Part shown: positions 1 through 64,000 of the stretch, piece by piece
How the letters are laid out: the number at the start of each line of letters is the position of its first letter
Numbering within the stretch: the first letter of the stretch is position 1
Source of the DNA: Sphingorhabdus lacus
GTDB lineage: Bacteria > Pseudomonadota > Alphaproteobacteria > Sphingomonadales > Sphingomonadaceae
Assembly (NCBI RefSeq): GCF_009768975.1
Contig: NZ_CP035733.1
Location: forward strand, 1,116,001 to 1,180,000
Reading direction: 5' to 3'
Length of the DNA stretch: 64,000 bases
The notes under the pieces: generated by a model
What the model was told of the DNA's origin: nothing
The model's database searches: none
The model's input: the letters and a program-made list of their open reading frames with translations, nothing else
Made by a program: the position numbers and the translations under genes

Positions 1-2298
1 CGTGCCATGATGCGTTTCGATCAACTGCTTGGCGAGCGGTAGGCCGAGCCCTTGCAAAATGGGATCGTCGGAAAGCTGCAACGCTTTCTTGCCATCGCCC
101 TGGACGATTTTCTGGTTTTCCTCACTGATGCCAGGGCCATTATCGGAGACGATGATCTCGAGAAGGTCCTTGCTCGTGCGGGCGAACAGGAGTACTTCGC
201 CACCCTCTTTATGATAACGAATTGCATTATCAAGAATTTGCCCAACCGCCTGCCCGATCCGCTTGGAATCCAAGGAAAAAAGCCCTTTTGCCTCCTCCAA
301 CCGAAGATGCAATTCAACCCCCCGCTCCCTGGCAAAAGCCGACTTAGCTTCAGCCGAGTTAACAAGTAGGGTCCGAACGTCGACTTTCTCCCTAGCAATC
401 GGCATCGCTCCGGCTTCGCTCTGACTGTAATCAAGGACCGTATTGATCTGCTCCGACAACCGCTCAGCCGAAGTCAGGATCGCATCGACATATTCCAGCG
501 CCTGCCCGTTCAACTCCCCGGCAACGCCCGCTTTCAAAAGATCGGCAAAGCCGCTGATCGAGGTAAGCGGCGTCCGGAACTCATAGCTCATATTGGCTAG
601 GAACTTGGCTTTGATACCGTCCGCCTCCTGCAGCGCCGCATTCCGATCCCGAAGCGCTTGCTCGATCTTCAGGCTGTCGGACATATCCAGCATCGTAAAC
701 AGTGCATTGCCGTCGGGTAGCGGAATGGTGGCAATCTGGAATATCCGCTCGTCGGCAAAAACGGCCTTGCTACGACGCTGCTCCCGATTGGCAGTAGTCA
801 TCCGGACCAGTTCACCGATGATAGATATCTGCGATTGCTTCTTGAGGTGCTTGGACATCAACGGCAGAATTTCGTCAAGGCGCGGATGCCGGATCAATAT
901 CTCGTCCGGCAAGCCCCATGTTTCGGCAAACAGGCGGTTCCAGATGCTGAGACGACCATCGGCGGCAAATACCGCGATCGCCTCAAACAGATTGTCAAAG
1001 GTTGCCGTCCGCACCCGCAGCAAGATATCCCGCGCACTCGCCAGCTGCGCCTGTTCGGTCCGGTCCTCAAATATCAGCAAAAGCCCGCCATCGGGTACCG
1101 GTTGTGCCAATACGCGCAAATGCGTCCCGTCAGGCAACAGCCAGTTTTCCTCGCTTGGTTCGGGATTCCGAAACCAATTTTCCCTCTCACCACGCCATGC
1201 CGGAAAATCACGAACTTCCGGGAGCTTGCCATTTTCACGCATCCGATCAAGCACCCGTGCAAACTCCGGTTTTTCGGTCAGCCACTGGTCGCGAAAAGCA
1301 AATAGCCTTTGAAAAGGAAGATTTGCAAAAATTAGCGAATAGTCCGAACCGAATTGCACGACACCCGCCGACATCATGTTCAACAGATGCCGTTGCGCAT
1401 CGGACAACTGGCGAAACTCCGTCCGCGCTGCGGTCAGATCCTGAACATCAATGGCCATCCCAGCAACTCCTGACGCACCGTCCGTTCCGAGCGGGATGTC
1501 GAACACGCGCAGTTGCCGTCGTTCGGCACCCAAAGTTGCCGATACAATTCGCTCTGTCTTTAGGCCACTCTGCATCGCTTCGGCGGCAAAAGACGCTGCA
1601 GTTTTGCCATTTTCCGGTTCGAGAAGCTCAATGCCATCCTGCACGACCTGAAATCCGTCCGAAGCACCGACAGCGTCAACATAAGCCTGATTCACGAAGT
1701 TCAGCGACATATCCGGACTGCGGTGCCACATCGGCAAAGGCGCGGATTCGATCAAACCGGCCAAGGCAGAAAAGGCGGCTTTTGCCTTTTCGGACTCCTC
1801 AGTCCGCGCCTCCAATTCACGCAGACTTTCAGTGGAGTCGAAAAACCACAGTAACGCTGCGCCATTCGGATAGATTACGGTGTCGGCGATCTCGCCCATA
1901 ACAAGCAAACGGCGGGGCGAACCCGTGATCGCCAAGGGCAGAACAAAATCTTTGCCCGTCCTCTGCGTTTCTCGGACTTTTTCTTCAAGCCGAGAAAGAT
2001 CCGAATTACTCAATCCCCCTTCGCTCCGTCCGCCAAGATCGGTCAGTGACACTGCGGGGCCAGACAAACCCATCAATCGTGAAAATCGGTCAGCCGCTTC
2101 GATCCGGCCGTCCCCTTTTACCACGACCGGGAACGCCGGTGCGGTCTCGAGGAGCCGGGCCAGTCGCGAGGTCTGCCGCAATATTTTTTGCGAACGCCTG
2201 CGCAGAGAAAAGCCGATCCAAATAGCGACCGTGGCTCCTACAAGCCACAGCGCCATCAAAACGCCTATCAATGCAATTGGCAGGCCTTCGCCCGTCAT
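1..2298 (-). CDS. divL: DivL-type cell-cycle pseudokinase (partial, 3' end outside window)
   Basis: Reading leftwards from an ATG at 2298 the frame stays open to the window edge (766 codons). One membrane span lies at residues about 6-24, followed by PAS-like sensory regions, a dimerisation helix and a HATPase domain with the N box (QILDNAIRY), the G1 box (DNGPGI) and the G2 box (GLGLPLAK). The dimerisation motif reads SYEFRTPLTSI: the phospho-accepting histidine is a tyrosine (about residue 572, codon 585-583). This substitution, with one N-terminal span and multiple PAS domains, is the hallmark of Caulobacter DivL, which modulates the CckA kinase and so CtrA. What is seen is the motif and architecture; the cell-cycle role is from family knowledge. 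The gene is followed off-window by its last residues. It is transcribed in the same direction as ahcY, separated from it by a terminator. Confidence 0.85.
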   Translation of the reverse strand, partial: MTGEGLPIALIGVLMALWLVGATVAIWIGFSLRRRSQKILRQTSRLARLLETAPAFPVVVKGDGRIEAADRFSRLMGLSGPAVSLTDLGGRSEGGLSNSDLSRLEEKVRETQRTGKDFVLPLAITGSPRRLLVMGEIADTVIYPNGAALLWFFDSTESLRELEARTEESEKAKAAFSALAGLIESAPLPMWHRSPDMSLNFVNQAYVDAVGASDGFQVVQDGIELLEPENGKTAASFAAEAMQSGLKTERIVSATLGAERRQLRVFDIPLGTDGASGVAGMAIDVQDLTAARTEFRQLSDAQRHLLNMMSAGVVQFGSDYSLIFANLPFQRLFAFRDQWLTEKPEFARVLDRMRENGKLPEVRDFPAWRGERENWFRNPEPSEENWLLPDGTHLRVLAQPVPDGGLLLIFEDRTEQAQLASARDILLRVRTATFDNLFEAIAVFAADGRLSIWNRLFAETWGLPDEILIRHPRLDEILPLMSKHLKKQSQISIIGELVRMTTANREQRRSKAVFADERIFQIATIPLPDGNALFTMLDMSDSLKIEQALRDRNAALQEADGIKAKFLANMSYEFRTPLTSISGFADLLKAGVAGELNGQALEYVDAILTSAERLSEQINTVLDYSQSEAGAMPIAREKVDVRTLLVNSAEAKSAFARERGVELHLRLEEAKGLFSLDSKRIGQAVGQILDNAIRYHKEGGEVLLFARTSKDLLEIIVSDNGPGISEENQKIVQGDGKKALQLSDDPILQGLGLPLAKQLIETHHGT

Positions 2299-2360
2299 TA
2301 GTTCGCTGTCCTTTGCACTTTCACAGACTTTCTAATGCCCGAAAGGCGACGCGGCGCAAC

Positions 2361-2391
2361 AAAAAAACCCGCTGCGTTTCCGCAGCGGGCT
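2361..2391 (-). terminator. Intrinsic terminator of ahcY
   Basis: A 9-bp perfect stem (2368-2376 with 2381-2389, CCCGCTGCG/CGCAGCGGG) and a 4-nt loop lie 27 bp past the ahcY stop. Read on the minus strand the stem is followed by seven T residues (2361-2367), the standard form of a Rho-independent terminator. Confidence 0.85.
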
Positions 2392-2415
2392 CCTCTGATA
2401 TCAGATTTATGTGGA

Positions 2416-3810
2416 TCAATATCGATAATGATCCGGCTTGAAGGGACCCTCGGTAGACACGCCAATATAACTGGCCTGCTTTTCGGTAAGTTTCGTCAGC
2501 TTAACGCCCAGCTTTTCAAGGTGCAGCATAGCCACCTTTTCATCGAGGTGCTTTGGCAGAACATAGACTTCGTTCTTATAACTTGCACCGTTGGTCCAAA
2601 GCTCGATCTGCGCCAGGACCTGGTTGGTAAAGCTCGACGACATCACGAAGCTCGGATGCCCGGTTGCACAGCCGAGGTTCACGAGACGACCCTTTGCCAA
2701 CACGATTATCTGTTTGCCATCAGGAAACTCAACGAGGTCGGTTCCGGGCTTTACTTCGGTCCAGTTATAATTGGATAAAGCCGCAATCTGGATTTCGCTG
2801 TCGAAATGGCCGATGTTGCATACAATGCTCATCGGTTTCATGTTCATCATATGCTCGGCGGTAATGACGTCCGCATTTCCTGTCGCGGTGCAAAAGATAT
2901 CCGCCCGCGTCACAGCTTCTTCCATAGTGACGACTTCAAAGCCCTCCATCGCCGCCTGCAAAGCACAAATCGGGTCAACTTCGGTAACCATCACGCGCGC
3001 GCCGCCATTCCGGAGCGACTGGGCAGAGCCTTTGCCTACATCACCGAAACCGGCAACACATGCAACTTTACCCGCCAACATAACGTCGGTGGCACGACGG
3101 ATGGCGTCGACGAGCGATTCCTTGCAACCATATAGATTGTCGAACTTCGACTTCGTCACGCTGTCATTGACGTTAATGGCCGGGAAAGGCAGTTCGCCCT
3201 TCTTGGCAATTTCGTAAAGGCGGTGAACGCCGGTGGTGGTTTCTTCTGACACGCCCTTCAGGTTGCGGACCGTCTCGGTCAGATATCCGGGCTTTGCGGC
3301 AACAAAAGCCTTCAGCGCACGCTGGAATTCCACTTCTTCTTCGTTTTCTGGTTCGCCAAAGCTCTCGCCCCGCTCCAGCTTCGCCCCCCAAAGCGCGAAC
3401 ATGGTTGCATCGCCACCATCGTCCAAAATGATATTCGCAGTGGTATCGTCGCCCCAGTCAAAAATACGACCAACATAATCCCAATAATCGGCAAGGCTTT
3501 CACCCTTTACCGCGAAGACGGGAATTTCGCGCGCAGCAATCGCAGCCGCAGCATGGTCCTGCGTCGAAAAGATGTTGCAAGTCGCCCAACGCACATCAGC
3601 GCCGAGTGCTACAAGGGTTTCAATCAGAACTGCTGTCTGGATCGTCATGTGCAGCGATCCAACGATCCGCGCACCCTTCAAGGGTTGAGACGCACCAAAT
3701 TCTTCACGCAGGGCCATGAGGCCGGGCATTTCGGTTTCGGCAATGTTGATTTCTTTACGGCCAAAATCGGCCTCGCCGATATCGGCAATGACATAATCGT
3801 TGAAAGCCAC
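2416..3810 (-). CDS. ahcY: Adenosylhomocysteinase
   Basis: This 464-aa protein is S-adenosylhomocysteine hydrolase, which reversibly splits SAH to adenosine and homocysteine in the methyl cycle and needs bound NAD. The NAD-binding Rossmann motif [14 protein letters not shown] is present, as are the family signatures [15 protein letters not shown] near the N-terminus and the C-terminal HLDEKVA...PFKPDHYRY. Length fits the bacterial form, which has an insertion absent from short archaeal enzymes. The start codon is GTG (3810-3808) with GGAG a short way upstream. A perfect palindrome lies about 65 bp upstream of the start and probably regulates it. The 3' side carries its own terminator, so it is likely monocistronic. 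Confidence 0.97.
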
Positions 3811-3874
3811 GGGCTTGATCTCCGGGAGGGTTTAGAATGGCCCCGCCCTTAGCCTTGGCCTTCAACGAAATCAA

Positions 3875-3894
3875 ATATAAAGATTACTTTATAT
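3875..3894. promoter_or_regulatory. Palindromic operator upstream of ahcY (SahR-like)
   Basis: The sequence ATATAAAG-ATTA-CTTTATAT is a perfect 8+4+8 inverted repeat, 65 bp upstream of the ahcY start codon. Its shape and AT-rich half-sites resemble the operators described for SahR, the ArsR-type SAH-responsive repressor of methionine-cycle genes. The palindrome is seen directly; the identity of the regulator is inferred from the target gene. No SAH riboswitch fold was recognised. Confidence 0.6.
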
Positions 3895-3909
3895 GTTTGG
3901 GCAGACGAT

Positions 3910-4398
3910 TTATGGGCGCGTTGCAATCCGTGCCGGACAGACCGGGCCGCTCCAAGATTGACCGACGACCGTTAAATCTGCAGCGGCCGCCATAGTCACG
4001 ACGCCGTGGGATTCCGAAGACAATTTTGCCGCAAGTTCTTTTAGTTGCTTACAGTTCAATGTCTTATGGCCGTTCCCATAACTATTCGCAAATCCGATAG
4101 ACATCCGATCTAAGGCCCCTTCGGCACCGCGGGCACCGTATGTCTGGGCAAGATGTCCTTTCAACGCGGCATTTTGCGACCCGATCAGGCTGTTATGCTT
4201 TGTCACGAAACGATTATAGTGCGGTAGGAAATTGTCCGGTGTGTTTCGGCACCGCAAGGCAGTTACCATCAACATAGTGTTGAGATGCTTGATTTTGGCA
4301 GCATCCTGCGCGGCATTGGTCCAACACGCATGTGCAGGTTGCGACGACAACGCAACCATGACTGCAACGCACGCCAATTTTTTCGAAAAGCTGATCAT
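3910..4398 (-). CDS. Small exported protein of unknown function
   Basis: This 162-aa protein begins with a clear signal peptide (residues 1-25, KK then a hydrophobic core, cleavage near AHA-CW). The mature part has few cysteines (CW near the new N-terminus, one in RCR, one in NCKQ, one in GPVCPAR), which could form two disulphides in the periplasm. No family was recognised. It lies just upstream of ahcY on the same strand, 99 bp away, but the operator in that gap suggests separate transcription. Codon use looks like its neighbours. Confidence 0.65.
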   Translation of the reverse strand: MISFSKKLACVAVMVALSSQPAHACWTNAAQDAAKIKHLNTMLMVTALRCRNTPDNFLPHYNRFVTKHNSLIGSQNAALKGHLAQTYGARGAEGALDRMSIGFANSYGNGHKTLNCKQLKELAAKLSSESHGVVTMAAAADLTVVGQSWSGPVCPARIATRP

Positions 4399-4595
4399 TT
4401 CCCCAACCCCTTTGCTTGCTCAACAAGGCAAGAATTGACGATCCTGATGAATCAACAGCTAAGGGGTGGGGTTAACAAAGTTAAACCACATATCTTCTTG
4501 AAAATTGTGAGAGATAAAATTCCGTCCAAATGGCACAATTTTCGGAACGAATGGTTCACGTGACACGTCGGATACCCCTTCCCTCCTCGACATGC

Positions 4596-4627
4596 TTGAC
4601 ACATGGATGGTCGTCACGGATTAGAAT
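4596..4627 (+). promoter_or_regulatory. Possible promoter of the peroxiredoxin gene
   Basis: A perfect TTGACA (4596-4601) lies about 60 bp upstream of the peroxiredoxin start. The following -10 region is poor (TAGAAT at 4622-4627, spacing about 20), so this is only a candidate. The rest of 4399-4657 shows no gene. Confidence 0.25.
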
Positions 4628-4657
4628 GAATCAAAATTACCCCCGAAAGGAATGAAT

Positions 4658-5137
4658 ATGAGTATTTCAGTTGGCGACAAAATACCCGATGTTAAATTGG
4701 TCAAGGCCACCGCCGACGGCCCACAGCCGGTCCAGTCGGCCGATTACTTCGCTGGCCGACGTATCGCGCTATTCTCGGTACCGGGCGCCTTCACGCCGAC
4801 CTGTTCCGCGCGCCATCTTCCGGGCTTTGTAGAAAAAGCGGACGATTTGGCAGCAAAGGGCATTGATGAAATCGCTTGCACAGCAGTGAATGATGCATTT
4901 GTGCTTGGCGCATGGAATAAGTCTGGCGGATCGGAGGCGATTACAATGCTCGCGGACGGTAATGGCGATTTTGCCGCCGCGCTAGGCCTTGAAATGGATG
5001 GAACAGCGTTCGGGATGGGCAAGCGCGGGCAGCGCTTCTCGCTCGTCGTCAACGACGGCGTCGTGGAACAAGTTAACGTCGAAGCACCAGGCGACTTCAA
5101 CGTCAGTTCGGCCGAACATATGCTCGGGCAACTTTAA
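4658..5137 (+). CDS. Peroxiredoxin, Prx5-like
   Basis: This 159-aa thiol peroxidase reduces hydrogen peroxide and alkyl hydroperoxides. The active-site signature PGAFTPTC is present with the peroxidatic cysteine at about residue 49, and the fold motifs FSVPGAFTPTCSARHLPGF and later GQRFSLVVNDGVV fit the AhpC/TSA Prx5 subgroup. An in-frame ATG two codons earlier (4652) touches the ribosome-binding site GAAAGG (4645-4650), so the ATG at 4658, spaced 7 nt from it, is preferred. The gene stands alone between a possible promoter and a perfect terminator. Confidence 0.93.
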   Translation: MSISVGDKIPDVKLVKATADGPQPVQSADYFAGRRIALFSVPGAFTPTCSARHLPGFVEKADDLAAKGIDEIACTAVNDAFVLGAWNKSGGSEAITMLADGNGDFAAALGLEMDGTAFGMGKRGQRFSLVVNDGVVEQVNVEAPGDFNVSSAEHMLGQL

Positions 5138-5187
5138 GTAGATTTTGAAGGAACCCGGATGGGGTTCGATGAATCGACACACAGCTT

Positions 5188-5212
5188 AGGGAGGGGCAAC
5201 CCTCCCTTTTTT
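5188..5212 (+). terminator. Intrinsic terminator after the peroxiredoxin gene
   Basis: A perfect 8-bp stem AGGGAGGG/CCCTCCCT (5188-5195 with 5200-5207) with loop GCAA runs into six T residues, 50 bp after the stop codon. Confidence 0.9.
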
Positions 5213-5247
5213 GTTGCGAAAATCCAAAATTTCGTGGATGCGTGCTT

Positions 5248-6693
5248 ATGCCTAGCGAAGATTCAAACACACTCATACAGCAGCTTGTAACTGAGTACGA
5301 TGCCTCGGTTAAACGCCTCCAAAATGCACTTGCGCACTATTTAAAGACTGGCGTACCACCCACAGCAGAGGAGCGCGATCGCCGCGATTTCTGCTATCCC
5401 GAACTTGTGATTACCTATCGCGGCAAAGAGCGGGAGACGGTCACGAACTTATCCTTCGGAAAATTAGAGAAGGTTGGAACATACCGCACCACATTTACCA
5501 AGCCGGAGATGTTTGCCGATTACGTTGGAGAACAGCTTGACCTGCTTGTCGAGCAGTATGAATTAGAGATTGCAGTCGGTCGGAGCCGTCAGGAAATACC
5601 GTTTCCCTATGTACTCGATGGTTCCGCTGATTTGGAGTTGGGCACAACCAGCCCCAATGAACTGGCGCGCCATTTCCCTACAACCGAGCTAGCTGACATC
5701 GGTGACGAGATTGCCGACGGTCTATTGCGCGTTAAGGGCAGTGACAATTCGCCATTAGCCTTGTTCGATGCGCTGCGCACCGATTTTTCGCTTGCCCGCC
5801 TGCGCCATTATACCGGCGCTCCGGCGGAGCATGTGCAGAATTACATCCTCTTTACCAACTACCATCGCTATGTGGACGAATTCGTCAGTTGGGCATGCAC
5901 ACAGGTGGGCAACGGCCGCTATACCGCTCTTTCCGGTGCGGGTGGTCTTTATGTCGATCAGGCAACAGATAATGCCGCGCAACTGGTAGCCGACAGCACA
6001 TGGCGGCGTCACCAGATGCCCGCTTATCATTTGATGGCACCAGACCGGACCGGTATCACTCTTGTGAATATTGGTGTTGGTCCATCAAACGCCAAAACCA
6101 TCTGCGACCATTTGGCAGTGATGCGGCCTGAGGCTTGGTTGATGATTGGCCATTGCGGGGGTTTACGCGAAACACAACGCATCGGGGACTATGTACTCGC
6201 CCACGCATATTTGCGCGATGACCACATTCTCGATGATGTTTTACCGCCTGAGATCCCCATACCTCCGATCGCGGAAGTCCAGCAAGCGCTTGCCGTTGCC
6301 GCCGAACATGTGTCAGGGACAAGTGGCGCCAATCTGAAGCGAAGGATGCGAACTGGTACCGTCGTAACAACAGACGACCGCAATTGGGAATTGCGTTATT
6401 CTGCTTCCGCGCTTCGTTTTTCTCAGAGTCGCGCTATCGCGATCGATATGGAATCGGCCACAATTGCTGCTCAAGGATACCGCTTCCGTGTTCCTTATGG
6501 CACGCTGCTGTGCGTTTCCGACAAGCCCTTGCACGGCGAGATAAAGTTGCCTGGGCAAGCGAACCGCTTTTATGAAGAAGCGATTGCCGCACACCTCCAA
6601 ATCGGCATTCAAACTTGCGACTTGTTGCGCGAAGCGGGCAACAGCCTGCATAGCCGCAAACTCCGAGCCTTTAACGAGCCTCCTTTCCGCTAG
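5248..6693 (+). CDS. amn: AMP nucleosidase
   Basis: This 481-aa enzyme cleaves AMP to adenine and ribose-5-phosphate and helps set the cellular AMP pool. An N-terminal regulatory region (to about residue 170) precedes a nucleoside-phosphorylase-like catalytic domain with GPSNAKTICDHLAVMRPEAWLMIGHCGGL, the purine-binding stretch IDMESATIAAQGYRFRVPYGTLLCVSDKPLHGEIKLPG and the catalytic acidic residues around it. Length matches the bacterial Amn family (about 480-500). A GTG two codons upstream (5242) is an alternative start; the ATG at 5248 has the better distance to the weak GTGGA site. It has no obvious operon partner. Confidence 0.93.
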   Translation: MPSEDSNTLIQQLVTEYDASVKRLQNALAHYLKTGVPPTAEERDRRDFCYPELVITYRGKERETVTNLSFGKLEKVGTYRTTFTKPEMFADYVGEQLDLLVEQYELEIAVGRSRQEIPFPYVLDGSADLELGTTSPNELARHFPTTELADIGDEIADGLLRVKGSDNSPLALFDALRTDFSLARLRHYTGAPAEHVQNYILFTNYHRYVDEFVSWACTQVGNGRYTALSGAGGLYVDQATDNAAQLVADSTWRRHQMPAYHLMAPDRTGITLVNIGVGPSNAKTICDHLAVMRPEAWLMIGHCGGLRETQRIGDYVLAHAYLRDDHILDDVLPPEIPIPPIAEVQQALAVAAEHVSGTSGANLKRRMRTGTVVTTDDRNWELRYSASALRFSQSRAIAIDMESATIAAQGYRFRVPYGTLLCVSDKPLHGEIKLPGQANRFYEEAIAAHLQIGIQTCDLLREAGNSLHSRKLRAFNEPPFR

Positions 6694-6758
6694 GGACCGG
6701 CTGGAACTTTAGCTCGATTGATCGTGTTATGTAACAATGCTAGGCCGCAAGGGAGAAG

Positions 6759-7244
6759 ATGATGGTACAAAAAAGCAAAACATCGGATGCATTGGACAAA
6801 GCTGCAGCCAAGCTGCGCAGTTTTGCTGAAAAAGTAAAAGACACAGCCCAGTCAAGCGCTGATTCCGCATCGGCCAGTGCGCGCTCAGCGGCTGATACCA
6901 TCGGTGACGCGGCAACTCGGGCAGTGAAGTCTGTAAAAGCCAATCAGGGTAAAACTGCAGCCGTCGCAGGCGCAGTAGTCGCAGCAGCAGCGGTAGCGGC
7001 GGTCGCTGGGAAAAAAGCCTACGACGCCCAGAAATCGAAATCCGTCAAAAAGGCATCTACAAAAAGCGCCGGAGCAAAGAAACCGGCTGCTAAAAAGCCC
7101 GCAACGCCAGCGGCGAAAGCGCCCAACAAGCCGAAGGCAGCACCAAAACCAAGTGCAAGCACAACGACCTCAAAGTCGTCAACTGCTAGCAAGCGAGCGC
7201 CTGCACCAAAATCTACGACAACGTCCAAGCCGACCGCAAAGTAA
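6759..7244 (+). CDS. Alanine/lysine-rich protein with histone-H1-like tail
   Basis: This 161-aa protein has three parts. Residues 1-65 form a predicted amphipathic helix rich in Ala, Ser, Lys and Asp. Residues about 67-86 are a run of Ala, Val and Gly that could be a short membrane or packing segment. From residue 95 onward comes a basic, proline-rich tail with repeated KKPAAKKPA and TTTSKSS units. The tail resembles histone H1 and other low-complexity DNA- or polymer-binding tails. No catalytic motif is seen and no family name is secure. An alternative ATG lies one codon in (6762). It is convergent with the M2 peptidase and shares a terminator with it. Confidence 0.7.
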   Translation: MMVQKSKTSDALDKAAAKLRSFAEKVKDTAQSSADSASASARSAADTIGDAATRAVKSVKANQGKTAAVAGAVVAAAAVAAVAGKKAYDAQKSKSVKKASTKSAGAKKPAAKKPATPAAKAPNKPKAAPKPSASTTTSKSSTASKRAPAPKSTTTSKPTAK

Positions 7245-7300
7245 GCAAACTACGAAAGCGCTGACCGCACGATCCAATTGCCGTGAACCAGCAAAAGAGG

Positions 7301-7340
7301 AAAAGCGGCCGGCCCGAAGAAAGGCGGGCCGCTTTTCTTT
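7301..7340. terminator. Bidirectional terminator
   Basis: AAAAGCGG...CCCG pairs with CGGGCCGCTTTT (7325-7336), with a 4-nt bulge, and is flanked by A-rich and T-rich ends. It lies between the convergent Ala/Lys-rich gene and the M2 peptidase and can serve both. Confidence 0.7.
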
Positions 7341-9172
7341 TACCAACCCTTTTTCGCTCCCTTATTCTGCGTTTCGAGCCATTTCATCAAGGGGGCGAAA
7401 TATTCGAGCATTGCCTTGCCTGACATTTCGCGACTGCCCGTGAACGCTTCGAGTGCGTCAGGCCAAGGTTTCGACGCACCCATTTCCAGCATCGCGTTCA
7501 GGCGCTTGCCGACTTCTTTGTTGCCATAAAAGGAACAGCGGTGCAGCGGTCCCTTCCATCCGGCGGTGTCGCAAGCGGCTTTGTAGAATTGGAACTGCAA
7601 AATGCGCGCCAGGAAATAGCGTGTATAAGGCGTATTTCCCGGCACGTGATATTTCGCGCCAGCATCAAAGGCATTCGCATCACGCACCACGGGAGGCACA
7701 ATGCCTTGATATTGCGTACGCAGCTTCGTCCAAGCAGTGTTATAATCGGCAGGTTTGATATCCCCGGCAAAGACACCCCAACGCCACTTGTCGACAATAA
7801 CGCTAAACGGAAGGAAAGCGACTTTGTCCATCGCTTGACGCAACAGCAGGCCGTTGTCCTTGTCTGCACTCGGCACCTTCGACGCATCAAGCAGACCGAT
7901 CTGAACCAAATAATCCGGCGTAATCGAAAGCGCAATTGCGTCACCAATTGCTTCATGAAACCCGTCATTGGCTCCATTTAGATGTAAATAGCTCTGCTTA
8001 TTATATGCACGTTGATAATAATTATGGCCGAGTTCATGGTGCACCGTGACGAAATCATTACTATTGATCTTGATGCACATCTTGATGCGGAGATCATCTA
8101 CATTTGTGATGTTCCATGCCGACGCATGGCACACGACTTCACGGTCAGCAGGTTTCAGGAATTGTGAACGGGCGTAGAATGTTTCGGGCAGCGGCGCGAA
8201 ACCGAGCGACGAGAAAAAGCCTTCGCCAATTTTGACCATGCCGATCTCATCAACTTTTTTCGCTTTCAACAGTTCACCGATATCATAGCCGATGTCGCCG
8301 GAACCGGCCGGTGCGACGATATCGTAGATATCGCCCCATTCCTGCGCCCACATGTTGCCCAACAGATCAGCGCGGATGGCACCGGCCTTACCCTGCACCG
8401 CATCACCATATTTCTTGTTCAGCTGCGCACGAACATAAGTGTGCAGTTCGTCATAGAGCGGCTTTACCTCCAGCCACAGCTTGTCGGTGAGTTTCGCAAA
8501 ATCATCTGCGGGCATATCATAACCCGAGCGCCACATGGCGCCCAAGTCGGCAAAGCCCAATTCACGGGCGCCTTGATTGGCGATTTCAGCCATGCGGACA
8601 TAATCTGCCTTCATAGGCGCGCCGACATTGTCATGCCAACTGACCCACATCTCCTTTAATTCTTCCGGATTGCGGTTCGTACCCATTTCGGCCTCAATAT
8701 CCGACCCGTTGATCGGCTGACCTTTCAGCGTTCCCTTCCCTTTGCCGTAGGAAGAATTTAGCCTGGTTGCGATTTCAGACAGTTCCTTTGCGGCGCCCGG
8801 CGTTGTCGGTGCGGGTAAAACCAAGCCGCCGCGCAATATATCGAGCTTCCGCTTGGCTTCTGCCGAAAGGCCGCTGACATTCTGGTATTTCGCGGCTTCT
8901 AGCGCGTATTGAACCGATTTTTCAGTACCAATCTCTCCATATTTTGCTGCCAGCGCATCCGTATCATCGGTGATATAAGTGTTATTCACCCAGGCTACGC
9001 GACCACCTTCGACCGAAAAGTCAAATAGGTCCTTTTCTGCGCGCGACAAAAAGGCTTCTGCCTCAGCAACCGAAGGGTTCGCACTAACAACGTCCGCACT
9101 TTGCGCGAATGCGACCGATGGAATCGAAATGGTAGCGACCGCCAGTGCAGCCAGCGAGACTAAATTTTTCAT
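7340..9172 (-). CDS. M2-family peptidyl-dipeptidase (ACE homologue), exported
   Basis: This 610-aa zinc metallopeptidase belongs to family M2, the angiotensin-converting-enzyme family, which removes C-terminal dipeptides. A signal peptide covers residues 1-24 (cleavage near AFA-Q), so it is periplasmic or secreted. The zinc site HELGH is at residues 379-383 and the third ligand, in GFHEAIGD, is Glu407. Single-domain bacterial M2 enzymes have this length. It is separated from the upstream operon (9227-11072) by about 50 bp and has its own stop-side terminator. Confidence 0.93.
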   Translation of the reverse strand: MKNLVSLAALAVATISIPSVAFAQSADVVSANPSVAEAEAFLSRAEKDLFDFSVEGGRVAWVNNTYITDDTDALAAKYGEIGTEKSVQYALEAAKYQNVSGLSAEAKRKLDILRGGLVLPAPTTPGAAKELSEIATRLNSSYGKGKGTLKGQPINGSDIEAEMGTNRNPEELKEMWVSWHDNVGAPMKADYVRMAEIANQGARELGFADLGAMWRSGYDMPADDFAKLTDKLWLEVKPLYDELHTYVRAQLNKKYGDAVQGKAGAIRADLLGNMWAQEWGDIYDIVAPAGSGDIGYDIGELLKAKKVDEIGMVKIGEGFFSSLGFAPLPETFYARSQFLKPADREVVCHASAWNITNVDDLRIKMCIKINSNDFVTVHHELGHNYYQRAYNKQSYLHLNGANDGFHEAIGDAIALSITPDYLVQIGLLDASKVPSADKDNGLLLRQAMDKVAFLPFSVIVDKWRWGVFAGDIKPADYNTAWTKLRTQYQGIVPPVVRDANAFDAGAKYHVPGNTPYTRYFLARILQFQFYKAACDTAGWKGPLHRCSFYGNKEVGKRLNAMLEMGASKPWPDALEAFTGSREMSGKAMLEYFAPLMKWLETQNKGAKKGW

Positions 9173-9226
9173 ATGAGGTTCCCAGCAAATATTATGACGG
9201 AATGTTGGAACTTTCTTACGCTGCCG

Positions 9227-9757
9227 TCAAGCGGCCCGCCTTGACCTTCGTCGAAGGAATAACGCGACTAGCAGACCGACGAACGTCACTAGGAATGCAG
9301 TTGATTTAATCGGTTGCGCTGTTGCGGCAATGGAGGCCAACCTGTCGTCGCCTTTGAAAGTCACAGCCTGAACGAACTGGCAGATAGTTTCGAGATAGTC
9401 CGCAAAGCCTACCACAACGGCAGCTCCAACAATAACCCATCCCAGACGACGCAGCGCAGCACCGTCAGACCGGGCAAATAAGCGACCACCGCAATAGGCT
9501 CCGTAAGAATATACTCCGATATACACGAGATCGAGAGCCATGCCGAAGCGTGCCAAATTCATAACGCCGGCGGTTTGCCAGGCTGCTTGAATTGCATCGA
9601 CACGGAGAGCAGTCGCAGCGGCTTGATGGTCCCTGATACCCCATGGCGAGACCGCGTTGGCGAACCAAGGATTCATTGCGATCATCGCGGCGAGAATTAG
9701 CAATCCGCCTAGCCAAAAACGCCAGAAATGCCGCTCCAATCTGCTTTCGCGCATCAT
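9227..9757 (-). CDS. Four-span membrane protein of unknown function
   Basis: This 176-aa protein has about four hydrophobic spans (residues about 14-35, 65-88, 104-124, 148-168), with an Arg-rich C-terminus (LRRRSRRAA) likely cytoplasmic. No family motif was recognised. Its ATG overlaps the stop of the GNAT gene by 4 bp (ATGA), so it is the third gene of a translationally coupled operon (alpha/beta hydrolase, GNAT, this). A second Met directly follows the first. Confidence 0.7.
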   Translation of the reverse strand: MMRESRLERHFWRFWLGGLLILAAMIAMNPWFANAVSPWGIRDHQAAATALRVDAIQAAWQTAGVMNLARFGMALDLVYIGVYSYGAYCGGRLFARSDGAALRRLGWVIVGAAVVVGFADYLETICQFVQAVTFKGDDRLASIAATAQPIKSTAFLVTFVGLLVALFLRRRSRRAA

Positions 9758-10314
9758 ATACCCTCCAATGCCAACGCTCCGTTTCGCGCATCTTCTACCG
9801 TCAGATGATACATCACATAGTCCTGAATCTGCCCCCGATATTCGCGCTTATATTCCCGGATGAACCTTCCGCCGAGGCGTTCGACAGCGGTACGTGAACG
9901 CAGATTATGCGCGCCAATCTGAAACACAACGGTGCGAACATGTCGAAAAATATGCCGGAGCATCAGGGCTTTCGCGTCCCGATTAAAGCCACCGCGCCAG
10001 TGGCTGCAGGCGAAGAAGGTCCAGCCGATCTCAATTTCACCCGCCGCCCCGTCATAATTTGCAAAACGGCTGCTCCCGATCATATTGCCGGTTGCCTTAT
10101 CGACAATGGCGAAGGCGCCTTGCGACGCCATGGCTTCCGCGAAAAAGCCTTCAAACACTTCGCGTTTGTATCGGTCGCGATAGGGGTGCATCGCCCAGAT
10201 TTCCGGGTCCGCGGCCACGGCGTAAAGTTCCTCGAAATCTGTTTCGGCAAGCGGTCGTAGGCTAACCTTCTCTCCGATCAGCGTGGGTTGGATATCAAAG
10301 GGTGGCAAGGTCAC
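9754..10314 (-). CDS. GNAT-family N-acetyltransferase
   Basis: This 186-aa protein matches the RimJ/RimL-type acetyltransferases: an N-terminal GEKVSLRPLAETDFEELYAVA, a central IGSSRFANYD and EIEIGWTFF, and the acetyl-CoA region ending in NLRSRTAVERLGG. Substrate is unknown. A longer frame runs upstream, but the GTG at 10314 overlaps the TGA of the hydrolase (GTGA), which is the coupled start expected in an operon and gives the usual family N-terminus (VTLPPFDIQPTLIGEKV). Confidence 0.88.
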   Translation of the reverse strand: MTLPPFDIQPTLIGEKVSLRPLAETDFEELYAVAADPEIWAMHPYRDRYKREVFEGFFAEAMASQGAFAIVDKATGNMIGSSRFANYDGAAGEIEIGWTFFACSHWRGGFNRDAKALMLRHIFRHVRTVVFQIGAHNLRSRTAVERLGGRFIREYKREYRGQIQDYVMYHLTVEDARNGALALEGI

Positions 10315-11072
10315 CAGACAGGCCCCTTCAAAGCCGCGGCCATCGCTGCACCCAGTTCGGACTTCACGACTGCGCTCATATGATTTCCGGGCACTTCGAA
10401 CAGCTTTCCTTGTGGGAGTAGCGCCGCAAGATCGGCGGCCGAGCCATTGTCCTGATCCTCCACGCCGCAAATGACAGCAACCGGAAGGTTAAAGCTGCGT
10501 AACTGCGCTTCATCGGTGTCGACGAAGCTATCGAGGATCAGTCGCAAGGCGACAGGATCGCCACCTGTTGTCTTCAGGAAAGCTTCCGCCATGAAGGCAG
10601 GTGAACCCCGTTCGTGCTGGCCAAGATTATCGAGGACGTGTTTGAAATGCCCGCTACGCTTTCCGGTTTGCGTCAATCCTTCAAGGCCCATCCCCGAAAT
10701 GATCGCCCGACCGGGTGTCGCCCCCCTGGCCAACATCCGAGCCACGGTTCGGCCACCCAATGAATAACCACCCAGATCATAATCGGTGATCCCAAGATGT
10801 TCGAGCAAAGCAAATTGATCATCGGCCAGGATATCCGGAGGATAAGATGCGGCATCATGAGGCTTACCGCTAAGCCCGTGGGCCCGCAGGTCTGGCATGA
10901 TTACCCGATAGCCTGCCTCAGCAAGCGCGGCGGCGTGGCCATATTTGATCCAGTTGGTATCTGCCTCGCTGAAATAGCCGTGAATTAGGAGCAATGGCCT
11001 TCCTTCGCCGGTTTCTTTCCAAGCAATGTTAACTTGGCTGAAGCTTTCGAAGCTGTTTGAACTAACGGTCAT
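10311..11072 (-). CDS. Alpha/beta hydrolase
   Basis: This 253-aa hydrolase has the oxyanion motif LLLIHGYFS, the nucleophile elbow GYSLGG (Ser about residue 104) and a C-terminal histidine in GNHMSAV; the acid is probably in GVEDQD. Substrate is not evident. An ATG 13 codons upstream (11111) is possible, but the ATG at 11072 is preceded by a good GGAAAGG site and gives the normal family N-terminus. It heads a three-gene operon and is divergent from the MarR gene. Confidence 0.85.
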   Translation of the reverse strand: MTVSSNSFESFSQVNIAWKETGEGRPLLLIHGYFSEADTNWIKYGHAAALAEAGYRVIMPDLRAHGLSGKPHDAASYPPDILADDQFALLEHLGITDYDLGGYSLGGRTVARMLARGATPGRAIISGMGLEGLTQTGKRSGHFKHVLDNLGQHERGSPAFMAEAFLKTTGGDPVALRLILDSFVDTDEAQLRSFNLPVAVICGVEDQDNGSAADLAALLPQGKLFEVPGNHMSAVVKSELGAAMAAALKGPVW

Positions 11073-11166
11073 TCCGGCCTTTCCAACACTGTTGACCTGC
11101 AGTGTTGCCATGGCCGGCCGTCGGAGAAAAGGTATTTTTCTGCTGGCCCAATACCATCAGGCTTGC

Positions 11167-11190
11167 ACATAATAAGCATAGCTATTATGT
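11167..11190. promoter_or_regulatory. Palindromic operator in front of marR
   Basis: ACATAATA and TATTATGT form a perfect 8-bp inverted repeat (11167-11174 and 11183-11190) with an 8-nt spacer, ending 7 bp before the MarR start codon. Such sites are typical for autoregulation by MarR proteins, which bind about 16-20 bp palindromes. Confidence 0.6.
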
Positions 11191-11197
11191 TGATGTC

Positions 11198-11638
11198 ATG
11201 AGTGAAGATATCGGCATTTTGCTAAGCGATGCGGCCCGCCTGATGCGGCGTTCCTTTGACGGGCGCGCCCGCGCCTTGGGCGTCACCCGTCCCCAGTGGC
11301 GAGTGCTGGCCTTGCTGAGACGCTTTGACGGCTGTACCCAGGTGACCATGGCGGACATGATGGATGTGGAGCCGATCACGCTGGGCCGGATGATCGACCG
11401 GCTGCAGGAATCAGGCCTGGTCGAACGTCGCGCGGACCCCAAGGACCGCAGGGCATGGCGCCTTCACCTAACGCCTGCGGGCGAGGAAAAGATCACCACC
11501 TTACGTCCAACTGCGCTAGCCTTGTTCGAGGATGCGCTGGCAGGCCTTGATGCCGCGCAGCAGTCGGAACTTCAGTCGATGCTGGGCGTCATCTGCACCA
11601 ATCTCACGCGAAAACCTCTGGAGACGGCACATGGCTGA
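11198..11638 (+). CDS. MarR-family transcriptional regulator
   Basis: This 146-aa winged-helix protein has the MarR DNA-binding core (TRPQWRVLALLRRFDGCTQVTMADMMDVEPITLGRMIDRLQESGLVERR, wing DPKDRRAWRLHLTPAGEE). It likely represses the efflux genes emrA and emrB immediately downstream and senses a toxic small molecule. The ATG at 11198 is preferred because the upstream extension would run through the operator palindrome and lacks family similarity. Its last codons overlap emrA by 8 bp. Confidence 0.92.
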   Translation: MSEDIGILLSDAARLMRRSFDGRARALGVTRPQWRVLALLRRFDGCTQVTMADMMDVEPITLGRMIDRLQESGLVERRADPKDRRAWRLHLTPAGEEKITTLRPTALALFEDALAGLDAAQQSELQSMLGVICTNLTRKPLETAHG

Positions 11639-12677
11639 AGCCGATCTCAAGATGGACATCAGCAGCAAAACACAAAAGAAGCCGCGCCGCCTTGGTCGGC
11701 TCGCGCTCATGCTCTCCGTTCCGCTGCTTCTGATTGCAGGCGGCGTGGGCTATTATATCGCCAACGACCATTATGTATCCACCGACAATGCCTATGTGCA
11801 GCAGGACAAGATATCGATCTCTGCCGAAGTCGGGGGCCGCATCGTCGAGGTCGCCGTGCGCGAGAACCAGCAGGTTAAAGAAGGCGATTTACTGTTCCGC
11901 ATCGACCCGGAACCCTATCGCATCGCGATAGAACAAGCCGACGCCAGCATCGCCGCGGCACAGGTCCGCGTTACGACATTGCAAACCGATTATCAGACCA
12001 CCGGCGTCGATATTGACAGTGCGCGTGAAGACGTGGCCTTTTACGAAAAAGAATATCAGCGCCAGTCGTCCCTGATGCAGGACGGATTTACGACGCGCGC
12101 CCGTTTGCAGGCGGCCGAGCATGCCCTGTCCGACGCGCGCAGCCGCGTTGCCTCCGCGCAGGCCGAGGCCACCAAAGCGCGTGCCGCCCTTGCCACGGGG
12201 TCCGCAGCACCCGGTATCAATCCAGCCGTTAAAGCCGGACAGGCACAGCGTGACCAAGCCATGCTCAACCTTTCCCGCACCACTGTCCGTGCACCTGTCG
12301 CGGGTATTATAAGCCAGGCAGACCGATTGCAAGTCGGCCAGATGATGGTCCAGGGCCTGCCCGGCGTCACCATCGTCGCCAGCGACCGAAGCTGGATTGA
12401 AGCCAATTTCAAGGAAACCGATCTTGCCAAAATGCGGGTTGGACAGCCTGCCGAAATCACCTTCGACGCTTATCCTGAACTAAAAGTACGCGGCAAGGTT
12501 TCCAGCATTGGCGCCGGAACAGGATCCGAATTTTCCGTTCTGCCCGCGCAAAATGCCAATGGCAACTGGGTGAAAGTGACGCAGCGTGTGCCGGTTCGCA
12601 TTATGATTACCGACAAACCAAAGCGCAAAATGATCGCGGGGCTGTCGGCACATGTCCGCATCGACACCGATCAATAA
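11631..12677 (+). CDS. emrA: HlyD/EmrA-type membrane-fusion protein
   Basis: This 348-aa periplasmic adaptor has one N-terminal membrane anchor (residues about 25-44), a biotinyl-lipoyl-like region (VSTDNAYVQQDKISISAEVGG...VREN), an alpha-helical hairpin (about residues 105-205) and a beta-barrel domain (TVRAPVAGIISQ, VGQPAEITFDAYP). It would link the EmrB permease to an outer-membrane channel such as TolC, which is not in the window. It overlaps MarR (8 bp) and EmrB (26 bp), indicating tight coupling. Confidence 0.92.
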   Translation: MAEADLKMDISSKTQKKPRRLGRLALMLSVPLLLIAGGVGYYIANDHYVSTDNAYVQQDKISISAEVGGRIVEVAVRENQQVKEGDLLFRIDPEPYRIAIEQADASIAAAQVRVTTLQTDYQTTGVDIDSAREDVAFYEKEYQRQSSLMQDGFTTRARLQAAEHALSDARSRVASAQAEATKARAALATGSAAPGINPAVKAGQAQRDQAMLNLSRTTVRAPVAGIISQADRLQVGQMMVQGLPGVTIVASDRSWIEANFKETDLAKMRVGQPAEITFDAYPELKVRGKVSSIGAGTGSEFSVLPAQNANGNWVKVTQRVPVRIMITDKPKRKMIAGLSAHVRIDTDQ

Positions 12678-14208
12678 TCCCGACGACGTCGCGGCCTATC
12701 CGGTCAAGAACAAGGCGCTGCTCACGCTTGCCGTGATGGGCGCCAGTATCGTGCAAATTCTCGATTCCACGATCGCCAATGTCGCTATTCCGCATATGCA
12801 GACCAGCCTTGGCGCCACGATGGATACGATCACCTGGGTCCTGACGAGCTATATCGTAGCCAGTGCAGTTGCCATGCCCATAACCGGATGGCTGTCCGAC
12901 CGGATTGGCAGCCGGAATTTGTTTCTGGGTGCGGTGGCGGGTTTCATTTTTGCGTCAATGCTCTGCGGCATCGCAACCGGCCTGACGGAAATGGTTATAT
13001 TCCGTGTTTTCCAGGGGATTTGCGCTGCGTTCATCGGCCCCCTGTCCCAGACCATCATGCTGGACATTAACAAGCCATCGGAAGCCCCCCGGGCAATGGC
13101 CATATGGGGCATGGGTATCATGATTGCCCCGATCATGGGCCCGATGGTGGGAGGCTGGCTGACCGAAAGCTATAACTGGCGCTGGGTGTTCTATATCAAC
13201 CTGCCAATCGGAATACCGACCCTGATTATATTGTGGTGGCTCTTGCCATCCCGCCCCGTTGTGCGGCGTGAACTGGACAGGTTCGGATTTGCCATGTTGG
13301 CCATAGGCCTCGCAACCCTTCAGCTGCTGCTGGACCGAGGTCAGCAGGAAGACTGGCTGCAAAGCTGGGAAATCATCATCGAACTGCTTGTGGTTATCGG
13401 TGCCTTGTGGATTTTTGCCGTCCATCAAATGACGACCAAAAGACCGATGTTCGAACGGCTACTGCTCAGCGATCGGAACTTTTTCATCGCGCTAAACATG
13501 ATGCTGCTCGTCGGCATGATGATGTTCGGAATTTTCGCCCTGTTGCCGCCCATGCTCCAAAATCTGTACGGTTATAGTGTTTATGACACCGGGGTTTTGT
13601 TGGCACCACGGGGTGTCGGCATTTTGCTGGCTATGTTCATCGCTTCGCGCCTAACCGGCAAGATGGATGCGCGGATCATCATTTTCAGCGGTTTCGTCAT
13701 GACTGCCTTATCGATGTGGATAATGACAAAATGGTCGCTCAACATGGATTGGCACCTGATCGTCTATACCGGCCTGTTGCAGGGTTTCGGCATGGGTTTT
13801 GTCTTCATTCCACTGAATGGCGTTGCCTTTTCCACCTTGCCCATGCGGCTGCGTACGGATGGTTCGGCCTTGCTCTACCTGTTCCGCAGTTTGGGGGGCA
13901 GTTTCGGCATTTCGATCATGACGACGATGCTCGCGCGCAACATGCAAACGAGCCATGCGGACTTGGCTGGGCACATTACCGCGTCGTCCATTCCTACGCT
14001 AGACCTGTCGACCACTGATCGACTGGGTGCATTGGGCGAAGCGGGTCTGCAACTGATCAACCTGGAAATTAATCGGCAGGCCGCGATGATCGCCTATCTG
14101 GACGACTTCAAGATAATGATGTTCCTGCTCATATTGATGAGCCCGCTGATCTTTATGCTCAAACCGGGAAAACCGGCCCCGGGCCAGCAACCGGCGATGG
14201 CAGATTAA
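12652..14208 (+). CDS. emrB: DHA2-family MFS multidrug permease
   Basis: This 518-aa protein is a 14-span major-facilitator drug/proton antiporter of the DHA2 (EmrB/QacA) type. Recognisable parts are LDSTIANVAIPHM in span 1, GWLSDRIGSRNLFLG in the loop between spans 2 and 3, and WGMGIMIAPIMGPMVGGWLTESYNWRWVFYINLPIG (the antiporter motif region). It acts with EmrA to expel hydrophobic drugs or fatty acids across both membranes. It ends 9 bp before the stop of the convergent isomerase gene. Confidence 0.93.
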   Translation: MSASTPINNPDDVAAYPVKNKALLTLAVMGASIVQILDSTIANVAIPHMQTSLGATMDTITWVLTSYIVASAVAMPITGWLSDRIGSRNLFLGAVAGFIFASMLCGIATGLTEMVIFRVFQGICAAFIGPLSQTIMLDINKPSEAPRAMAIWGMGIMIAPIMGPMVGGWLTESYNWRWVFYINLPIGIPTLIILWWLLPSRPVVRRELDRFGFAMLAIGLATLQLLLDRGQQEDWLQSWEIIIELLVVIGALWIFAVHQMTTKRPMFERLLLSDRNFFIALNMMLLVGMMMFGIFALLPPMLQNLYGYSVYDTGVLLAPRGVGILLAMFIASRLTGKMDARIIIFSGFVMTALSMWIMTKWSLNMDWHLIVYTGLLQGFGMGFVFIPLNGVAFSTLPMRLRTDGSALLYLFRSLGGSFGISIMTTMLARNMQTSHADLAGHITASSIPTLDLSTTDRLGALGEAGLQLINLEINRQAAMIAYLDDFKIMMFLLILMSPLIFMLKPGKPAPGQQPAMAD

Positions 14209-14217
14209 CAGCGTTAT

Positions 14218-14865
14218 TCAGCGCGGCGCCAGACCCTTTTGCTGCATCCGCCAGACCGCCATTTCAATCCGGTCCTGCCCGAAAAAGGGCTCGCCATCAA
14301 AGACAAGTGTGGGCACGCCCCAATGGCCAGCGGCTTCGAGAGCAGCCTGATTGGAGGCGATTTCTGCGTCGAGTGCTTCGGCGTCTTCCACAGCTTCGGC
14401 ATCCAGCTCGGCGAGTTCCAGTCCAGCGCGTGTCGCCGCGCCGGCGAGATGATCGCCCTCATGCCAATTCTCCGCACCGCCCCAGATCAGCCGCGACACT
14501 TCGTCACAAAAGGGCAGGCTCTGCCCCCGCCGCGCTGCAGCCTGACCCAAACGTGTGAGGCGGAAGATATAGGGTTGTTCGTCTGCGATCTCCCGCGTGA
14601 TGACGTTCTGGACGATAGGATCAGGCTTTGGTGGTCCGAATGGAATGCCATGGAACTGCGCCACGCGGAACATGTCGGTAAAGGTATAGCGCAGCCAGTT
14701 AGGATGATTGCGTTCGAAAAAGGCCGGCTCACGGATTGCCAGCGGATAGACGGGCCGAAGGTTAACCATCAGATCATGTTCTTCGGTCAAAGCACGATAG
14801 CGCCGCGTGGCGAGATAACTATACGGGCTGCGAAAAGACCAGAACAGGTCGGCGGTCAGTGTCAT
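14218..14865 (-). CDS. 2-hydroxychromene-2-carboxylate isomerase-like DsbA-fold protein
   Basis: This 215-aa protein has the DsbA/kappa-GST fold features of the NahD family: an N-terminal LFWSFRSPYSYLATRR, in which the thiol pair is replaced by Ser-Pro, and the C-terminal GVPTLVFDGEPFFGQDRIEMAV. NahD isomerises a naphthalene-pathway intermediate with glutathione, but many relatives do other jobs and no aromatic-degradation genes are near. The ATG at 14865 has a GGAGAG site 8 nt upstream; a start ten codons earlier is less likely. Its ATG overlaps the dimethylargininase TGA (ATGA). Confidence 0.85.
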   Translation of the reverse strand: MTLTADLFWSFRSPYSYLATRRYRALTEEHDLMVNLRPVYPLAIREPAFFERNHPNWLRYTFTDMFRVAQFHGIPFGPPKPDPIVQNVITREIADEQPYIFRLTRLGQAAARRGQSLPFCDEVSRLIWGGAENWHEGDHLAGAATRAGLELAELDAEAVEDAEALDAEIASNQAALEAAGHWGVPTLVFDGEPFFGQDRIEMAVWRMQQKGLAPR

Positions 14866-15644
14866 ATTTTCTCTCTCCAACGCAAAGACATGCAAGACAG
14901 GCCCGCATCGATGCGGCCGATCTGTTCGACACTCAAGCCGATGGTCGGAATACCAAAGGATTCCACAATGGCGCGGCTTTTATGAAATTCCGCACCCATC
15001 AAAATGCTGTCACGGATACGCAGTTTGTTTGCAGCTTTCTCTTCGCCTGCAGGAACCTCAACCACACGCATGCCCGCAAAAGCAGGCGAATTCACCATGG
15101 GTGCGAGGGCAAATACCGTCTCTTCATCAATCAGGCTGCACCCTGTTTTGAAATGCAGAATGCCGGGCGGCGTTTCAGCAATCTCGCCCCTTTTGCCCAG
15201 ACGCGCCAAAAGCGAAATCAGTTCTTCCGCGCCTGCACGATCCGTACGATTGGACAGGCCGATCAGAACGCGATCCCGAAGAACCAATATATCCCCACCG
15301 TCGGCATGGCCCGGCCCCTGCATGTGCAGAACGGTTTCAAAACGATCTTCAAGGACGGGCGAAAGTAAAGCCGATTCCCCTGCCCGGCTTGGCGCCGCGA
15401 GGTTGAGCACTATGGCCCCTTCGCCAAAGACCAGCGCAGGGTCTTCCACAAATATGGAATCGGGAAACTCTTCCGATGCCGCAAGCTGCGTCACATGCAG
15501 CCCGAGTCCCTCGAGCGTCCGGACATAAGCCGCATGTTCGGCGCATAGCGCCTCAAAATCAGGGTCCGGCCCATCCTCTGCCCGCAGCCCTGCCACGACA
15601 GACGCAGCAGGGCTTCGGACGATGGCATGGCTATAATCAAACAT
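14862..15644 (-). CDS. Dimethylarginine dimethylaminohydrolase (amidinotransferase fold)
   Basis: This 260-aa protein matches DDAH, which hydrolyses methylated arginines to citrulline and methylamines. Visible motifs are EFPDSIFVEDPALVFGEGAIV, GHADGGDILVL, the catalytic His in GILHFKTGCSL and the catalytic Cys at about residue 251 in DAGLSCMSLR. Length is normal. It is coupled by a 4-bp overlap to the downstream isomerase and begins 15 bp from the 3' end of asd on the same strand, so it may be in a transcript with asd. Confidence 0.9.
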   Translation of the reverse strand: MFDYSHAIVRSPAASVVAGLRAEDGPDPDFEALCAEHAAYVRTLEGLGLHVTQLAASEEFPDSIFVEDPALVFGEGAIVLNLAAPSRAGESALLSPVLEDRFETVLHMQGPGHADGGDILVLRDRVLIGLSNRTDRAGAEELISLLARLGKRGEIAETPPGILHFKTGCSLIDEETVFALAPMVNSPAFAGMRVVEVPAGEEKAANKLRIRDSILMGAEFHKSRAIVESFGIPTIGLSVEQIGRIDAGLSCMSLRWREKI

Positions 15645-15659
15645 GCACGGTGACCGGAA

Positions 15660-16685
15660 TTACCCCTTCTTCAAATGCCGCCGTCCCAAAAGTTCAGCGA
15701 TCTGCACGGCATTCAAAGCCGCCCCCTTGCGAAGGTTATCGGACACGCACCAGAAGGCAAGTCCGTTATCGACAGTGGGGTCTTCACGAACGCGGCTGAT
15801 ATAGGTTGCATCGTCGCCTGCGGCTTCGATTGGCGTCGCATAGCCGCCATCTTCCTGCTTATCGACCAGCATGATGCCGGGCGCTTCGCGCAAGATCGAT
15901 TTTGCCTTGGCTGCCGACATTTCACGATCATATTCGATGTTCACGGCCTCGCTATGTCCAACAAAGACAGGCACTCGGACGCAAGTGGCAGTCAGCTTGA
16001 TCTTCGGATCGAGGATCTTCTTGACCTCGACCATCATCTTCCATTCTTCCTTGGTATAGCCGTCTTCCAGAAAGCTATCGATGTGCGGAATGACGTTGAA
16101 CGCGATCTGCTTGGTGAATTTCTTCGGCTCGGCGCTGTCGCCGACAAAGATATTGCGGCTCTGTTCGAACAGTTCGTCCATGCCTTCCTTGCCTGCACCG
16201 GACACCGACTGATAGGTTGATACCACCACGCGAGTGATGTTCGCATAATCGTGCAAAGGCTTCAGCGCGACCACAAGCTGCGCGGTCGAGCAATTGGGGT
16301 TGGCGATGATATTCTTGCGCTTGTAACCGTCAATCGCATCCGGGTTCACTTCCGGAACGATCAAGGGAATGTCCGGGTCCATCCGGTGAAGCGAGCTGTT
16401 GTCGATCACCACGCATCCGGCCGCAGCCGCAATAGGCGCGAATTTCTTGGTTGCGTCGGAGCCAATCGCGAAAATCGCCATGTCCCAACCGGCCCAGTCG
16501 AAATTCTCGATATTCTGGACCTTCAGCATTTTGCCGGTGTCGCCATATTCGATTTCGATACCTTGGCTGCGTGAAGACGCCAGTACGGCTACTTCGTCTG
16601 CGGGGAATTCACGCTCGGCGAGGATGTTCACGACTTCGCGGCCAACATTTCCCGTCGCGCCCGCAACTACGATACGATAACCCAT
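15660..16685 (-). CDS. asd: Aspartate-semialdehyde dehydrogenase
   Basis: This 341-aa enzyme makes aspartate semialdehyde from aspartyl phosphate with NADPH, feeding lysine/diaminopimelate, methionine and threonine synthesis. The nucleotide-binding N-terminus reads VVAGATGNVGREVVNIL; the catalytic Cys is about residue 132 in NPNCSTAQ; the active-site His region is GHSEAVNIEYD. The ATG at 16685 (preceded by GGGAAA) gives the usual N-terminus; an ATG eight codons earlier (16709) lies inside the upstream hairpin repeat. DapF, which uses the lysine branch product, is encoded at 22.6 kb. Confidence 0.95.
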   Translation of the reverse strand: MGYRIVVAGATGNVGREVVNILAEREFPADEVAVLASSRSQGIEIEYGDTGKMLKVQNIENFDWAGWDMAIFAIGSDATKKFAPIAAAAGCVVIDNSSLHRMDPDIPLIVPEVNPDAIDGYKRKNIIANPNCSTAQLVVALKPLHDYANITRVVVSTYQSVSGAGKEGMDELFEQSRNIFVGDSAEPKKFTKQIAFNVIPHIDSFLEDGYTKEEWKMMVEVKKILDPKIKLTATCVRVPVFVGHSEAVNIEYDREMSAAKAKSILREAPGIMLVDKQEDGGYATPIEAAGDDATYISRVREDPTVDNGLAFWCVSDNLRKGAALNAVQIAELLGRRHLKKG

Positions 16686-16704
16686 AAATGTTTCCCTCAG
16701 TTGC

Positions 16705-16762
16705 GTCATGCTGAACTTGTTTCAGCATCTTAATTAAGACCCTGAAACAAGTTCAGGGTGAC
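16705..16762. repeat. REP-like double-hairpin repeat
   Basis: Two short hairpins lie head to head: ATGCTGAA-cttgt-TTCAGCAT (16708-16728) and ACCCTGAA-acaag-TTCAGGGT (16739-16759). The two units are also inverted copies of each other (20 of 24 positions). The differing bases pair correctly within each hairpin, so the changes are compensatory. From memory, the TGAACTTGTTTCA core recurs in sphingomonad genomes; its copy number here cannot be counted from one window. Confidence 0.75.
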
Positions 16763-16792
16763 GGGTGTGGATGCCGCATCAGCGACAAAGAA

Positions 16793-16825
16793 AAAGGCCG
16801 GGCTCTTTGTGGGAGCCCGGCCTTT
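16793..16825 (-). terminator. Intrinsic terminator of the ffh-rplS operon
   Basis: A perfect 13-bp stem (16793-16805 with 16813-16825, AAAGGCCGGGCTC) and a 7-nt loop sit 36 bp beyond the rplS stop. Read on the minus strand it ends in a T-run. Confidence 0.9.
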
Positions 16826-16860
16826 CATGTTCGGTTTAAGAACGTAAGCGAGCCCCTGCC

Positions 16861-17253
16861 TTATTCGGCAGCCTCGGTGGTCTTAATAGTGCGTGGGTCG
16901 CGGCGTTCGGCGATACGCGCCTTCTTACCGGTCAAGCCACGCAGATAGTAAAGCTTCGCACGACGTACGACACCCTTACGGACAACTTCAATGCTGTCGA
17001 TGTTCGGGCTGTACAGCGGGAAAACGCGCTCAACGCCTTCGCCGAACGACATTTTGCGTACGGTGAAGTTGGAGCCCATTCCCTTATTCGAACGCGCAAT
17101 GCAAACGCCTTCGTAATTCTGGATACGCGTGCGGTCACCTTCGATAACCTTCACGCCCACCTTAACGGTGTCACCCGCGCGGAACGCCGGGATTTTCTTG
17201 TTTTCTGCCAGTGCCGCGATGGCTTCGGCTTCGAGTGTCTGGATGAGGTTCAT
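16861..17253 (-). CDS. rplS: 50S ribosomal protein L19
   Basis: This 130-aa ribosomal protein lies at the interface of the two subunits. The start [15 protein letters not shown] and the conserved [53 protein letters not shown] and [16 protein letters not shown] are characteristic. An upstream in-frame extension to 17394 runs into trmD and is not real; the ATG at 17253 is 8 bp after the trmD stop. The C-terminal tail ([16 protein letters not shown]) is slightly long. Last gene of the operon. Confidence 0.97.
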
Positions 17254-17260
17254 GCCCCAT

Positions 17261-18001
17261 TTAATCCTTATTCTTCTGTTGCACGTTAGAGGCAGGCTGA
17301 ACCCGAGCGTCCTTGTAACGCCCCCAAAGGTCCGGTCTGCGTAACCGAGTATCTTCCTCCGCCCTTTGTTTCCGCCAGGCGGCGATTTTCGCATGATCCC
17401 CCGATCGCAACACTTCAGGGATCATCCGCCCTTCCCAATCACTGGGTCGGGTATAGTGCGGATATTCAAGCAATCCTTGTTCAAAGGACTCCTCGTCACC
17501 GCTGGAAGTCGCGCCCATTACGCCGGGAAGCAGCCGAATGCAAGCGTCTAACAGCATTAAAGCGCCAATTTCCCCGCCGGAAAGCACGATATCGCCCATC
17601 GACACTTGCTCGATCTGCGGCCGCGCGTCGAAAAGACGCTCGTCAAAGCCTTCGAAACGACCACATAGCACGGTCACACCGGGGCCCGAAGCCAACGCGC
17701 GGATGCGTGCTTGGGTTATAGGCGCGCCGCGCGGGGTCATGGCGAGGATCGGTGCAGTCGGCTGCCGTGCAAGGGCGTCGTCAACAGCCGCCGCCAATAT
17801 ATCCGCGCGCAGCACCATCCCTGCCCCGCCGCCAGCCGGTGTATCGTCAACCGTGCGGTGTTTGTCCGTGGCGTAATCGCGGATATGGATGGGTGCGCAG
17901 GACCATTTGCCTTCCTCCAAAGCCCGTCCCGCCAGCGACACGCCAAGCGGCCCCGGAAACATTTCGGGGTAGAGCGTCAGAATTTGGGCGTGAAAGCTCA
18001 T
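17261..18001 (-). CDS. trmD: tRNA (guanine37-N1)-methyltransferase
   Basis: This 246-aa SPOUT-fold enzyme methylates G37 of tRNAs with SAM, preventing +1 frameshifts. The N-terminal [15 protein letters not shown], the internal [15 protein letters not shown] and the knot segment [28 protein letters not shown] are diagnostic. It overlaps rimM by 4 bp (ATGA), part of the conserved rpsP-rimM-trmD-rplS order. Confidence 0.97.
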
Positions 18002-18492
18002 ATTACAAAGTCGGCATCAATAACGATGCGGTCGCCCCATTCGGGCACGGCCTCTTTCGTCATAGGCACCATGAATTTTTTGCCCGGTTTACCGTCTTCG
18101 GGTGGCAATTGGATTTCCAGCACGTCGCTCGCACCGAAATTTTCGACGGCGATGCAGGTGCCAAGGTCCGTGCCTTCGGTGGACACGCAGGGCAGCCCCA
18201 GCAGGTCGCTGTAATAATATTCGCCCTCACCCAACGGCGGCAAAGCCTCGCGTGGGACGGTCAGCAGGGTGCTACGCAGCTTTTCCGCTGCGTTGCGATC
18301 GTTGATTTCGGCAAAGCGCGCAATGGCGCCGTCTTTGGTGGGGCGCAGCGATTTGACCGTCAGCGCGCCATCATTGAAGCTTTTATACTGTTTGAGGCTG
18401 TCGATGCTGTCGGCAAACAGCTTCAACCGCACCTCACCCGTCACGCCATGCGCGCCCGAAATGGCGGCCAGCGTGACGGTGGTGTTCGGCAA
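17998..18492 (-). CDS. rimM: Ribosome maturation factor RimM
   Basis: This 164-aa 16S rRNA processing factor binds S19 during 30S assembly. An N-terminal RimM beta-barrel ([23 protein letters not shown]) and a C-terminal PRC-barrel ([21 protein letters not shown]...[11 protein letters not shown]) are visible. The start is 4 bp after the rpsP stop and the stop overlaps trmD. Confidence 0.96.
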
Positions 18493-18495
18493 GGC

Positions 18496-19056
18496 TTAGC
18501 CCTCTGCCTTTTCTTGCGGAGCTTCTTCGGCTGCAGGTGCAGCTTCTTCAGCAGCAGGTGCTTCTTCGGCTGCGGGCGCAGCTTCTTCAGCGGCAGGCAC
18601 TTCTTCAGCAACCGCTTCAGCCGGGGCTGCTTCTTCTGCAGCGGGAGCTTCTTCGACTACTTCGGGCTCTGGCTCAGGTGCAGGCGCAGCGGCGGCGGCA
18701 GCAGCGGCTTCGGCAGCTTCAGCGGCCTTGGCAGCCTTGTCTTCTGCGCGATCCTTGGCTTTCTGGCCAGGCTCACCCTTGTTCGGGTTGGTCTTCGACT
18801 TGCGCTCCTTGACACCTGCGGCGTCGAGGAAACGGGCAACGCGGTCCGAAGGCTGCGCGCCTGCGGCCAACCAATGCTTCGCACGCTCACCGTCCAGCAC
18901 AACGCGCAGGTCGCTGTCCTTGGGAAGCTGCGGGTTGTAGCTGCCGATACGTTCAATGAACTTGCCGTCGCGCGGTGCGCGGGCGTCGGCTACGACGATT
19001 TTGTAATAAGGACGCTTCTTGGAACCGCCGCGTGACAAACGCATGGATAATGCCAT
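18496..19056 (-). CDS. rpsP: 30S ribosomal protein S16 with long acidic tail
   Basis: Residues 1-80 are a normal S16 ([20 protein letters not shown]..., [20 protein letters not shown]). From about residue 90 a tail of nearly 100 residues follows, first basic and Ala-rich, then strongly acidic with tandem [18 protein letters not shown] units. S16 is 80-90 aa in most bacteria; alphaproteobacterial forms are commonly longer, but a tail this long doubles the protein. The tail is likely disordered and solvent-exposed. It lies between ffh and rimM. Confidence 0.95.
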
Positions 19057-19102
19057 AAAACTAACTCACCTTTCTGGTATTAAATTATATTAAATCCGAA
19101 AC

Positions 19103-20590
19103 TTATTTCTTTTTACTAAGAAGTCGTGCGAGGTCAGGGGGAAGTCCGCCTGCTCCTCCGCCCATACCGGGCATTCCGCCCATTCCCGGCGGCATCGCGC
19201 CGGGAGGCAGGCCGTGCATACCCTCCATCGCCCCGCCCAGATCTGCGCCGCCCTTGCCGCCAAACATCGCAGCCAGGCCCTTCAGCCCGCCCATCTTGCG
19301 AATGCGCTTCATGGCGGTGGCCATTTCCTGGTGCATCTTGATCAGCTTGTTCACATCCTGCACCGTCATGCCCGAGCCCTTGGCGATGCGTATTTTCCGC
19401 TTGGCGTTCAGCAATTCCGGCTTCGCCCGCTCTTTTGGCGTCATGGAGCCAATGATGGCGTCCATATGGACCAGCAACTTGTCGTTCATGCCGCTGGCGT
19501 CCATGGCCGCCTTGGCCTTTTTCATGCCGGGCATCATCCCCGCCAACGCGCCAAGACCACCCATTTTGGTCATCTGGCGGAACTGCATGCGCAGGTCGTT
19601 CATGTCGAACTGGCCCTTGGCCATTTTCGCGGCGAGCTTGTCGGCTTCGTCCTTGTCGACGATTTCCGCCGCCCGCTCGACCAGACCAACGACGTCGCCC
19701 ATGCCGAGGATGCGGCCCGCAACGCGCTCAGGGTTGAACGCTTCGATAGCGTCCAGCTTTTCGCCAACACCCGCGAATTTGATCGGTTTGCCGGTGATCG
19801 CGCGCATCGAAAGCGCCGCACCGCCGCGCGCATCGCCGTCCATACGGGTCAGCACGATACCGGTCAGATCAACCCGCTCGCCGAAATTCTTGGCGACATT
19901 GACGGCATCCTGGCCCGTCAGCGAGTCCACGACGAGCAGTATTTCCTGCGGCGTCGAAACCTTCGCCACCGCCTGCATTTCGTCCATCAGCTGCTGGTCG
20001 ACGTGGAGGCGTCCAGCCGTATCGAGCAACAGCACATCAAAGCCCTGCAGCTTTGCGGCCTGCATCGCGCGCTTGGCGATGTCGACGGGCTGCTGCCCCT
20101 GCACGATCGGCAAGGTCGCGACTTCGGTCTGCGTTCCGAGCGTTGCAAGCTGCTCCTGCGCGGCAGGGCGGTTAACGTCGAGCGACGCCATCAGGACCTT
20201 TTTGCCCTGCTTCGCCTTCAGCATCTTCGCGATTTTCGCGGTCGTGGTGGTTTTACCCGAGCCTTGCAGACCGACCATCATGATGATCGCCGGCGGCGCA
20301 ACCGCCAAATTCAGGTCGCTCTGCTCCGCACCCAACATCTCGACGAGCGCATCGTTGACGATCTTGACGACTTGCTGGCCGGGAGTGACCGATTTCAGGA
20401 CCGACTGGCCAACGGCCTTTTCGGTCGCCTTGTCCACAAATTCCCGGACAACTGGCAGGGCCACGTCGGCTTCCAGCAAAGCGACGCGCACTTCGCGCAT
20501 TGCTTCGCGGACATCAGCCTCGTTCAACGCACCGCGACCACGCAGGCGGTCAAACACCCCCCCTAACCGGTCGCTTAGCTTGTCAAACAT
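19103..20590 (-). CDS. ffh: Signal recognition particle protein Ffh
   Basis: This 495-aa SRP GTPase binds 4.5S RNA and signal sequences and hands ribosomes to FtsY (encoded at 24.65 kb). An N domain (1-90) precedes the G domain with the P loop GLQGSGKTTTTAKIA, DTAGRLHVDQQLMDE and TRMDGDARGGAALS; the M domain follows from about 330 with RIAKGSGMTVQDVNKL and a Met/Gly-rich end (GMGGMPGMGGGAGGLPP). It is first in the operon with rpsP, rimM, trmD and rplS. The 20591-20868 gap in front holds its promoter but no gene. Confidence 0.97.
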   Translation of the reverse strand: MFDKLSDRLGGVFDRLRGRGALNEADVREAMREVRVALLEADVALPVVREFVDKATEKAVGQSVLKSVTPGQQVVKIVNDALVEMLGAEQSDLNLAVAPPAIIMMVGLQGSGKTTTTAKIAKMLKAKQGKKVLMASLDVNRPAAQEQLATLGTQTEVATLPIVQGQQPVDIAKRAMQAAKLQGFDVLLLDTAGRLHVDQQLMDEMQAVAKVSTPQEILLVVDSLTGQDAVNVAKNFGERVDLTGIVLTRMDGDARGGAALSMRAITGKPIKFAGVGEKLDAIEAFNPERVAGRILGMGDVVGLVERAAEIVDKDEADKLAAKMAKGQFDMNDLRMQFRQMTKMGGLGALAGMMPGMKKAKAAMDASGMNDKLLVHMDAIIGSMTPKERAKPELLNAKRKIRIAKGSGMTVQDVNKLIKMHQEMATAMKRIRKMGGLKGLAAMFGGKGGADLGGAMEGMHGLPPGAMPPGMGGMPGMGGGAGGLPPDLARLLSKKK

Positions 20591-20868
20591 GCGTCTTCCT
20601 TACCAAAATACCCGTTTCCGGGCATAAACGAACAAAAAGCCGGTGAGCGAAACTTCGCCGACCAGCCTGGAAAAGATTGATTTTCCATAATTTCAGATAC
20701 GAGCCTTCGCCCGATGAGCGGGTCCTTAGTCTGATTATATGCCAAATGCAAGAATCTTTGCGCAACCGCGCCGCCCTGCCCGTTTTTCAAGTTTATACTG
20801 AACCGAATTTAATCAAATCTTGACCTTTCCAAGTGCATGCACGTGCATGATTGGAATGCGCAAAAGCT

Positions 20869-22527
20869 ATGGAACTACAACCATCTGAGGCAGAGAAGGT
20901 GACGTTGCCGAAAGTGGCACGGGAGGGCAAGGGCCGCCGTGTCATGTACGGCTTCGTCATGTTCGCAGCGATTGCCATGTTTGTAGCAATTGGTGGTGAA
21001 GTCGGCGCACAAACAGTTCGTTCGATCATCGGTGACAATCAAAAGGGCACCGACCAAGTCATGGTCACCGCTTTGTTGCTGAATATTGCCCTGATCCTGC
21101 TGATCTGGCGCCGGACGAGCGTGCTGAGCGATGAAATCGACGTATACCGCAAGGCGGAAGTACGGGCGCAGCATCTGGCCATGACCGATCCATTGACCAA
21201 TTTGTTCAACCGCCGCGCAATCAAGGAAAAGACTTCCGAACTCAGCGCCCGCGCCTCGCGTCGTGGCAAATCCATCGCCTTTTTGATGGTGGACCTCGAT
21301 GGGTTCAAAAAAATCAACGATCTGTATGGCCATGACAGCGGCGATTTCTTGCTGCGCGAAGTTGCAGACCGGATGCGCGATGTCGTTCCGCCGAGCAGCG
21401 TGATCGCCCGACTGGGTGGTGACGAGTTTGGCATATGCGTCGTGTTTGAACCGGAATATCCGGAATCGGTCGATCGCATTGCCGAAGATCTGGTCGATGC
21501 CCTTGCCCGCCCCGTATCCATTTCCGACAGCGAACAGACCGTCACCGCTTCGGTCGGCATAAGCCGCCCGGAACTTGATTGCGATTCAATCGACATGCTG
21601 ATCCGCCGGGCCGACATCGCGCTGTACGCTGCCAAGAAAAATGGGCGGAACGGTTATAGCTGGTTTGAAAGCGGCATGGAGGTCGAGTTGCGGTCGCGCA
21701 ATTCTCTGGAAGGCGACATTCGTGCTGCCATACCCAATGACGAATTTGTGCCCTATTTCGAACAGCAGATAGACCTCAATACCGGTGAACTGGTCGGATT
21801 TGAAATGCTGGCTCGCTGGGTCTCACCCGTTCGCGGGCTCATTTCCCCGGACGATTTCATTCCCGTCGCCGAAGAAACCGGTATGATTGGCGACCTGTCG
21901 CTGAGCATCATCCGCAAGGCCATGATTGAGGCGAAAAACTGGGACCCGAAGCTGACCATCTCGGTCAATATTTCGCCGGTCCAGTTGAAGGATCCGTGGC
22001 TCGCCCAGAAAATCGTCAAGCTGCTGGTGGAAACCGGCTTCCCGGCCAGCCGTCTGGAAGTCGAAATCACCGAAAGCTCGCTGTTCAAGAATCTGAGCCT
22101 CGCCCAATCGATTGTCGGAAGCCTTAAAAATCAGGACATCCGCATCGCGCTTGATGATTTTGGCACAGGTTATAGCTCGCTCGCCCATTTGCGTGCGTTG
22201 CCGTTCGACCGGATCAAGATTGACCGCAGCTTTGTATCCTCCATGTTCGAAAATGCCGAGAGCGCCGCAATTGTCAGCGCTATCGCCGGACTTGGCGCCA
22301 GCCTGGACGTGCCAATTACGGCCGAAGGCATTGAGGATGAAGAAAGCATCGCCAAGTTGAAAGCACTTGGCTGCACCAAGGGACAGGGTTGGTATTTCGG
22401 TCAACCGATGAATATTGATCAGGTTCGCACGATGCTGACGCAGAAAGATCTGATTACCAACCGACGTCGCCATAGCAATTCTGAAGCCGTACGGCCTGAC
22501 GACTATGAGGAGCGCAAGGCGTCCTGA
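20869..22527 (+). CDS. Membrane GGDEF-EAL cyclic-di-GMP enzyme
   Basis: This 552-aa protein has two membrane spans (residues about 26-48 and 63-80), a GGDEF domain (about 100-262) with an intact RLGGDEFGI site, and an EAL domain (about 280-530). The first EAL motif reads EML (GFEMLARW), keeping the metal-binding Glu; other EAL landmarks are intact (NISPVQL, EITESSL, DDFGTGYSS, KIDRSFV, AEGIEDEE). It could both make and break c-di-GMP; which activity prevails cannot be told. A TTG-started frame extends six codons upstream, but the ATG at 20869 is better. A 10-bp palindrome, GTGCATGCAC, lies at 20833-20842. Confidence 0.93.
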   Translation: MELQPSEAEKVTLPKVAREGKGRRVMYGFVMFAAIAMFVAIGGEVGAQTVRSIIGDNQKGTDQVMVTALLLNIALILLIWRRTSVLSDEIDVYRKAEVRAQHLAMTDPLTNLFNRRAIKEKTSELSARASRRGKSIAFLMVDLDGFKKINDLYGHDSGDFLLREVADRMRDVVPPSSVIARLGGDEFGICVVFEPEYPESVDRIAEDLVDALARPVSISDSEQTVTASVGISRPELDCDSIDMLIRRADIALYAAKKNGRNGYSWFESGMEVELRSRNSLEGDIRAAIPNDEFVPYFEQQIDLNTGELVGFEMLARWVSPVRGLISPDDFIPVAEETGMIGDLSLSIIRKAMIEAKNWDPKLTISVNISPVQLKDPWLAQKIVKLLVETGFPASRLEVEITESSLFKNLSLAQSIVGSLKNQDIRIALDDFGTGYSSLAHLRALPFDRIKIDRSFVSSMFENAESAAIVSAIAGLGASLDVPITAEGIEDEESIAKLKALGCTKGQGWYFGQPMNIDQVRTMLTQKDLITNRRRHSNSEAVRPDDYEERKAS

Positions 22528-22598
22528 TAGCGTAAATGTCCTGCGGGACGTTGGATGAATTCTGGACTTGAGCGCACACTGCCCCTAAATCGCGCGGC

Positions 22599-23405
22599 AT
22601 GGCGCGTGGTAACTTTCATAAAATGCATGGACTGGGCAATGATTTCATAATCATTGATACCCGGACATCCCCTGTGGAGATGACCACAGCGCGCGCGCGC
22701 GCTTTGGCTGACCGAAAAACCGGAATTGGCTGCGACCAACTGATCCTTCTCGAACCCTCCGATATGGCGACGGTCCGGATGCGGATATTCAATCAGGATG
22801 GCAGTGAAGTCGAATCCTGCGGAAATGCGACGCGGTGTGTCGTATCGCTGCTCGGGCAGGATGCAACGATCGAAACCGACGGCGGAAAGATCGACGGCGC
22901 CTACCACGAAGACCGTATTACGCTCCAAATGCCGCCCCCCCGTTTCGACTGGCAGGATATTCCACTCGCATTCGCGATGGATAGCGCAGCCATGCCCATG
23001 GCTTGGGATGAACTGGCAAACCCGATGGCGGTAAATGTCGGCAATCCCCACGCGGTCTTTTTTGTCGACGATAAAGACGCGATCGATTTGCTTCATCTGG
23101 GGCCACAAATCGAACATGACGCCGCCTTCCCCGAACGCGTAAACGTCAATGTCGCGTCGGTCCGGGACGGGGCTCTGTTCTTGCGCGTCTGGGAACGCGG
23201 CGTCGGTGAAACACGGGCCTGCGGCACGGGCGCATGTGCCACGGCAGTCGCCGCCATCCGGCAAGGTAAGGTAGCCTCACCTGTCACCGTCAATCAGGCT
23301 GGGGGCAGTTTGACCATAGGCTGGGAACCGGGCGGGCTGATCGAAATGACCGGCGGGGCGACTTATGTTTTCATGGGCGAAGTCGACTGGGACGATTTCG
23401 GGTGA
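22599..23405 (+). CDS. dapF: Diaminopimelate epimerase
   Basis: This 268-aa enzyme converts LL- to meso-diaminopimelate for peptidoglycan and lysine. The two catalytic cysteines are at about residues 74 (ESCGNATRC) and 208 (RACGTGACATAV), and the N-terminus KMHGLGNDFIIID is typical. The stop overlaps the GTG start of mtaB, starting a four-gene operon dapF-mtaB-ftsY-yciB. Confidence 0.97.
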   Translation: MARGNFHKMHGLGNDFIIIDTRTSPVEMTTARARALADRKTGIGCDQLILLEPSDMATVRMRIFNQDGSEVESCGNATRCVVSLLGQDATIETDGGKIDGAYHEDRITLQMPPPRFDWQDIPLAFAMDSAAMPMAWDELANPMAVNVGNPHAVFFVDDKDAIDLLHLGPQIEHDAAFPERVNVNVASVRDGALFLRVWERGVGETRACGTGACATAVAAIRQGKVASPVTVNQAGGSLTIGWEPGGLIEMTGGATYVFMGEVDWDDFG

Positions 23406-24655
23406 GCAAGGTTGAAGTCATCAGCATGGGATGCCGACTCAATCTGGCGGAAAGCAACGCGCTCGCCGAACAGCTGGCGGATCAGGATGATGTCGTCATC
23501 GTCAACAGCTGCGCGGTGACAAATGAAGCCGTGCGCCAGACCCGGCAAGCAATCCGGCAAGCGCGCAAACGACGCCCCGATGCCCGCATCATGGTCACAG
23601 GCTGCGCCGCACAGGTGGAGCCCGAAACCTTCCGCAATATGCCCGAAGTCTCGGCTATTTTTGGCAATGCCGAAAAACAGGACCCCGTTTTGCTCAACCA
23701 GATCGTGCAGAGCCCCGACCGTCCCGTCGTCGTATCCGACATCATGACGTTGCAGCAGACCGCGCCGCATCTGGTCACCGCCTATTCGGGAAAGACCCGG
23801 GCCTTTGTCGAGGTACAAAATGGCTGCGACCATCGCTGCACCTTTTGCATCATACCCTATGGTCGCGGCAACAGCCGCTCGGTTCCGGCGGGCAGCGTGG
23901 TCGAGCATATCCGCACTCTGGTCGACAAAGGCTTTAAGGAAGTCGTGCTGACCGGTGTCGATGTTACAAGCTATGGCCCTGATCTGCCCGGAAAAGACAA
24001 TCTGGGCCTGCTGGTGGAGCGGATTTTAAAGCTTGTTCCTGATCTGGAACGGCTACGCTTATCGTCCATCGATGGCGTTGAGATTGACGAGCGCCTGTTT
24101 GCGCTGCTGACTGGTGAACCGCGCCTGATGCCGCATGTTCACCTGTCGCTGCAGGCAGGCGACAATATGATCCTGAAGCGGATGAAGCGCCGGCATAGCC
24201 GTGAAATGGCCATCGACTTGGTTGCGCGGATGAAAGCCTTGCGTCCTGAAGTCGCAATAGGTGCCGACATCATTGCCGGATTTCCGACCGAAGATGATTC
24301 GATGTTCCAGAACAGTCTCGATCTGGTCCGCCAATGCCAGATCGTGCATGGGCATATATTTCCCTACTCCCCCAAATTGGGAACGCCCGCCGCGAAAATG
24401 CCGCAAGTCCCGGCAGATCAGATCAAGGCGCGTGCCAAGGCGCTACGCGAAGCGGTCGCCGCCGAACACAGCGCATGGCTCGACAGGTTGACCGGTTCGG
24501 TGCAGAAAATTGCCGTCGAAAAAGGTGGTCGTGCTGGTCATGCCGAAAATTTTGCTTATGTGGGTCTCAACAGGCCAATGCCCGAAGGCAGCACCGTGTC
24601 GGCCCGCATAATAGAGATAAAGGACGGTATGTTGCACGCAGAGGTCATTGCATGA
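23402..24655 (+). CDS. mtaB: tRNA t6A37 methylthiotransferase
   Basis: This 417-aa radical-SAM enzyme converts t6A37 to ms2t6A37 in tRNAs reading ANN codons. The N-terminal UPF0004 cluster cysteines are at residues 11, 37 and 68 and the radical-SAM CxxxCxxC at 142, 146 and 149 (CDHRCTFC). SMGCRLNLAES near the N-terminus is the MtaB-type signature as opposed to MiaB. The start is GTG (GTGA overlap with dapF), and the end overlaps ftsY (ATGA). Confidence 0.95.
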   Translation: MSKVEVISMGCRLNLAESNALAEQLADQDDVVIVNSCAVTNEAVRQTRQAIRQARKRRPDARIMVTGCAAQVEPETFRNMPEVSAIFGNAEKQDPVLLNQIVQSPDRPVVVSDIMTLQQTAPHLVTAYSGKTRAFVEVQNGCDHRCTFCIIPYGRGNSRSVPAGSVVEHIRTLVDKGFKEVVLTGVDVTSYGPDLPGKDNLGLLVERILKLVPDLERLRLSSIDGVEIDERLFALLTGEPRLMPHVHLSLQAGDNMILKRMKRRHSREMAIDLVARMKALRPEVAIGADIIAGFPTEDDSMFQNSLDLVRQCQIVHGHIFPYSPKLGTPAAKMPQVPADQIKARAKALREAVAAEHSAWLDRLTGSVQKIAVEKGGRAGHAENFAYVGLNRPMPEGSTVSARIIEIKDGMLHAEVIA

Positions 24656-25584
24656 GCGAGGAGAAAGCAGGTTGGAAAGACCGGCTGTTTGGCGGGCTCA
24701 AAAAGACATCGAGCAAGCTGACCGACAATATCACCGGTCTGGTCACCAAGGCGAAGCTGGACACCGAGGATCTGGACGAGATTGAAGATGCGTTGATCGC
24801 ATCGGATCTGGGTCCGGCGATGGCCGCGCAAATCCGGGAAAAAATTGCCGCCGGACGTTTTGAAAAAGGCATTGATGCCGAAGGCATCCGGCAAATTGTA
24901 GAAGATGAAATTGCCGCCGTTCTGGCGCCCGTCGCCGAACCGCTCGACATCGATGCGTTTCCACGGCCCCAAGTTATCCTTGTGATCGGTGTGAACGGGT
25001 CCGGCAAGACGACAACCATCGCCAAGCTGGCCCATCTGTTTCTGGAGCAGGATTATGGCGTCATGCTTGCCGCAGGCGATACATTCCGCGCCGCGGCCAT
25101 TGGACAGTTGAAGGTCTGGGCGGACCGTATCGGCGTACCGATTGTGACCGGCCCTGAAGGCGGCGATGCCGCAGGGGTGGTGTTTGACGCGGTCAAGCGC
25201 GCTACGGCCGAAGGTATCGATGTTCTGATCGTCGACACCGCAGGACGGCTGCAGAACAAGCGCGAGTTGATGGACGAACTCGCCAAAATCCGCCGCGTCC
25301 TCGGCCGCCTCAATCCTGAGGCGCCGCATGATGTCGTGCTGGTTCTGGATGCCACGACCGGGCAAAACGCCCTGTCGCAAATCGAGATTTTCAAGGAAGT
25401 CGCCAATGTTACCGGCCTCGTTATGACCAAATTGGATGGCAGCGCGCGCGGCGGTATATTGGTTGCAGCAGCCAAGCAGTTCGGCCTGCCGATCCATGCC
25501 ATCGGCGTCGGTGAAACCATCGATGACTTGCGCCCCTTCAACGCGCAGGATCTCGCCCGCGCGATTAGCGGCGGTGCGCAATGA
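24652..25584 (+). CDS. ftsY: Signal recognition particle receptor FtsY
   Basis: This 310-aa SRP receptor GTPase has a very short A domain, an N domain (about 20-100) and a G domain with GVNGSGKTTTIAKLA, DTAGRLQNKRELMDEL and TKLDGSARGG. Its partner Ffh is encoded at 19.1-20.6 kb. The N-terminal acidic membrane-targeting region is minimal (MSEEKAGWKDRLFGGL). ATGA overlaps both neighbours, so it is translationally coupled within the operon. Confidence 0.96.
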   Translation: MSEEKAGWKDRLFGGLKKTSSKLTDNITGLVTKAKLDTEDLDEIEDALIASDLGPAMAAQIREKIAAGRFEKGIDAEGIRQIVEDEIAAVLAPVAEPLDIDAFPRPQVILVIGVNGSGKTTTIAKLAHLFLEQDYGVMLAAGDTFRAAAIGQLKVWADRIGVPIVTGPEGGDAAGVVFDAVKRATAEGIDVLIVDTAGRLQNKRELMDELAKIRRVLGRLNPEAPHDVVLVLDATTGQNALSQIEIFKEVANVTGLVMTKLDGSARGGILVAAAKQFGLPIHAIGVGETIDDLRPFNAQDLARAISGGAQ

Positions 25585-26210
25585 CATCCGAACCAACGGC
25601 AAAAAAGCCCTCGGGCTTGCTTAACTTTGCGCTCGATTTCGGGCCGTTGCTTATCTTCTTTCTGGGTTCGCGTTTCGGCCATTCCGACACCGACCCCGTG
25701 CAAGGGCCTCTGGCCGGTACGGCGGCTTTCATGGTCGCGATTGTAATCGCCATGATCGTATCGAAATGGAAAATCGGACGCATCTCGCCCATGATGAAGA
25801 TGTCGGCGGTGTTCGTTATCGGGTTCGGCGCGCTGACCTTGTGGTTCCGTGATTTCGGGTTCATCCAGCATAAGGCAACGGCAGTCTATCTGCTCTTTGC
25901 CGCGATCATCCTGATCGGTTGGCTGCGGTCAAAGCCCGCGCTGAAATATCTTCTGGAGCAGGCCTATGACGGGCTGAGCGAGCAAGGCTGGCTGAAATTG
26001 TCCCTCAGTTGGGGCATCTTTTTTCTGGTTCTTGCCGGGTTGAACGAGGCGATGATCCCGTTGCTGACCAGCGACCAATATATCACCGTCAAAACATTCG
26101 GTCTGCCCGCGCTAACCTTTTTGTTCGCGATGGCGAACATCCCCATGCTCTTGCGGCATGGTTTGAATTTGGGCGATGAAACAAAAGATGGGGGCACGCC
26201 CGGCTTGTAA
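25581..26210 (+). CDS. yciB: Intracellular septation protein A / YciB
   Basis: This 209-aa inner-membrane protein has five or six spans and the family pattern LNFALDFGPLLIFFLGSRFG, KMSAVFVIGFGALTLWFRDFGFIQHKATAVYLLFA and LNEAMIPLLTSDQYITVKTFGLP. YciB (IspZ) is linked to cell-envelope synthesis and septation. It overlaps ftsY by 4 bp and closes the operon. Confidence 0.93.
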   Translation: MTSEPTAKKPSGLLNFALDFGPLLIFFLGSRFGHSDTDPVQGPLAGTAAFMVAIVIAMIVSKWKIGRISPMMKMSAVFVIGFGALTLWFRDFGFIQHKATAVYLLFAAIILIGWLRSKPALKYLLEQAYDGLSEQGWLKLSLSWGIFFLVLAGLNEAMIPLLTSDQYITVKTFGLPALTFLFAMANIPMLLRHGLNLGDETKDGGTPGL

Positions 26211-26268
26211 GACAACCCGCGCTTGGCTAGTCTGAGGGCATAAAGACGTTCAATATAGGGGATTTGGA

Positions 26269-26835
26269 ATGGCGAAGTTTTTTGGAAATTTGCATTTGGT
26301 GCTGCTGACCGGACTGGTGCTGGCATTTGCCGTCATGTTTTCGGTGCACGGTGCCGATGAAGTGACCGCGCATGCTGTTACCCGCTGGCTGCACACCTTC
26401 TTTGGTATCGTGTGGATTGGTCTGCTCTATTATTTCAACTTTGTGCAGATCCCGACCATGCCCAAAATTCCGGCCGAACTGAAACCCGGCGTATCGAAGC
26501 ATATCGCGCCTGCGGCTCTGTTCTTCTTCCGCTGGGGCGCGGCGTTGACAGTGTTGACCGGTCTGATCGTGTCGGTTCTTGCCGGTTATGCGCATCAGGC
26601 ATTCACCCTGCAGGATCCGTTCAAGCTGATCGGTATCGGCATGTGGCTTGCGGTGATCATGGCGTTCAACGTCTGGTTCATCATCTGGCCGAACCAGAAA
26701 AAGGCGCTGGGCATTGTCGAGGCCGACGATGCAACCAAGGCAAAGGCGGCCACCACCGCCATGATGACGTCGCGCCTGAACACGCTTCTGTCGATCCCGA
26801 TGCTCTACTGCATGGTCAGCGCCAACGGCGGCTGA
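26269..26835 (+). CDS. PuuD/urate hydroxylase-like membrane protein
   Basis: This 188-aa protein has about four spans and resembles the membrane half of PuuD-type urate hydroxylases (HTFFGIVWIGLLYYFNFVQIPTMPKI, FFRWGAALTVLTGL, FNVWFIIWPNQKKALG). The cytochrome-c domain found in full-length PuuD is missing and no purine-degradation genes are near, so urate oxidation is not supported. Conserved His residues could bind haem. It ends just before a strong terminator. Confidence 0.75.
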   Translation: MAKFFGNLHLVLLTGLVLAFAVMFSVHGADEVTAHAVTRWLHTFFGIVWIGLLYYFNFVQIPTMPKIPAELKPGVSKHIAPAALFFFRWGAALTVLTGLIVSVLAGYAHQAFTLQDPFKLIGIGMWLAVIMAFNVWFIIWPNQKKALGIVEADDATKAKAATTAMMTSRLNTLLSIPMLYCMVSANGG

Positions 26836-26870
26836 TTGACCGCCCCACTTTGCGCGTAACGCAAAACAAG

Positions 26871-26901
26871 ATCCCCCTCCCTAAACGGAGGGGGATTTTT
26901 T
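26871..26901. terminator. Bidirectional terminator
   Basis: A perfect 10-bp stem ATCCCCCTCC/GGAGGGGGAT (26871-26880 with 26887-26896) is followed by a T-run, between the PuuD-like gene and the convergent pspF. Confidence 0.9.
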
Positions 26902-27937
26902 AGCTCAACAGATCATGTTTCTTTAGCGTGTGCCTTAGCTGGTCATAGCTGAGGTTGAGCGCCTTTGCGGTCTGGCGCTGATTATAGCGGCATTTGGCCA
27001 GCGCCTGTTCCAGCACCGCCTTTTCATATTTCTCGGTCGCCTCGCGAAAGTCGGAGACGTCCACCATCTGACTCAAATCGGTCGAATAGCGCGGCTCGGC
27101 GGTTTCGTTGTCCTTGCTCGTCGGCGCGTTGGTCGGTGCGGCTGCGGCAATGCCGGTACGCCACGGGCTGTCGAACGGGTCGAACTGGATATAGTCCACC
27201 GGCTGGCTCGGGTCCGCCCAACGGTAGACCGCGCGTTCGACGACATTGCGCAGCTCGCGCACATTGCCCGGCCACAGATGGTTTTCCATCGCCCGCCGTG
27301 CCAGCTCGCCAAAGCCGGGCCAGCCATCCCAGCCCAGTTCCGCCGCCATACGCCGTCCGAAATAATCGGACAGCACCTCGACATCGCCCTCCCGCACCCG
27401 CAGCGGGGGTAAGGTCACGACTTCGAAGCAGAGCCGGTCCAAAAGGTCAGCGCGGAATTTTCCGGCCTCGACCATATTGGGCAGATGTTCGTTGGTCGCC
27501 GCAACGATGCGCACATCGACGCGGACGGGACGCGAGGATCCGATGCGGGTCACCTCGCCATATTCCACCGCGCGCAGCAACCGTTCCTGTGCACCCATGC
27601 TAAGCGTGCCCAGCTCGTCGAGGAATAGCGTCCCGCCATCCGCCTCTTCAAAGCGTCCCTCGCGAGAGCGCGTGGCACCCGTAAAGGCGCCTGCCTCATG
27701 CCCGAACAATTCCGCTTCGATCAGGGTCTCGGGCAGGGCAGCGCAGTTCATCGTCACCAGCGGCCCGTCCCAGCGGGAGCTGAGGCGGTGTAGACGCTCG
27801 GCGATCAATTCCTTACCCGTCCCCCGTTCGCCAACCACCAGCACAGGCCGGTTCAGCGGCGCAGCGCGGCTGGCACGCTCCACCGCGTCCAGAAAGGCGG
27901 ACGATTGCCCGATAAATTGATGGCTATCACGCTCCAT
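26900..27937 (-). CDS. pspF: Phage-shock operon activator PspF
   Basis: This 345-aa sigma-54 enhancer-binding protein has an AAA+ domain but no N-terminal sensor domain, as in PspF. Walker A is GERGTGKE (36-43), the sigma-54-contacting loop GAFTGA is 83-88, and Walker B ends in DE (107-108). The C-terminus is a Fis-type helix-turn-helix (about 315-340, NQRQTAKALNLSYDQL). In E. coli PspA inhibits it until envelope stress. The ATG at 27937 gives the expected N-terminus; a TTG frame extends 12 codons further. It is divergent from the psp operon. Confidence 0.94.
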   Translation of the reverse strand: MERDSHQFIGQSSAFLDAVERASRAAPLNRPVLVVGERGTGKELIAERLHRLSSRWDGPLVTMNCAALPETLIEAELFGHEAGAFTGATRSREGRFEEADGGTLFLDELGTLSMGAQERLLRAVEYGEVTRIGSSRPVRVDVRIVAATNEHLPNMVEAGKFRADLLDRLCFEVVTLPPLRVREGDVEVLSDYFGRRMAAELGWDGWPGFGELARRAMENHLWPGNVRELRNVVERAVYRWADPSQPVDYIQFDPFDSPWRTGIAAAAPTNAPTSKDNETAEPRYSTDLSQMVDVSDFREATEKYEKAVLEQALAKCRYNQRQTAKALNLSYDQLRHTLKKHDLLS

Positions 27938-28037
27938 TTTTAAAGATTGGCATATTTCACCACCTAATAGCAATATTTACTAGTCGATATGGGCGATAAA
28001 TATGAAAAACTGGCTAATTTCCGCGAAAAACTGAAAT

Positions 28038-28053
28038 TGGCACGCTCCCTGCA
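28038..28053 (+). promoter_or_regulatory. Sigma-54 promoter of the psp operon
   Basis: TGGCAC (28038-28043) and CTGCA (28049-28053) give the obligatory GG-N10-GC spacing (28039-28040 and 28051-28052), matching the -24/-12 consensus. It lies 54 bp before the first psp-region ORF and points away from pspF. The AT-rich stretch 27940-28030 in front is where PspF and IHF sites would be expected. Confidence 0.85.
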
Positions 28054-28106
28054 ATACTGTTTGCAAGCCGGCAAAAGCAGGCAAAGCAAACAAAGGGAAG
28101 ACCAAA

Positions 28107-28295
28107 ATGAACACCGAACACAAAGCACAGGAAAGCTTCAAAGAAAGCGAAAGCCGTCTCTGGGTGGCCGTGGCCTTGTCCATGTCCATGATCTTCACCA
28201 GCTATGCGATTTCGGTGTTCAATCACCAGGAAGATAACCAGGTCAATGCATACACCCACTCCCAACGGCCTATCGTCGTCAGCTATCTTGCCTGA
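28107..28295 (+). CDS. 62-aa single-span membrane peptide, first gene behind the psp promoter
   Basis: This 62-aa protein has a charged N-terminus (residues 1-16), one hydrophobic span (about 18-40) and a short tail. A GGGAAG site precedes its ATG. It is not a canonical Psp protein; no family was recognised. Being the first ORF behind the sigma-54 promoter, it should be strongly induced by the same stress as pspA. A terminator-like hairpin separates it from pspA. Confidence 0.7.
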   Translation: MNTEHKAQESFKESESRLWVAVALSMSMIFTSYAISVFNHQEDNQVNAYTHSQRPIVVSYLA

Positions 28296-28307
28296 CTTCG
28301 TGAGCCC

Positions 28308-28355
28308 GCGACCGGGGTCCCCCAGCTCCCCCCTAGCCCCGGTCGCCCCAATTTT
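28308..28355 (+). terminator. Terminator-like hairpin between the first psp ORF and pspA
   Basis: GCGACCGGGG (28308-28317) pairs perfectly with CCCCGGTCGC (28337-28346), with a 19-nt C-rich loop, followed by CCCAATTTTT. It starts 12 bp after the stop of the 62-aa ORF and ends about 40 bp before pspA. It could be a partial terminator (attenuator), an mRNA-stabilising element or a processing site. Confidence 0.6.
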
Positions 28356-28395
28356 TGAAGACACGTACAGAACAAGTCATAACCGGAGTTACCCT

Positions 28396-29079
28396 ATGGG
28401 CATTTTTTCACGAACCCGCGACATCATCGCCGCCAATGTCACCGACTTGCTCGACAAGTCGCAAGACCCGGCAAAGATGATCCGTATGATCATCCTCGAG
28501 ATGGAAGAAACCCTTGTCGAAGTCCGCGCCTCTGCCGCGCGCACGATCGCCGACCAGAAAGAACTGCGTCGCCATATCGACAAGCTGAACACCCTTGAGG
28601 CGGATTGGACGGACAAGGCGCATCTGGCGCTGTCGAAGGGTCGTGAAGACCTCGCCAAGGCGGCTTTGCTCGAAAAGCGCAAGGCCACCGACATGAAGGA
28701 CCAGCTGACCGCTGAAGTCGATGTTCTCAACGATGCCCTGAAAGCATCGGAGCAGGATATTCACAAGCTTCAGAAAAAGCTTGCCGATGCCCGCAGCCGC
28801 CAGAACGCGCTGATGACCCGCCTCGAAAGTGCGGAAAATCAGGTCAAGCTGCGCACCATGTACAATGGTGACAAGGTCCGCGAAGCCTTTTCCCGCTTTG
28901 ACGTGCTGGAGCGCCGGGTTGACGAAGCCCAAGGCTATGCAGACTCACTGGCTATCGGCAGCGACGCCCCACGCACTCTTGGTGACGAAATCGCCGCCCT
29001 CGAATCCTTCGATGTCGTCGATGCCGAACTGGAGGCGATGAAAAAAGCCATGAAGCAAGACGCGAAGAAGGAGGGTTGA
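28396..29079 (+). CDS. pspA: Phage shock protein A
   Basis: This 227-aa peripheral membrane protein of the PspA/IM30 (ESCRT-III-like) family coats damaged inner membrane and restrains PspF. MGIFSRTRDIIAANVTDLLDKSQDPAKMI is the typical amphipathic N-terminus, followed by a long coiled coil (about 25-190) with YNGDKVREAFSRFDVLERRVDEAQGYA. The upstream in-frame extension back to 28204 runs through the hairpin and is not translated. Confidence 0.96.
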   Translation: MGIFSRTRDIIAANVTDLLDKSQDPAKMIRMIILEMEETLVEVRASAARTIADQKELRRHIDKLNTLEADWTDKAHLALSKGREDLAKAALLEKRKATDMKDQLTAEVDVLNDALKASEQDIHKLQKKLADARSRQNALMTRLESAENQVKLRTMYNGDKVREAFSRFDVLERRVDEAQGYADSLAIGSDAPRTLGDEIAALESFDVVDAELEAMKKAMKQDAKKEG

Positions 29080-29083
29080 GATT

Positions 29084-29374
29084 ATGGACGGTGAAGTCAT
29101 CATGGTGCCGATTGTTGTTGGCATCCTCTTTCTCGGCCTCCCATGGCTCATCCTGCATCACGTCACGAAATGGAAAACGGCTGCGACGCTGACCAATGAT
29201 GACGAACGGCTTTTGGGCGAAATGTACGAACTCGCCCGCCGCCTGGAAGATCGCATGGATACGGTGGAACGTCTTGTTGGGCAGGAAAACCCCAATTTCA
29301 CACCGCGCCGCATCGACCATGAAGCAGAAGATTATACCGCAGAAAATATCCGCCGGCTGGAAAGGAACCGTTGA
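29084..29374 (+). CDS. pspB: Phage shock protein B
   Basis: This 96-aa inner-membrane protein has one N-terminal span (about 6-25) and a coiled coil ending LARRLEDRMDTVERLVGQENPNF, matching the E. coli PspB pattern of a RxRxxxLExIL core followed by a PNW/PNF-type motif. PspB and PspC signal envelope stress and bind PspA. The C-terminal extension (about 75-96) is longer than in E. coli. It starts 4 bp after pspA, behind an AAGGAGG site. Confidence 0.92.
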   Translation: MDGEVIMVPIVVGILFLGLPWLILHHVTKWKTAATLTNDDERLLGEMYELARRLEDRMDTVERLVGQENPNFTPRRIDHEAEDYTAENIRRLERNR

Positions 29375-29375
29375 G

Positions 29376-29756
29376 ATGAGCAGCAAACACACACAATTCT
29401 ATCTCGACAAGCAAAATGCCAAATGGAAAGGCGTGTGCGCGGGGATTTCCGACTATACCGGTGTGGATGTTCTCTGGGTCCGTCTCGGCGCAGTCATCCT
29501 GACACTGGCGGGCGGTTTCCCCTGGACGTTGGTCGCCTATTTCGGCGCCGCGTGGTTCGCCAACAAAAAGCCGATCCACCTTTATGTCGACAATGACGAC
29601 CAGAAATTCTGGCAAGGCGTCCGGCAATCCCCTGCCCGCACAACGCGCGACATTCGCTCGCGCTTCCGGGAAATCGACAACCGCCTTGCCGATGTCGAAC
29701 TCTATTATGTCAGCAACAACAAGCAGCTGGCCGACGAAATCGAAAGCCTGCGCTAA
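29376..29756 (+). CDS. pspC: Phage shock protein C
   Basis: This 126-aa protein has the PspC domain (about 9-70: KWKGVCAGISDYTGVDVLWVRL, then the span AVILTLAGGFPWTLVAYFGAAWF) and a C-terminal coiled coil that ends EIDNRLADVELYYVSNNKQLADEIESLR. That ending resembles the endings of the small proteins that follow, suggesting they interact through this segment. The start at 29376 is 1 bp after the pspB stop. Confidence 0.93.
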   Translation: MSSKHTQFYLDKQNAKWKGVCAGISDYTGVDVLWVRLGAVILTLAGGFPWTLVAYFGAAWFANKKPIHLYVDNDDQKFWQGVRQSPARTTRDIRSRFREIDNRLADVELYYVSNNKQLADEIESLR

Positions 29757-29781
29757 GCGCGGTTATTGGGAGGGATAGATA

Positions 29782-30054
29782 ATGGAAGCCGATGCATTTT
29801 TTCTGACAACATTCTTTGGAATGGGGATCGGAACCATCTGCACATTGACAATACAGTGGTACGGACGACGCAAGGTTAAAGCAGCCCTCAAGTCGGAAGG
29901 CATCACGCCGAGCCGCCAAACCGAGTTGTTGAGCAACGAGAATGAGGTGATGCGCGGCCAGATGCTAAGGCTCGAAGAACGCCTTTCGGTGATGGAACGC
30001 ATCACGACAGATAGCCATATGAGCTTAAATCAAGAGCTTGAACGCCTGCGTTAA
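29782..30054 (+). CDS. PspB-like small membrane coiled-coil protein 1
   Basis: This 90-aa protein has one span (about 6-26) followed by a basic stretch (YGRRKVKAALK) and a coiled coil, LLSNENEVMRGQMLRLEERLSVMERITTD...LNQELERLR. The core aligns by eye with the PspB coiled coil (LEDRMDTVERLV) and with the following proteins. No function is known. It sits 25 bp after pspC, preceded by a GGGAGGG site. Confidence 0.75.
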   Translation: MEADAFFLTTFFGMGIGTICTLTIQWYGRRKVKAALKSEGITPSRQTELLSNENEVMRGQMLRLEERLSVMERITTDSHMSLNQELERLR

Positions 30055-30078
30055 GCAGCGCGCAAAGGAGGAAATACC

Positions 30079-30237
30079 ATGTTCACTTTGATCGTCCTCG
30101 GCCTGATTGCCTGGTTTGCTTACCGGCACTTCGCCAAGAAAAAACGGGATGCCGACCAACGCAACTGGCGGGTCGAGTATCGCAATTCGGACATTAAACC
30201 GGTGACCCGCCGTTTACCCTGGAAGGACATAGCATGA
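30079..30237 (+). CDS. 52-aa membrane peptide inside the psp array
   Basis: This short ORF begins at ATG 30079 behind a near-perfect AAAGGAGG site. It reads MFTLIVLGLIAWFAYRHFAK and continues with a basic tail ending in PVTRRLPWKDIA. One span (about 2-15) is followed by a KKKR anchor; there is no coiled-coil motif like that of its neighbours. Its stop overlaps the next ATG (ATGA), supporting real translation. It is short enough to be missed by most gene finders. Confidence 0.7.
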   Translation: MFTLIVLGLIAWFAYRHFAKKKRDADQRNWRVEYRNSDIKPVTRRLPWKDIA

Positions 30238-30524
30238 GTTTTGGAGGCCCATCTTTCATCGTCGCGATCGTCATGATCTGCACCGCCGGATGGATTATCA
30301 ACAACTGGATCCGGGCACGCCACGGCTACCCACTTGAAAATGAGTGGGGTGGAATGACACCGAAGGTCGATGTCGATGCCGAACGCAAAATTACCCTGCT
30401 GAGCAACGAAAATGAATCGCTGAACGGCAAGGTCGGCAATCTGGAAGAGCGCATTGCGGTTCTGGAACGCATCGTCACCGACAAGGCGGGACGCCTGTCG
30501 GAAGAAATCGAGAAACTACGCTAA
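30234..30524 (+). CDS. PspB-like small membrane coiled-coil protein 2
   Basis: This 96-aa protein has one span (about 7-23), a linker with HGYPLENEWGG, and the coiled coil ITLLSNENESLNGKVGNLEERIAVLERIVTD...LSEEIEKLR. It shares the YPL-(x)3-W-G linker with protein 3 (NGYPLDGAWGQ), so these two look like the closest paralogues. It is coupled to the 52-aa peptide by a 4-bp overlap. Confidence 0.75.
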   Translation: MSFGGPSFIVAIVMICTAGWIINNWIRARHGYPLENEWGGMTPKVDVDAERKITLLSNENESLNGKVGNLEERIAVLERIVTDKAGRLSEEIEKLR

Positions 30525-30545
30525 ACGCGAAGGGAGGGAATAATC

Positions 30546-30875
30546 ATGGCTGATCCTACTTTAGTCGAAGGCTTAATGAAGCTCGCAATGCCAATCACGC
30601 TCATCACCGTAGTCGGTGTGGCAGGATGGGTCGCGACCACATGGTTGCGCATCAAAAACGGTTATCCGCTGGATGGAGCCTGGGGTCAGGCAGTCTATCC
30701 GAAAAATGACCAGGAAGCGATCGAACGGGTTCGCCTGCTGAGCCAGGAAAATGCCCAACTGCGCGCAGAGCTAGGTTCAGTCAAAGACCGGCTCGCCAAT
30801 ATCGAGAAGATCGTTGTTGACGATAGCCACAGGCTGACCGCGGAAATCGACGCACTTCGCGGCCCGTCAAATTAG
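30546..30875 (+). CDS. PspB-like small membrane coiled-coil protein 3
   Basis: This 109-aa protein has a span at about 14-33, the linker NGYPLDGAWGQAVYPKND shared with protein 2, and a coiled coil VRLLSQENAQLRAELGSVKDRLANIEKIVVDDSHRLTAEIDALR. It is the longest of the array. A GGGAGGG site precedes it by a few nucleotides. No enzymatic motif is seen. Confidence 0.75.
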   Translation: MADPTLVEGLMKLAMPITLITVVGVAGWVATTWLRIKNGYPLDGAWGQAVYPKNDQEAIERVRLLSQENAQLRAELGSVKDRLANIEKIVVDDSHRLTAEIDALRGPSN

Positions 30876-30887
30876 GAGGCAGGATTG

Positions 30888-31178
30888 ATGGACATCAACC
30901 CTCTCCTGATACCCATTCTTGGAATATCCTGCGGGCTACTCGCGATATTTGGTGGAGTTTTTGTGAAGCCCTGGTTCAAGCTGAAGGAGCAGCGCATGGC
31001 CGTGGAAGCCGAAATGATCGCCGAAAAGGCAGCCCAATATGCAAGCAAGCAAGCCGTGTTGGAAGAACGGGTTGCTGTGCTCGAACGGATCATTACCGAC
31101 AGCGGGTACGAAGTCGCCCACGCGATAGAAAGTCTCCGTGAACCCCCCGTTTCACGGATCGAAAAAGAGGAAGTGTAA
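30888..31178 (+). CDS. PspB-like small membrane coiled-coil protein 4
   Basis: This 96-aa protein has a span at about 5-27, a helical linker rich in Ala, Glu and Lys, and the core VLEERVAVLERIITDSGYEVAHAIESLR with a short charged tail. The ATG at 30888 is chosen over the TTG one codon earlier because AGGAGG (30874-30879) is 8 nt from it. Confidence 0.75.
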   Translation: MDINPLLIPILGISCGLLAIFGGVFVKPWFKLKEQRMAVEAEMIAEKAAQYASKQAVLEERVAVLERIITDSGYEVAHAIESLREPPVSRIEKEEV

Positions 31179-31180
31179 CG

Positions 31181-31438
31181 ATGTTCGATGAATTGTGGAT
31201 TTTAATACCGCTTGCACCGTTCATTCTTGGTGGTTTCGCTATTTGGTCGAAACACAAACAAAAAGAGATGGAGATGGGCGGCAGTCAACAACGAATGCTG
31301 GATGATCCAGACGCCAATCACATGCGGGAGGAGATCCGCACGCTGAAGGATCGCATTCAGGTTCTTGAACGGATCGCGACCGACAATAACAGCGCCACAG
31401 ATCTCAACCGTCAGATAGAGGAATTGCGTAACCGCTAA
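31181..31438 (+). CDS. PspB-like small membrane coiled-coil protein 5
   Basis: This 85-aa protein has a span at about 4-21, a basic segment (SKHKQKEMEMGG) and the core EEIRTLKDRIQVLERIATDNNSATDLNRQIEELRNR. Of the array it is the most like classical PspB, whose E. coli form carries RERIQALESILD at this place. It starts 2 bp after the previous stop. Confidence 0.77.
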   Translation: MFDELWILIPLAPFILGGFAIWSKHKQKEMEMGGSQQRMLDDPDANHMREEIRTLKDRIQVLERIATDNNSATDLNRQIEELRNR

Positions 31439-31472
31439 GGCGGACGCGAAGAAGGAAGGAAAGGAAGGAACC

Positions 31473-31715
31473 ATGCCACAGGATCCTAATTTCTATATCA
31501 TCGTAGGTGCCTTTGCCGTCCTGTGCGTCGGTATTGTCTCCACGCTGAGTTTGCGCGGCTGGCGCGACTGGATTGCGCTAAAGCATGCCGAACTCGACCT
31601 TGCGCGGCAGGGCAGCGATGCTCCGGTGCCGTCGGCTACCTCACGGATCGAAGTCGCCGATTTGAAAGAACGTGTGAAAAAGCTGGAAGCTATTGCGGCA
31701 GGGATTGATATCTGA
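31473..31715 (+). CDS. PspB-like small membrane coiled-coil protein 6
   Basis: This 80-aa protein has a span at about 7-26, a helix (WRDWIALKHAELDLARQG) and a shortened core, RIEVADLKERVKKLEAIAAGID, without the EIExLR ending of its relatives. A ladder of AAGGAAGG repeats (31450-31470) precedes its start. It is the last of the array. Confidence 0.72.
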   Translation: MPQDPNFYIIVGAFAVLCVGIVSTLSLRGWRDWIALKHAELDLARQGSDAPVPSATSRIEVADLKERVKKLEAIAAGIDI

Positions 31716-31742
31716 GCCCTGCCGCCATAAGCGGGGCGCGAC

Positions 31743-32147
31743 ATGAGCGCTCTGAACGACATTTTTGAAGAATATGATTTTCTGGACGCAGACGACCGTT
31801 ACCGTTTGCTGATCGACCTTGGCAAAGAATTGCCCGCAATGCCCGACGCGCTTAAAACCGATGCGACGTTGGTGCGCGGATGTTCGGCGAGCGTGTGGGT
31901 TTATCCGGTTACCGATGCGGACAAATTATCGTTTCTCGCTGACAGTAACGCCGCAATCACCAAAGGCATTATCGCGCTCGTGCTGAAAACCGTCGAAGGC
32001 AAGTCCGCCGGCGAAATCGGCAAGACAGATATCGAGGGCGCCCTCGCCCCGTTCGACCTCAAAAACCAGCTGAGTTCGAACAGGACGCAGGGCATCCCCA
32101 ATATGATCGCGCTAATCCGCGAAACCGCCGCGCGCTACGCCGGCTGA
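31743..32147 (+). CDS. sufE: SufE-family sulfur acceptor
   Basis: This 134-aa protein accepts persulfide sulfur from the cysteine desulfurase SufS for Fe-S cluster assembly. The acceptor cysteine is about residue 47 in VRGCSASVWV, and the C-terminal NQLSSNRTQGIPNMIALIRE is the family signature. No other suf gene is in the window. It begins 27 bp after the last psp-array gene and may belong to that transcript. Its last 13 bp overlap the convergent PepSY gene. Confidence 0.93.
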   Translation: MSALNDIFEEYDFLDADDRYRLLIDLGKELPAMPDALKTDATLVRGCSASVWVYPVTDADKLSFLADSNAAITKGIIALVLKTVEGKSAGEIGKTDIEGALAPFDLKNQLSSNRTQGIPNMIALIRETAARYAG

Positions 32148-33475
32148 GCCGACCGCACGCCGAGCCATTGCGCCAGCGATGGAAGGCGCGGCAACAGCAA
32201 GCGGTCAAACAACCAGAGTAGCAGCAATGAAGCCGCCAGCAACGGCAGCAGCACCGCCAACACGACCAGGATTATGGCCGCACCCCGCATCTTGTGCGTT
32301 GCCGACGGCATTGGCGGGGCACCCAGGGAAGCCGCAGGCTTGCGCCTCCGCCACATCAGGAAACCCGTTACCGTCAGGGTGATTAGCGCAACTGCGGTCA
32401 GCACACCCACCAGCTGGTTGATCCATCCGAACAGCTGACCTTCATGCCAGGCAATGCCATAATTCACGGCACGGTCGATGACATGTTTGTCGGCGAACCC
32501 TGTGCGCGACATTTCCGCACCAGTTGCCATATCGAACGTAATGGTCCGGTTAAGCGGCCGGTTCTGCGCCTCCGACTTCACCGTCCATGCCATGGCCGCG
32601 GGCGGACCAAAACGTTCGGGTGCACCTGGTGGCTTGACCCAGACCGGATGCGGCAGCTTTTCGGCTTCGGCCTTGCGGACCATATCCCCAAGCGCCACCA
32701 ACGGCACACCGGCGGCTTGCATCTTCATCATGGCTTCATGGTCATGTTCGGCATGGGGCGCTGCGGCTCCGGTTTTCCAATCTTGCGCCCCTTGCACCAG
32801 TCCCAGTTCGGTGCGCGCCAAACGGAATGCGTCGCCCCAGACGCTCGCCCAAGGCAAACCCGTGGTCAGCAACACAAGTGCTAGCCCTGATACCCAGAAT
32901 CCTGTGACGGCATGCAGATCGCGCAAGAACGCGCGTTGCCCGCGCTGTAGCCGGGGCCAGACCACACCGGCCAGCCCCTGCCCGCGCGGCCACCACATAT
33001 AGAGGCCTGTGATGATCATCACGATCGCCCAGCACGCTGCCAGCTCCACAATCCAGTCGCCGACCTTACCCAGAAATAGCGAGCCGTGGATACGCGATAC
33101 CGTGGCGGAAATGCGGCTTTCCGGATCGACACTGCCGAGAACTTTGCCCTGCGGCGACACATAGACATCGCGCATCGACCGACCGTCGGCGAGGCCGATA
33201 TGGATCACCGCGGCATCGCCTGCCCTTTCGGGCAAGCGATAACCGTGGAATTGCGCATCAGGATTTGCCGCCATGACGGCCCCCAGTTGCGCGTTAGGCG
33301 ACACCGCTTGGTCGGTTAGCAGGCCGGAAAAGGCCCGCTCCTCCCATCGATCCAGTTGCGGCTTGAACAAATAGATCGCACCCGTCGTCGCCAGCAGCAG
33401 CACGAGCGGCATCACGAACAGCGAGGCATAAAAATGCCAGCGCCAGATCGTGCGGTAAAAGGATGTCGCTTCCAT
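32135..33475 (-). CDS. PepSY-associated transmembrane protein (PiuB-like)
   Basis: This 446-aa inner-membrane protein has four main spans (about 15-35, 142-162, 190-212, 350-375) plus a hydrophobic end (about 395-425), with FYRTIWRWHFYASLFVMPLVLLLATTGAIYLFKP at the N-terminus and later HGSLFLGKVGDWIVELAACWAI. These are traits of the PepSY_TM family, often encoded with siderophore receptors and thought to reduce or release iron. It follows the TonB receptor by 11 bp. Confidence 0.88.
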   Translation of the reverse strand: MEATSFYRTIWRWHFYASLFVMPLVLLLATTGAIYLFKPQLDRWEERAFSGLLTDQAVSPNAQLGAVMAANPDAQFHGYRLPERAGDAAVIHIGLADGRSMRDVYVSPQGKVLGSVDPESRISATVSRIHGSLFLGKVGDWIVELAACWAIVMIITGLYMWWPRGQGLAGVVWPRLQRGQRAFLRDLHAVTGFWVSGLALVLLTTGLPWASVWGDAFRLARTELGLVQGAQDWKTGAAAPHAEHDHEAMMKMQAAGVPLVALGDMVRKAEAEKLPHPVWVKPPGAPERFGPPAAMAWTVKSEAQNRPLNRTITFDMATGAEMSRTGFADKHVIDRAVNYGIAWHEGQLFGWINQLVGVLTAVALITLTVTGFLMWRRRKPAASLGAPPMPSATHKMRGAAIILVVLAVLLPLLAASLLLLWLFDRLLLPRLPSLAQWLGVRSAQPA

Positions 33476-33486
33476 AATGCCCTCCC

Positions 33487-35463
33487 TTAAAAGCGCGCGC
33501 GAATGCCGCCATAAATGGCACGGCGTTCAACGGGGTAGTAGATGACCGACGCAGGCGTTGCCAGGATCGCTGCGGAAACGTCCCCAATCGCCTTCTCGTT
33601 CGTCAGATTGCGCGCGTCGACAAACAGATCCACACCATCCAGCACGCGTGCGCTGCCCGAAATGCCAAGCAGCGTATAGCTCGAAGTACGCGTCGTGTTG
33701 CGGTAATCGGCCCATGCACCTTGTGGCACCCATTCCAGATTCGGCGCTATGTGCAGATCATCACTGCCGATCCGCACTTCCGACCGAAGAACATGCTTGG
33801 GAACAACAGGTAGGCGGTTATTGCCATATTGGGCATCGTTCACGAAACGGAAGTCGGAATATTGCCAAATCTGCCGGAAACGGAGCCAGTCGGTTGGTTC
33901 TGCGCTGAACGCCGCTTCGACGCCCTGATGCCGTGTCTTGTCCGCGTTGAACGTCGAGGCGGGGATGTCCGGGCCGACGGTAAACTGCAGCATTTCGCGC
34001 GTCACCGACGCACGGTAGAAAGCAACATCCCAGCTGGCCCAACCCGCCTTGCCGCGTGTACCGATTTCCCCGGTCCAGGCGGTCTGGGCCTTTACCGGCA
34101 CGAACGCTGCTATTTGTGCCAATTCCACAAAGGTCGGAAACTCGGCGGATTTGCTGTAATTGGCGAAGAACTGGACGTCAGCGGTCGGTTCCCACAAGAG
34201 ACCCGCTTTCGGCGAAAAGGCATTGAAAGAGGCACTGCCGGTAACGGCTGTCGGGACGATCTGCGCCTGCTTGCGGAAGCCATCGGCATAAATACCACCT
34301 GCGACCAGAGTCAATTGCGCGACCGGGCTGAACCTGATTTCGCCGTAGATATTCGATGTGCGTGCCGTCTGGTCTGCGTCAAATGTAAGGGCACCACGTT
34401 TGCCGTTCACATTGACGAACCGTTTCGCATCAATCGTACCCCAACGCGATTCGCCGCCCAGAGTCAGGCTCCACCCTTCCCCTTCCCGATCATAGCGCGC
34501 AAACACGCCCCGATCGGTCGACACCTGATCGACCACCTGGAAAATAGGATGATATAGTTCCTTGGCATTCAGGAACGCACCGACATCAAGGCGGCTCTGC
34601 CCCCAATCAAAGCGCGTGCGGTTCTGGATGCGGATCGAGTTGATATCGCGGGCCTGATCGCCGACAAAATTGCCGGTACGCGGCACGTTCAGTGCGTTCG
34701 CTGCGTTCAGGGCTCCAGGAAGTTCCTGATCCAACGTTGTCGCGCTTCCGTAAAAACGGGTGGAGATCACATCCGAAATACGTAAGCCCACATTGCCATT
34801 AAAACGGATGGAATCGCGCCGCGCATGCTGGCGGTCACCGTCATGGCTATCGGCGCTGATCGCCGCCCAGACGTTCGCATTTTCGTCACCTGCTCCATAG
34901 GATGCAAGACCGCGGTAAAAGTTGAAGCTGCCGACATCGCCACGCAAATACAGGCCCCGCGCATTGTCGCCGGTTGGCGTGACGCCATTGATCGCCCCGC
35001 CCAAAGTGCCAGATCCGAAACGTAGGGCGTTGGCGCCGCGATAGACTTCAAGATGGTCGAAAAAGATCGGCTCCAATTCTTGGAAGTCACCATTGTCATC
35101 GGCCAGATTGATAGGAATGCCATCCTGCAGCAGCGTCAGGCCGCGCATATGGAACCCGCGCGAAAGGCCCGATCCGCGGATCGAGATGCGGACCTCCTGC
35201 CCGAAGCGCGGCTGCGTGTAGACACCGGGCGAAAAGGCGAGCGTATCGCGCAGGGAAACTATGGTCTTGTCGGCATAATCTTCATGGCTGACAATGTCTG
35301 TGCCGCCAGGAGTCTTGGTGGCCCGCTCTTCTGCTTCGTCAGACGCAGCGCGGCCGGTCACAATGATCGTGGGATCGGCAGCCTCTTCGGCGGCAACATT
35401 CTGGGCAAGCGTAACGGTAAGGGCGCATGCCGAAGTGGCACGCAAAAAGCTTTTGATATTCAT
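33487..35463 (-). CDS. TonB-dependent receptor (metal/siderophore type)
   Basis: This 658-aa outer-membrane receptor has a signal peptide (1-25), a TonB-box-like DPTIIVTG, a plug domain (about 50-165, SIRGSGLSRGFHMRGLTLLQDGIP, VYRGANALRFGSGTLGGAIN) and a 22-strand barrel ending in RARF. The plug resembles siderophore receptors of the FecA/iron class. Linkage to a PepSY protein and DUF2946 suggests iron or copper uptake; the ligand cannot be told. No Fur box was recognised. Confidence 0.92.
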   Translation of the reverse strand: MNIKSFLRATSACALTVTLAQNVAAEEAADPTIIVTGRAASDEAEERATKTPGGTDIVSHEDYADKTIVSLRDTLAFSPGVYTQPRFGQEVRISIRGSGLSRGFHMRGLTLLQDGIPINLADDNGDFQELEPIFFDHLEVYRGANALRFGSGTLGGAINGVTPTGDNARGLYLRGDVGSFNFYRGLASYGAGDENANVWAAISADSHDGDRQHARRDSIRFNGNVGLRISDVISTRFYGSATTLDQELPGALNAANALNVPRTGNFVGDQARDINSIRIQNRTRFDWGQSRLDVGAFLNAKELYHPIFQVVDQVSTDRGVFARYDREGEGWSLTLGGESRWGTIDAKRFVNVNGKRGALTFDADQTARTSNIYGEIRFSPVAQLTLVAGGIYADGFRKQAQIVPTAVTGSASFNAFSPKAGLLWEPTADVQFFANYSKSAEFPTFVELAQIAAFVPVKAQTAWTGEIGTRGKAGWASWDVAFYRASVTREMLQFTVGPDIPASTFNADKTRHQGVEAAFSAEPTDWLRFRQIWQYSDFRFVNDAQYGNNRLPVVPKHVLRSEVRIGSDDLHIAPNLEWVPQGAWADYRNTTRTSSYTLLGISGSARVLDGVDLFVDARNLTNEKAIGDVSAAILATPASVIYYPVERRAIYGGIRARF

Positions 35464-35514
35464 GGTTTTTTCCTAATTCTAAACGGGAGAAAGGCCGCAA
35501 AGCAGCCCTGAGGT

Positions 35515-35928
35515 TTAGATGTAGGACGGTGGGCCTATGGCCGGTGGCGGCGGCGCGGCGAGGCCGTGACCGACCGAAATCTCGCGCATCGCAAATACGG
35601 GAACCGCCGTTGCGACGGGCGGCATTGCGATAAAGACTGTGTCGGCGGGAGCATCGCCGGCCATCGCGGCACCTGCAAAGGCGCAGGGCTGATGTTCGAC
35701 CGATTTACCCTTGGCCGGGTCTTCTTTGTGCAGCTTGCCTGATTTGTCCATCCAGACCGTCTGCGTGTCCATGCCGGTACAGATGGTCAGCGCGAAACCA
35801 CGCTCACTGGACGGCATAAAGCCCGCAGGAAGGACAATGCGCACCGCCAGCGCGAGCACGATCAGTGCAGCAGCCAGGTTCCGGAAAGGCAAAAATGTGC
35901 GAATCACGCGCGCCCTATGCGCCTGCAC
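35515..35928 (-). CDS. DUF2946-like exported protein
   Basis: This 137-aa protein has one N-terminal span or signal anchor (about 17-36, ALIVLALAVRIVLPAGFMPS), an ICTGMD motif, an HQPCAFAG motif and a proline-rich end (APPPPAIGPPSYI). These fit the DUF2946 family, frequently found beside TonB receptors of metal uptake. Its biochemical role is unknown. It lies 51 bp upstream of the TonB receptor on the same strand. Confidence 0.72.
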   Translation of the reverse strand: MQAHRARVIRTFLPFRNLAAALIVLALAVRIVLPAGFMPSSERGFALTICTGMDTQTVWMDKSGKLHKEDPAKGKSVEHQPCAFAGAAMAGDAPADTVFIAMPPVATAVPVFAMREISVGHGLAAPPPPAIGPPSYI

Positions 35929-35946
35929 TTTTCGTCGTGCAAGCCC

Positions 35947-36480
35947 TTAACCCTTCCACTCCCGCCGCTCCTCGGCAACGCGCAAGACGTCATACGCGGC
36001 TTGCCCGGCCTGAAAAGCCTTGGCCGCGTCGGCATTTCCGGGGTTGACGTCGGGGTGGGTTTCCTTGGCAATTTTGCGCCAGGCTTTTTTGGCATCTTCG
36101 AAGGTGGAATCACTGTCGAGGCCCAGAATATCAAGGGCATGCATCTCGTCGCGAGTCCGGCTGCCGTCGCCGGACCCTGCCCAGCCATAATGGGCGGCTT
36201 CCTTATAGCCTGATGCATCGCGCCGCTCATTGGCTTCGCGCTGCTCCGCCTCTTCTTTAGTCAGGCCCTCAAAATAGTCCCAGCCGCGATTATATTCGGC
36301 GGCATGTTCTTCGCAGAACATCCAGCGGTCCGGATTATTGGGTGATTTGGGTGCCGGGCAATTGCCCGCTTTGGCGCAGCCATGCCGGTCGCAAAGCCGC
36401 ACCTGCTGCGCGTCACTGCTGCTGCCATAGCCGCGCCAGCGGGGAAATCCCCAGTCATTTTTTCGCGTGGATCGAACCAT
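35947..36480 (-). CDS. J-domain protein with cysteine-rich N-terminus
   Basis: This 177-aa protein ends in a J domain (about 112-172: HALDILGLDSDSTFEDAKKAWRKIAKETHPDVNPGN), with the HPD tripeptide needed to stimulate DnaK. The N-terminal part has CDRHGCAKAGNCPAP and MFCEEHAAEYN, a possible zinc site of Cys and His. Such short J proteins are common in alphaproteobacteria and of unknown client. It ends 18 bp before the DUF2946 gene on the same strand. Confidence 0.88.
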   Translation of the reverse strand: MVRSTRKNDWGFPRWRGYGSSSDAQQVRLCDRHGCAKAGNCPAPKSPNNPDRWMFCEEHAAEYNRGWDYFEGLTKEEAEQREANERRDASGYKEAAHYGWAGSGDGSRTRDEMHALDILGLDSDSTFEDAKKAWRKIAKETHPDVNPGNADAAKAFQAGQAAYDVLRVAEERREWKG

Positions 36481-36531
36481 GCCGCCGACTTAGCGACGGC
36501 ATGGAGATATTGCTAGAGCGCTATATGCTTT

Positions 36532-37167
36532 TTATGCGCCGGTGAGTGCGCCGCCCATCATACCAGCGCCAAAAAATGTCGTGAACAGCAGACCCGCGAT
36601 CACACCTGAAACCACCAGCGACAGCACGATATATATCAGTACGATGACAACGGTGAAGCCAGCGACCTTCTCTTTTGGAACACCCAGAACAGGCTGCAAA
36701 CCCAGATAGATCAGGTATACAACATACGCGATAGCCGCGAGTGAAATGAGACCTCCCAAAATCGGGATCCAGCTTACCAAGCCAGCGGCCCAAGTGGGGG
36801 TCGACGCATAGGTCATCAACTTGGTTGACTGCACGATATCCGATTTGCCGTTAAAGCTGGGGGACACCGCGTTGACGATAATGCTCATCACATAAAGTGT
36901 GACCAAGGAAAGCACATAACCCAATAACGCCATGGTGGTGATCGCGCTAAAGCCCATCGCCATCATGCCGCCGCCCATTCCGCCAAGTCCGGCCGCCGTA
37001 ATTCCAAAGACACCCGTGAACAGAACTGCGGCAACCAAAGGAATGGCCGCCAAAATCATGGCATAGCCCGTGAAAAGCCCGCTAGCCGTAGCTGGTTCGT
37101 CCGCAATCACATTCCACTCTTCAGCGGGCTTCAAAATTATATTCTTCGCACGATCGATTATCGACAT
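36532..37167 (-). CDS. Yip1-domain membrane protein
   Basis: This 211-aa protein has five spans and the Yip1-family opening (RAKNIILKPAEEWNVIADE). A Gly/Met-rich stretch (GGMGGGMMAMG) lies between spans 1 and 2 and the end is FFGAGMMGGALTGA. Function in bacteria is unknown. The frame continues upstream to 37611 but that part is antisense to the next gene; the ATG at 37167 gives the family N-terminus. Confidence 0.85.
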   Translation of the reverse strand: MSIIDRAKNIILKPAEEWNVIADEPATASGLFTGYAMILAAIPLVAAVLFTGVFGITAAGLGGMGGGMMAMGFSAITTMALLGYVLSLVTLYVMSIIVNAVSPSFNGKSDIVQSTKLMTYASTPTWAAGLVSWIPILGGLISLAAIAYVVYLIYLGLQPVLGVPKEKVAGFTVVIVLIYIVLSLVVSGVIAGLLFTTFFGAGMMGGALTGA

Positions 37168-37261
37168 GAACTTACCCCTCAAACAAATTGGCCTCTTGCG
37201 TCGACACAGACCATAATCGATAGGATAAGTAAATGTGACGTAAGCGTAAACGGGGGGAACT

Positions 37262-37651
37262 ATGGCGCTGATTTCGAGAATTTTAGTAGGTATCATCGGT
37301 CTGATGGCGTTGCTAGGCGTGGGGCCACACTGGTTCCGGTTGCAGCATTTGCCTGTTGAACGTGGCATGCAGGCGCTCGGGGAAGTCGGGCGCGCCAATG
37401 TGCGTGCCGATGTCGGCGGCTTGTTTTTGGCGATCGCTCTGTTCGCATTTATCGCCGCAGCCAAACAAAGCAGAACATGGGCATTGGCCGCGATGGTACT
37501 TGTCGGCAGCGCCTTGGTCGGCCGCTTTGTCAGCCTTGCGATAGACGGTTTTGGCCCACGCGTCGGCGCACCGATAGCGATTGAAGCACTGATCGTCGCT
37601 ATCTTTGCCATGGCCTATTGGGCATGGGGTAAAAAGCCAGAGGGTCTATAA
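37262..37651 (+). CDS. Four-span membrane protein, DUF4345-like
   Basis: This 129-aa protein has four spans (about 5-20, 47-67, 70-90, 102-122) and a pattern (ARANVRADVGGLFLAIALF) typical of DUF4345-like small membrane proteins. Its function is unknown. Its last five codons and stop overlap the 3' end of the convergent rnpB gene. Confidence 0.7.
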   Translation: MALISRILVGIIGLMALLGVGPHWFRLQHLPVERGMQALGEVGRANVRADVGGLFLAIALFAFIAAAKQSRTWALAAMVLVGSALVGRFVSLAIDGFGPRVGAPIAIEALIVAIFAMAYWAWGKKPEGL

Positions 37652-38003
37652 GCCGGGTTTTGTCCACCGCCCGAAGGCGATTGGGCGACCATTCATCTAG
37701 GCGGAACATTGCTGCGCCGCTCATGCAACCAACCCGGGCGACTGGCAGGAGGATGCCATGTGCCGCCCCTATTCGGTTTTGCTCCCGGTGGGGTTTGCCG
37801 TGCCGTTCCTGTTACCAGCAACGCGGTGCGCTCTTACCGCACCATTTCGACCTTACCGCATCGCAATGCGGAGGTATGATTTCTGTGGCACTTTCCCTTG
37901 AGTTACCTCAGCCGGACGTTATCCGGCACCGTTCCTCGCTGGAGCCCGGACTTTCCTCCCCAACACAGTTACCCGTGAAGCGGCGGTCGCCCAACCCTCT
38001 GGC
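37636..38003 (-). ncRNA. rnpB: RNase P RNA (class A)
   Basis: Read on the minus strand the RNA starts GCCAGAGGGTTGGGCGACCGCC, soon has the universal GAGGAAAGTCCGGGCTCC (P4 5' half) and ends ACAAAACCCGGCTTATAGACC followed by CTCTGGC, which pairs with the 5' end to form P1. The total of about 368 nt fits alphaproteobacterial type A. T residues (37631-37635) follow the 3' end. It is the catalytic RNA that trims tRNA 5' ends. Confidence 0.96.
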
Positions 38004-38008
38004 ACGGA

Positions 38009-38701
38009 CTATGTAGCACCCCCGCCTTCATAGGCCAAGAGCAGGCTCCACAATATTGCGCGGCTTTCGCCGTCGATCACACCATCGATATTTTCCTGCC
38101 GGAAACGACGCTGAAACGCGACCACGGCAGCACGGCCATCGGCCACGCTGTAGCCATAGCGCTCCAGCGCCAGCAGAAAGGCTGCGTCGGTCCAACCGGG
38201 ATCGACGAGCTTTTCGCTCGGCCGTGGCACCGCCAGCCCTAATTTTGCCAAACGTGCCCAATCGAACAATTCACCAGGATCCTCCTTGCGCGTGGGCGCG
38301 ACATCGCTGTGGCCCACAACATTCCTTGGATCGATGCCGTAGGTTTTAACGAGTTCGGCGACGAGGCGCGTAACCGTATCCATCTGCGCTTCGGGAAATG
38401 GACGGTAACCGAATTCATGCCCTGGATTGACAATCTCGATCCCGATGCTGGCGCTGTTGCAATCGGTAATGCCGCGCCAATAAGACAGTCCGGCATGCTG
38501 CGCGCGCTGTTCTTCGCGAACCATGTGAACCAACTGCCCATCTTCATCGACAACATAATGCGCCGAAACCTTGGATGCGGGGTTAGCGAGCCAGTCAATC
38601 GCAGCGGCGCCCGTCGGCATTCCGGTGTAATGCAGAACCAGCATCGTGATAGGCAGGGTACGTTCGCCGAAATTGGGCGATGGGTTCCAGATCATGGTCA
38701 T
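38009..38701 (-). CDS. N-acetylmuramoyl-L-alanine amidase
   Basis: This 230-aa protein is an Amidase_2-family zinc enzyme, AmpD/AmiD-like, that cuts the lactyl-amide bond between MurNAc and the stem peptide. Zinc ligands are seen as H24 in LVLHYTG, a second His in AQHAGLSYW or the VGHSDVAP motif, and the Asp of KEDPG. A C-terminal peptidoglycan-binding-like repeat (about 165-225, RYGYSVADGRAAVVAFQRRF) is present. No signal peptide is seen, so it may act in the cytoplasm on recycled muropeptides. It follows cheR on the same strand. Confidence 0.9.
   Translation of the reverse strand: MTMIWNPSPNFGERTLPITMLVLHYTGMPTGAAAIDWLANPASKVSAHYVVDEDGQLVHMVREEQRAQHAGLSYWRGITDCNSASIGIEIVNPGHEFGYRPFPEAQMDTVTRLVAELVKTYGIDPRNVVGHSDVAPTRKEDPGELFDWARLAKLGLAVPRPSEKLVDPGWTDAAFLLALERYGYSVADGRAAVVAFQRRFRQENIDGVIDGESRAILWSLLLAYEGGGAT
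38010..38038 (-). promoter_or_regulatory. rnpB promoter inside the amidase gene
   Basis: On the minus strand TTGGCC (38038-38033) and TACATA (38015-38010) are spaced by 17 nt and lie 6 nt in front of the 5' end of rnpB (38003). This fits a sigma-70-type promoter. The -35 to -10 region is the last ten codons of the amidase gene, whose TAG stop overlaps the -10 box. Confidence 0.65.
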
Positions 38702-38738
38702 GGCCTAACCATAGGCAAAGCAACGGGTTGGCGCAATA

Positions 38739-39602
38739 TCAGCCGAAGCGGTGTTGCGCGATCATGCTTTGGGTCGCAGCCCGGGTCATCGGCTCGTAAA
38801 AGCCGCGAAATTCGGGGCTCGATTTGAACTTTTGCGTTTGTCCAATCACGGTTTCCGCGGCACCGAGCATCAATATGCCGTCATCGGCGATGCGCGCCGC
38901 AATGGCATCTAGTACCTGCACCCGCTTATCTTCGCCCAGATACATGAGCATATTGCGGCAAAGGATAACATCGAACTTGCCGAAATGCGGAGCCGGTAGC
39001 AGCATATTATGTTCGGAAAAGGTAACGGCGCGCCGCAGATTGTCCTTGGCTACCCAGTCTTCGTCATCCTGGTCGAAATAACGCAGCATCTGCATCACAG
39101 GTAAGCCGCGCTGGATTTCAAATTGGGAATAGCGCCCTGCCCGCGCCTGCGTGAGCGCGGAAGTCGAAATATCGGTGGCGATGATCTGGATCGTCCATCC
39201 CCGCCATTTTTCCGCATTTTCCTGAATAGCCATTGCCAGAGAATAGGGTTCTTGCCCTGTCGAACAGGCCGCCGACCAGATACGCAGCTTTTTACTCGCC
39301 ATGCGCTGTTCGCGCAGCATATCCAATACCGGACCAGTCAGTAGAGCAAAATTTGCCTGATCCCGAAAAAAACAGGTTTCGTTGTTTATCATCGCCTCTA
39401 CGCAGGCGCTCGTCAATTTGGGGTCTGCGTCAATTTCTATCAAGCCAATCAGCGTATCGAGATCAGGGATTGAATTTTCGCGCATCAACGGCTTCAAAGC
39501 CATGTCGATGCGCCAGTGCCGGTTGGCCAACAATGTCTGCCCGGTATGCTTTTCCAAAAGCGCCGACAGCGACGCATAGGCTTTGGGCTGGGTCATACTC
39601 AT
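38739..39602 (-). CDS. cheR: Chemotaxis methyltransferase CheR
   Basis: This 287-aa protein methylates glutamates of chemoreceptors with SAM. An N-terminal helical domain (about 1-75) precedes the SAM-binding domain with LRIWSAACSTGQEPYSLAM, ATDISTSALTQARAGRYSQFE and FDVILCRNMLMYLGED. Its start overlaps the cheB stop (ATGA). No methyl-accepting receptor gene lies in the window. Confidence 0.95.
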   Translation of the reverse strand: MSMTQPKAYASLSALLEKHTGQTLLANRHWRIDMALKPLMRENSIPDLDTLIGLIEIDADPKLTSACVEAMINNETCFFRDQANFALLTGPVLDMLREQRMASKKLRIWSAACSTGQEPYSLAMAIQENAEKWRGWTIQIIATDISTSALTQARAGRYSQFEIQRGLPVMQMLRYFDQDDEDWVAKDNLRRAVTFSEHNMLLPAPHFGKFDVILCRNMLMYLGEDKRVQVLDAIAARIADDGILMLGAAETVIGQTQKFKSSPEFRGFYEPMTRAATQSMIAQHRFG

Positions 39603-40684
39603 GCCGCTTTCGCAATACGGCCAAGTAAGTCGGTCATTTCGTGGGGCGCCAATATCGCACTGGCGAAGCCACCTTTAGCAACGGCGCCGGGCATACCCCA
39701 GACCACAGATGTTTCAACATCCTGAACCAAAGTGGTTCCGCCTGCTTCGATAATATCTTCAGCACCGCTAGCGCCATCATTGCCCATACCGCTAAAAACA
39801 ATGCCCAGACATCCAGCGCCATAAATGCGCGCGAGTGACTGGAACATCGCGTCAACTGACGGGCAGTAACGGCTTTCGGTAAATTCTTCGAGCCGGTCGA
39901 GGATCACGCCATGCCGCTCGCGTCGGCACACGAGATGGGCATCGCCAGGTGCGATATAAATATGTCCGTTTTGCACAGGCTCTTGCGCTGTCGCGACAGA
40001 GACCTGACGATCTGTCAGTCCGCCCAATTGCCGGGCGAAAAAATGCATGAAGGCGTCGGGCAAATGCTGCGTGATGAAAATCGGGCAATCCAATGCCGGA
40101 TCGAGATTGCGGATGATTTCGTAGATTGGCGGAATACCCCCCGTCGACGCGCCAATCGCGATGCATTTTGGCCTTACAATCTGTTGATATTCCACCGCCA
40201 GCTTTGCGGTGACCACAGCTTCGCTACGGTTATGCTGGCGTGCGGTCCGGCCGAGGCGGACCACCTTATCAATGAGAATTTCCGAAAAGCGTCCCGAGAA
40301 TCCGGAGCGCCCCGGTTTGGCCAATGTGTCACAGGCGCCTAGCGACAAGGCATTCAATGCGGCAGGGCCGTTTTCTTCCGCAAAAGCCGAAACGACCAGA
40401 ACCCGCGCGCCATTAGACTTGTCTAAAATGTCCGGCAGCGCATCGAGACCGGAGCGCTTGGGCATTTCAATATCGAGCAGGATGATGTCGACATCCTTAT
40501 GCTCCAGATGTTCGAGTGCGACGTCGCTATCGGGCGCTTCGCATACAATTTCGATATGTTTGTGCTGGCCAAGCACACGCGCAAAAATGGAGCGGGCCAC
40601 CACACTATCATCGACCAGCATAACGCGGATAGGCGCCACATCCGGGTCTGGCGTTGCGCCAGATAGTTGGTGCGTGACCGTCAC
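39599..40684 (-). CDS. cheB: Chemotaxis methylesterase CheB
   Basis: This 361-aa protein has a receiver domain (about 18-130, phosphorylated Asp in DIILLDIEMP) and a methylesterase domain with the nucleophile Ser in IGASTGGIPP, a His in QHLPDAF and an Asp in GMGNDGASG. It removes methyl groups placed by CheR. A TTG at 40690 and this GTG at 40684 are both possible starts; the GTG has the better spacing to the AAGG site. Confidence 0.94.
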   Translation of the reverse strand: MTVTHQLSGATPDPDVAPIRVMLVDDSVVARSIFARVLGQHKHIEIVCEAPDSDVALEHLEHKDVDIILLDIEMPKRSGLDALPDILDKSNGARVLVVSAFAEENGPAALNALSLGACDTLAKPGRSGFSGRFSEILIDKVVRLGRTARQHNRSEAVVTAKLAVEYQQIVRPKCIAIGASTGGIPPIYEIIRNLDPALDCPIFITQHLPDAFMHFFARQLGGLTDRQVSVATAQEPVQNGHIYIAPGDAHLVCRRERHGVILDRLEEFTESRYCPSVDAMFQSLARIYGAGCLGIVFSGMGNDGASGAEDIIEAGGTTLVQDVETSVVWGMPGAVAKGGFASAILAPHEMTDLLGRIAKAA

Positions 40685-40696
40685 CGTCAACTGCCT

Positions 40697-41062
40697 TTAG
40701 ATACAGCCGACGATTTGCAGCTTGGCCTCAAGTGTCTCGCGGTCAAACGGCTTCATCACATATTCGTCTGCCCCGGCATCGATTGCCGCCTTGATATGAC
40801 CAATGCCATTTTCGGTTGTGCAAAAAATAACCTTGGCCATCGGAGACGCTACGGATGACCGGTAGGCGCGCAAGAAATCCATGCCGCTCATGATCGGCAT
40901 ATTCCAGTCGAGCAATATAACGTCCGGTGTGGTTTGCGCACAATGGTCGAGCGCTTCCTTGCCGTCAGCAGCTTCCGCCACGTCAAACTGCATTGTTTCA
41001 AGGATATGCCGCGCTACCTTGCGGATTACCTTGCTGTCATCGACTATCAAACAGGATTTCAT
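40697..41062 (-). CDS. cheY: Chemotaxis response regulator CheY
   Basis: This 121-aa single-domain receiver has the phosphorylation Asp at about residue 52 (ILLDWNMP), the acidic pair D8-D9, a Thr in FCTTE and the Lys of MKPF. It would carry the CheA signal to the flagellar motor. The stop is 12 bp before the cheB start. Confidence 0.93.
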   Translation of the reverse strand: MKSCLIVDDSKVIRKVARHILETMQFDVAEAADGKEALDHCAQTTPDVILLDWNMPIMSGMDFLRAYRSSVASPMAKVIFCTTENGIGHIKAAIDAGADEYVMKPFDRETLEAKLQIVGCI

Positions 41063-41158
41063 CTATAATCCACCTTCATTCTGATCCGTTCGAGACCTTA
41101 TCGGTCGCTCGTTATCGACACGTTAATTTCCCGCGACGTCCGCGAAATTCCGTTCCGT

Positions 41159-41593
41159 TTATGCGGCCATCAATTGTTCGCGCGACACCAGCTTGGCCGG
41201 ATCGAGGATCATGACAAGCTGTTCTCCAACTTCGACGGTCTCCGACACGACAGATTGCCAATGGCTATCCGGCTGGATGCACTGCTGGATCTTTTCGGCA
41301 GATAGAGGCACCACGTCTTCAACCTTGTCGACCGCCAAACCGAAATAATGGCCTGCAATTTCGACCACCACGGCAAGGCAGCCGCGCTGCAGCGTCCGGC
41401 GCTCACCCGTGACGACATATTGGCTGTCGATGAGGGTCAGCACGCGGCTGCGCAGTGCGAAAAGGCCCGCGACGCGCGGGTCGCAATGGGGTACCGGAAT
41501 AACGTCGGGCACATGCACAATGGATTCGATCTGGTCGCTGTTTATGGCCACTCGGCATCCGTGTATATGGGCAATCAGAAACAGGCTGGGCAT
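41159..41593 (-). CDS. cheW: Chemotaxis coupling protein CheW
   Basis: This 144-aa adaptor links receptors to CheA. It shows the CheW pattern: IHGCRVAINSDQIESIVHVPDVIPVPHCDPRVAGLFALRSRVLTLID and later KVEDVVPLS and VGEQLVMILDPAKLV. It overlaps the cheA stop by one base (TGATG). Confidence 0.93.
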   Translation of the reverse strand: MPSLFLIAHIHGCRVAINSDQIESIVHVPDVIPVPHCDPRVAGLFALRSRVLTLIDSQYVVTGERRTLQRGCLAVVVEIAGHYFGLAVDKVEDVVPLSAEKIQQCIQPDSHWQSVVSETVEVGEQLVMILDPAKLVSREQLMAA

Positions 41594-43974
41594 CAGGCGA
41601 CTCCCGCTAACTTGGCTTCAATGGCCGACAGCAGGCCGATACGGTCATACCGGTAAATGCTCGACCGGGCGTCCGGTTTGACGTGGACAGTATCGCGCAG
41701 CAGTAAGAGCCGCGCATCATCGCCATGTGCGGTGTCCGCATCGTTGGTTCGGCTCAATACAACTGCCGCCTGCGCGCGGTCTTCAGCATCGAAGCTGACC
41801 ATGTAACCAGATGCAGAGAGCAAGGGAGCCAGGATGCGCTTCTCCCATTCTACATCGCCATCACTGCCAATATAGCAGAGCGGTCGCGCCGAAATGTCGC
41901 GCGACATGGTGCCGTCCATTTCGAAATATTGGAAGATATTGATGAGTTCAACGGACTTGCCGAGCGCGGATACTACACCCTCGCATTGCTCGGGATGGGC
42001 GCTGGGGTAAATGTCTTCGTCCAGTGTGAAGATATCAAGGACATCTTCCACCGCCAGATATTTGGTGCTCACACCATCGGTCAGTCGCAGCGCCTTTATC
42101 AAGCCGTCGGAGGGAACATCGACCAGTTCGCAAACATCGAACAAGCCTTCGCCCACTTTCGCGCGCATCTTGCCACCGACAAATTCGATTTGCGCCGCAT
42201 CAATATCTTCGATTCGGTCCACTACATTCAGGCGCACGGCACGCGACGTTCCATCTGTTGCGACGAACAGCAAAGCGGACGGACGCTTGGCTTCCTTGAC
42301 GGCGGACTCCGCGACGGCCACATTTGTATTATCTTCGGTCTGTTCGATGCCAATCGCTGCGCCAAGGCCGCTCGCATCAAGCAACAGCATCGGCCGGCCA
42401 TTATCGGGCAGCGTTGTTCCGGCATATAGCCCGGTTTCCATGATGATCGGCGCACCCGGCTTGACCACAAGCTCTTCGGTATCAATCACATTTTCGACAT
42501 CGAGCGCATAGGTTGTCCCCATCGCTGGACGAATGACGACTAAAGTCCTGCTCGTCGCGATACTATCGGTGGTTTCATCAATGCCGAGCAGCGTTTCGAG
42601 CTTTGCATAGGGATAGCGTTCTCCACGGATATGCGCGATTTGCGAGCCCCCCAATTCTTCGATCGAGACGTTCTTGTTGGTCGTGGACAAAATTTCGACG
42701 ATGGAATTGCGCGAAATGCCGAAGAACTGGCTTCCTGCCTTTATGGTCAGCCCCGCGATGATCGACAGCGTCAGCGGCAGGCGTAATGTCATTTTCAGGC
42801 CTAGGCCTTCATAATTCTCAAGATCAACCGTACCGCCAATGGCCTGCAGGTTACTTTTGACAACGTCCATGCCGACACCGCGGCCCGAAATTGCCGTGAC
42901 CGTATCGGCCGTAGACAGGCCGGGAATGAAGATGGTGCTTAGCTGCGCCTTTTCGGACATTTTTTGCCAGTCAGCGGCGCTTACAATTTTCGCGGATACG
43001 GCGCGCGCGCCCAGCTTTTCCAGATTAATGCCACGCCCGTCGTCGATGATTTCGATTAGAATCTGGTTACCCGACTGGCGTGCAACGATGCGAATGTGGC
43101 CGACCGGGTCCTTTCCTGCCGCAATACGTTCGTCGGCATGTTCTATGCCATGATCCACTGCGTTCCGAAGGATATGCGTTAGCGGATCACGCAGAGCTTC
43201 GACCATTTCGCGGTCAACTTCGACTTCGCTACCGTCGATCCGAAGCTCAACATCTTTGCCAAGCTCGAGCGTGATATCCCGCAACAAACGGGGCAAGGAC
43301 GAGAAAAGGCGATCGATATTCTGCATGCGCATTAGCCCCACCGCATCGCGCATTTCAGCGACTGATGCGGACAGCCGGGCAAAAGCGTGATCTACTTCCG
43401 CACCCGTCTGGGACTTTCGCAATTGGCGAGAGACTTCGTTTCGCGCCAGGACCATGTCCGAAACGCCGTTCATCAGCCGGTCGAGCAGGCTGAGCGAAAC
43501 ACGAACCGTTCGCGCCTTGGACCGACCGCCGGTTGCGTCGTCTTCCAGATCGGTTTGCGCACCTTCGTCGCCGGGCGACGACGATGATGCGTTTCCGCCA
43601 TGGGTCGGCAGGAAACCGTGCATGGTGTCGATGAGCGCGCCATCGTCATCATAAACGGCGCGGCCGGATTCCAGCGCCTCGGTGAGTGCAGCAATGCGGT
43701 CCACAACGGCCAAGATAGCCGAGACAAGCGCGGGAGAAGCGACGATCAGGCCGTCGCGCGCGCAGCTTAGAACATCCTCCGCCGCATGGCTCAGCCGCAA
43801 TAGACGGGGCAAATCGAGGAAGCCACAGCTTCCCTTTACGGTATGCACAAAGCGGAAAACACTATCGATGAGTGCGCGGTCTTGCGGGTTTTTTTCCCAT
43901 TGGACCAACTGACCGGCCAACGCCTCAAGCGTTTCGCGCGTTTCAGCGATAAATTCGTCCAGCAGTTCGTCCAT
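41593..43974 (-). CDS. cheA: Chemotaxis histidine kinase CheA
   Basis: This 793-aa kinase has an HPt domain with His44 (HTVKGSCGF), a dimerisation helix region (about 165-240), a HATPase domain (about 245-400; NAVDHGIE, DDGRGIN, GRGVGMDVVKS) and a CheW-like domain (about 405-535). The further C-terminal part (about 560-790) looks like a second CheW-like domain plus a region shaped like a receiver (RILAPLLSASGYMVSFDAEDRAQAAVVLSRTND) in which no clear phospho-acceptor Asp is seen. The classical P2 domain is absent or minimal. Confidence 0.93.
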   Translation of the reverse strand: MDELLDEFIAETRETLEALAGQLVQWEKNPQDRALIDSVFRFVHTVKGSCGFLDLPRLLRLSHAAEDVLSCARDGLIVASPALVSAILAVVDRIAALTEALESGRAVYDDDGALIDTMHGFLPTHGGNASSSSPGDEGAQTDLEDDATGGRSKARTVRVSLSLLDRLMNGVSDMVLARNEVSRQLRKSQTGAEVDHAFARLSASVAEMRDAVGLMRMQNIDRLFSSLPRLLRDITLELGKDVELRIDGSEVEVDREMVEALRDPLTHILRNAVDHGIEHADERIAAGKDPVGHIRIVARQSGNQILIEIIDDGRGINLEKLGARAVSAKIVSAADWQKMSEKAQLSTIFIPGLSTADTVTAISGRGVGMDVVKSNLQAIGGTVDLENYEGLGLKMTLRLPLTLSIIAGLTIKAGSQFFGISRNSIVEILSTTNKNVSIEELGGSQIAHIRGERYPYAKLETLLGIDETTDSIATSRTLVVIRPAMGTTYALDVENVIDTEELVVKPGAPIIMETGLYAGTTLPDNGRPMLLLDASGLGAAIGIEQTEDNTNVAVAESAVKEAKRPSALLFVATDGTSRAVRLNVVDRIEDIDAAQIEFVGGKMRAKVGEGLFDVCELVDVPSDGLIKALRLTDGVSTKYLAVEDVLDIFTLDEDIYPSAHPEQCEGVVSALGKSVELINIFQYFEMDGTMSRDISARPLCYIGSDGDVEWEKRILAPLLSASGYMVSFDAEDRAQAAVVLSRTNDADTAHGDDARLLLLRDTVHVKPDARSSIYRYDRIGLLSAIEAKLAGVA

Positions 43975-44055
43975 TTACCCAGCCTCGATAAGCGAAGCTG
44001 AGGATGTGCCCTGATATGGTTAAGATGCCGTTTACACAGCGCCTTTTCGGACAGC

Positions 44056-44697
44056 TCAATTGCGGATGAGCGCGCCGATAATCAGATGTTCGGGGTCGGG
44101 CTCGGCCAACTGCACCAATCCGCCGCCGCGTACCGCAAGATTGCGGGCCATCCATGCCGCGGCCGTGCGCGAATCGACCGATGCCGCGTCCAGATTTCCG
44201 GCCAGAGTGGTGCGGATCGCTTCGTCCATCACAATCCGAGGACCGTTGGCGCGGATAACGATTTCATGTTCACCTTCTCGGCTTTCGGCCCCAACAAACA
44301 AGGTTCCGCCGCGCACGAGCGCGTCATTGGCCAGCAAAACGAGGTTCAGCAAAATCTTGATCGCGCGCTTGGGCATGAATGCTGCGGGCACGGCCCATTC
44401 AAGCGTTGTCCGGCCGCTTGCCGTTACCAAAGGCTCGATGACCGCCTTTGCGTCATTGGGATCGACTTCCGATCCGAAACCACCGGCTGCGCCAAAAGCA
44501 AGGCGGAAGAATTTCAGCTTGTCCGCCGCCGACTTCGCGCTTTCCGCCAGCAAATCCATGCAGCGCTGCCGCATTTCCGGATCGTGCTCGTCCGCGAGCA
44601 ATTCCAGGCCGTTATTCATCGCACCTACCGGGCTGAGCAGGTCATGGCACAACCGCGAACACAAAAGGCTGGCAAGGTCTACTTCGGACTCCGTCAT
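44056..44697 (-). CDS. chpT: Histidine phosphotransferase ChpT
   Basis: This 213-aa protein has the ChpT pattern: His18 in SRLCHDLLSPVGAMNNGLELL on a dimerisation helix, followed by a degenerate ATPase-like domain (NLVLLANDALVRGG...). In Caulobacter ChpT moves phosphate from CckA to CtrA and CpdR, controlling cell cycle and motility. It lies directly upstream of cheA on the same strand, 81 bp away. DivL of the same pathway is encoded at the left end of the window. Confidence 0.9.
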   Translation of the reverse strand: MTESEVDLASLLCSRLCHDLLSPVGAMNNGLELLADEHDPEMRQRCMDLLAESAKSAADKLKFFRLAFGAAGGFGSEVDPNDAKAVIEPLVTASGRTTLEWAVPAAFMPKRAIKILLNLVLLANDALVRGGTLFVGAESREGEHEIVIRANGPRIVMDEAIRTTLAGNLDAASVDSRTAAAWMARNLAVRGGGLVQLAEPDPEHLIIGALIRN

Positions 44698-44754
44698 TGA
44701 TAAAATTCCCAGATTAGCTTGTTGCAGCGCTCATGGACGTTGTTTCCCGTGGAT

Positions 44755-45162
44755 TCAACCCTCGACTAGGATGGGAATGGATTCAAATTCAATTACCTGC
44801 GCTGCTTCCGCAAGAGGTTTCCAAGCCGTCACGCCGTCGCCGGCGATTATCAGCCAATAGCGCCCATCGGCAACCGCCTGTGCCGTATCGGTGGCCGACG
44901 GCCGAGCGAGACCATTGGGATGGGAATGGTAATAGCCGATGATGGGCACACCCCCATCGCGCGCGGCTTTGTGGCGGGATAGCAGTTCCACCGGATCCAG
45001 TTCGAAATTATGATCGGGATTCTCTGCGACATTGGCACAATACACCAACTCAAACAGCCGATCATCCCGCCCCAACAAGAGGCCACAACACTCCTGATTT
45101 CCAGCAGCCAACGCCCTTTCCAGAAGTTCGTTATGGTGCTTCCTTGATATTCGCAGCGGCAT
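44755..45162 (-). CDS. M67-family JAMM metallopeptidase
   Basis: This 135-aa protein has the JAMM metal site: Glu24 (QECCGLL), His79 and His81 (YYHSHPNG) and Asp92 (PSATD). Bacterial relatives (Mec, RadC-like peptidases) cleave C-terminal extensions of ubiquitin-like sulfur carriers or similar. No such carrier gene is near. The start could be GTG at 45165 or ATG at 45162. It is divergent from the pseudouridine synthase, whose start is only 13-16 bp away. Confidence 0.88.
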   Translation of the reverse strand: MPLRISRKHHNELLERALAAGNQECCGLLLGRDDRLFELVYCANVAENPDHNFELDPVELLSRHKAARDGGVPIIGYYHSHPNGLARPSATDTAQAVADGRYWLIIAGDGVTAWKPLAEAAQVIEFESIPILVEG

Positions 45163-45178
45163 CACCCATGTCTAGGCG

Positions 45179-46120
45179 ATGGTTGGGGAAAATACCATAT
45201 TTTCAGGCGTGTTAGGCGAAGGTCGCCTCGACAGTGCATTGGCGCATGCCCTGCCCCAGTTTTCGCGTGCCCGTATCCAGGGCCTGATTGCCGAAGATGC
45301 CGTGCTTATTGCCGGAAAAGCGACCAATGACGCCGCCTCGAAGAAATTTGCCGGACAGAGCTTTGAACTCTCCGTCCCTGCCCCGCGCCCGGACAAGGCG
45401 GAAGCGCAGGATATTGGCCTGACGATCGTTTTTGAAGACGATCACCTTATCATCGTCGACAAACCCGCTGGCCTCGTTGTCCATCCGGCTGCCGGACATG
45501 CCGACGGGACGCTGGTCAATGCGCTGCTCCACCATTGTAAGGGAAAGCTATCTGGCATTGGCGGTGTCGAACGCCCCGGAATCGTCCATCGAATCGACAA
45601 GGATACCTCTGGTCTGCTCGTCGTCGCCAAAAGCGATGCCGCGCATGAAGGGCTCACCAAGCTATTTGCCGCACATGATATCGAACGGCGCTATTTCGCG
45701 ATCGTCAGCGGTGTCCCTGCCCCGCCCGCAGGGACCGTCAGGACGCAAATCGGGCGGTCTACCACGAACCGCAAGAAGATGGCGGTTTTGCCCGAAAACA
45801 AAGGCAAACATGCAGTTACCCATTACAGGACGGTCGAAAGCTTTGCCAAAACCGCATTGGTCGAATGCACGTTGGAAACGGGCCGGACGCATCAAGTCCG
45901 TGTCCATATGACGCATATCGGACACCCTTTAATCGGCGATTCCGTTTATTCTAATCGACAAAACCCTTACAGAATCGGACAAAACCAGTCCAAATTCGAT
46001 AGACAGGCATTGCACGCCGCGTCGCTGGGGTTTATTCATCCGATATCTGGAGAAACATTATTGTTCGAAAGCAGTTTACCAGAAGATATGCAGCTTCTGT
46101 TAAGTCAGCTTCAGCTATAA
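45179..46120 (+). CDS. RluD-family pseudouridine synthase
   Basis: This 313-aa enzyme has an N-terminal S4 RNA-binding domain (GRLDSALAHALPQFSRARIQGLIAEDAVLIAGK) and the RluA/RluD-type catalytic domain with Asp140 in HRIDKDTSGLLVVAK. RluD makes three pseudouridines in helix 69 of 23S rRNA. The precise rRNA or tRNA target here cannot be proved. rpoH follows on the same strand. Confidence 0.93.
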   Translation: MVGENTIFSGVLGEGRLDSALAHALPQFSRARIQGLIAEDAVLIAGKATNDAASKKFAGQSFELSVPAPRPDKAEAQDIGLTIVFEDDHLIIVDKPAGLVVHPAAGHADGTLVNALLHHCKGKLSGIGGVERPGIVHRIDKDTSGLLVVAKSDAAHEGLTKLFAAHDIERRYFAIVSGVPAPPAGTVRTQIGRSTTNRKKMAVLPENKGKHAVTHYRTVESFAKTALVECTLETGRTHQVRVHMTHIGHPLIGDSVYSNRQNPYRIGQNQSKFDRQALHAASLGFIHPISGETLLFESSLPEDMQLLLSQLQL

Positions 46121-46193
46121 AGTTTTGATAGGGAACGCATGCTATCGAGTGCTTGATGAGGCTCGGTTGCAGGCAAAAATGAAAGAGAGAAAC

Positions 46194-47099
46194 ATGTCTG
46201 ATCGTAAGAATGTTCCGGCGACGATCCCTGCTCTCGGGGGGGATGCAAGCCTTAACCGTTATTTGAGTGAAATCCGGAAGTTTCCGGTCTTGAAGCCCGA
46301 GCAAGAATATATGCTTGCGAAGCGCTACCAAGAACATGGTGACCCCAAAGCTGCCGAGCAGCTTGTCACGTCACACCTGCGCCTCGTTTCGAAAATCGCA
46401 ATGGGCTACCGCGGCTACGGCCTGCCGGTGTCCGAGCTGATTTCCGAAGGTAATATCGGGTTGATGCAGGGCGTGAAGAAGTTCGATCCCGACCGTGGCT
46501 TCCGCCTTGCGACCTACGCAATGTGGTGGATTCGCGCGTCCATGCAAGAATTCATCCTGCGCAGCTGGAGCCTTGTCAAAATCGGCACCACTGCCGCGCA
46601 GAAGAAACTATTCTTCAACCTGCGCCGTATGAAGAATAACCTGCAAGCTTTTGAAGATGGTGACTTAAATCCAGAAGCGGTGGCCAAGATCGCAACGGAT
46701 CTGGGCGTGTCCGAAGAAGAAGTGCACAATATGAACCGCCGCATGGCGATGGGCGGCGATACATCGCTGAACGTGCCGATGCGCGAAGATGGTGACGGTC
46801 AATGGCAAGACTGGCTTGTCGATAATGAGCCTTTGCAGGATGAACGCGTTGCTGACGCGCAGGAAGGCGATATGCGGCATGCGATGCTGTCAGAGGCACT
46901 CGACAGCCTGAACGACCGCGAAAAGCATATCCTGACCGAACGCCGACTGATCGACGAGCCAAAGACTCTCGAAGAACTGAGCCAGACCTATAATGTCAGT
47001 CGCGAACGCGTCCGCCAGATTGAGGTTCGTGCTTTTGAAAAGCTGCAAAAGGCGATGATGCGTATTGCCGGCGAAAAGCGTTTAATTCTCGCCAATTAA
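46194..47099 (+). CDS. rpoH: Heat-shock sigma factor RpoH
   Basis: This 301-aa sigma factor has region 1.2/2 (SLNRYLSEIRKFPVL, YGLPVSELISEGNIGLMQGVKKFDPDRGFRLATYAMWWIRASMQEFILRSWSLV), the RpoH box QKKLFFNLRR, and region 4 (EELSQTYNVSRERVRQIEVRAF). It directs heat-shock genes, probably including clpP/clpX-like and chaperone genes. The ATG at 46194 has an AGAGAG site in front; a longer frame back to 46125 lacks similarity to the family. Confidence 0.96.
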   Translation: MSDRKNVPATIPALGGDASLNRYLSEIRKFPVLKPEQEYMLAKRYQEHGDPKAAEQLVTSHLRLVSKIAMGYRGYGLPVSELISEGNIGLMQGVKKFDPDRGFRLATYAMWWIRASMQEFILRSWSLVKIGTTAAQKKLFFNLRRMKNNLQAFEDGDLNPEAVAKIATDLGVSEEEVHNMNRRMAMGGDTSLNVPMREDGDGQWQDWLVDNEPLQDERVADAQEGDMRHAMLSEALDSLNDREKHILTERRLIDEPKTLEELSQTYNVSRERVRQIEVRAFEKLQKAMMRIAGEKRLILAN

Positions 47100-47152
47100 G
47101 GCGATTTGTAAAAACAGGTGACGGACGGAATATGCTGCGCTAGCTTTGGTCC

Positions 47153-47854
47153 ATGACTGAACCGAAGCGCTCGTTTTCCGCCCGTTTCTTCCGCTTTACC
47201 TTTAAATGGTTGCTGTACTTTGTGATCGGTAGCGTCGCGCTGACTGCGATCTACGCCATTGTTCCGGTACCCACGACGCTCACCATGCTGTTCGACAGCA
47301 ATGGTGCGACGCGGGATTGGACACGGCTATCCAACATCTCCCCTAATCTGGTGCGCGGCGTTATCGCAGCGGAAGATGGCAAATTTTGCAGCCATGACGG
47401 GTTCGACCGCGAAGCCATCGAAAAGGCCCTACAGCGCAACAAAAGCGGAGGCCGGATGCGCGGCGGATCAACGATCAGCCAGCAAACGGCCAAAAATGTC
47501 TTCCTCTGGCAAGGCAGCGGCTGGACACGCTATTTGCGCAAGGTGCCGGAGGTTTATTTCACATTCCTGATCGAGACCATCTGGGGCAAACGCCGCATCA
47601 TGGAAGTCTATCTGAACGTCGCGGAAACAGGCATCGGCACCTATGGCGCAGAGGCCGGTGCACAACGCTATTATAAGAAAAGCGCCAAGAACCTGACGCG
47701 TCAGGAAGCGGCTAGGATTGCTGCGGTGCTACCACTGCCCAAGAAACGCGCTGTCCACGGCGCAGGCGGCTTTACCCGCCGCTATGGCAACAGCATCGCC
47801 TCCCGCATACGCGTGGTGCAGCGCGACGGTCTCGACAACTGCATCTATAAATAA
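47153..47854 (+). CDS. mtgA: Monofunctional peptidoglycan glycosyltransferase
   Basis: This 233-aa enzyme polymerises lipid II into glycan strands. One N-terminal membrane span (about 17-38) anchors it in the inner membrane; the GT51 domain shows AAEDGKFCSHDGFD (catalytic Glu), RGGSTISQQTAKNVFLW and KRRIMEVYLNVAETG. No transpeptidase domain is present. It ends before a terminator shared with the large receptor gene. Confidence 0.95.
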   Translation: MTEPKRSFSARFFRFTFKWLLYFVIGSVALTAIYAIVPVPTTLTMLFDSNGATRDWTRLSNISPNLVRGVIAAEDGKFCSHDGFDREAIEKALQRNKSGGRMRGGSTISQQTAKNVFLWQGSGWTRYLRKVPEVYFTFLIETIWGKRRIMEVYLNVAETGIGTYGAEAGAQRYYKKSAKNLTRQEAARIAAVLPLPKKRAVHGAGGFTRRYGNSIASRIRVVQRDGLDNCIYK

Positions 47855-47857
47855 CAA

Positions 47858-47890
47858 ACAAAAAGGGCGGAGCCGAAGCCCCGCCCTTTC
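47858..47890 (-). terminator. Terminator of the Oar-type receptor gene
   Basis: AAAGGGCGG (47862-47870) pairs with CCGCCCTTT (47881-47889) and the minus strand continues in a T-rich run. On the plus strand the tail is poorer but it may also stop mtgA transcription. Confidence 0.75.
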
Positions 47891-47910
47891 GGTTAAACTA
47901 TTAGTCCGAC

Positions 47911-50900
47911 TTAGAAGCTGACTTTTACGCCAACGCGGATGCCATACAGCGATTGACGCGTCACAAGCGCTTCATTGGGTGCAAGGACATTGGAGTATCG
48001 ATATTGGGCACAATTTTGTGTCGATGCCGTATTCACAACACCAGTTGCGGGTGCCGTTCCAGTGGGGGTCGCTACGCTGAGGCACTGGACAGTGACCAGC
48101 GCTGCGGTTTGCGGGAACGATACCTGACGCAGTGCACCCCAATCGCTATCGATCAGGTTGAGCACATTTTCGATATCCGCGAACAAACGAAGCTTCGATT
48201 TGCCAACAAATAGCGGCAATTCTTGGCTGATGCTCAAATCCACCTTGAAGAAATCAGGTGATTGTTGCGTGTTTTTGGCAATGATGCCGCCACGGTATTT
48301 TCCAATGCCCAGCTGATCGACGAGTGCGTTAAACGCTGTCTCGTTAGCAGCAGTAGCGAAGGAAACGCGGCTGTCGTTCAAGGTAGGAACATAGAGCAAA
48401 TGGCGAGCACCATTGCCGACAGTTCCAAAAACTGCCGAGCGGTTCGTCTGGTCATTCATCGTCAAGCTGTAAGGACGACCTGAACGATATTCACCGAATA
48501 GCGACAAACGGGTCTTGTTTTCACCGAAGAACGCACGGTTAAAATCGATCCCGAACTTCCACTGATCCTTGATCTGGTAAATGGACGTTCCGTATGCAGC
48601 AAAGTTCGGATTTGCGAACGCGTTGTTGGAGTACAACGACCCAGCAGTGGCCGAGGTAATCGCGTTGGTGTCCTTAATGCTCGAACGTGTGTAGCTCGCG
48701 TCGATCGAAAGGCCCCAATCCCAAGACTTCGACAGACGTGCCACACCGACGTACGACCGGCCACGCTGATCGTTTGTCATCAGCAGGTCCTGGTTTGTAG
48801 TGGCGACACCACCCAATGGCGCGTAACGCGGGCGTCCGTCTGGCAATGTGCCAACTACAACCGACCGTGCATCCGTCCACTGATATCCTTCGATAACATT
48901 ACCGTAGAGCGCATCGACGCCGAACAGCCAGCCATCACCAAGCGCACCGAGATCCGCATCATAATTGACTGACAAAGTCGCACGAGCCTGACGCGCTGTA
49001 GAGATGTTGGGATCGATAGCGTTGACAGGTGCCGCAGCTAAGGATGCAGTATTGGTTGCCACAAAGCTACCTACTGCACCAGGAATGTCACCATTCACTC
49101 CGGTCAGAGCCGTTGCACAAAGCGCAGGGTTGGCTGGAGAAAGATTACAGGTTGCCGGTGTTGCGTTGCGTTGAATATCGATCGCATTGGTCAACTGACC
49201 TGTATTCGAGTAGCTGTTCGACAAGAATACGTCGGGAGTTCCGCCTGCGAAAATTCCAATGCCACCACGGACAACCAAACGTTCTGTTGCTTGCCAGTTA
49301 AAGCCAAAACGGGGTTGGAATACACCTTCACCGTTAAAGGTTTTCCGGTTCGAGAAACCTTGGCGGCCAAGGAAGTTGGAGTTCAACGGGACATCGGTTG
49401 GGTTGTCATACATGTCGTAGCGGAAACCGAAGGTCATTTCGAGACCGGGCAACACTTCCCAGTCATCCTGGATACCGAAGGTATACGCACGACTCTTGAA
49501 GCTAGCCGCTGCATCATTTGGATCGAGGCTTGGTACGGCAGCACCAAAGCGCAAACGGCTTGCGATGCGATTCTGGAAGTCCGCAATTGAGTCAAAGTAA
49601 TAATCACCTAACGACCGTTGCAAGAACAGGTTGAAGGTGTTGATTTCCGAGTAGCCAAAGGTCGCTTTAATACGATGCGAACCAGCGTCTTTACGTGCGG
49701 TGAAATCGATCGAGAGATTGTCGGTGTTCAAGTCGTTCGACTGGCGGCTGACATCAGGACCAAAGAATACACGCGAACCACCGCAAGTGATAAAGGTGCT
49801 CGCGCCCGTCGTCACCGAAGTCGGGTCAAGACAGACTTCAAATTGTGGGAATTCACGGCCACCAAACGGAGTTTGGTCCCGGTTATAGTCGCGGTAAGAC
49901 GCACGCAGTTCAGTAGAGAAAGTATCCGTCCACTGCGAGTTCAGCTGGAACACGCCCGAATTTACTTCTTCTGCCAATTCATATCCGTTCGAGAACAGAC
50001 CGAGTGCGAACGGAGGTGTTGTAAATGTGTTCTGTTGGAACTGCTGCGTGCCGACGTTGCGAATATACGTCAATGACGCGCGATGGTCGTCGTTGACGTT
50101 CCAGTCGAGCTTCGCAACATATTTCTCGTCTTCTTCGACGGCATTTTGTATCTGGCCAAGGGTGTCATAGCCATAAACCGATTGGGCGATGGAGCTGATC
50201 TGATCGATCTGCGCCTGCGTTATACCGGGAACCTGGTTTGAGAATCCGGCACCTACACCGTCATCAAAAGGATCGGATTCTTCGGTCTTTTCGTATCCGA
50301 ACATGAAGAATAATTTGTCCTTGATGATCGGACCTGAAATTATGCCGCCATATTGTTTGGAATCGAAATTGAGCGCGACATTGCGACCGCGCGTACGATC
50401 ACCAGTCAACTTCTCGTCGGTATACGTAAAAAATGCCGATCCTGAAAAATCATTGCCACCAGAGCGCAGAACAACGTTGATCGCACCGCCTTGGAAGTCA
50501 CCTTCAGAAATATCATAGGGTGCAACTTTCACCGAAAGTTGTTCAATAGCATCGAAAGGAACGGGTCCACGCGATGTCGGAAGACCACCGTTGTTCAGGC
50601 CGAAATCGTCAGAGAACTGGACGCCATCTACTGAGAAGCGGTTCAAACGACCATTTTGGCCGGCGACTTCAATCGTACGGCTGTTGGAAAGATCGATCGT
50701 TACGAACGGATCGCGACGTGCAAGGTCACGAATATCCCGGTTAATCGAAGCAACGCCTTCGATATCTTCGCGGTTCAGCGCGGTGATCGGGCCGGTGCTT
50801 GTCTCGGTCGCTCCGCGAAGTGCGGACGCCGTCACAACGATTTCCTGTTGTGCTTGGAGAACTACCGGCAAACGGTAGCTCTGACCTGCACTCAGAGACA

Positions 50901-51192
50901 AATCTGTTACCTGCGCGCTTTCAAAGCCATCGGCTTCAACTGTTACGGTGAACGGTCCTCCAATACGCAAACCGCTTGCAGCAAAGTTACCTTGGCTGTC
51001 GGTCGTGCTCGTAGCGGTCGTACCCGATGGTTCGTGTACGATAGTCACGTTAGCACCGGCAACAGGCCCACCGGCGCTTTCAACAGTACCACGTACCGAT
51101 GACGTCGTTTCCTGCGCCATGGCGGGAGTTGCCACAACTGTGGCGATCGAAAGCGCAGCGGCGCTAGCTGCTAAATAATAACGAATTTGCAT
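47911..51192 (-). CDS. Oar-type TonB-dependent receptor with carboxypeptidase-like domain
   Basis: This 1093-aa outer-membrane protein has a signal peptide (1-26), a carboxypeptidase-regulatory-like beta domain (about 30-115, SVRGTVESAGGPVAGANVTIV), a plug domain (about 125-260, with TIEVAGQNGRLNRFSVDGVQFSDDFGL) and a very large barrel ending in VKVSF. This is the Oar/adhesion-type TonB receptor class; ligands are mostly unknown and may be proteins or large polymers. The 271-bp region upstream (51193-51463) holds its promoter but no gene. Confidence 0.92.
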   Translation of the reverse strand: MQIRYYLAASAAALSIATVVATPAMAQETTSSVRGTVESAGGPVAGANVTIVHEPSGTTATSTTDSQGNFAASGLRIGGPFTVTVEADGFESAQVTDLSLSAGQSYRLPVVLQAQQEIVVTASALRGATETSTGPITALNREDIEGVASINRDIRDLARRDPFVTIDLSNSRTIEVAGQNGRLNRFSVDGVQFSDDFGLNNGGLPTSRGPVPFDAIEQLSVKVAPYDISEGDFQGGAINVVLRSGGNDFSGSAFFTYTDEKLTGDRTRGRNVALNFDSKQYGGIISGPIIKDKLFFMFGYEKTEESDPFDDGVGAGFSNQVPGITQAQIDQISSIAQSVYGYDTLGQIQNAVEEDEKYVAKLDWNVNDDHRASLTYIRNVGTQQFQQNTFTTPPFALGLFSNGYELAEEVNSGVFQLNSQWTDTFSTELRASYRDYNRDQTPFGGREFPQFEVCLDPTSVTTGASTFITCGGSRVFFGPDVSRQSNDLNTDNLSIDFTARKDAGSHRIKATFGYSEINTFNLFLQRSLGDYYFDSIADFQNRIASRLRFGAAVPSLDPNDAAASFKSRAYTFGIQDDWEVLPGLEMTFGFRYDMYDNPTDVPLNSNFLGRQGFSNRKTFNGEGVFQPRFGFNWQATERLVVRGGIGIFAGGTPDVFLSNSYSNTGQLTNAIDIQRNATPATCNLSPANPALCATALTGVNGDIPGAVGSFVATNTASLAAAPVNAIDPNISTARQARATLSVNYDADLGALGDGWLFGVDALYGNVIEGYQWTDARSVVVGTLPDGRPRYAPLGGVATTNQDLLMTNDQRGRSYVGVARLSKSWDWGLSIDASYTRSSIKDTNAITSATAGSLYSNNAFANPNFAAYGTSIYQIKDQWKFGIDFNRAFFGENKTRLSLFGEYRSGRPYSLTMNDQTNRSAVFGTVGNGARHLLYVPTLNDSRVSFATAANETAFNALVDQLGIGKYRGGIIAKNTQQSPDFFKVDLSISQELPLFVGKSKLRLFADIENVLNLIDSDWGALRQVSFPQTAALVTVQCLSVATPTGTAPATGVVNTASTQNCAQYRYSNVLAPNEALVTRQSLYGIRVGVKVSF

Positions 51193-51463
51193 TTTTAAGA
51201 CCCCTTAAATTCTGACAACCCAACAATTAAGCCAGCGTCCGGTTTGTCGAATCGCGGCGGCGGGAGTGGTCGCAGCGCCCCCTTGAAGCCGGAAAATGTC
51301 AGTTAAATGACAGCCGGGCCCCAATTCAGCAGTGATTCGGCCTTAGCGACTGCGCACACGCAGGCAAAGTGCTGCGCTGCAGCAACTCCGCCATAAGTGG
51401 TCATTTAATGTTTTTTTTAGAAGTTGTTGCAGCGGTGCAACAGTGCCCTTTGGACGATCGACC

Positions 51464-52735
51464 CTAAGCCGCGTCTTCCTTTTCAGCCTTTGCCGATTTG
51501 GCGTAGACAAGCACCGGCGTTTTGCGACCTTCGACAACATCCTTATCGACGACAACCTCATCCACACCGTCAAATGTCGGCAGGTCGAACATGGTGTCGA
51601 GCAGGATTGCTTCAAGAATAGACCGTAGACCGCGTGCACCGGTTTTGCGCTCAATTGCCTTCTTGGCAACGGCTTCTAGTGCGTCGTCGGTGAAGCTCAG
51701 GCCCACATCCTCCATCTCGAACAGCTTGCGATATTGCTTTACCAGCGCATTCTTCGGCTCGGACAGGATCTTCACAAGCGCAGCAATGTCGAGATCTTCC
51801 AGCGTCGCGGTTACCGGCAAACGGCCTACAAACTCAGGGATCAGGCCGTATTTCAGCAAATCCTCTGGTTCGATCTGCTTCAGCACCTCGCCCGTCCGGC
51901 GCTCATCGGGGTCAGCCACATGGGCACCAAAGCCGATGGACTTGCCTTCAAGACGGTTGGAAATGATCTTTTCCAAGCCAGCAAAAGCACCGCCGCAGAT
52001 GAACAGGATGTTGGTCGTGTCGACCTGCAGGAATTCCTGCTGCGGATGCTTGCGACCGCCCTGCGGCGGAACACTGGCGGTTGTGCCTTCCATCAGTTTC
52101 AACAGAGCCTGTTGAACGCCTTCACCGCTGACATCGCGGGTGATCGACGGGTTTTCCGCCTTGCGGCTAATCTTGTCGATTTCGTCGATATACACAATGC
52201 CGCGCTGTGCCTTTTCGACATTGTAGTCGGAGGCCTGCAACAGCTTCAAAATGATATTCTCGACATCTTCACCGACATAGCCGGCTTCGGTCAGAGTCGT
52301 TGCGTCGGCCATTGTGAACGGCACGTCAAATGTCTTCGCCAATGTCTGCGCCAGCAAGGTCTTGCCGCAGCCGGTCGGTCCGACAAGCAGGATATTCGAC
52401 TTTGCCAACTCGACGTCGGCGCCCTTCGCGCCATGGTTCAAACGCTTATAGTGGTTGTGGACGGCAACCGACAGAACGCGCTTCGCCTGCGGCTGGCCAA
52501 TGACATAATCATCCAAAACTTCGCAGATTTCCTGCGGACTTGGCACTTCACCTTCCTTACGGCCGGTCAGCGTACCCTTGGTTTCTTCGCGAATGATGTC
52601 GTTGCACAACTCGACGCATTCATCGCAGATGAACACGGTGGGCCCGGCGATCAGTTTGCGGACTTCATGCTGCGATTTCCCGCAGAAGGAGCAGTAAAGT
52701 GTGCTCTTGGTATCAGATCCGCTTAGCTTCGTCAT
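51464..52735 (-). CDS. clpX: ATP-dependent Clp protease ATPase subunit ClpX
   Basis: This 423-aa AAA+ unfoldase has the N-terminal zinc-binding domain ([27 protein letters not shown]), Walker [18 protein letters not shown], Walker [11 protein letters not shown] and the substrate loops [11 protein letters not shown]. It feeds substrates to ClpP, encoded just upstream. The ATG at 52735 is preceded by AGGA and gives [20 protein letters not shown]; an in-frame start eight codons earlier is less likely. Confidence 0.97.
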
Positions 52736-52871
52736 AAAGTGTCCTGCTTCCACGCCCATAGGGGCGCGAACTGTAATAGAAACGTCATCCTAAAGATGCG
52801 TTCGATTTTGGCAATAGCCCAAAAAGGGGTTCGCCATGTTAGTAAAACTGGTGGACAAAAGCCTAACAGGC

Positions 52872-53507
52872 TTATCCCGCTTCAGCTTCGGTATTTGCCG
52901 GACGCTTGTCAAAGACTTGGTCGACTATACCGAACGCCTTGGCTTCGTCGGCTTCCAAGAAAGTGTCGCGGTCCATCGCCTTCTCAATATCCTTGAGCGG
53001 CTTGCCCGTATATTTGGCGTAAAGATCGTTCATGCGCTTGCGAATACGCAGGATTTCATTCGCCTGGATTTGGATATCCGACGCCATACCACGCGCGCCG
53101 CCTGAAGGCTGATGCACCATGATGCGGCTGTTGGTCAGCGCAACGCGCATGCCGGGCTCCCCTGCGGCCAGCAGGAAACTGCCCATGGACGCCGCCTGCC
53201 CGATGCAGACCGTGCCCACTTTGGGACGAATATATTGCATGGTATCATGGATCGCCATGCCGGCCGTAACCACGCCGCCGGGCGAGTTAATGTACATCCA
53301 GATATCCTTTTTGGGGTTATCCGATTCGAGGAATAGCAATTGCGCCGTAATGATCGAAGCCATGCCGTCTTCGACTTCACCCGTCACAAAAATGATACGT
53401 TCACGCAGTAGCCTTGAGAAAATGTCCCAGCTGCGCTCGCCTCGGTTTGATTGCTCAATAACGACGGGAACGAGTGCTGTGGTGGGATCGAAATAAGGAT
53501 CGTGCAT
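52872..53507 (-). CDS. clpP: ATP-dependent Clp protease proteolytic subunit ClpP
   Basis: This 211-aa serine peptidase has its catalytic triad as Ser107 ([11 protein letters not shown]), His132 (MVHQPSGG) and Asp181. It forms the barrel used with ClpX. In alphaproteobacteria ClpXP degrades CtrA, which links it to the DivL and ChpT genes here. The 136-bp gap to clpX shows no gene. Confidence 0.97.
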
Positions 53508-53719
53508 ATATACCTCTGGTTTGGCTCAATTGCCTTTGTGCCTACATCGGCGTGACGGGCTAAAGTTTCAAGCAGGAAAAGGGTTAAGATTGCGTTCGAC
53601 ACCCCGAATCTAAATTCGATAAAATCGATTAGTGTGTGTCGTATCATTGCTTTGACCGATTAAACCGCACGTGACATTCTGAAAAGACAGACCCGAACCC
53701 GATAGAAGAGGAACAACTT

Positions 53720-55903
53720 ATGGCAGATGCAGACCCCAAGGCAGGTTGTCCGGTACATGGCGGAGAAATGAAAATTCGCTCATTGCTTGGACGTCAGAAT
53801 AAGGATTGGTGGCCTGACGCGCTGCCGGTGGACATGCTCCATCAGCATGGCGTTTCACCCGACCCGATGGGTGAAGATTTCGACTATGCGGAAGCGTTCA
53901 AAAAACTCGATTATGCGGCGTTAAAGGCGGACCTTACCACCTTGATGACCGACAGCAAATCTTGGTGGCCCGCCGACTATGGCCATTATGGCCCGTTCAT
54001 GATCCGTATGGCATGGCACGCCGCTGGAACCTATCGCGTCACCGACGGCCGTGGCGGTGCAGGCAGTGGGCAGCAGCGTTTCGAACCGCTGAACAGCTGG
54101 CCCGACAATGGCAATCTGGACAAGGCACGACGCCTGTTGTGGCCGATCAAGCAAAAATATGGCCAATCGATCAGCTGGGCTGACCTGTTCATCCTCGCCG
54201 GTAACGTCGCAATCGAAAGCATGGGAGGGCCCGTTTTCGGCTTTGGCGGCGGCCGCAGAGACGTGTACCAATCCGAAGGTGACACTTTCTGGGGTGCCGA
54301 GGAAATCTGGGTAGACCAAGGCGCCCAGACCCGCATCACCGAAGAGCAGGTCGAGCTGGAAGGGCCGCTGGCCGCGATCCAGATGGGCCTGATATATGTG
54401 AACCCGGAAGGTCCGGGCGGCGACCCTGACCCGCTCAAGTCGGCTCGCGATATGAAAGCGACCTTCCTTCGCATGGCAATGAATTCGGAAGAAACCGTCG
54501 CACTCACCGCAGGCGGGCATGCCTTCGGCAAGGCACATGGCGCAAAGCCCGGCGAAACGTTCGGCAAGGCCCCTGCAGGCGAAGCAATCCACCAGCAGGG
54601 CTTTGGCTGGCTGACCGACGCAGACGAAATCGGTAAGGGCCATATCACCACCTCGGGAATTGAGGGTTCGTGGTCGAACAACCCGACCCAATGGGGCGGC
54701 GATTATTTCCGTCTATTGTTCAAATATGACTATGAACTGGTCGAGAGCCCTGCCGGTGCCAAACAGTGGCAACCGATCAATCCCGATCGTGAAGACATGG
54801 CCCCGGACGCACGGGATCCCAACAAGCGCGTGCCGACAATGATGACCACGGCCGACATGGCGCTCAAAATGGATCCCGAGTTCCGCGCGATTTCGGAACG
54901 GTTCCGTGACGACCAAGCCGCTCTTGATGATGCATTCGCACGCGCATGGTTCAAGCTGACGCACCGCGATATGGGTCCAAAAAGCCTCTATCTCGGACCG
55001 GAAGTTCCCGAAGAAACACTGATCTGGCAGGACCCCGTACCTGCTGGCGCCGCGCCTTCTGATGCAGATGTTTTGGCATTTAAGTCGGCGGTGTTGTCGA
55101 GCGGTTTGACCGTTTCGCAGCTTGTAAAGACGGCCTGGGCTTCCGCCTCGACCTATCGCAAGTCGGACAAACGGGGCGGTGCCAACGGTGCCCGCATCGC
55201 GCTCGCGCCGCAGAAGGATTGGGACGTCAATGAGCCCGCCGAACTGGCCACGGTTCTCGCGAAGCTTAATGAACTGCGCGGGTCCATGAGCCTTGCCGAC
55301 GCGATTGTGCTGGCTGGCTCGGCGGCGGTCGAAAAGGCAGCAAAAGACGGCGGTTTTGACGTTACCGTACCGTTCACCGGCGGCCGCGGCGATGCGACGC
55401 AGGACTGGACCGATGTTGAGAGCTTCCATTGGATGGAGCCTCAGGCGGATGGCTTCCGAAACTATCTGAAAACGCGCCAGCCGGTAAAAACCGAGGAGTT
55501 ACTGCTCGACAAAGCGTCGCTGCTCGGCCTTTCCGGTCCGGAAATGACCGTGCTGGTGGGTGGATTGCGCGTCCTTGGCGCGAACCATAAGGGTATCCCT
55601 AAGGGTGTATTTACTCATCGCAAGGGCGCTCTAACCAACGATTTCTTCGTCAATCTGTTCGACATTGATACCTTCTGGGATCTAGCCGACACCGCCAGCG
55701 ACGAAGAGTTTATCGGCTACACGCGCGGTGAGCGCACCGAAAAATGGCGCGCAACCCGCACCGATCTCATTTTCGGATCGAACAGCCAACTCCGTGCAAC
55801 CGCCGAAGTCTATGCCGAGCGCGGTCATGAAGAGAAGTTCGTACGCGATTTCGTAAAAGCCTGGGTCAAGGTGATGAACGCCGACCGGTTTGATCTCGCA
55901 TAA
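53720..55903 (+). CDS. katG: Catalase-peroxidase KatG
   Basis: This 727-aa haem enzyme breaks down hydrogen peroxide. The distal residues Arg96, Trp99 and His100 ([11 protein letters not shown]) and the Tyr ([14 protein letters not shown]) and Met (FLRMAMN) of the covalent Met-Tyr-Trp adduct are in place; the proximal His is in [11 protein letters not shown], where relatives usually have GGHTFGKTHG. The C-terminal half is the degenerate duplicate domain. An AGAGGAA site precedes the ATG. No OxyR gene was seen. Confidence 0.96.
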
Positions 55904-55922
55904 ACAGCGCAACCTTAAATGA

Positions 55923-55950
55923 AAAGGGCCCGGATCACTCCGGGCCCTTT
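55923..55950. terminator. Bidirectional terminator between katG and tig
   Basis: A perfect 12-bp stem (AAAGGGCCCGGA, 55923-55934 with 55939-55950) with a 4-nt loop TCAC is flanked by A and T residues and serves two convergent genes. Confidence 0.93.
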
Positions 55951-55977
55951 CTCTTTATCTTTACCTGTATCGCAAGG

Positions 55978-57495
55978 TTACTTCTTCGCGGCAGCCTTCT
56001 TTGCAGGCGCTTTCTTGGCGGCTGGCTTGGCTTCTTCCTTAGGCTCGGCAGCTTCCTTTTTAGGGGCAGCCTTCTTTGCCGCAGGCTTGGCTTCCTTCGC
56101 AGGAGCTTCTTCCTTGGCCGCAGCCTTTTTGGCAGGCGCCTTCTTCTTCGCAGCAGGCTTTGCGTCGGGCTCAGCTTCGATCGCTGCTTCGAGCTCTTCC
56201 TTCGTTACCGTCTTTTCGGTGACGCTTGCTTTGTCGAAAAGGAAGTCAACGACCTTGTCTTCAAACAGAGGGGCACGCAGCTGGGCGGCTGCCATCGGGT
56301 TTTCTTGCAGATATTGTACGAACCGCTGGCGGTCTTCAGCGCGATATTGCTGGGCAGCTTGCTGGACCAGCATATTCATTTCTTGGCTGCTGACTTCTAC
56401 GCCATTTGCCTGACCGATTTCAGACAGCAACAAACCTAAGCGAACGCGGCGGACGGCGATGTCACGATAATCTTCGCGCTCTGCTTCCATTTCCTTCTTG
56501 GCCGCTTCGGGATCTTCCTCACGTGCAGCTTCCTGCTCAAGTTGCGCCCAAATCTGCTCGAACTCGGCTTCGACCATCGAAGGCGGAACTTCAAAATCAT
56601 GGTCCGCAGCAAGCTGATCGAGTAGCTGGCGCTTCATATATGTGCGGGTCAGGCCGTTATGTTCTTGCTCGACTTGGACTTTCATCAGCTCGCGCAGCTT
56701 GTCGATGCCTTCCAGACCGAACATCTTGGCAAGATTGTCGTCGGCTTTAGCTTCCACAGGCTTGCGGACTTCGGCCACAACGATATCGAAGGTTGCAGCT
56801 TTGCCCTTCAGGTTCTCGGCGTTGTAATCTTCGGGGAAGGTTACGTTGATGACCTTTTCATCATTGGCTTTCACACCAACAAGCTGGTCTTCAAAACCGG
56901 GGATAAGCTGACCCGAACCAAGCTCGACCGCCATGCCTTCGCCCTTGCCGCCTTCGAACGGAACGCCATCGACCTTGCCTTCAAAGTCGATAACAACGCT
57001 ATCGCCCAATTTGGCGGCGTATTTCTTGTCTGCTGCTTCAAAGCTCTTCTGGCCAGCGGCCAACTTCAAGATCGATTCGTCCACCGCAGCATCGCTGACT
57101 TCGACCGTCAAACGCTCCAGCGTGATCCCGTCAATCGACGGCGCCGAAATCGCAGGCAATACTTCGAGATGGAAGTCGACAACCGCATCCTTACCGGGCG
57201 CATAGTCATTATCGAGATGAACATGGGGCTGGGTCGCAGGACGCAGCTTGTTATCGGTGATCGCCTTCTGGACGCCTTCCTGGATCGAGCTGTTCAGCGC
57301 GTCCTGCAACAAGGAGTCCTTGTGCATTTTCTTGACCAGATTGGCGGGAACCTTACCAGGACGGAAGCCGGGCATCCGCACCTGAGGGGCGATTTTCTTT
57401 ACCTCGGCATCAATGCGCGATTCGACATCTTTCGCGGTAATCGTCATCCGATATGCGCGCTTCAGGCCTTCATTCTGTGTCTCGACGGTCTGCAT
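55978..57495 (-). CDS. tig: Trigger factor with basic C-terminal tail
   Basis: This 505-aa ribosome-bound chaperone and prolyl isomerase has the ribosome-binding motif GFRPGKVP (about 44-51), a PPIase domain (about 150-240, GDSVVIDFEGKVDGVPFEGGKGEGM) and the helical arms. A tail of about 65 residues rich in KKAAPKK and KPAAKK repeats follows the usual end near residue 440. The tail is likely disordered and positively charged. Upstream lies tRNA-Leu on the same strand. Confidence 0.95.
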   Translation of the reverse strand: MQTVETQNEGLKRAYRMTITAKDVESRIDAEVKKIAPQVRMPGFRPGKVPANLVKKMHKDSLLQDALNSSIQEGVQKAITDNKLRPATQPHVHLDNDYAPGKDAVVDFHLEVLPAISAPSIDGITLERLTVEVSDAAVDESILKLAAGQKSFEAADKKYAAKLGDSVVIDFEGKVDGVPFEGGKGEGMAVELGSGQLIPGFEDQLVGVKANDEKVINVTFPEDYNAENLKGKAATFDIVVAEVRKPVEAKADDNLAKMFGLEGIDKLRELMKVQVEQEHNGLTRTYMKRQLLDQLAADHDFEVPPSMVEAEFEQIWAQLEQEAAREEDPEAAKKEMEAEREDYRDIAVRRVRLGLLLSEIGQANGVEVSSQEMNMLVQQAAQQYRAEDRQRFVQYLQENPMAAAQLRAPLFEDKVVDFLFDKASVTEKTVTKEELEAAIEAEPDAKPAAKKKAPAKKAAAKEEAPAKEAKPAAKKAAPKKEAAEPKEEAKPAAKKAPAKKAAAKK

Positions 57496-57588
57496 GTTAT
57501 CTTCTCTATCTGGGACAAGCGGGTAGCTTGCCTTAAACTGTTAAATGGCTTTCGGGTTCAACGGCAGCCGAGGTTATACCTCATTTCG

Positions 57589-57673
57589 TGGTGCGGGCGA
57601 AGGGACTCGAACCCCCACACCTTGCGATGCCAGAACCTAAATCTGGTGCGTCTACCAATTCCGCCACGCCCGC
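57589..57673 (-). tRNA. tRNA-Leu (anticodon UAG)
   Basis: Read on the minus strand it begins GCGGGCGTGGCGGAATTGG, has the anticodon stem-loop CCAGA-TTTAGGT-TCTGG (anticodon TAG), a long variable arm and a T-arm GTGGGGGTTCGAGTCCC, and ends GCCCGCACCA with the CCA encoded. The class II shape and anticodon give leucine (CUA/CUN codons). Confidence 0.97.
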
Positions 57674-57789
57674 TTACGAAAAGCTGCCGTTTCACAAACG
57701 ACGGGAGCCTCTAACGGGAAAGGTGCACAAGGGCAAGTGCCAAGCGGCGATTGGGCTTCGCCGCAGGCCCGCTGTCTCAATAACAGACC

Positions 57790-58708
57790 TTAATTTTGGG
57801 CATTCGGTGCTTCTAAGACCACTTGACCGCCTTCAAGCGATGCCGGCGCAGCAGTTTCTGTGGTTGCCTTGCGATCGATGATACGGTCGCGTTGATAGCC
57901 CAGAACACCTTTGATTGCTGGCAAACGCGATATTGCTATCCCCATATAATTGGCTACCTTACCTGCGGCATGCAGATCGGCGGGAATACGGGGCAAAGAC
58001 GAAAGCCTCGGATCGACAGGCGTCGTGTCGTCAACAGGATCCAACGCCAAGGTCATCGCCGCAAGACGAGGCGAACTGCTGTCGCCTTTTTCGGCGGGGC
58101 CCGAATTGGCCAAATCGGTTGTCATCGTACCCAAATCGACGATCTTCCCGGCTTCCGCAGTGAAGGTGACACTGCCCATACAATAGCAGACGCCCATCCC
58201 GTTCAAGGGGTCGACCTGACCGAATATCCGGTAAGTGCCCGGGGTCACGGCATGGAGATACGTCCCGCCACCCTTGCTGTAGAACCGGTTGAACGGTCCC
58301 ATCGTAAAATTCGCCATTTGCGAAAACTGGGTGAACTGGAAGTTGGATTCGGTCGGCTCAACCGGCTTTTTCGGCAATTTCATGCCGGATGTCTTCTTGG
58401 CGACAGCCAGATCGCGCTCATATTTTACGACCGCTTTGGCATAATCTTCCTTGGCTTCGGCGAAAGCTTCTTCCCGAAGCTTATCATAAAGCAATCTGGT
58501 CCTCGGCGCTCGGGATTTTGACAAAATGCATGGGCATCGCATTGGGCGTGCGGAGCAGGATGTACGCTTTTGCAGGGTCAAGCGTGACCGCAGGGGCGTC
58601 TTTGACATGCTTGGCCTCGACAAAAACCGGCACTTTCGATTTGGCGAGAGCAATTTGGGGCGCAACCGAGGCGGATAGCGCTGCGAGCGTGAGGATTAGT
58701 TTGTTCAT
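57790..58708 (-). pseudogene. Frameshifted exported protein gene
   Basis: A 74-codon ORF from ATG 58708 with a clear signal peptide (MNKLILTLAALSASVAPQIALA-K) ends in TGA at 58484. The reading continues in another frame, YDKLREEAFAEAKEDYAKAVVKYERD... to 57790, with coherent composition. The two join if one T is removed from the TTT near 58488-58490 (GCTTTATGA, codons GCT-TAT-GAT after repair). This gives a protein of about 305 aa whose later part has VTPGTYRIFGQVDPLNGMGVCYCMGSVTF. Cause may be a real mutation or a sequencing error. No family was recognised. It overlaps the upstream gene by ATGA. Confidence 0.7.
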
Positions 58709-59301
58709 CGTGGCAATACCTTTTCCGAAGCAGTGGCTTTTGACGCAACGAGCGCCTGAAGCTTCAGCGCGCGCAATCGCGACTCCTCTTCCTCGGCCCC
58801 TGTCCCTTCTTCAAAGTTGAAAGTCTCCCACAATTCCTTGCTCAACCCGATCCGCTCATAGCCTTTGAAACCCATGCACTGCCGCATGTTCACACGGCGC
58901 ATCCGACGTTTTTCGCCAGGCACAAAAATCGCAGCCATCATAGCATTGGCGATCATACCGCCCGCAGCACCGGCCAATGTCCCGGCATAGGGATAAGGCG
59001 CTTCCTGATATTTATAGCTGGAAACCAGCGCGCGGGCGTAGCCGTCGCATTCCGTTATATCCGCATAGGCCGTTGCAAAATCCGTCTCGTCGCGCCGGAA
59101 ATAATAATATTTGTCGTAATTTTTCGCGTCTTCAAGGCCCTCGGTAAATTCCAGTTTGGGCATCTCGAGCTTGGAAGCTTCGTCAGCAGCGATTTCGACT
59201 ACGCCAAAGGGCGAAGCACTCAGGCTATCGCTGTCATTGGCGGAAATCGGACTGGACAGGAATGACGCGCTCAAGACAAGCGCGATGGACAATGGACGCA
59301 C
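58705..59301 (-). CDS. Exported protein with glycine-zipper-like segment
   Basis: This 198-aa protein has a signal peptide (1-21), a mature part with ECDGYARALV and RQCMGFKGYERIGLSKELW, and a Gly/Ala-rich segment (about 100-125, AGTLAGAAGGMIANAMMAAIFV) like a glycine zipper that may insert in a membrane. Two Cys could pair. No family was recognised. It is coupled by a 4-bp overlap to the frameshifted gene, so the two are one operon. Confidence 0.7.
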   Translation of the reverse strand: MRPLSIALVLSASFLSSPISANDSDSLSASPFGVVEIAADEASKLEMPKLEFTEGLEDAKNYDKYYYFRRDETDFATAYADITECDGYARALVSSYKYQEAPYPYAGTLAGAAGGMIANAMMAAIFVPGEKRRMRRVNMRQCMGFKGYERIGLSKELWETFNFEEGTGAEEEESRLRALKLQALVASKATASEKVLPR

Positions 59302-59606
59302 GCAAAACTCCCCCTCTTTTGCGGACCGGTACAGAAACCAGTCTATTGCTTGTGCGTATGTTTTCTAAATCAGCGGCGCCGGAAAGAAAGTAAAACTTTT
59401 CGCCAAAGGCGGATTTCTAATGCCAAACTCTGTATAGCTATTAGACAAGCCACCGGCAACTTTCTGCCTAGTTGTAAAATTGACAGCTTTTTGAACAATC
59501 AAGGCCCCAAAACAGCTTGCAATATAAACGGGGCATCGGCATCCCCTGAAACGTACAAAGCAACCATAAGCCAGTTATATCTTCACTGACTTTTGCCGGG
59601 GGGCAC
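59302..59606. other. Divergent intergenic region, nothing recognised
   Basis: These 305 bp separate two groups of exported-protein genes that run in opposite directions and must hold promoters for both. A TTGACA lies at about 59478, without a good -10. The short direct repeat GGCATCGGCATC occurs near 59535. No RNA gene or ORF with a ribosome-binding site was seen. Confidence 0.4.
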
Positions 59607-60257
59607 ATGAAAACAATAATTGCGCCGCTTTTCGGCATTTGCTGCGCTGCGGTTAATGCCCAAGATTTACAAACTCCTGTCACATCTCTTCCGAACCCCA
59701 CCTCGGAAACGGCCCAGACGCAGGTAGAGCCATTAAAGGCGAAGCTTTTCGCCGGTTCGCCGGTAATTGTGTCTCTGATCGACGACATTTCAACAACGAG
59801 CAGCAATATAGGCGACAAGTTCAAGGTCATGGTTGTGCATGACGTCGTCCAGGGTGGAACTATTGTCATTCCGAAAGGCGCGTTAGGCGAAGGTGTAGTC
59901 ACCTTCGTCACCAAGAACGGTGCATTTGGCAAACCCGGCATTTTGGGAATTTCATTACGTTCTCTCGAACTCAACGGCCAACGGATTCTACTCGACGGAC
60001 GGTATAGAGAAGAAGGCGGCAACAACAACGGCGCAGCGGCAGCTACAATGTTTGCGGTCGGTGTCGCGGCGGCGCTGGTGAAGGGGAAATCGAGTTTCAT
60101 TCCCAAAGGCCGCGAACTGAAAGCACGAACCGGCGAAGACATCAGCTTCGCGCCAGTAACCGAACCTTCTTCTGGTCCGATTTCTGAGACCAAAGCACCA
60201 GAGTTACCGCAAGACTCACCGCCAAAACCCCCGGAAGCCAATACGCCTCCGTACTGA
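59607..60257 (+). CDS. Exported protein of unknown function
   Basis: This 216-aa protein has a signal peptide (1-18, cleavage near VNA-Q), a beta-rich core (about 45-135: AGSPVIVSLIDDISTTSSNIGDKFKVMVVHDVVQGGTIVIPKGALGEGVVTFV) and a proline-rich end (PPKPPEANTPPY). The core resembles small periplasmic beta-sandwich or LysM-free cell-wall proteins but no name is secure. First of three exported proteins in the same direction. Confidence 0.65.
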   Translation: MKTIIAPLFGICCAAVNAQDLQTPVTSLPNPTSETAQTQVEPLKAKLFAGSPVIVSLIDDISTTSSNIGDKFKVMVVHDVVQGGTIVIPKGALGEGVVTFVTKNGAFGKPGILGISLRSLELNGQRILLDGRYREEGGNNNGAAAATMFAVGVAAALVKGKSSFIPKGRELKARTGEDISFAPVTEPSSGPISETKAPELPQDSPPKPPEANTPPY

Positions 60258-60290
60258 CCTGCCCTTTTCTAAATTCAAGCTGGAGACTGA

Positions 60291-60941
60291 ATGATGAAAT
60301 TTTCGACTATAAGCAAAATTGCTGCATTGTTTGCAGTTAGCGTTACGTACCCTGCAATGGCACAGGATGCCGCAGCGCCCGAATGTGAATTGCATGTTTT
60401 TCCCACATTGGAAGGACAGGCCATGACCACTAGCCTTCTCTCGGGCTTCGGAATCATCGGAGCCGTTGCCGATGCCGCCGCCAATAAGGACCGGAACATT
60501 AGTGAAGCCGAATATCTGAAAGAAGCACTCGGGCCTAGGCTCCAAATCGAAGCACTAAAATCGCTTGATTTGGTTACGGAACTGAAGCTGCAGCCTTCGC
60601 AGATCATCTATGAAACCCCGATTGCCGACAGGAACGTATCGACAAAGGCGACCAACCGGCTTAGCTCATCGACCGCCCCTTGCTATGTGGAGCTGCTAAT
60701 CACGCAGAATTTCTATACCAAAAGGGCTATTTATGGTCGCTCGCTGAACAACCGCTTCATTTTCAAGGACTTCAGAGGCGGGAAAACCAAGGCTAAGCTG
60801 GTCAAAGGTCGGGGTGGCAATGGCCTGTCGAGCTTTCCTCCGAAAACCACGGACGAAACAGAAGCGGCCGAAACCGAATTACGCGAAGTATTTGCAAAGA
60901 ACTTTGTCGAGTTCGCGAAAACCATAAAGGCTGCGAAATAA
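60291..60941 (+). CDS. Exported protein of unknown function
   Basis: This 216-aa protein has a signal peptide (1-24, PAMA-QDAA), a cysteine pair (ECELHV and APCYVEL) and a hydrophobic Gly-rich piece (LLSGFGIIGAVADAAA). A basic loop, KDFRGGKTKAKLVKGRGGNG, lies near residue 165. No family was recognised. It lies 34 bp after the previous gene, so probably co-transcribed. Confidence 0.65.
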   Translation: MMKFSTISKIAALFAVSVTYPAMAQDAAAPECELHVFPTLEGQAMTTSLLSGFGIIGAVADAAANKDRNISEAEYLKEALGPRLQIEALKSLDLVTELKLQPSQIIYETPIADRNVSTKATNRLSSSTAPCYVELLITQNFYTKRAIYGRSLNNRFIFKDFRGGKTKAKLVKGRGGNGLSSFPPKTTDETEAAETELREVFAKNFVEFAKTIKAAK

Positions 60942-61049
60942 GACAATTACCCGATCCTGCGGTGGGAGCTTTTCGGCTACCCACCGCAGTTCGCCTCGAA
61001 CGGGCAAATCAAAAAACCGTTCATCCTGCCATTTACAGAGAGCCGTCCT

Positions 61050-61907
61050 ATGCTGAGACCGATCCTAATCTTGGGACTGTGCGCTGGATTGCATTCGGCT
61101 GTTGCGGATGCCTCACAAGGCAAGCGAAACGATCCAGCAACGCTTTCTGCCAAGGACCGTACGTCGGCGGATCTATTCGAGGTTCGCGTGTTTTTGCCCC
61201 AAACTGCGATCGAATCCACCGTCGATGTCGGCCGTGTCGCACGCTCGCCTTCAGGGGGATTGCTTGATACCTTGATCGTCTATTCCCTTGACGACAAAAA
61301 GAAGATTTTATCCAAGTCCCTGAAAGATAAAGCAGAACACACCATACAGCCTATACGCGGAGTACTGAGCGGGTTTGACGTTGATTCACTTGCGCTAACT
61401 AGTTCAACGAAAGCGCTGGCTACTATTGATTGGCTACACGCAGGAACGCCTGCCCTGTACAAGGACATGTCCTATACAGGTCAGCCCGGTGAGAATGTAG
61501 CAGAGATTTCCTTCCGCTATGATCTGTCTCCTGACTTTTCCAGTATCCGTGTTTTCGCTGATGTACGGCTGGCTCGAAATAATGCGGTTGTTTTCAAACA
61601 AACTGTGACGAGCATCGTTCAGTTAAAAAAACGATCGTTCGAACAAGACGAAAATGCCCTTCTTTGGAGTGAAGACGAGGGCAAACGCGCCAAAGAGGCG
61701 ATCGTCGATTCTTTTCGCCAAATGGAGCAGCTGATCCCGATCGCTTTGAACATGACGTCCGCCGACTTAAACGCTTTTGGCAACAAGAACCGTGAGCAGG
61801 GGTTCGCTGCTGGCTACAATGGCCCGATCATAAAGCGTGGTGGCCTCAGCCCGGACGATATTCTGATCTGGTCAAATGGACTGTTGTTCCTGCACGTTCT
61901 GCCCTAA
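61050..61907 (+). CDS. Exported protein of unknown function
   Basis: This 285-aa protein has a signal peptide (about 1-21) and a mixed alpha/beta mature part, with VAEISFRYDLSPDFSSIRVFADVRLARNN as its most structured stretch. No family was recognised. It ends 2 bp before the convergent gatB stop, so there is no room for a terminator between them. Confidence 0.62.
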   Translation: MLRPILILGLCAGLHSAVADASQGKRNDPATLSAKDRTSADLFEVRVFLPQTAIESTVDVGRVARSPSGGLLDTLIVYSLDDKKKILSKSLKDKAEHTIQPIRGVLSGFDVDSLALTSSTKALATIDWLHAGTPALYKDMSYTGQPGENVAEISFRYDLSPDFSSIRVFADVRLARNNAVVFKQTVTSIVQLKKRSFEQDENALLWSEDEGKRAKEAIVDSFRQMEQLIPIALNMTSADLNAFGNKNREQGFAAGYNGPIIKRGGLSPDDILIWSNGLLFLHVLP

Positions 61908-61909
61908 GA

Positions 61910-63385
61910 TCAGACGTCTAACACATTCTTCAACAGCTCGTTGATGACCTGCGGGTTGGCTTTACCCTGCATCGCCTTCATGGTCTGACCGACGAAGAAG
62001 CCAAAAAGCTTGTCCTTGCCCGAACGATATTCGGCGACCTTGTCTTCGTTGGCAGCCATGATCTTGGCGATTTCGGCTTCGATGGCTCCGGTATCGTTGG
62101 TCTGCTTCAACCCGCGCTCGTCCACAATGGCCGCAGCGCCCTGCCCGGTTTCGAGCATGATTTCAAAGACCTGCTTGGCGATGCTGCCACTGATTGTGCC
62201 ATCCGCGACCAAGCCCAGCAATTCCGCAGCCTGCGCCGGATTTACCGGGCTTTCGTCCAGCGACTTGCCCAGTTTATTGAGCGCGCCGAACAGTTCGGAC
62301 AGAAGCCAGTTCGATCCTTGCTTGGCGTCCACGCCGTGGCCCAGCAGATCTTCAAACCAGAACGCCGTCTCGGCTTCCGCAGTCAAAACCGCCGCATTAT
62401 AAGCTGTGAGCCCCATACTTTCGTAACGCTTGCGCTTCGCGTCGGGCAGTTCAGGCAGGCTTGCCTTGCATTCTTCTAGAAATGCATCGTCCAATTCGAC
62501 CGGCAACAGGTCCGGGTCCGGGAAATAGCGGTAATCATGCGCGTCTTCCTTGGAGCGCATGGACCGGGTTTCCATTTTATTGGGGTCAAACAGGCGCGTT
62601 TCCTGGACGACAGCGCCGCCGCCTTCGATCAGATCGACTTGCCGCTGCGCCTCATATTCGATCGCCTGCATCATGAAACGGATCGAGTTCACATTCTTCG
62701 TTTCGGTTCGCGTCCCGAGTTCACCACCCGGCTTGCGGACCGATACGTTGACGTCGGCGCGCATGGAGCCCTGCTCCATATTGCCGTCGCACGACCCGAC
62801 ATAGCGCAGGATCGACCGCAGCTTTTTAAGGTAAGCCCCCGCCTCTTGCGGCGAACTCATGTCCGGCCGCGAGACAATTTCCATCAGCGCGACGCCCGAC
62901 CGGTTGAGGTCGACAAAGGACATGGTCGGGTGCTGGTCGTGCATCAGCTTACCGGCATCCTGCTCGACATGGATCCGCTCGATACCGATCTTCTTGGTCG
63001 GGCTATCGGGATCCTTCTCGTTCAGCGTGACCTCGATTTCGCCTTCGCCGACAATCGGGTGGTAAAGCTGCGAAATCTGGTAGCCCTGCGGCAAGTCGGC
63101 GTAGAAATAGTTTTTGCGGTCAAAACGCGACCAGCGATTGATCTGCGCGTTAATCGCCATGCCGGTGCGAACAGCCTGCCGCAAGCATTCGCGGTTCGGC
63201 ACCGGCAACATACCAGGCATCGCCGCATCCACGAGCGACACATGACTGTTCGGTTCCCCGCCATAAGAGGCGGATGCGCCCGAAAAGAGCTTGGCGTTGG
63301 ACGTCACCTGCGCATGGACTTCAAGGCCGATCACGACCTCCCACTCGCCGGTGTTTCCTTGGATACGGTATGTTGATTCAGTCAT
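61910..63385 (-). CDS. gatB: Asp/Glu-tRNA amidotransferase subunit B
   Basis: This 491-aa subunit binds tRNA and transamidates misacylated Glu-tRNA(Gln) and/or Asp-tRNA(Asn). [67 protein letters not shown] and the C-terminal YqeY-like domain ([21 protein letters not shown]) are seen. Its start overlaps a small membrane ORF by 8 bp; gatA is upstream of that. Confidence 0.96.
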
Positions 63386-63611
63386 TTGCTTTCCGCCTAA
63401 AAACTAACCAGTTGCGAATTCTTACGATAACGTAGGCCCACGAACACAGGTTTACTATCGACTGTAGCGTCACCATCACGAAGCCCGCATCGATTGACGA
63501 CTTCAAAACTGCAATATCTAATGCTGCAAGCAGCAAAGCCAAAATAGTTGCTATCGCGAAGGGTTTCCGAAAGTACCATCGTTTTAATGGCGCTTTCTTG
63601 ATTACCACCAC
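63378..63611 (-). CDS. 77-aa membrane protein between gatA and gatB
   Basis: This 77-aa protein has two hydrophobic spans (about 18-36 and 42-62) flanked by basic residues ([12 protein letters not shown] and [11 protein letters not shown]). It overlaps the 3' end of gatA by 10 bp and the start of gatB by 8 bp, so it is embedded in the gat operon. No family was recognised; function is unknown. Confidence 0.55.
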
Positions 63612-64000
63612 TCCTTAGCTTCCGCCCTAAATCCGGAACGTTCTTCGATTGCCAGACCGGCGTTCAACACGGCTTGCTCGTCGAGCGCCTTGCCGATGAT
63701 CTGCAGGCCTAATGGAAGGCCGTCTTTGCTAAGGCCGCCGGGAACCGACATGGCGGGAAGACCTGCCAGTGAAGCAGGCACGGCAAAAACGTCGTTCAGA
63801 TACATCGACAACGGATCGCTCGTCTTTTCACCGAGCCCGAACGCAGCGCTCGGCGCGGTCGGAGCCAAAATCAGGTCGCAGCTGGCCCATGCCTGTTCAA
63901 AGTCGCGGGCAATCAGAGCGCGGACCTTTTGGGCCTGTGTATAATAGGCGTCGTAGAACCCTGCAGACAGCACATAGGTACCGATCATGATACGGCGGCG
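63602..64000 (-). CDS. gatA: Asp/Glu-tRNA amidotransferase subunit A (partial, 5' end outside window)
   Basis: The C-terminal 132 codons of the amidase subunit are visible, beginning [34 protein letters not shown]. The typical [15 protein letters not shown] and [24 protein letters not shown] follow. The catalytic Ser-cisSer-Lys lies outside the window. It frees ammonia from glutamine for GatB. Confidence 0.95.

What the first reader, a model, noticed from the sequence alone, without database searches (positions are those of the whole stretch)
29782..31715. An array of PspB-like mini membrane proteins behind pspABC
Six consecutive ORFs (29782, 30234, 30546, 30888, 31181, 31473), 80-109 aa, each have one N-terminal span and a C-terminal coiled coil with a shared core (LEERIxVLERIxTD, five of six then ending EIExLR-like). 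The core is also visible in PspB (LEDRMDTVERLV) and the EIExLR ending in PspC. The spans and linkers differ, so the array looks like repeated duplication with the interaction motif held constant. Inference: interchangeable PspB-type subunits that tune PspA recruitment to different membrane insults. Classical psp operons have one PspB.
Basis: partly seen in the sequence, partly recalled or inferred. Interest (0 to 1): 0.85.

Follow-up and report, generated by a model that had tools for sequence, protein, structure and literature searches.

The report
PspB/PspC-tail-like array in psp operon
Sphingomonad bacteria carry, right behind the classic membrane-repair genes pspABC, a conserved row of small one-span membrane proteins that share a helical tail with PspB and PspC but have different membrane ends, so one repair machine may be served by several different membrane anchors.

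Summary
The six show purifying selection, follow pspABC with gaps of -4 to 34 nt, and lie behind a sigma54-type site found in 74 of 78 relatives. Similar rows, mostly in the same order and ending in o6 then sufE, occur across sphingomonads (0-9 members in 67 countable loci). As a family they are homologs of PspB and, at least as clearly, of PspC's C-terminal helix: these are the families most often matched in an 18,950-model library. The window's six stay under the PspB cut-offs. Unlinked relatives occur in other families; all 14 clear ones found outside the family sit in PspA-bearing genomes. Three sphingomonad genomes have PspA, a PspC and array members but no PspB. Membrane parts vary far more than the helix (42 against 6 clusters at one threshold), and a DNA mosaic suggests that the window's o5 got its membrane part by exchange. 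Most likely these are alternative membrane anchors presenting the PspC-type helix to PspA/PspB/PspC; binding is inferred. 'PspB duplicates' in psp operons are in print (one sentence): new variant of a known kind.

The parts
26900..27937 (-). pspF-like sigma54 activator (divergent; ORF list runs to 27973, ATG at 27937)
   Evidence: ORF; divergent pspF as described for psp operons in PMC11237479 (passage); name from its ORF sequence by eye, no family scan was run on it
28038..28053 (+). sigma54 (-24/-12)-like promoter site TGGCACGCTCCCTGCA (consensus recalled)
   Evidence: only perfect match in the window; a site with at most 1 mismatch in the 500 nt before pspA in 74 of the 78 relatives that have 500 nt there, against 0 of 357 control stretches behind pspA
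28107..28295 (+). 62-aa membrane or exported ORF ahead of pspA
   Evidence: a short ORF in this place was called in 55 of 81 loci, sequence variable
28396..29079 (+). pspA
   Evidence: TIGR02977 E 1.4e-79, over cut-off
29084..29374 (+). pspB
   Evidence: TIGR02976 E 7.3e-26, over cut-off
29376..29756 (+). pspC with C-terminal helix (residues 90-125) carrying the module
   Evidence: TIGR02978 E 6.9e-35, over cut-off; AlphaFold2 helix 90-125, mean pLDDT 63
29782..30054 (+). array member o1: span plus coil
   Evidence: (PspC tail E 0.0051)
30079..30237 (+). oX, 52-aa single-span ORF without coil; not a family member
   Evidence: found in 18 of 81 loci
30234..30524 (+). array member o2
   Evidence: (PspC tail E 0.037); AlphaFold2: helix 6-30, helix 47-95, mean pLDDT 73.7
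30546..30875 (+). array member o3
   Evidence: PspC tail E 0.0021; class is one clade, 99/98
30888..31178 (+). array member o4
   Evidence: no PspB or PspC match singly
31181..31438 (+). array member o5, with an N-terminal module unlike that of its closest orthologs
   Evidence: (PspB PRK09458 E 0.067 over residues 8-66)
31115..31354 (+). stretch of apparent other ancestry: end of o4, gap, N module of o5
   Evidence: identity to L035/L037 0.33-0.53 over 31115-31314 and 0.65-0.72 in 31315-31354, against 0.68-0.95 to the left and 0.82-1.00 to the right (up to 31714); to L036 0.68-0.90 over the stretch
31473..31715 (+). array member o6, most divergent core, most often found
   Evidence: 204 of 296 genomes of the order; no PspB or PspC match singly
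31743..32147 (+). sufE-like gene that ends the conserved block
   Evidence: in 70 of 81 loci; name by eye, not scanned against a family library

Best explanation
A paralogous family of small inner-membrane proteins, encoded and kept as part of the psp operon. Each has one N-terminal membrane span, a variable linker and a C-terminal helix homologous to PspB's helix and PspC's C-terminal helix. SHOWN by sequence: the gene array, family-level homology, a conserved sigma54-type site, old classes, purifying selection, co-occurrence with PspA. INFERRED: the block is transcribed as one unit from that site under PspF; the helix faces the cytoplasm; as for E. coli PspC, whose leucine-zipper region is needed for PspA contact and full psp induction, the helix docks onto PspA and/or pairs with PspB, PspC and the other members. 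The different spans and linkers then place the same contact helix in different membrane states or regions, so several anchors recruit PspA, or release it from PspF, beside or in place of the single PspBC pair.
For: Kinship: in NCBIfam (18,950 models) 24 of 25 relatives match PspB (best 2.2e-10) and 24 of 25 PspC (best 1.3e-6), next non-Psp family 2 of 25; of 30 array proteins (o6 not among them) 22 match PspC and 17 PspB, next non-Psp family 6. In reverse, profile A6 finds genes beside pspA that are PspB or PspC by place, and the PspB profile finds array members over span plus helix (E 7e-6 to 0.03). The PspC model segment matched (68-121) overlaps, as far as numbering can be compared, the E. 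coli leucine zipper (77-98) needed for PspA contact (PMC3068692, section 21). Operon: gaps -4 to 34 nt and ribosome-site-like stretches, promoter- and terminator-like signals not above chance inside, sigma54 site in 74 of 78 loci. Co-occurrence: 14 of 14 genomes outside the family with a clear unlinked relative have PspA, against 29 of 286 overall. No PspB but PspA, a PspC and array members in G077, G169, G206; in G077 PspC also lacks its tail.
Against: No binding, localisation or expression data. The PspA contact is carried over from E. coli PspC, a distant relative; there PspB and PspC meet through their spans, and PspC's C-terminus has been proposed to face the periplasm, with two topologies suggested (PMC3068692), which would weaken the cytoplasmic-helix inference. 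o6, the class found most often, has the most divergent core, no single match to PspB or PspC and no profile likeness to PspB (probability 2; not compared with PspC). One complete psp locus (L107) has no array, and its genome has only one weak match, which by its place is PspC itself. Relatives outside the family mostly lie away from pspA. Co-occurrence counts are inflated by relatedness.
Confidence: 0.55

Rival explanations
1. Hetero-oligomeric sensor: the members pair only with each other and with PspB/PspC through the helix and spans, diversifying what the PspBC complex can sense; they do not touch PspA themselves.
For: Shared helix in PspB, PspC and array; in E. coli PspB self-associates and meets PspC through membrane parts (abstract passage and section 21 of PMC3068692).
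Against: PspB is missing in three genomes that keep array members, and G077 has neither PspB nor the PspC tail; unlinked relatives track PspA, though PspB and PspC were not tallied in those genomes.
Confidence: 0.22
2. Independent effectors: small stress proteins of the inner membrane (in the manner of PspD or PspG) that stabilise the membrane themselves and use the helix only to self-assemble.
For: Unlinked genes outside the psp operon; spans and linkers differ strongly while the coil is kept.
Against: Specific kinship of the helix to PspB and PspC rather than to any coiled coil; unlinked relatives occur with PspA.
Confidence: 0.15
3. Generic coiled coils: the likeness to PspB and PspC is convergence of heptad repeats on unrelated one-span proteins.
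For: Single window members score weakly (best E 0.0021), and in Pfam bZIP_1 is matched as often as PspB (13 of 30 each).
Against: PspB/PspC are the families matched most often in NCBIfam; PspB profile hits cover span and helix and fall at the psp locus.
Confidence: 0.05
4. Relics or spurious ORFs kept only by linkage.
For: Array size varies from 0 to 9.
Against: dN/dS 0.00-0.34 where computable; class order largely kept across genera.
Confidence: 0.02

Closest known systems
PspB (TIGR02976, PF06667)
   Same: Small, one N-terminal span, C-terminal helix with a like core (LEDRMDTVERLV in the window's PspB); same operon.
   Different: The window's six score under the curated cut-offs; PspB forms its own clade on a long branch in an unrooted tree; five of six add an EIExLR-like end. 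A few relatives do carry a precomputed PF06667 (P0001 of the 120 listed; P0134 and P0206 of the 120).
PspC C-terminal helix (TIGR02978 positions 82-121)
   Same: Same 35-40 residue module RLxxxExxxTSxxxxLxxEIExLR.
   Different: Members lack the PspC domain (PF04024) and carry one span in its place.
PspB duplicates in psp operons (PMC11237479, section 17, example AOL22920.1)
   Same: Extra PspB-like genes in a psp operon.
   Different: The paper gives one sentence and one accession; no array, classes, module exchange or family-wide conservation is described in the passages and section read, and 'sphingo' does not occur in its main text. Supplements and web app not seen; the organism of AOL22920.1 was not looked up.
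PspD, PspG (E. coli)
   Same: Small proteins of the PspF regulon; PspG contacts PspC (abstract passage of PMC3068692).
   Different: No PspD or PspG family is listed for the six in Pfam or NCBIfam.

Membership tests
PspB (TIGR02976 / PF06667) | Score over the curated cut-off | tested here: not met
   best for the window's six: 13.6 bits to PRK09458 (cut-off 90), 11.2 to TIGR02976 (51.7), 11.4 to PF06667 (25.6); a few relatives elsewhere carry PF06667
PspB (TIGR02976 / PF06667) | Significant profile kinship at family level | tested here: met
   24 of 25 and 17 of 30 members at E up to 1, best 2.2e-10 and 1.5e-7; hhalign probability 86, helix part only
PspB (TIGR02976 / PF06667) | One N-terminal span and a C-terminal cytoplasmic helix | tested here: inconclusive
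   two helices predicted for o2 (6-30 and 47-95), the only member modelled; the side of the membrane is inferred by eye from positive residues after the span, not tested
PspB (TIGR02976 / PF06667) | Binds PspC and takes part in psp induction | not testable with these tools
   needs two-hybrid, pull-down and genetics
PspC (TIGR02978) | N-terminal PspC domain PF04024 | tested here: not met
   no hit listed for any of the six
PspC (TIGR02978) | C-terminal helix module | tested here: met
   o1, o2, o3 match positions within 68-121 (E 0.0021-0.037); A1 against the PspC profile probability 93 over 37 columns; o4, o5 and o6 singly have no PspC hit
psp operon of the PspF/sigma54 type | Divergent pspF, sigma54 site, pspABC, array on the same strand | tested here: met
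   (pspF by eye); actual transcription not tested

The most novel reading that the evidence does not exclude
A modular sensor array for the bacterial ESCRT-III protein PspA: one constant PspA-contact helix is mounted on many exchangeable membrane modules. The helix-coding DNA also serves as the joint at which recombination swaps, adds or deletes modules, so each species assembles its own set of membrane-stress anchors.
Probability: 0.25. Interest if true: 0.78.

Novelty: new variant of a known kind. Interest (0 to 1): 0.58.

Why it matters
From general knowledge: how PspA, the bacterial ESCRT-III relative, is directed to damaged membrane is not settled, and models rest largely on the single PspBC pair of enterobacteria. 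A bacterial family that keeps several paralogs of the PspC/PspB helix on different spans, some of whose genomes lack PspB while keeping them, offers a natural separation of sensor (span and linker) from adaptor (helix). It can be tested by gene removal and helix swaps in harmless soil or freshwater sphingomonads. It would also give a meaning to thousands of proteins now mostly unnamed or called hypothetical: in each of three searches a capped set of 7,997 candidates gave 6,751-7,990 hits.

Tried and rejected
Tried without gain: solved-structure searches with the PspB profile and the A6 profile gave no clear relative, best E 0.37 and 0.0035. The first sigma54 pattern had the wrong spacing and found nothing; corrected. 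DNA repeats within the array are weak, best 71% over 77 nt between o1 and o2, so recent tandem copying was rejected as the origin of the window's six. A tree of 184 rows and 94 columns could not place the root or the solos; 69 of 180 inner branches are open and its bootstrap had not settled, so 'array descends from PspB' or 'from the solos' is left undecided. DivIC was fetched as a control family but not used; the library scans serve as control, and of these Pfam is the less specific. The class-wide search (6 of 289 genomes with a match) and the phylum-wide one (27 of 299) set the range; G557 is a weak hit at a psp locus that alternates PspB-like and PspC-like genes. Fold searches were not run: the models are mostly isolated helices of modest confidence. 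No paper on a sphingomonad psp array turned up in the searches (open-access library only; two Yersinia PspB-PspC papers are not held, and are not relied on).
Full report
WHAT IS THERE. The window is from a Sphingorhabdus-like genome: its PspA is 100% identical to that of MAG BC.033, contig PNNB01000013.1, which is titled Sphingopyxis sp., and 94-99% identical to those of several genomes titled Sphingorhabdus; its genome is one contig of 3.46 Mb. Behind a divergent pspF-like gene (named by eye) come pspA (28396), pspB (29084) and pspC (29376), all over their NCBIfam equivalog cut-offs. Then come six small ORFs, here o1-o6, at exactly the stated places, with an extra 52-aa membrane ORF, oX, between o1 and o2. 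Gaps are -4 to 34 nt, and the starts from pspB to o6 have a ribosome-site-like purine-rich stretch ahead. Promoter-like and terminator-like signals in the block are not above chance (4 found, 2.8 expected; 6 found, 6.2 expected). A perfect sigma54-type site lies at 28038, the only one in 64 kb (consensus recalled). Within 500 nt ahead of pspA a site with at most one mismatch occurs in 74 of the 78 relatives that have that much sequence, and in 0 of 357 control stretches taken behind pspA.

IS IT REAL. In 80 named loci plus the window, a simple gene caller and phmmer against the window's genes gave, by best hit, pspB in 81, pspC in 74, o1 in 11, oX in 18, o2 in 67, o3 in 52, o4 in 41, o5 in 68, o6 in 72 and sufE in 70 of 81 loci. 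In the 67 loci where both pspC and sufE were called, the number of members was 0 in 1, 2 in 4, 3 in 10, 4 in 17, 5 in 27, 6 in 7 and 9 in 1; the other 14 loci are cut by contig ends or lack a called pspC or sufE. The class order was the same in all but 5 of the 67, and o6 was last in 65. dN/dS of the six against up to seven relatives was 0.00-0.34 where it could be computed; comparisons with saturated dS are not counted, which leaves one for o1 and two for o4. The o6 profile matches 204 of 296 genomes of the order; the list, sorted by kinship, shows 204 of 213 in the window's own family and no match outside it, though 72 rows without a match are not printed.

WHAT IT IS RELATED TO. Singly the window's members are weak: PspC positions within 68-121 match o1, o2 and o3 at E 0.0051, 0.037 and 0.0021, PspB matches o5 at 0.067 and o2 at 0.34, and o4 and o6 match neither. 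As a family the signal is firm. For 30 array proteins (o6 not among them) NCBIfam gives PspC (TIGR02978) 22 and PspB (TIGR02976) 17 (best 1.5e-7), next non-Psp family 6; Pfam is less specific, with PspB 13 and bZIP_1 13 of 30. For 25 relatives from other families of the order and beyond (two of them from the short array of G077) NCBIfam gives PspB 24 (best 2.2e-10) and PspC 24, next non-Psp family 2, and Pfam gives PspB 21, DivIC 7. The PspB profile run on 16 chosen whole genomes lists array members among its best hits after PspB itself, over span and helix (for example G117 positions 8-66, E 7e-6); in G169 and G206 longer frames elsewhere score slightly better. In the other direction the A6 profile finds genes directly beside pspA that are PspB or PspC by place (G611, G655, G578; G791; with PspA places). 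Profile-profile probabilities are 93 for array against PspC tail, 86 against PspB (helix only), 90 against o6, but 2 for o6 against PspB and 30 for PspB against PspC; no separate null was run for these. In a poorly resolved, unrooted tree PspB, o3 and o6 are each one clade, o4-like proteins fall in one supported set of 23, and o1, o2 and o5 as assigned by best hit are not single clades; PspB sits on a long branch of its own. So: kin of PspB and of PspC's tail, apart from PspB proper. A few relatives do reach PF06667 (P0001, P0134, P0206 among the 240 rows listed).

DISTRIBUTION AND CO-OCCURRENCE. In 41 genomes (own and 40 relatives) PspA was found in 36 and a match to the array profile in 35; the five genomes without PspA have no match. 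One of the 35 (G026) matches only in its PspC, by place. Within the own genus all matches lie at the psp locus except one 86-aa protein of G022. Among 16 genomes of other families of the order, a relative apart from, or (G037) also next to, pspA is present in 10 of 12 with PspA and 0 of 4 without (Fisher 0.008, not corrected for kinship; G026 counted as absent). In 299 genomes across the phylum PspA occurs in 42; the A6 profile hits 30, of which 29 have PspA (the exception G758 is weak, E 8e-6, 76% complete). Outside the family, 14 genomes have a clear relative (E up to 1e-10), in each case about 80 kb or more from pspA or on another contig, and all 14 have PspA, against 29 of 286 (p 4e-16, inflated by kinship); many PspA genomes outside the family (15 of 29) have none. 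In the 14 regions read from nine of these genomes the genes were not beside psp genes; some genomes have two. The nine family genomes without o6 include eight with PspA and one (G286) with neither.

LOSS OF PspB. Of the 16 chosen genomes, 12 have PspB over the cut-off. G169 and G206 have pspA, pspC and three array members and no PspB; G077 has pspA, a PspC without its tail (88 aa) and two array members and no PspB; G286 lacks PspA too. Against essentiality of the array: in locus L107 (Sphingobium vermicomposti) pspABC is complete with no member behind it, and a search of that genome finds one weak match (E 6e-4), which by its place is PspC.

MODULES. Splitting 323 array proteins before the core gives 42 clusters of N parts and 6 of coil parts at one threshold, 20 and 2 at another. 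Nearly every N type goes with one coil type, but one type (IPLAPFxxGGxAIW, 11 proteins) occurs with three coil types at the first threshold. Pairs with near-identical coils but unlike N parts are 441 of 3344, whereas pairs with alike N parts and unlike coils are 2 of 1595; 290 of the 441 are o6 pairs, so general divergence of N parts explains much of this. In the window an exchange can be seen more directly: its o5 coil is 85% identical to that of L035 and L037 while the N part is 24% identical. At DNA level identity to L035 and L037 is 0.68-0.95 through o4 up to about 31114, 0.33-0.53 over 31115-31314, 0.65-0.72 in the next 40 nt, and 0.82-1.00 from 31355 to 31714; over the same stretch L036 is 0.68-0.90 identical though on both sides it is mostly less like the window. 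This looks like a mosaic with joints in, or next to, the coil-coding parts of o4 and o5; no formal recombination test was run. Proteins that join two neighbours (P0001, P0002) could come from such events or from sequencing faults.

STRUCTURE. AlphaFold2 gives o2 a helix at 6-30 and a long helix at 47-95 (mean pLDDT 73.7, 30 sequences), and PspC a last helix at 90-125 (mean pLDDT 63). Both are monomer models of modest confidence and say nothing of partners. No clear solved relative was found.

HOW IT MOST LIKELY WORKS. In E. coli the leucine-zipper part of PspC (residues 77-98) is needed for PspA contact and for full psp induction, while PspB meets PspC through the span; the same paper discusses a periplasmic or dual placing of PspC's C-terminus (PMC3068692, passages and section 21 read). 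The array's constant helix aligns with that part of PspC and beyond (PspC model positions 68-121; model and E. coli numbering are only roughly the same). The simplest reading is that each member is a further membrane anchor that offers this helix to PspA or to the PspBC complex, with span and linker deciding where or when. This step is inference; a hetero-oligomeric sensor without PspA contact is the main rival.

KNOWN OR NEW. [quoted passage not shown] this agrees with the PspC-tail kinship found here. PMC9239133 (passages read) does not contain 'sphingo' in its main text. Where the listed array-type proteins have a name it is nearly always 'hypothetical protein'; some marine solos are named Phage shock protein B in UniRef. 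No description of an ordered, family-wide array turned up in the searches. Verdict: new variant of a known kind.

Noticed in passing
window 30079-30237: oX, a 52-aa single-span ORF inside the array, seen in 18 of 81 loci, all among L035-L072 and the window; dN/dS 0.02-0.13 where computable.
   Followed up: partly
L086:10333-10455 and similar places in other Sphingomonas-type loci: A 38-43 aa ORF with one span and an end like RDRPVRRA, usually between o4 and o5; at least 11 distinct ones were printed.
   Followed up: no
window 28107-28295: A small membrane or exported ORF between the sigma54 site and pspA; a short ORF is called there in 55 of 81 loci, with variable sequence and, in most of those printed, an LA or YLA end.
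   Followed up: partly
L256:4038-5460: A second psp locus, pspA2-pspC2-o6, apart from the main locus (L257), which has six array members but no o6; several genomes of this genus have two PspA.
   Followed up: partly
L131:4976-5236: An unlinked 86-aa protein with the array coil but no evident span.
   Followed up: no
L196:1064-2890: A psp locus that alternates PspB, a short PspC, a PspB-like protein and a PspC with tail.
   Followed up: no
P0001, P0002: Proteins that join two neighbouring array members in one chain; P0001 carries a precomputed PspB domain.
   Followed up: no
L126:5035-5509: Another family of the order has a short second PspC-like ORF and one array-type gene directly behind pspABC, and a second copy elsewhere in the genome (L125).
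   Followed up: partly
window 31743-32147: A sufE-like gene ends the block in most loci; in four of seven psp loci read from other families of the order (L134-L137) a sufE-like gene, recognised by eye, also lies 0.2-4 kb behind pspC, so this neighbourhood may be older than the array.
   Followed up: partly
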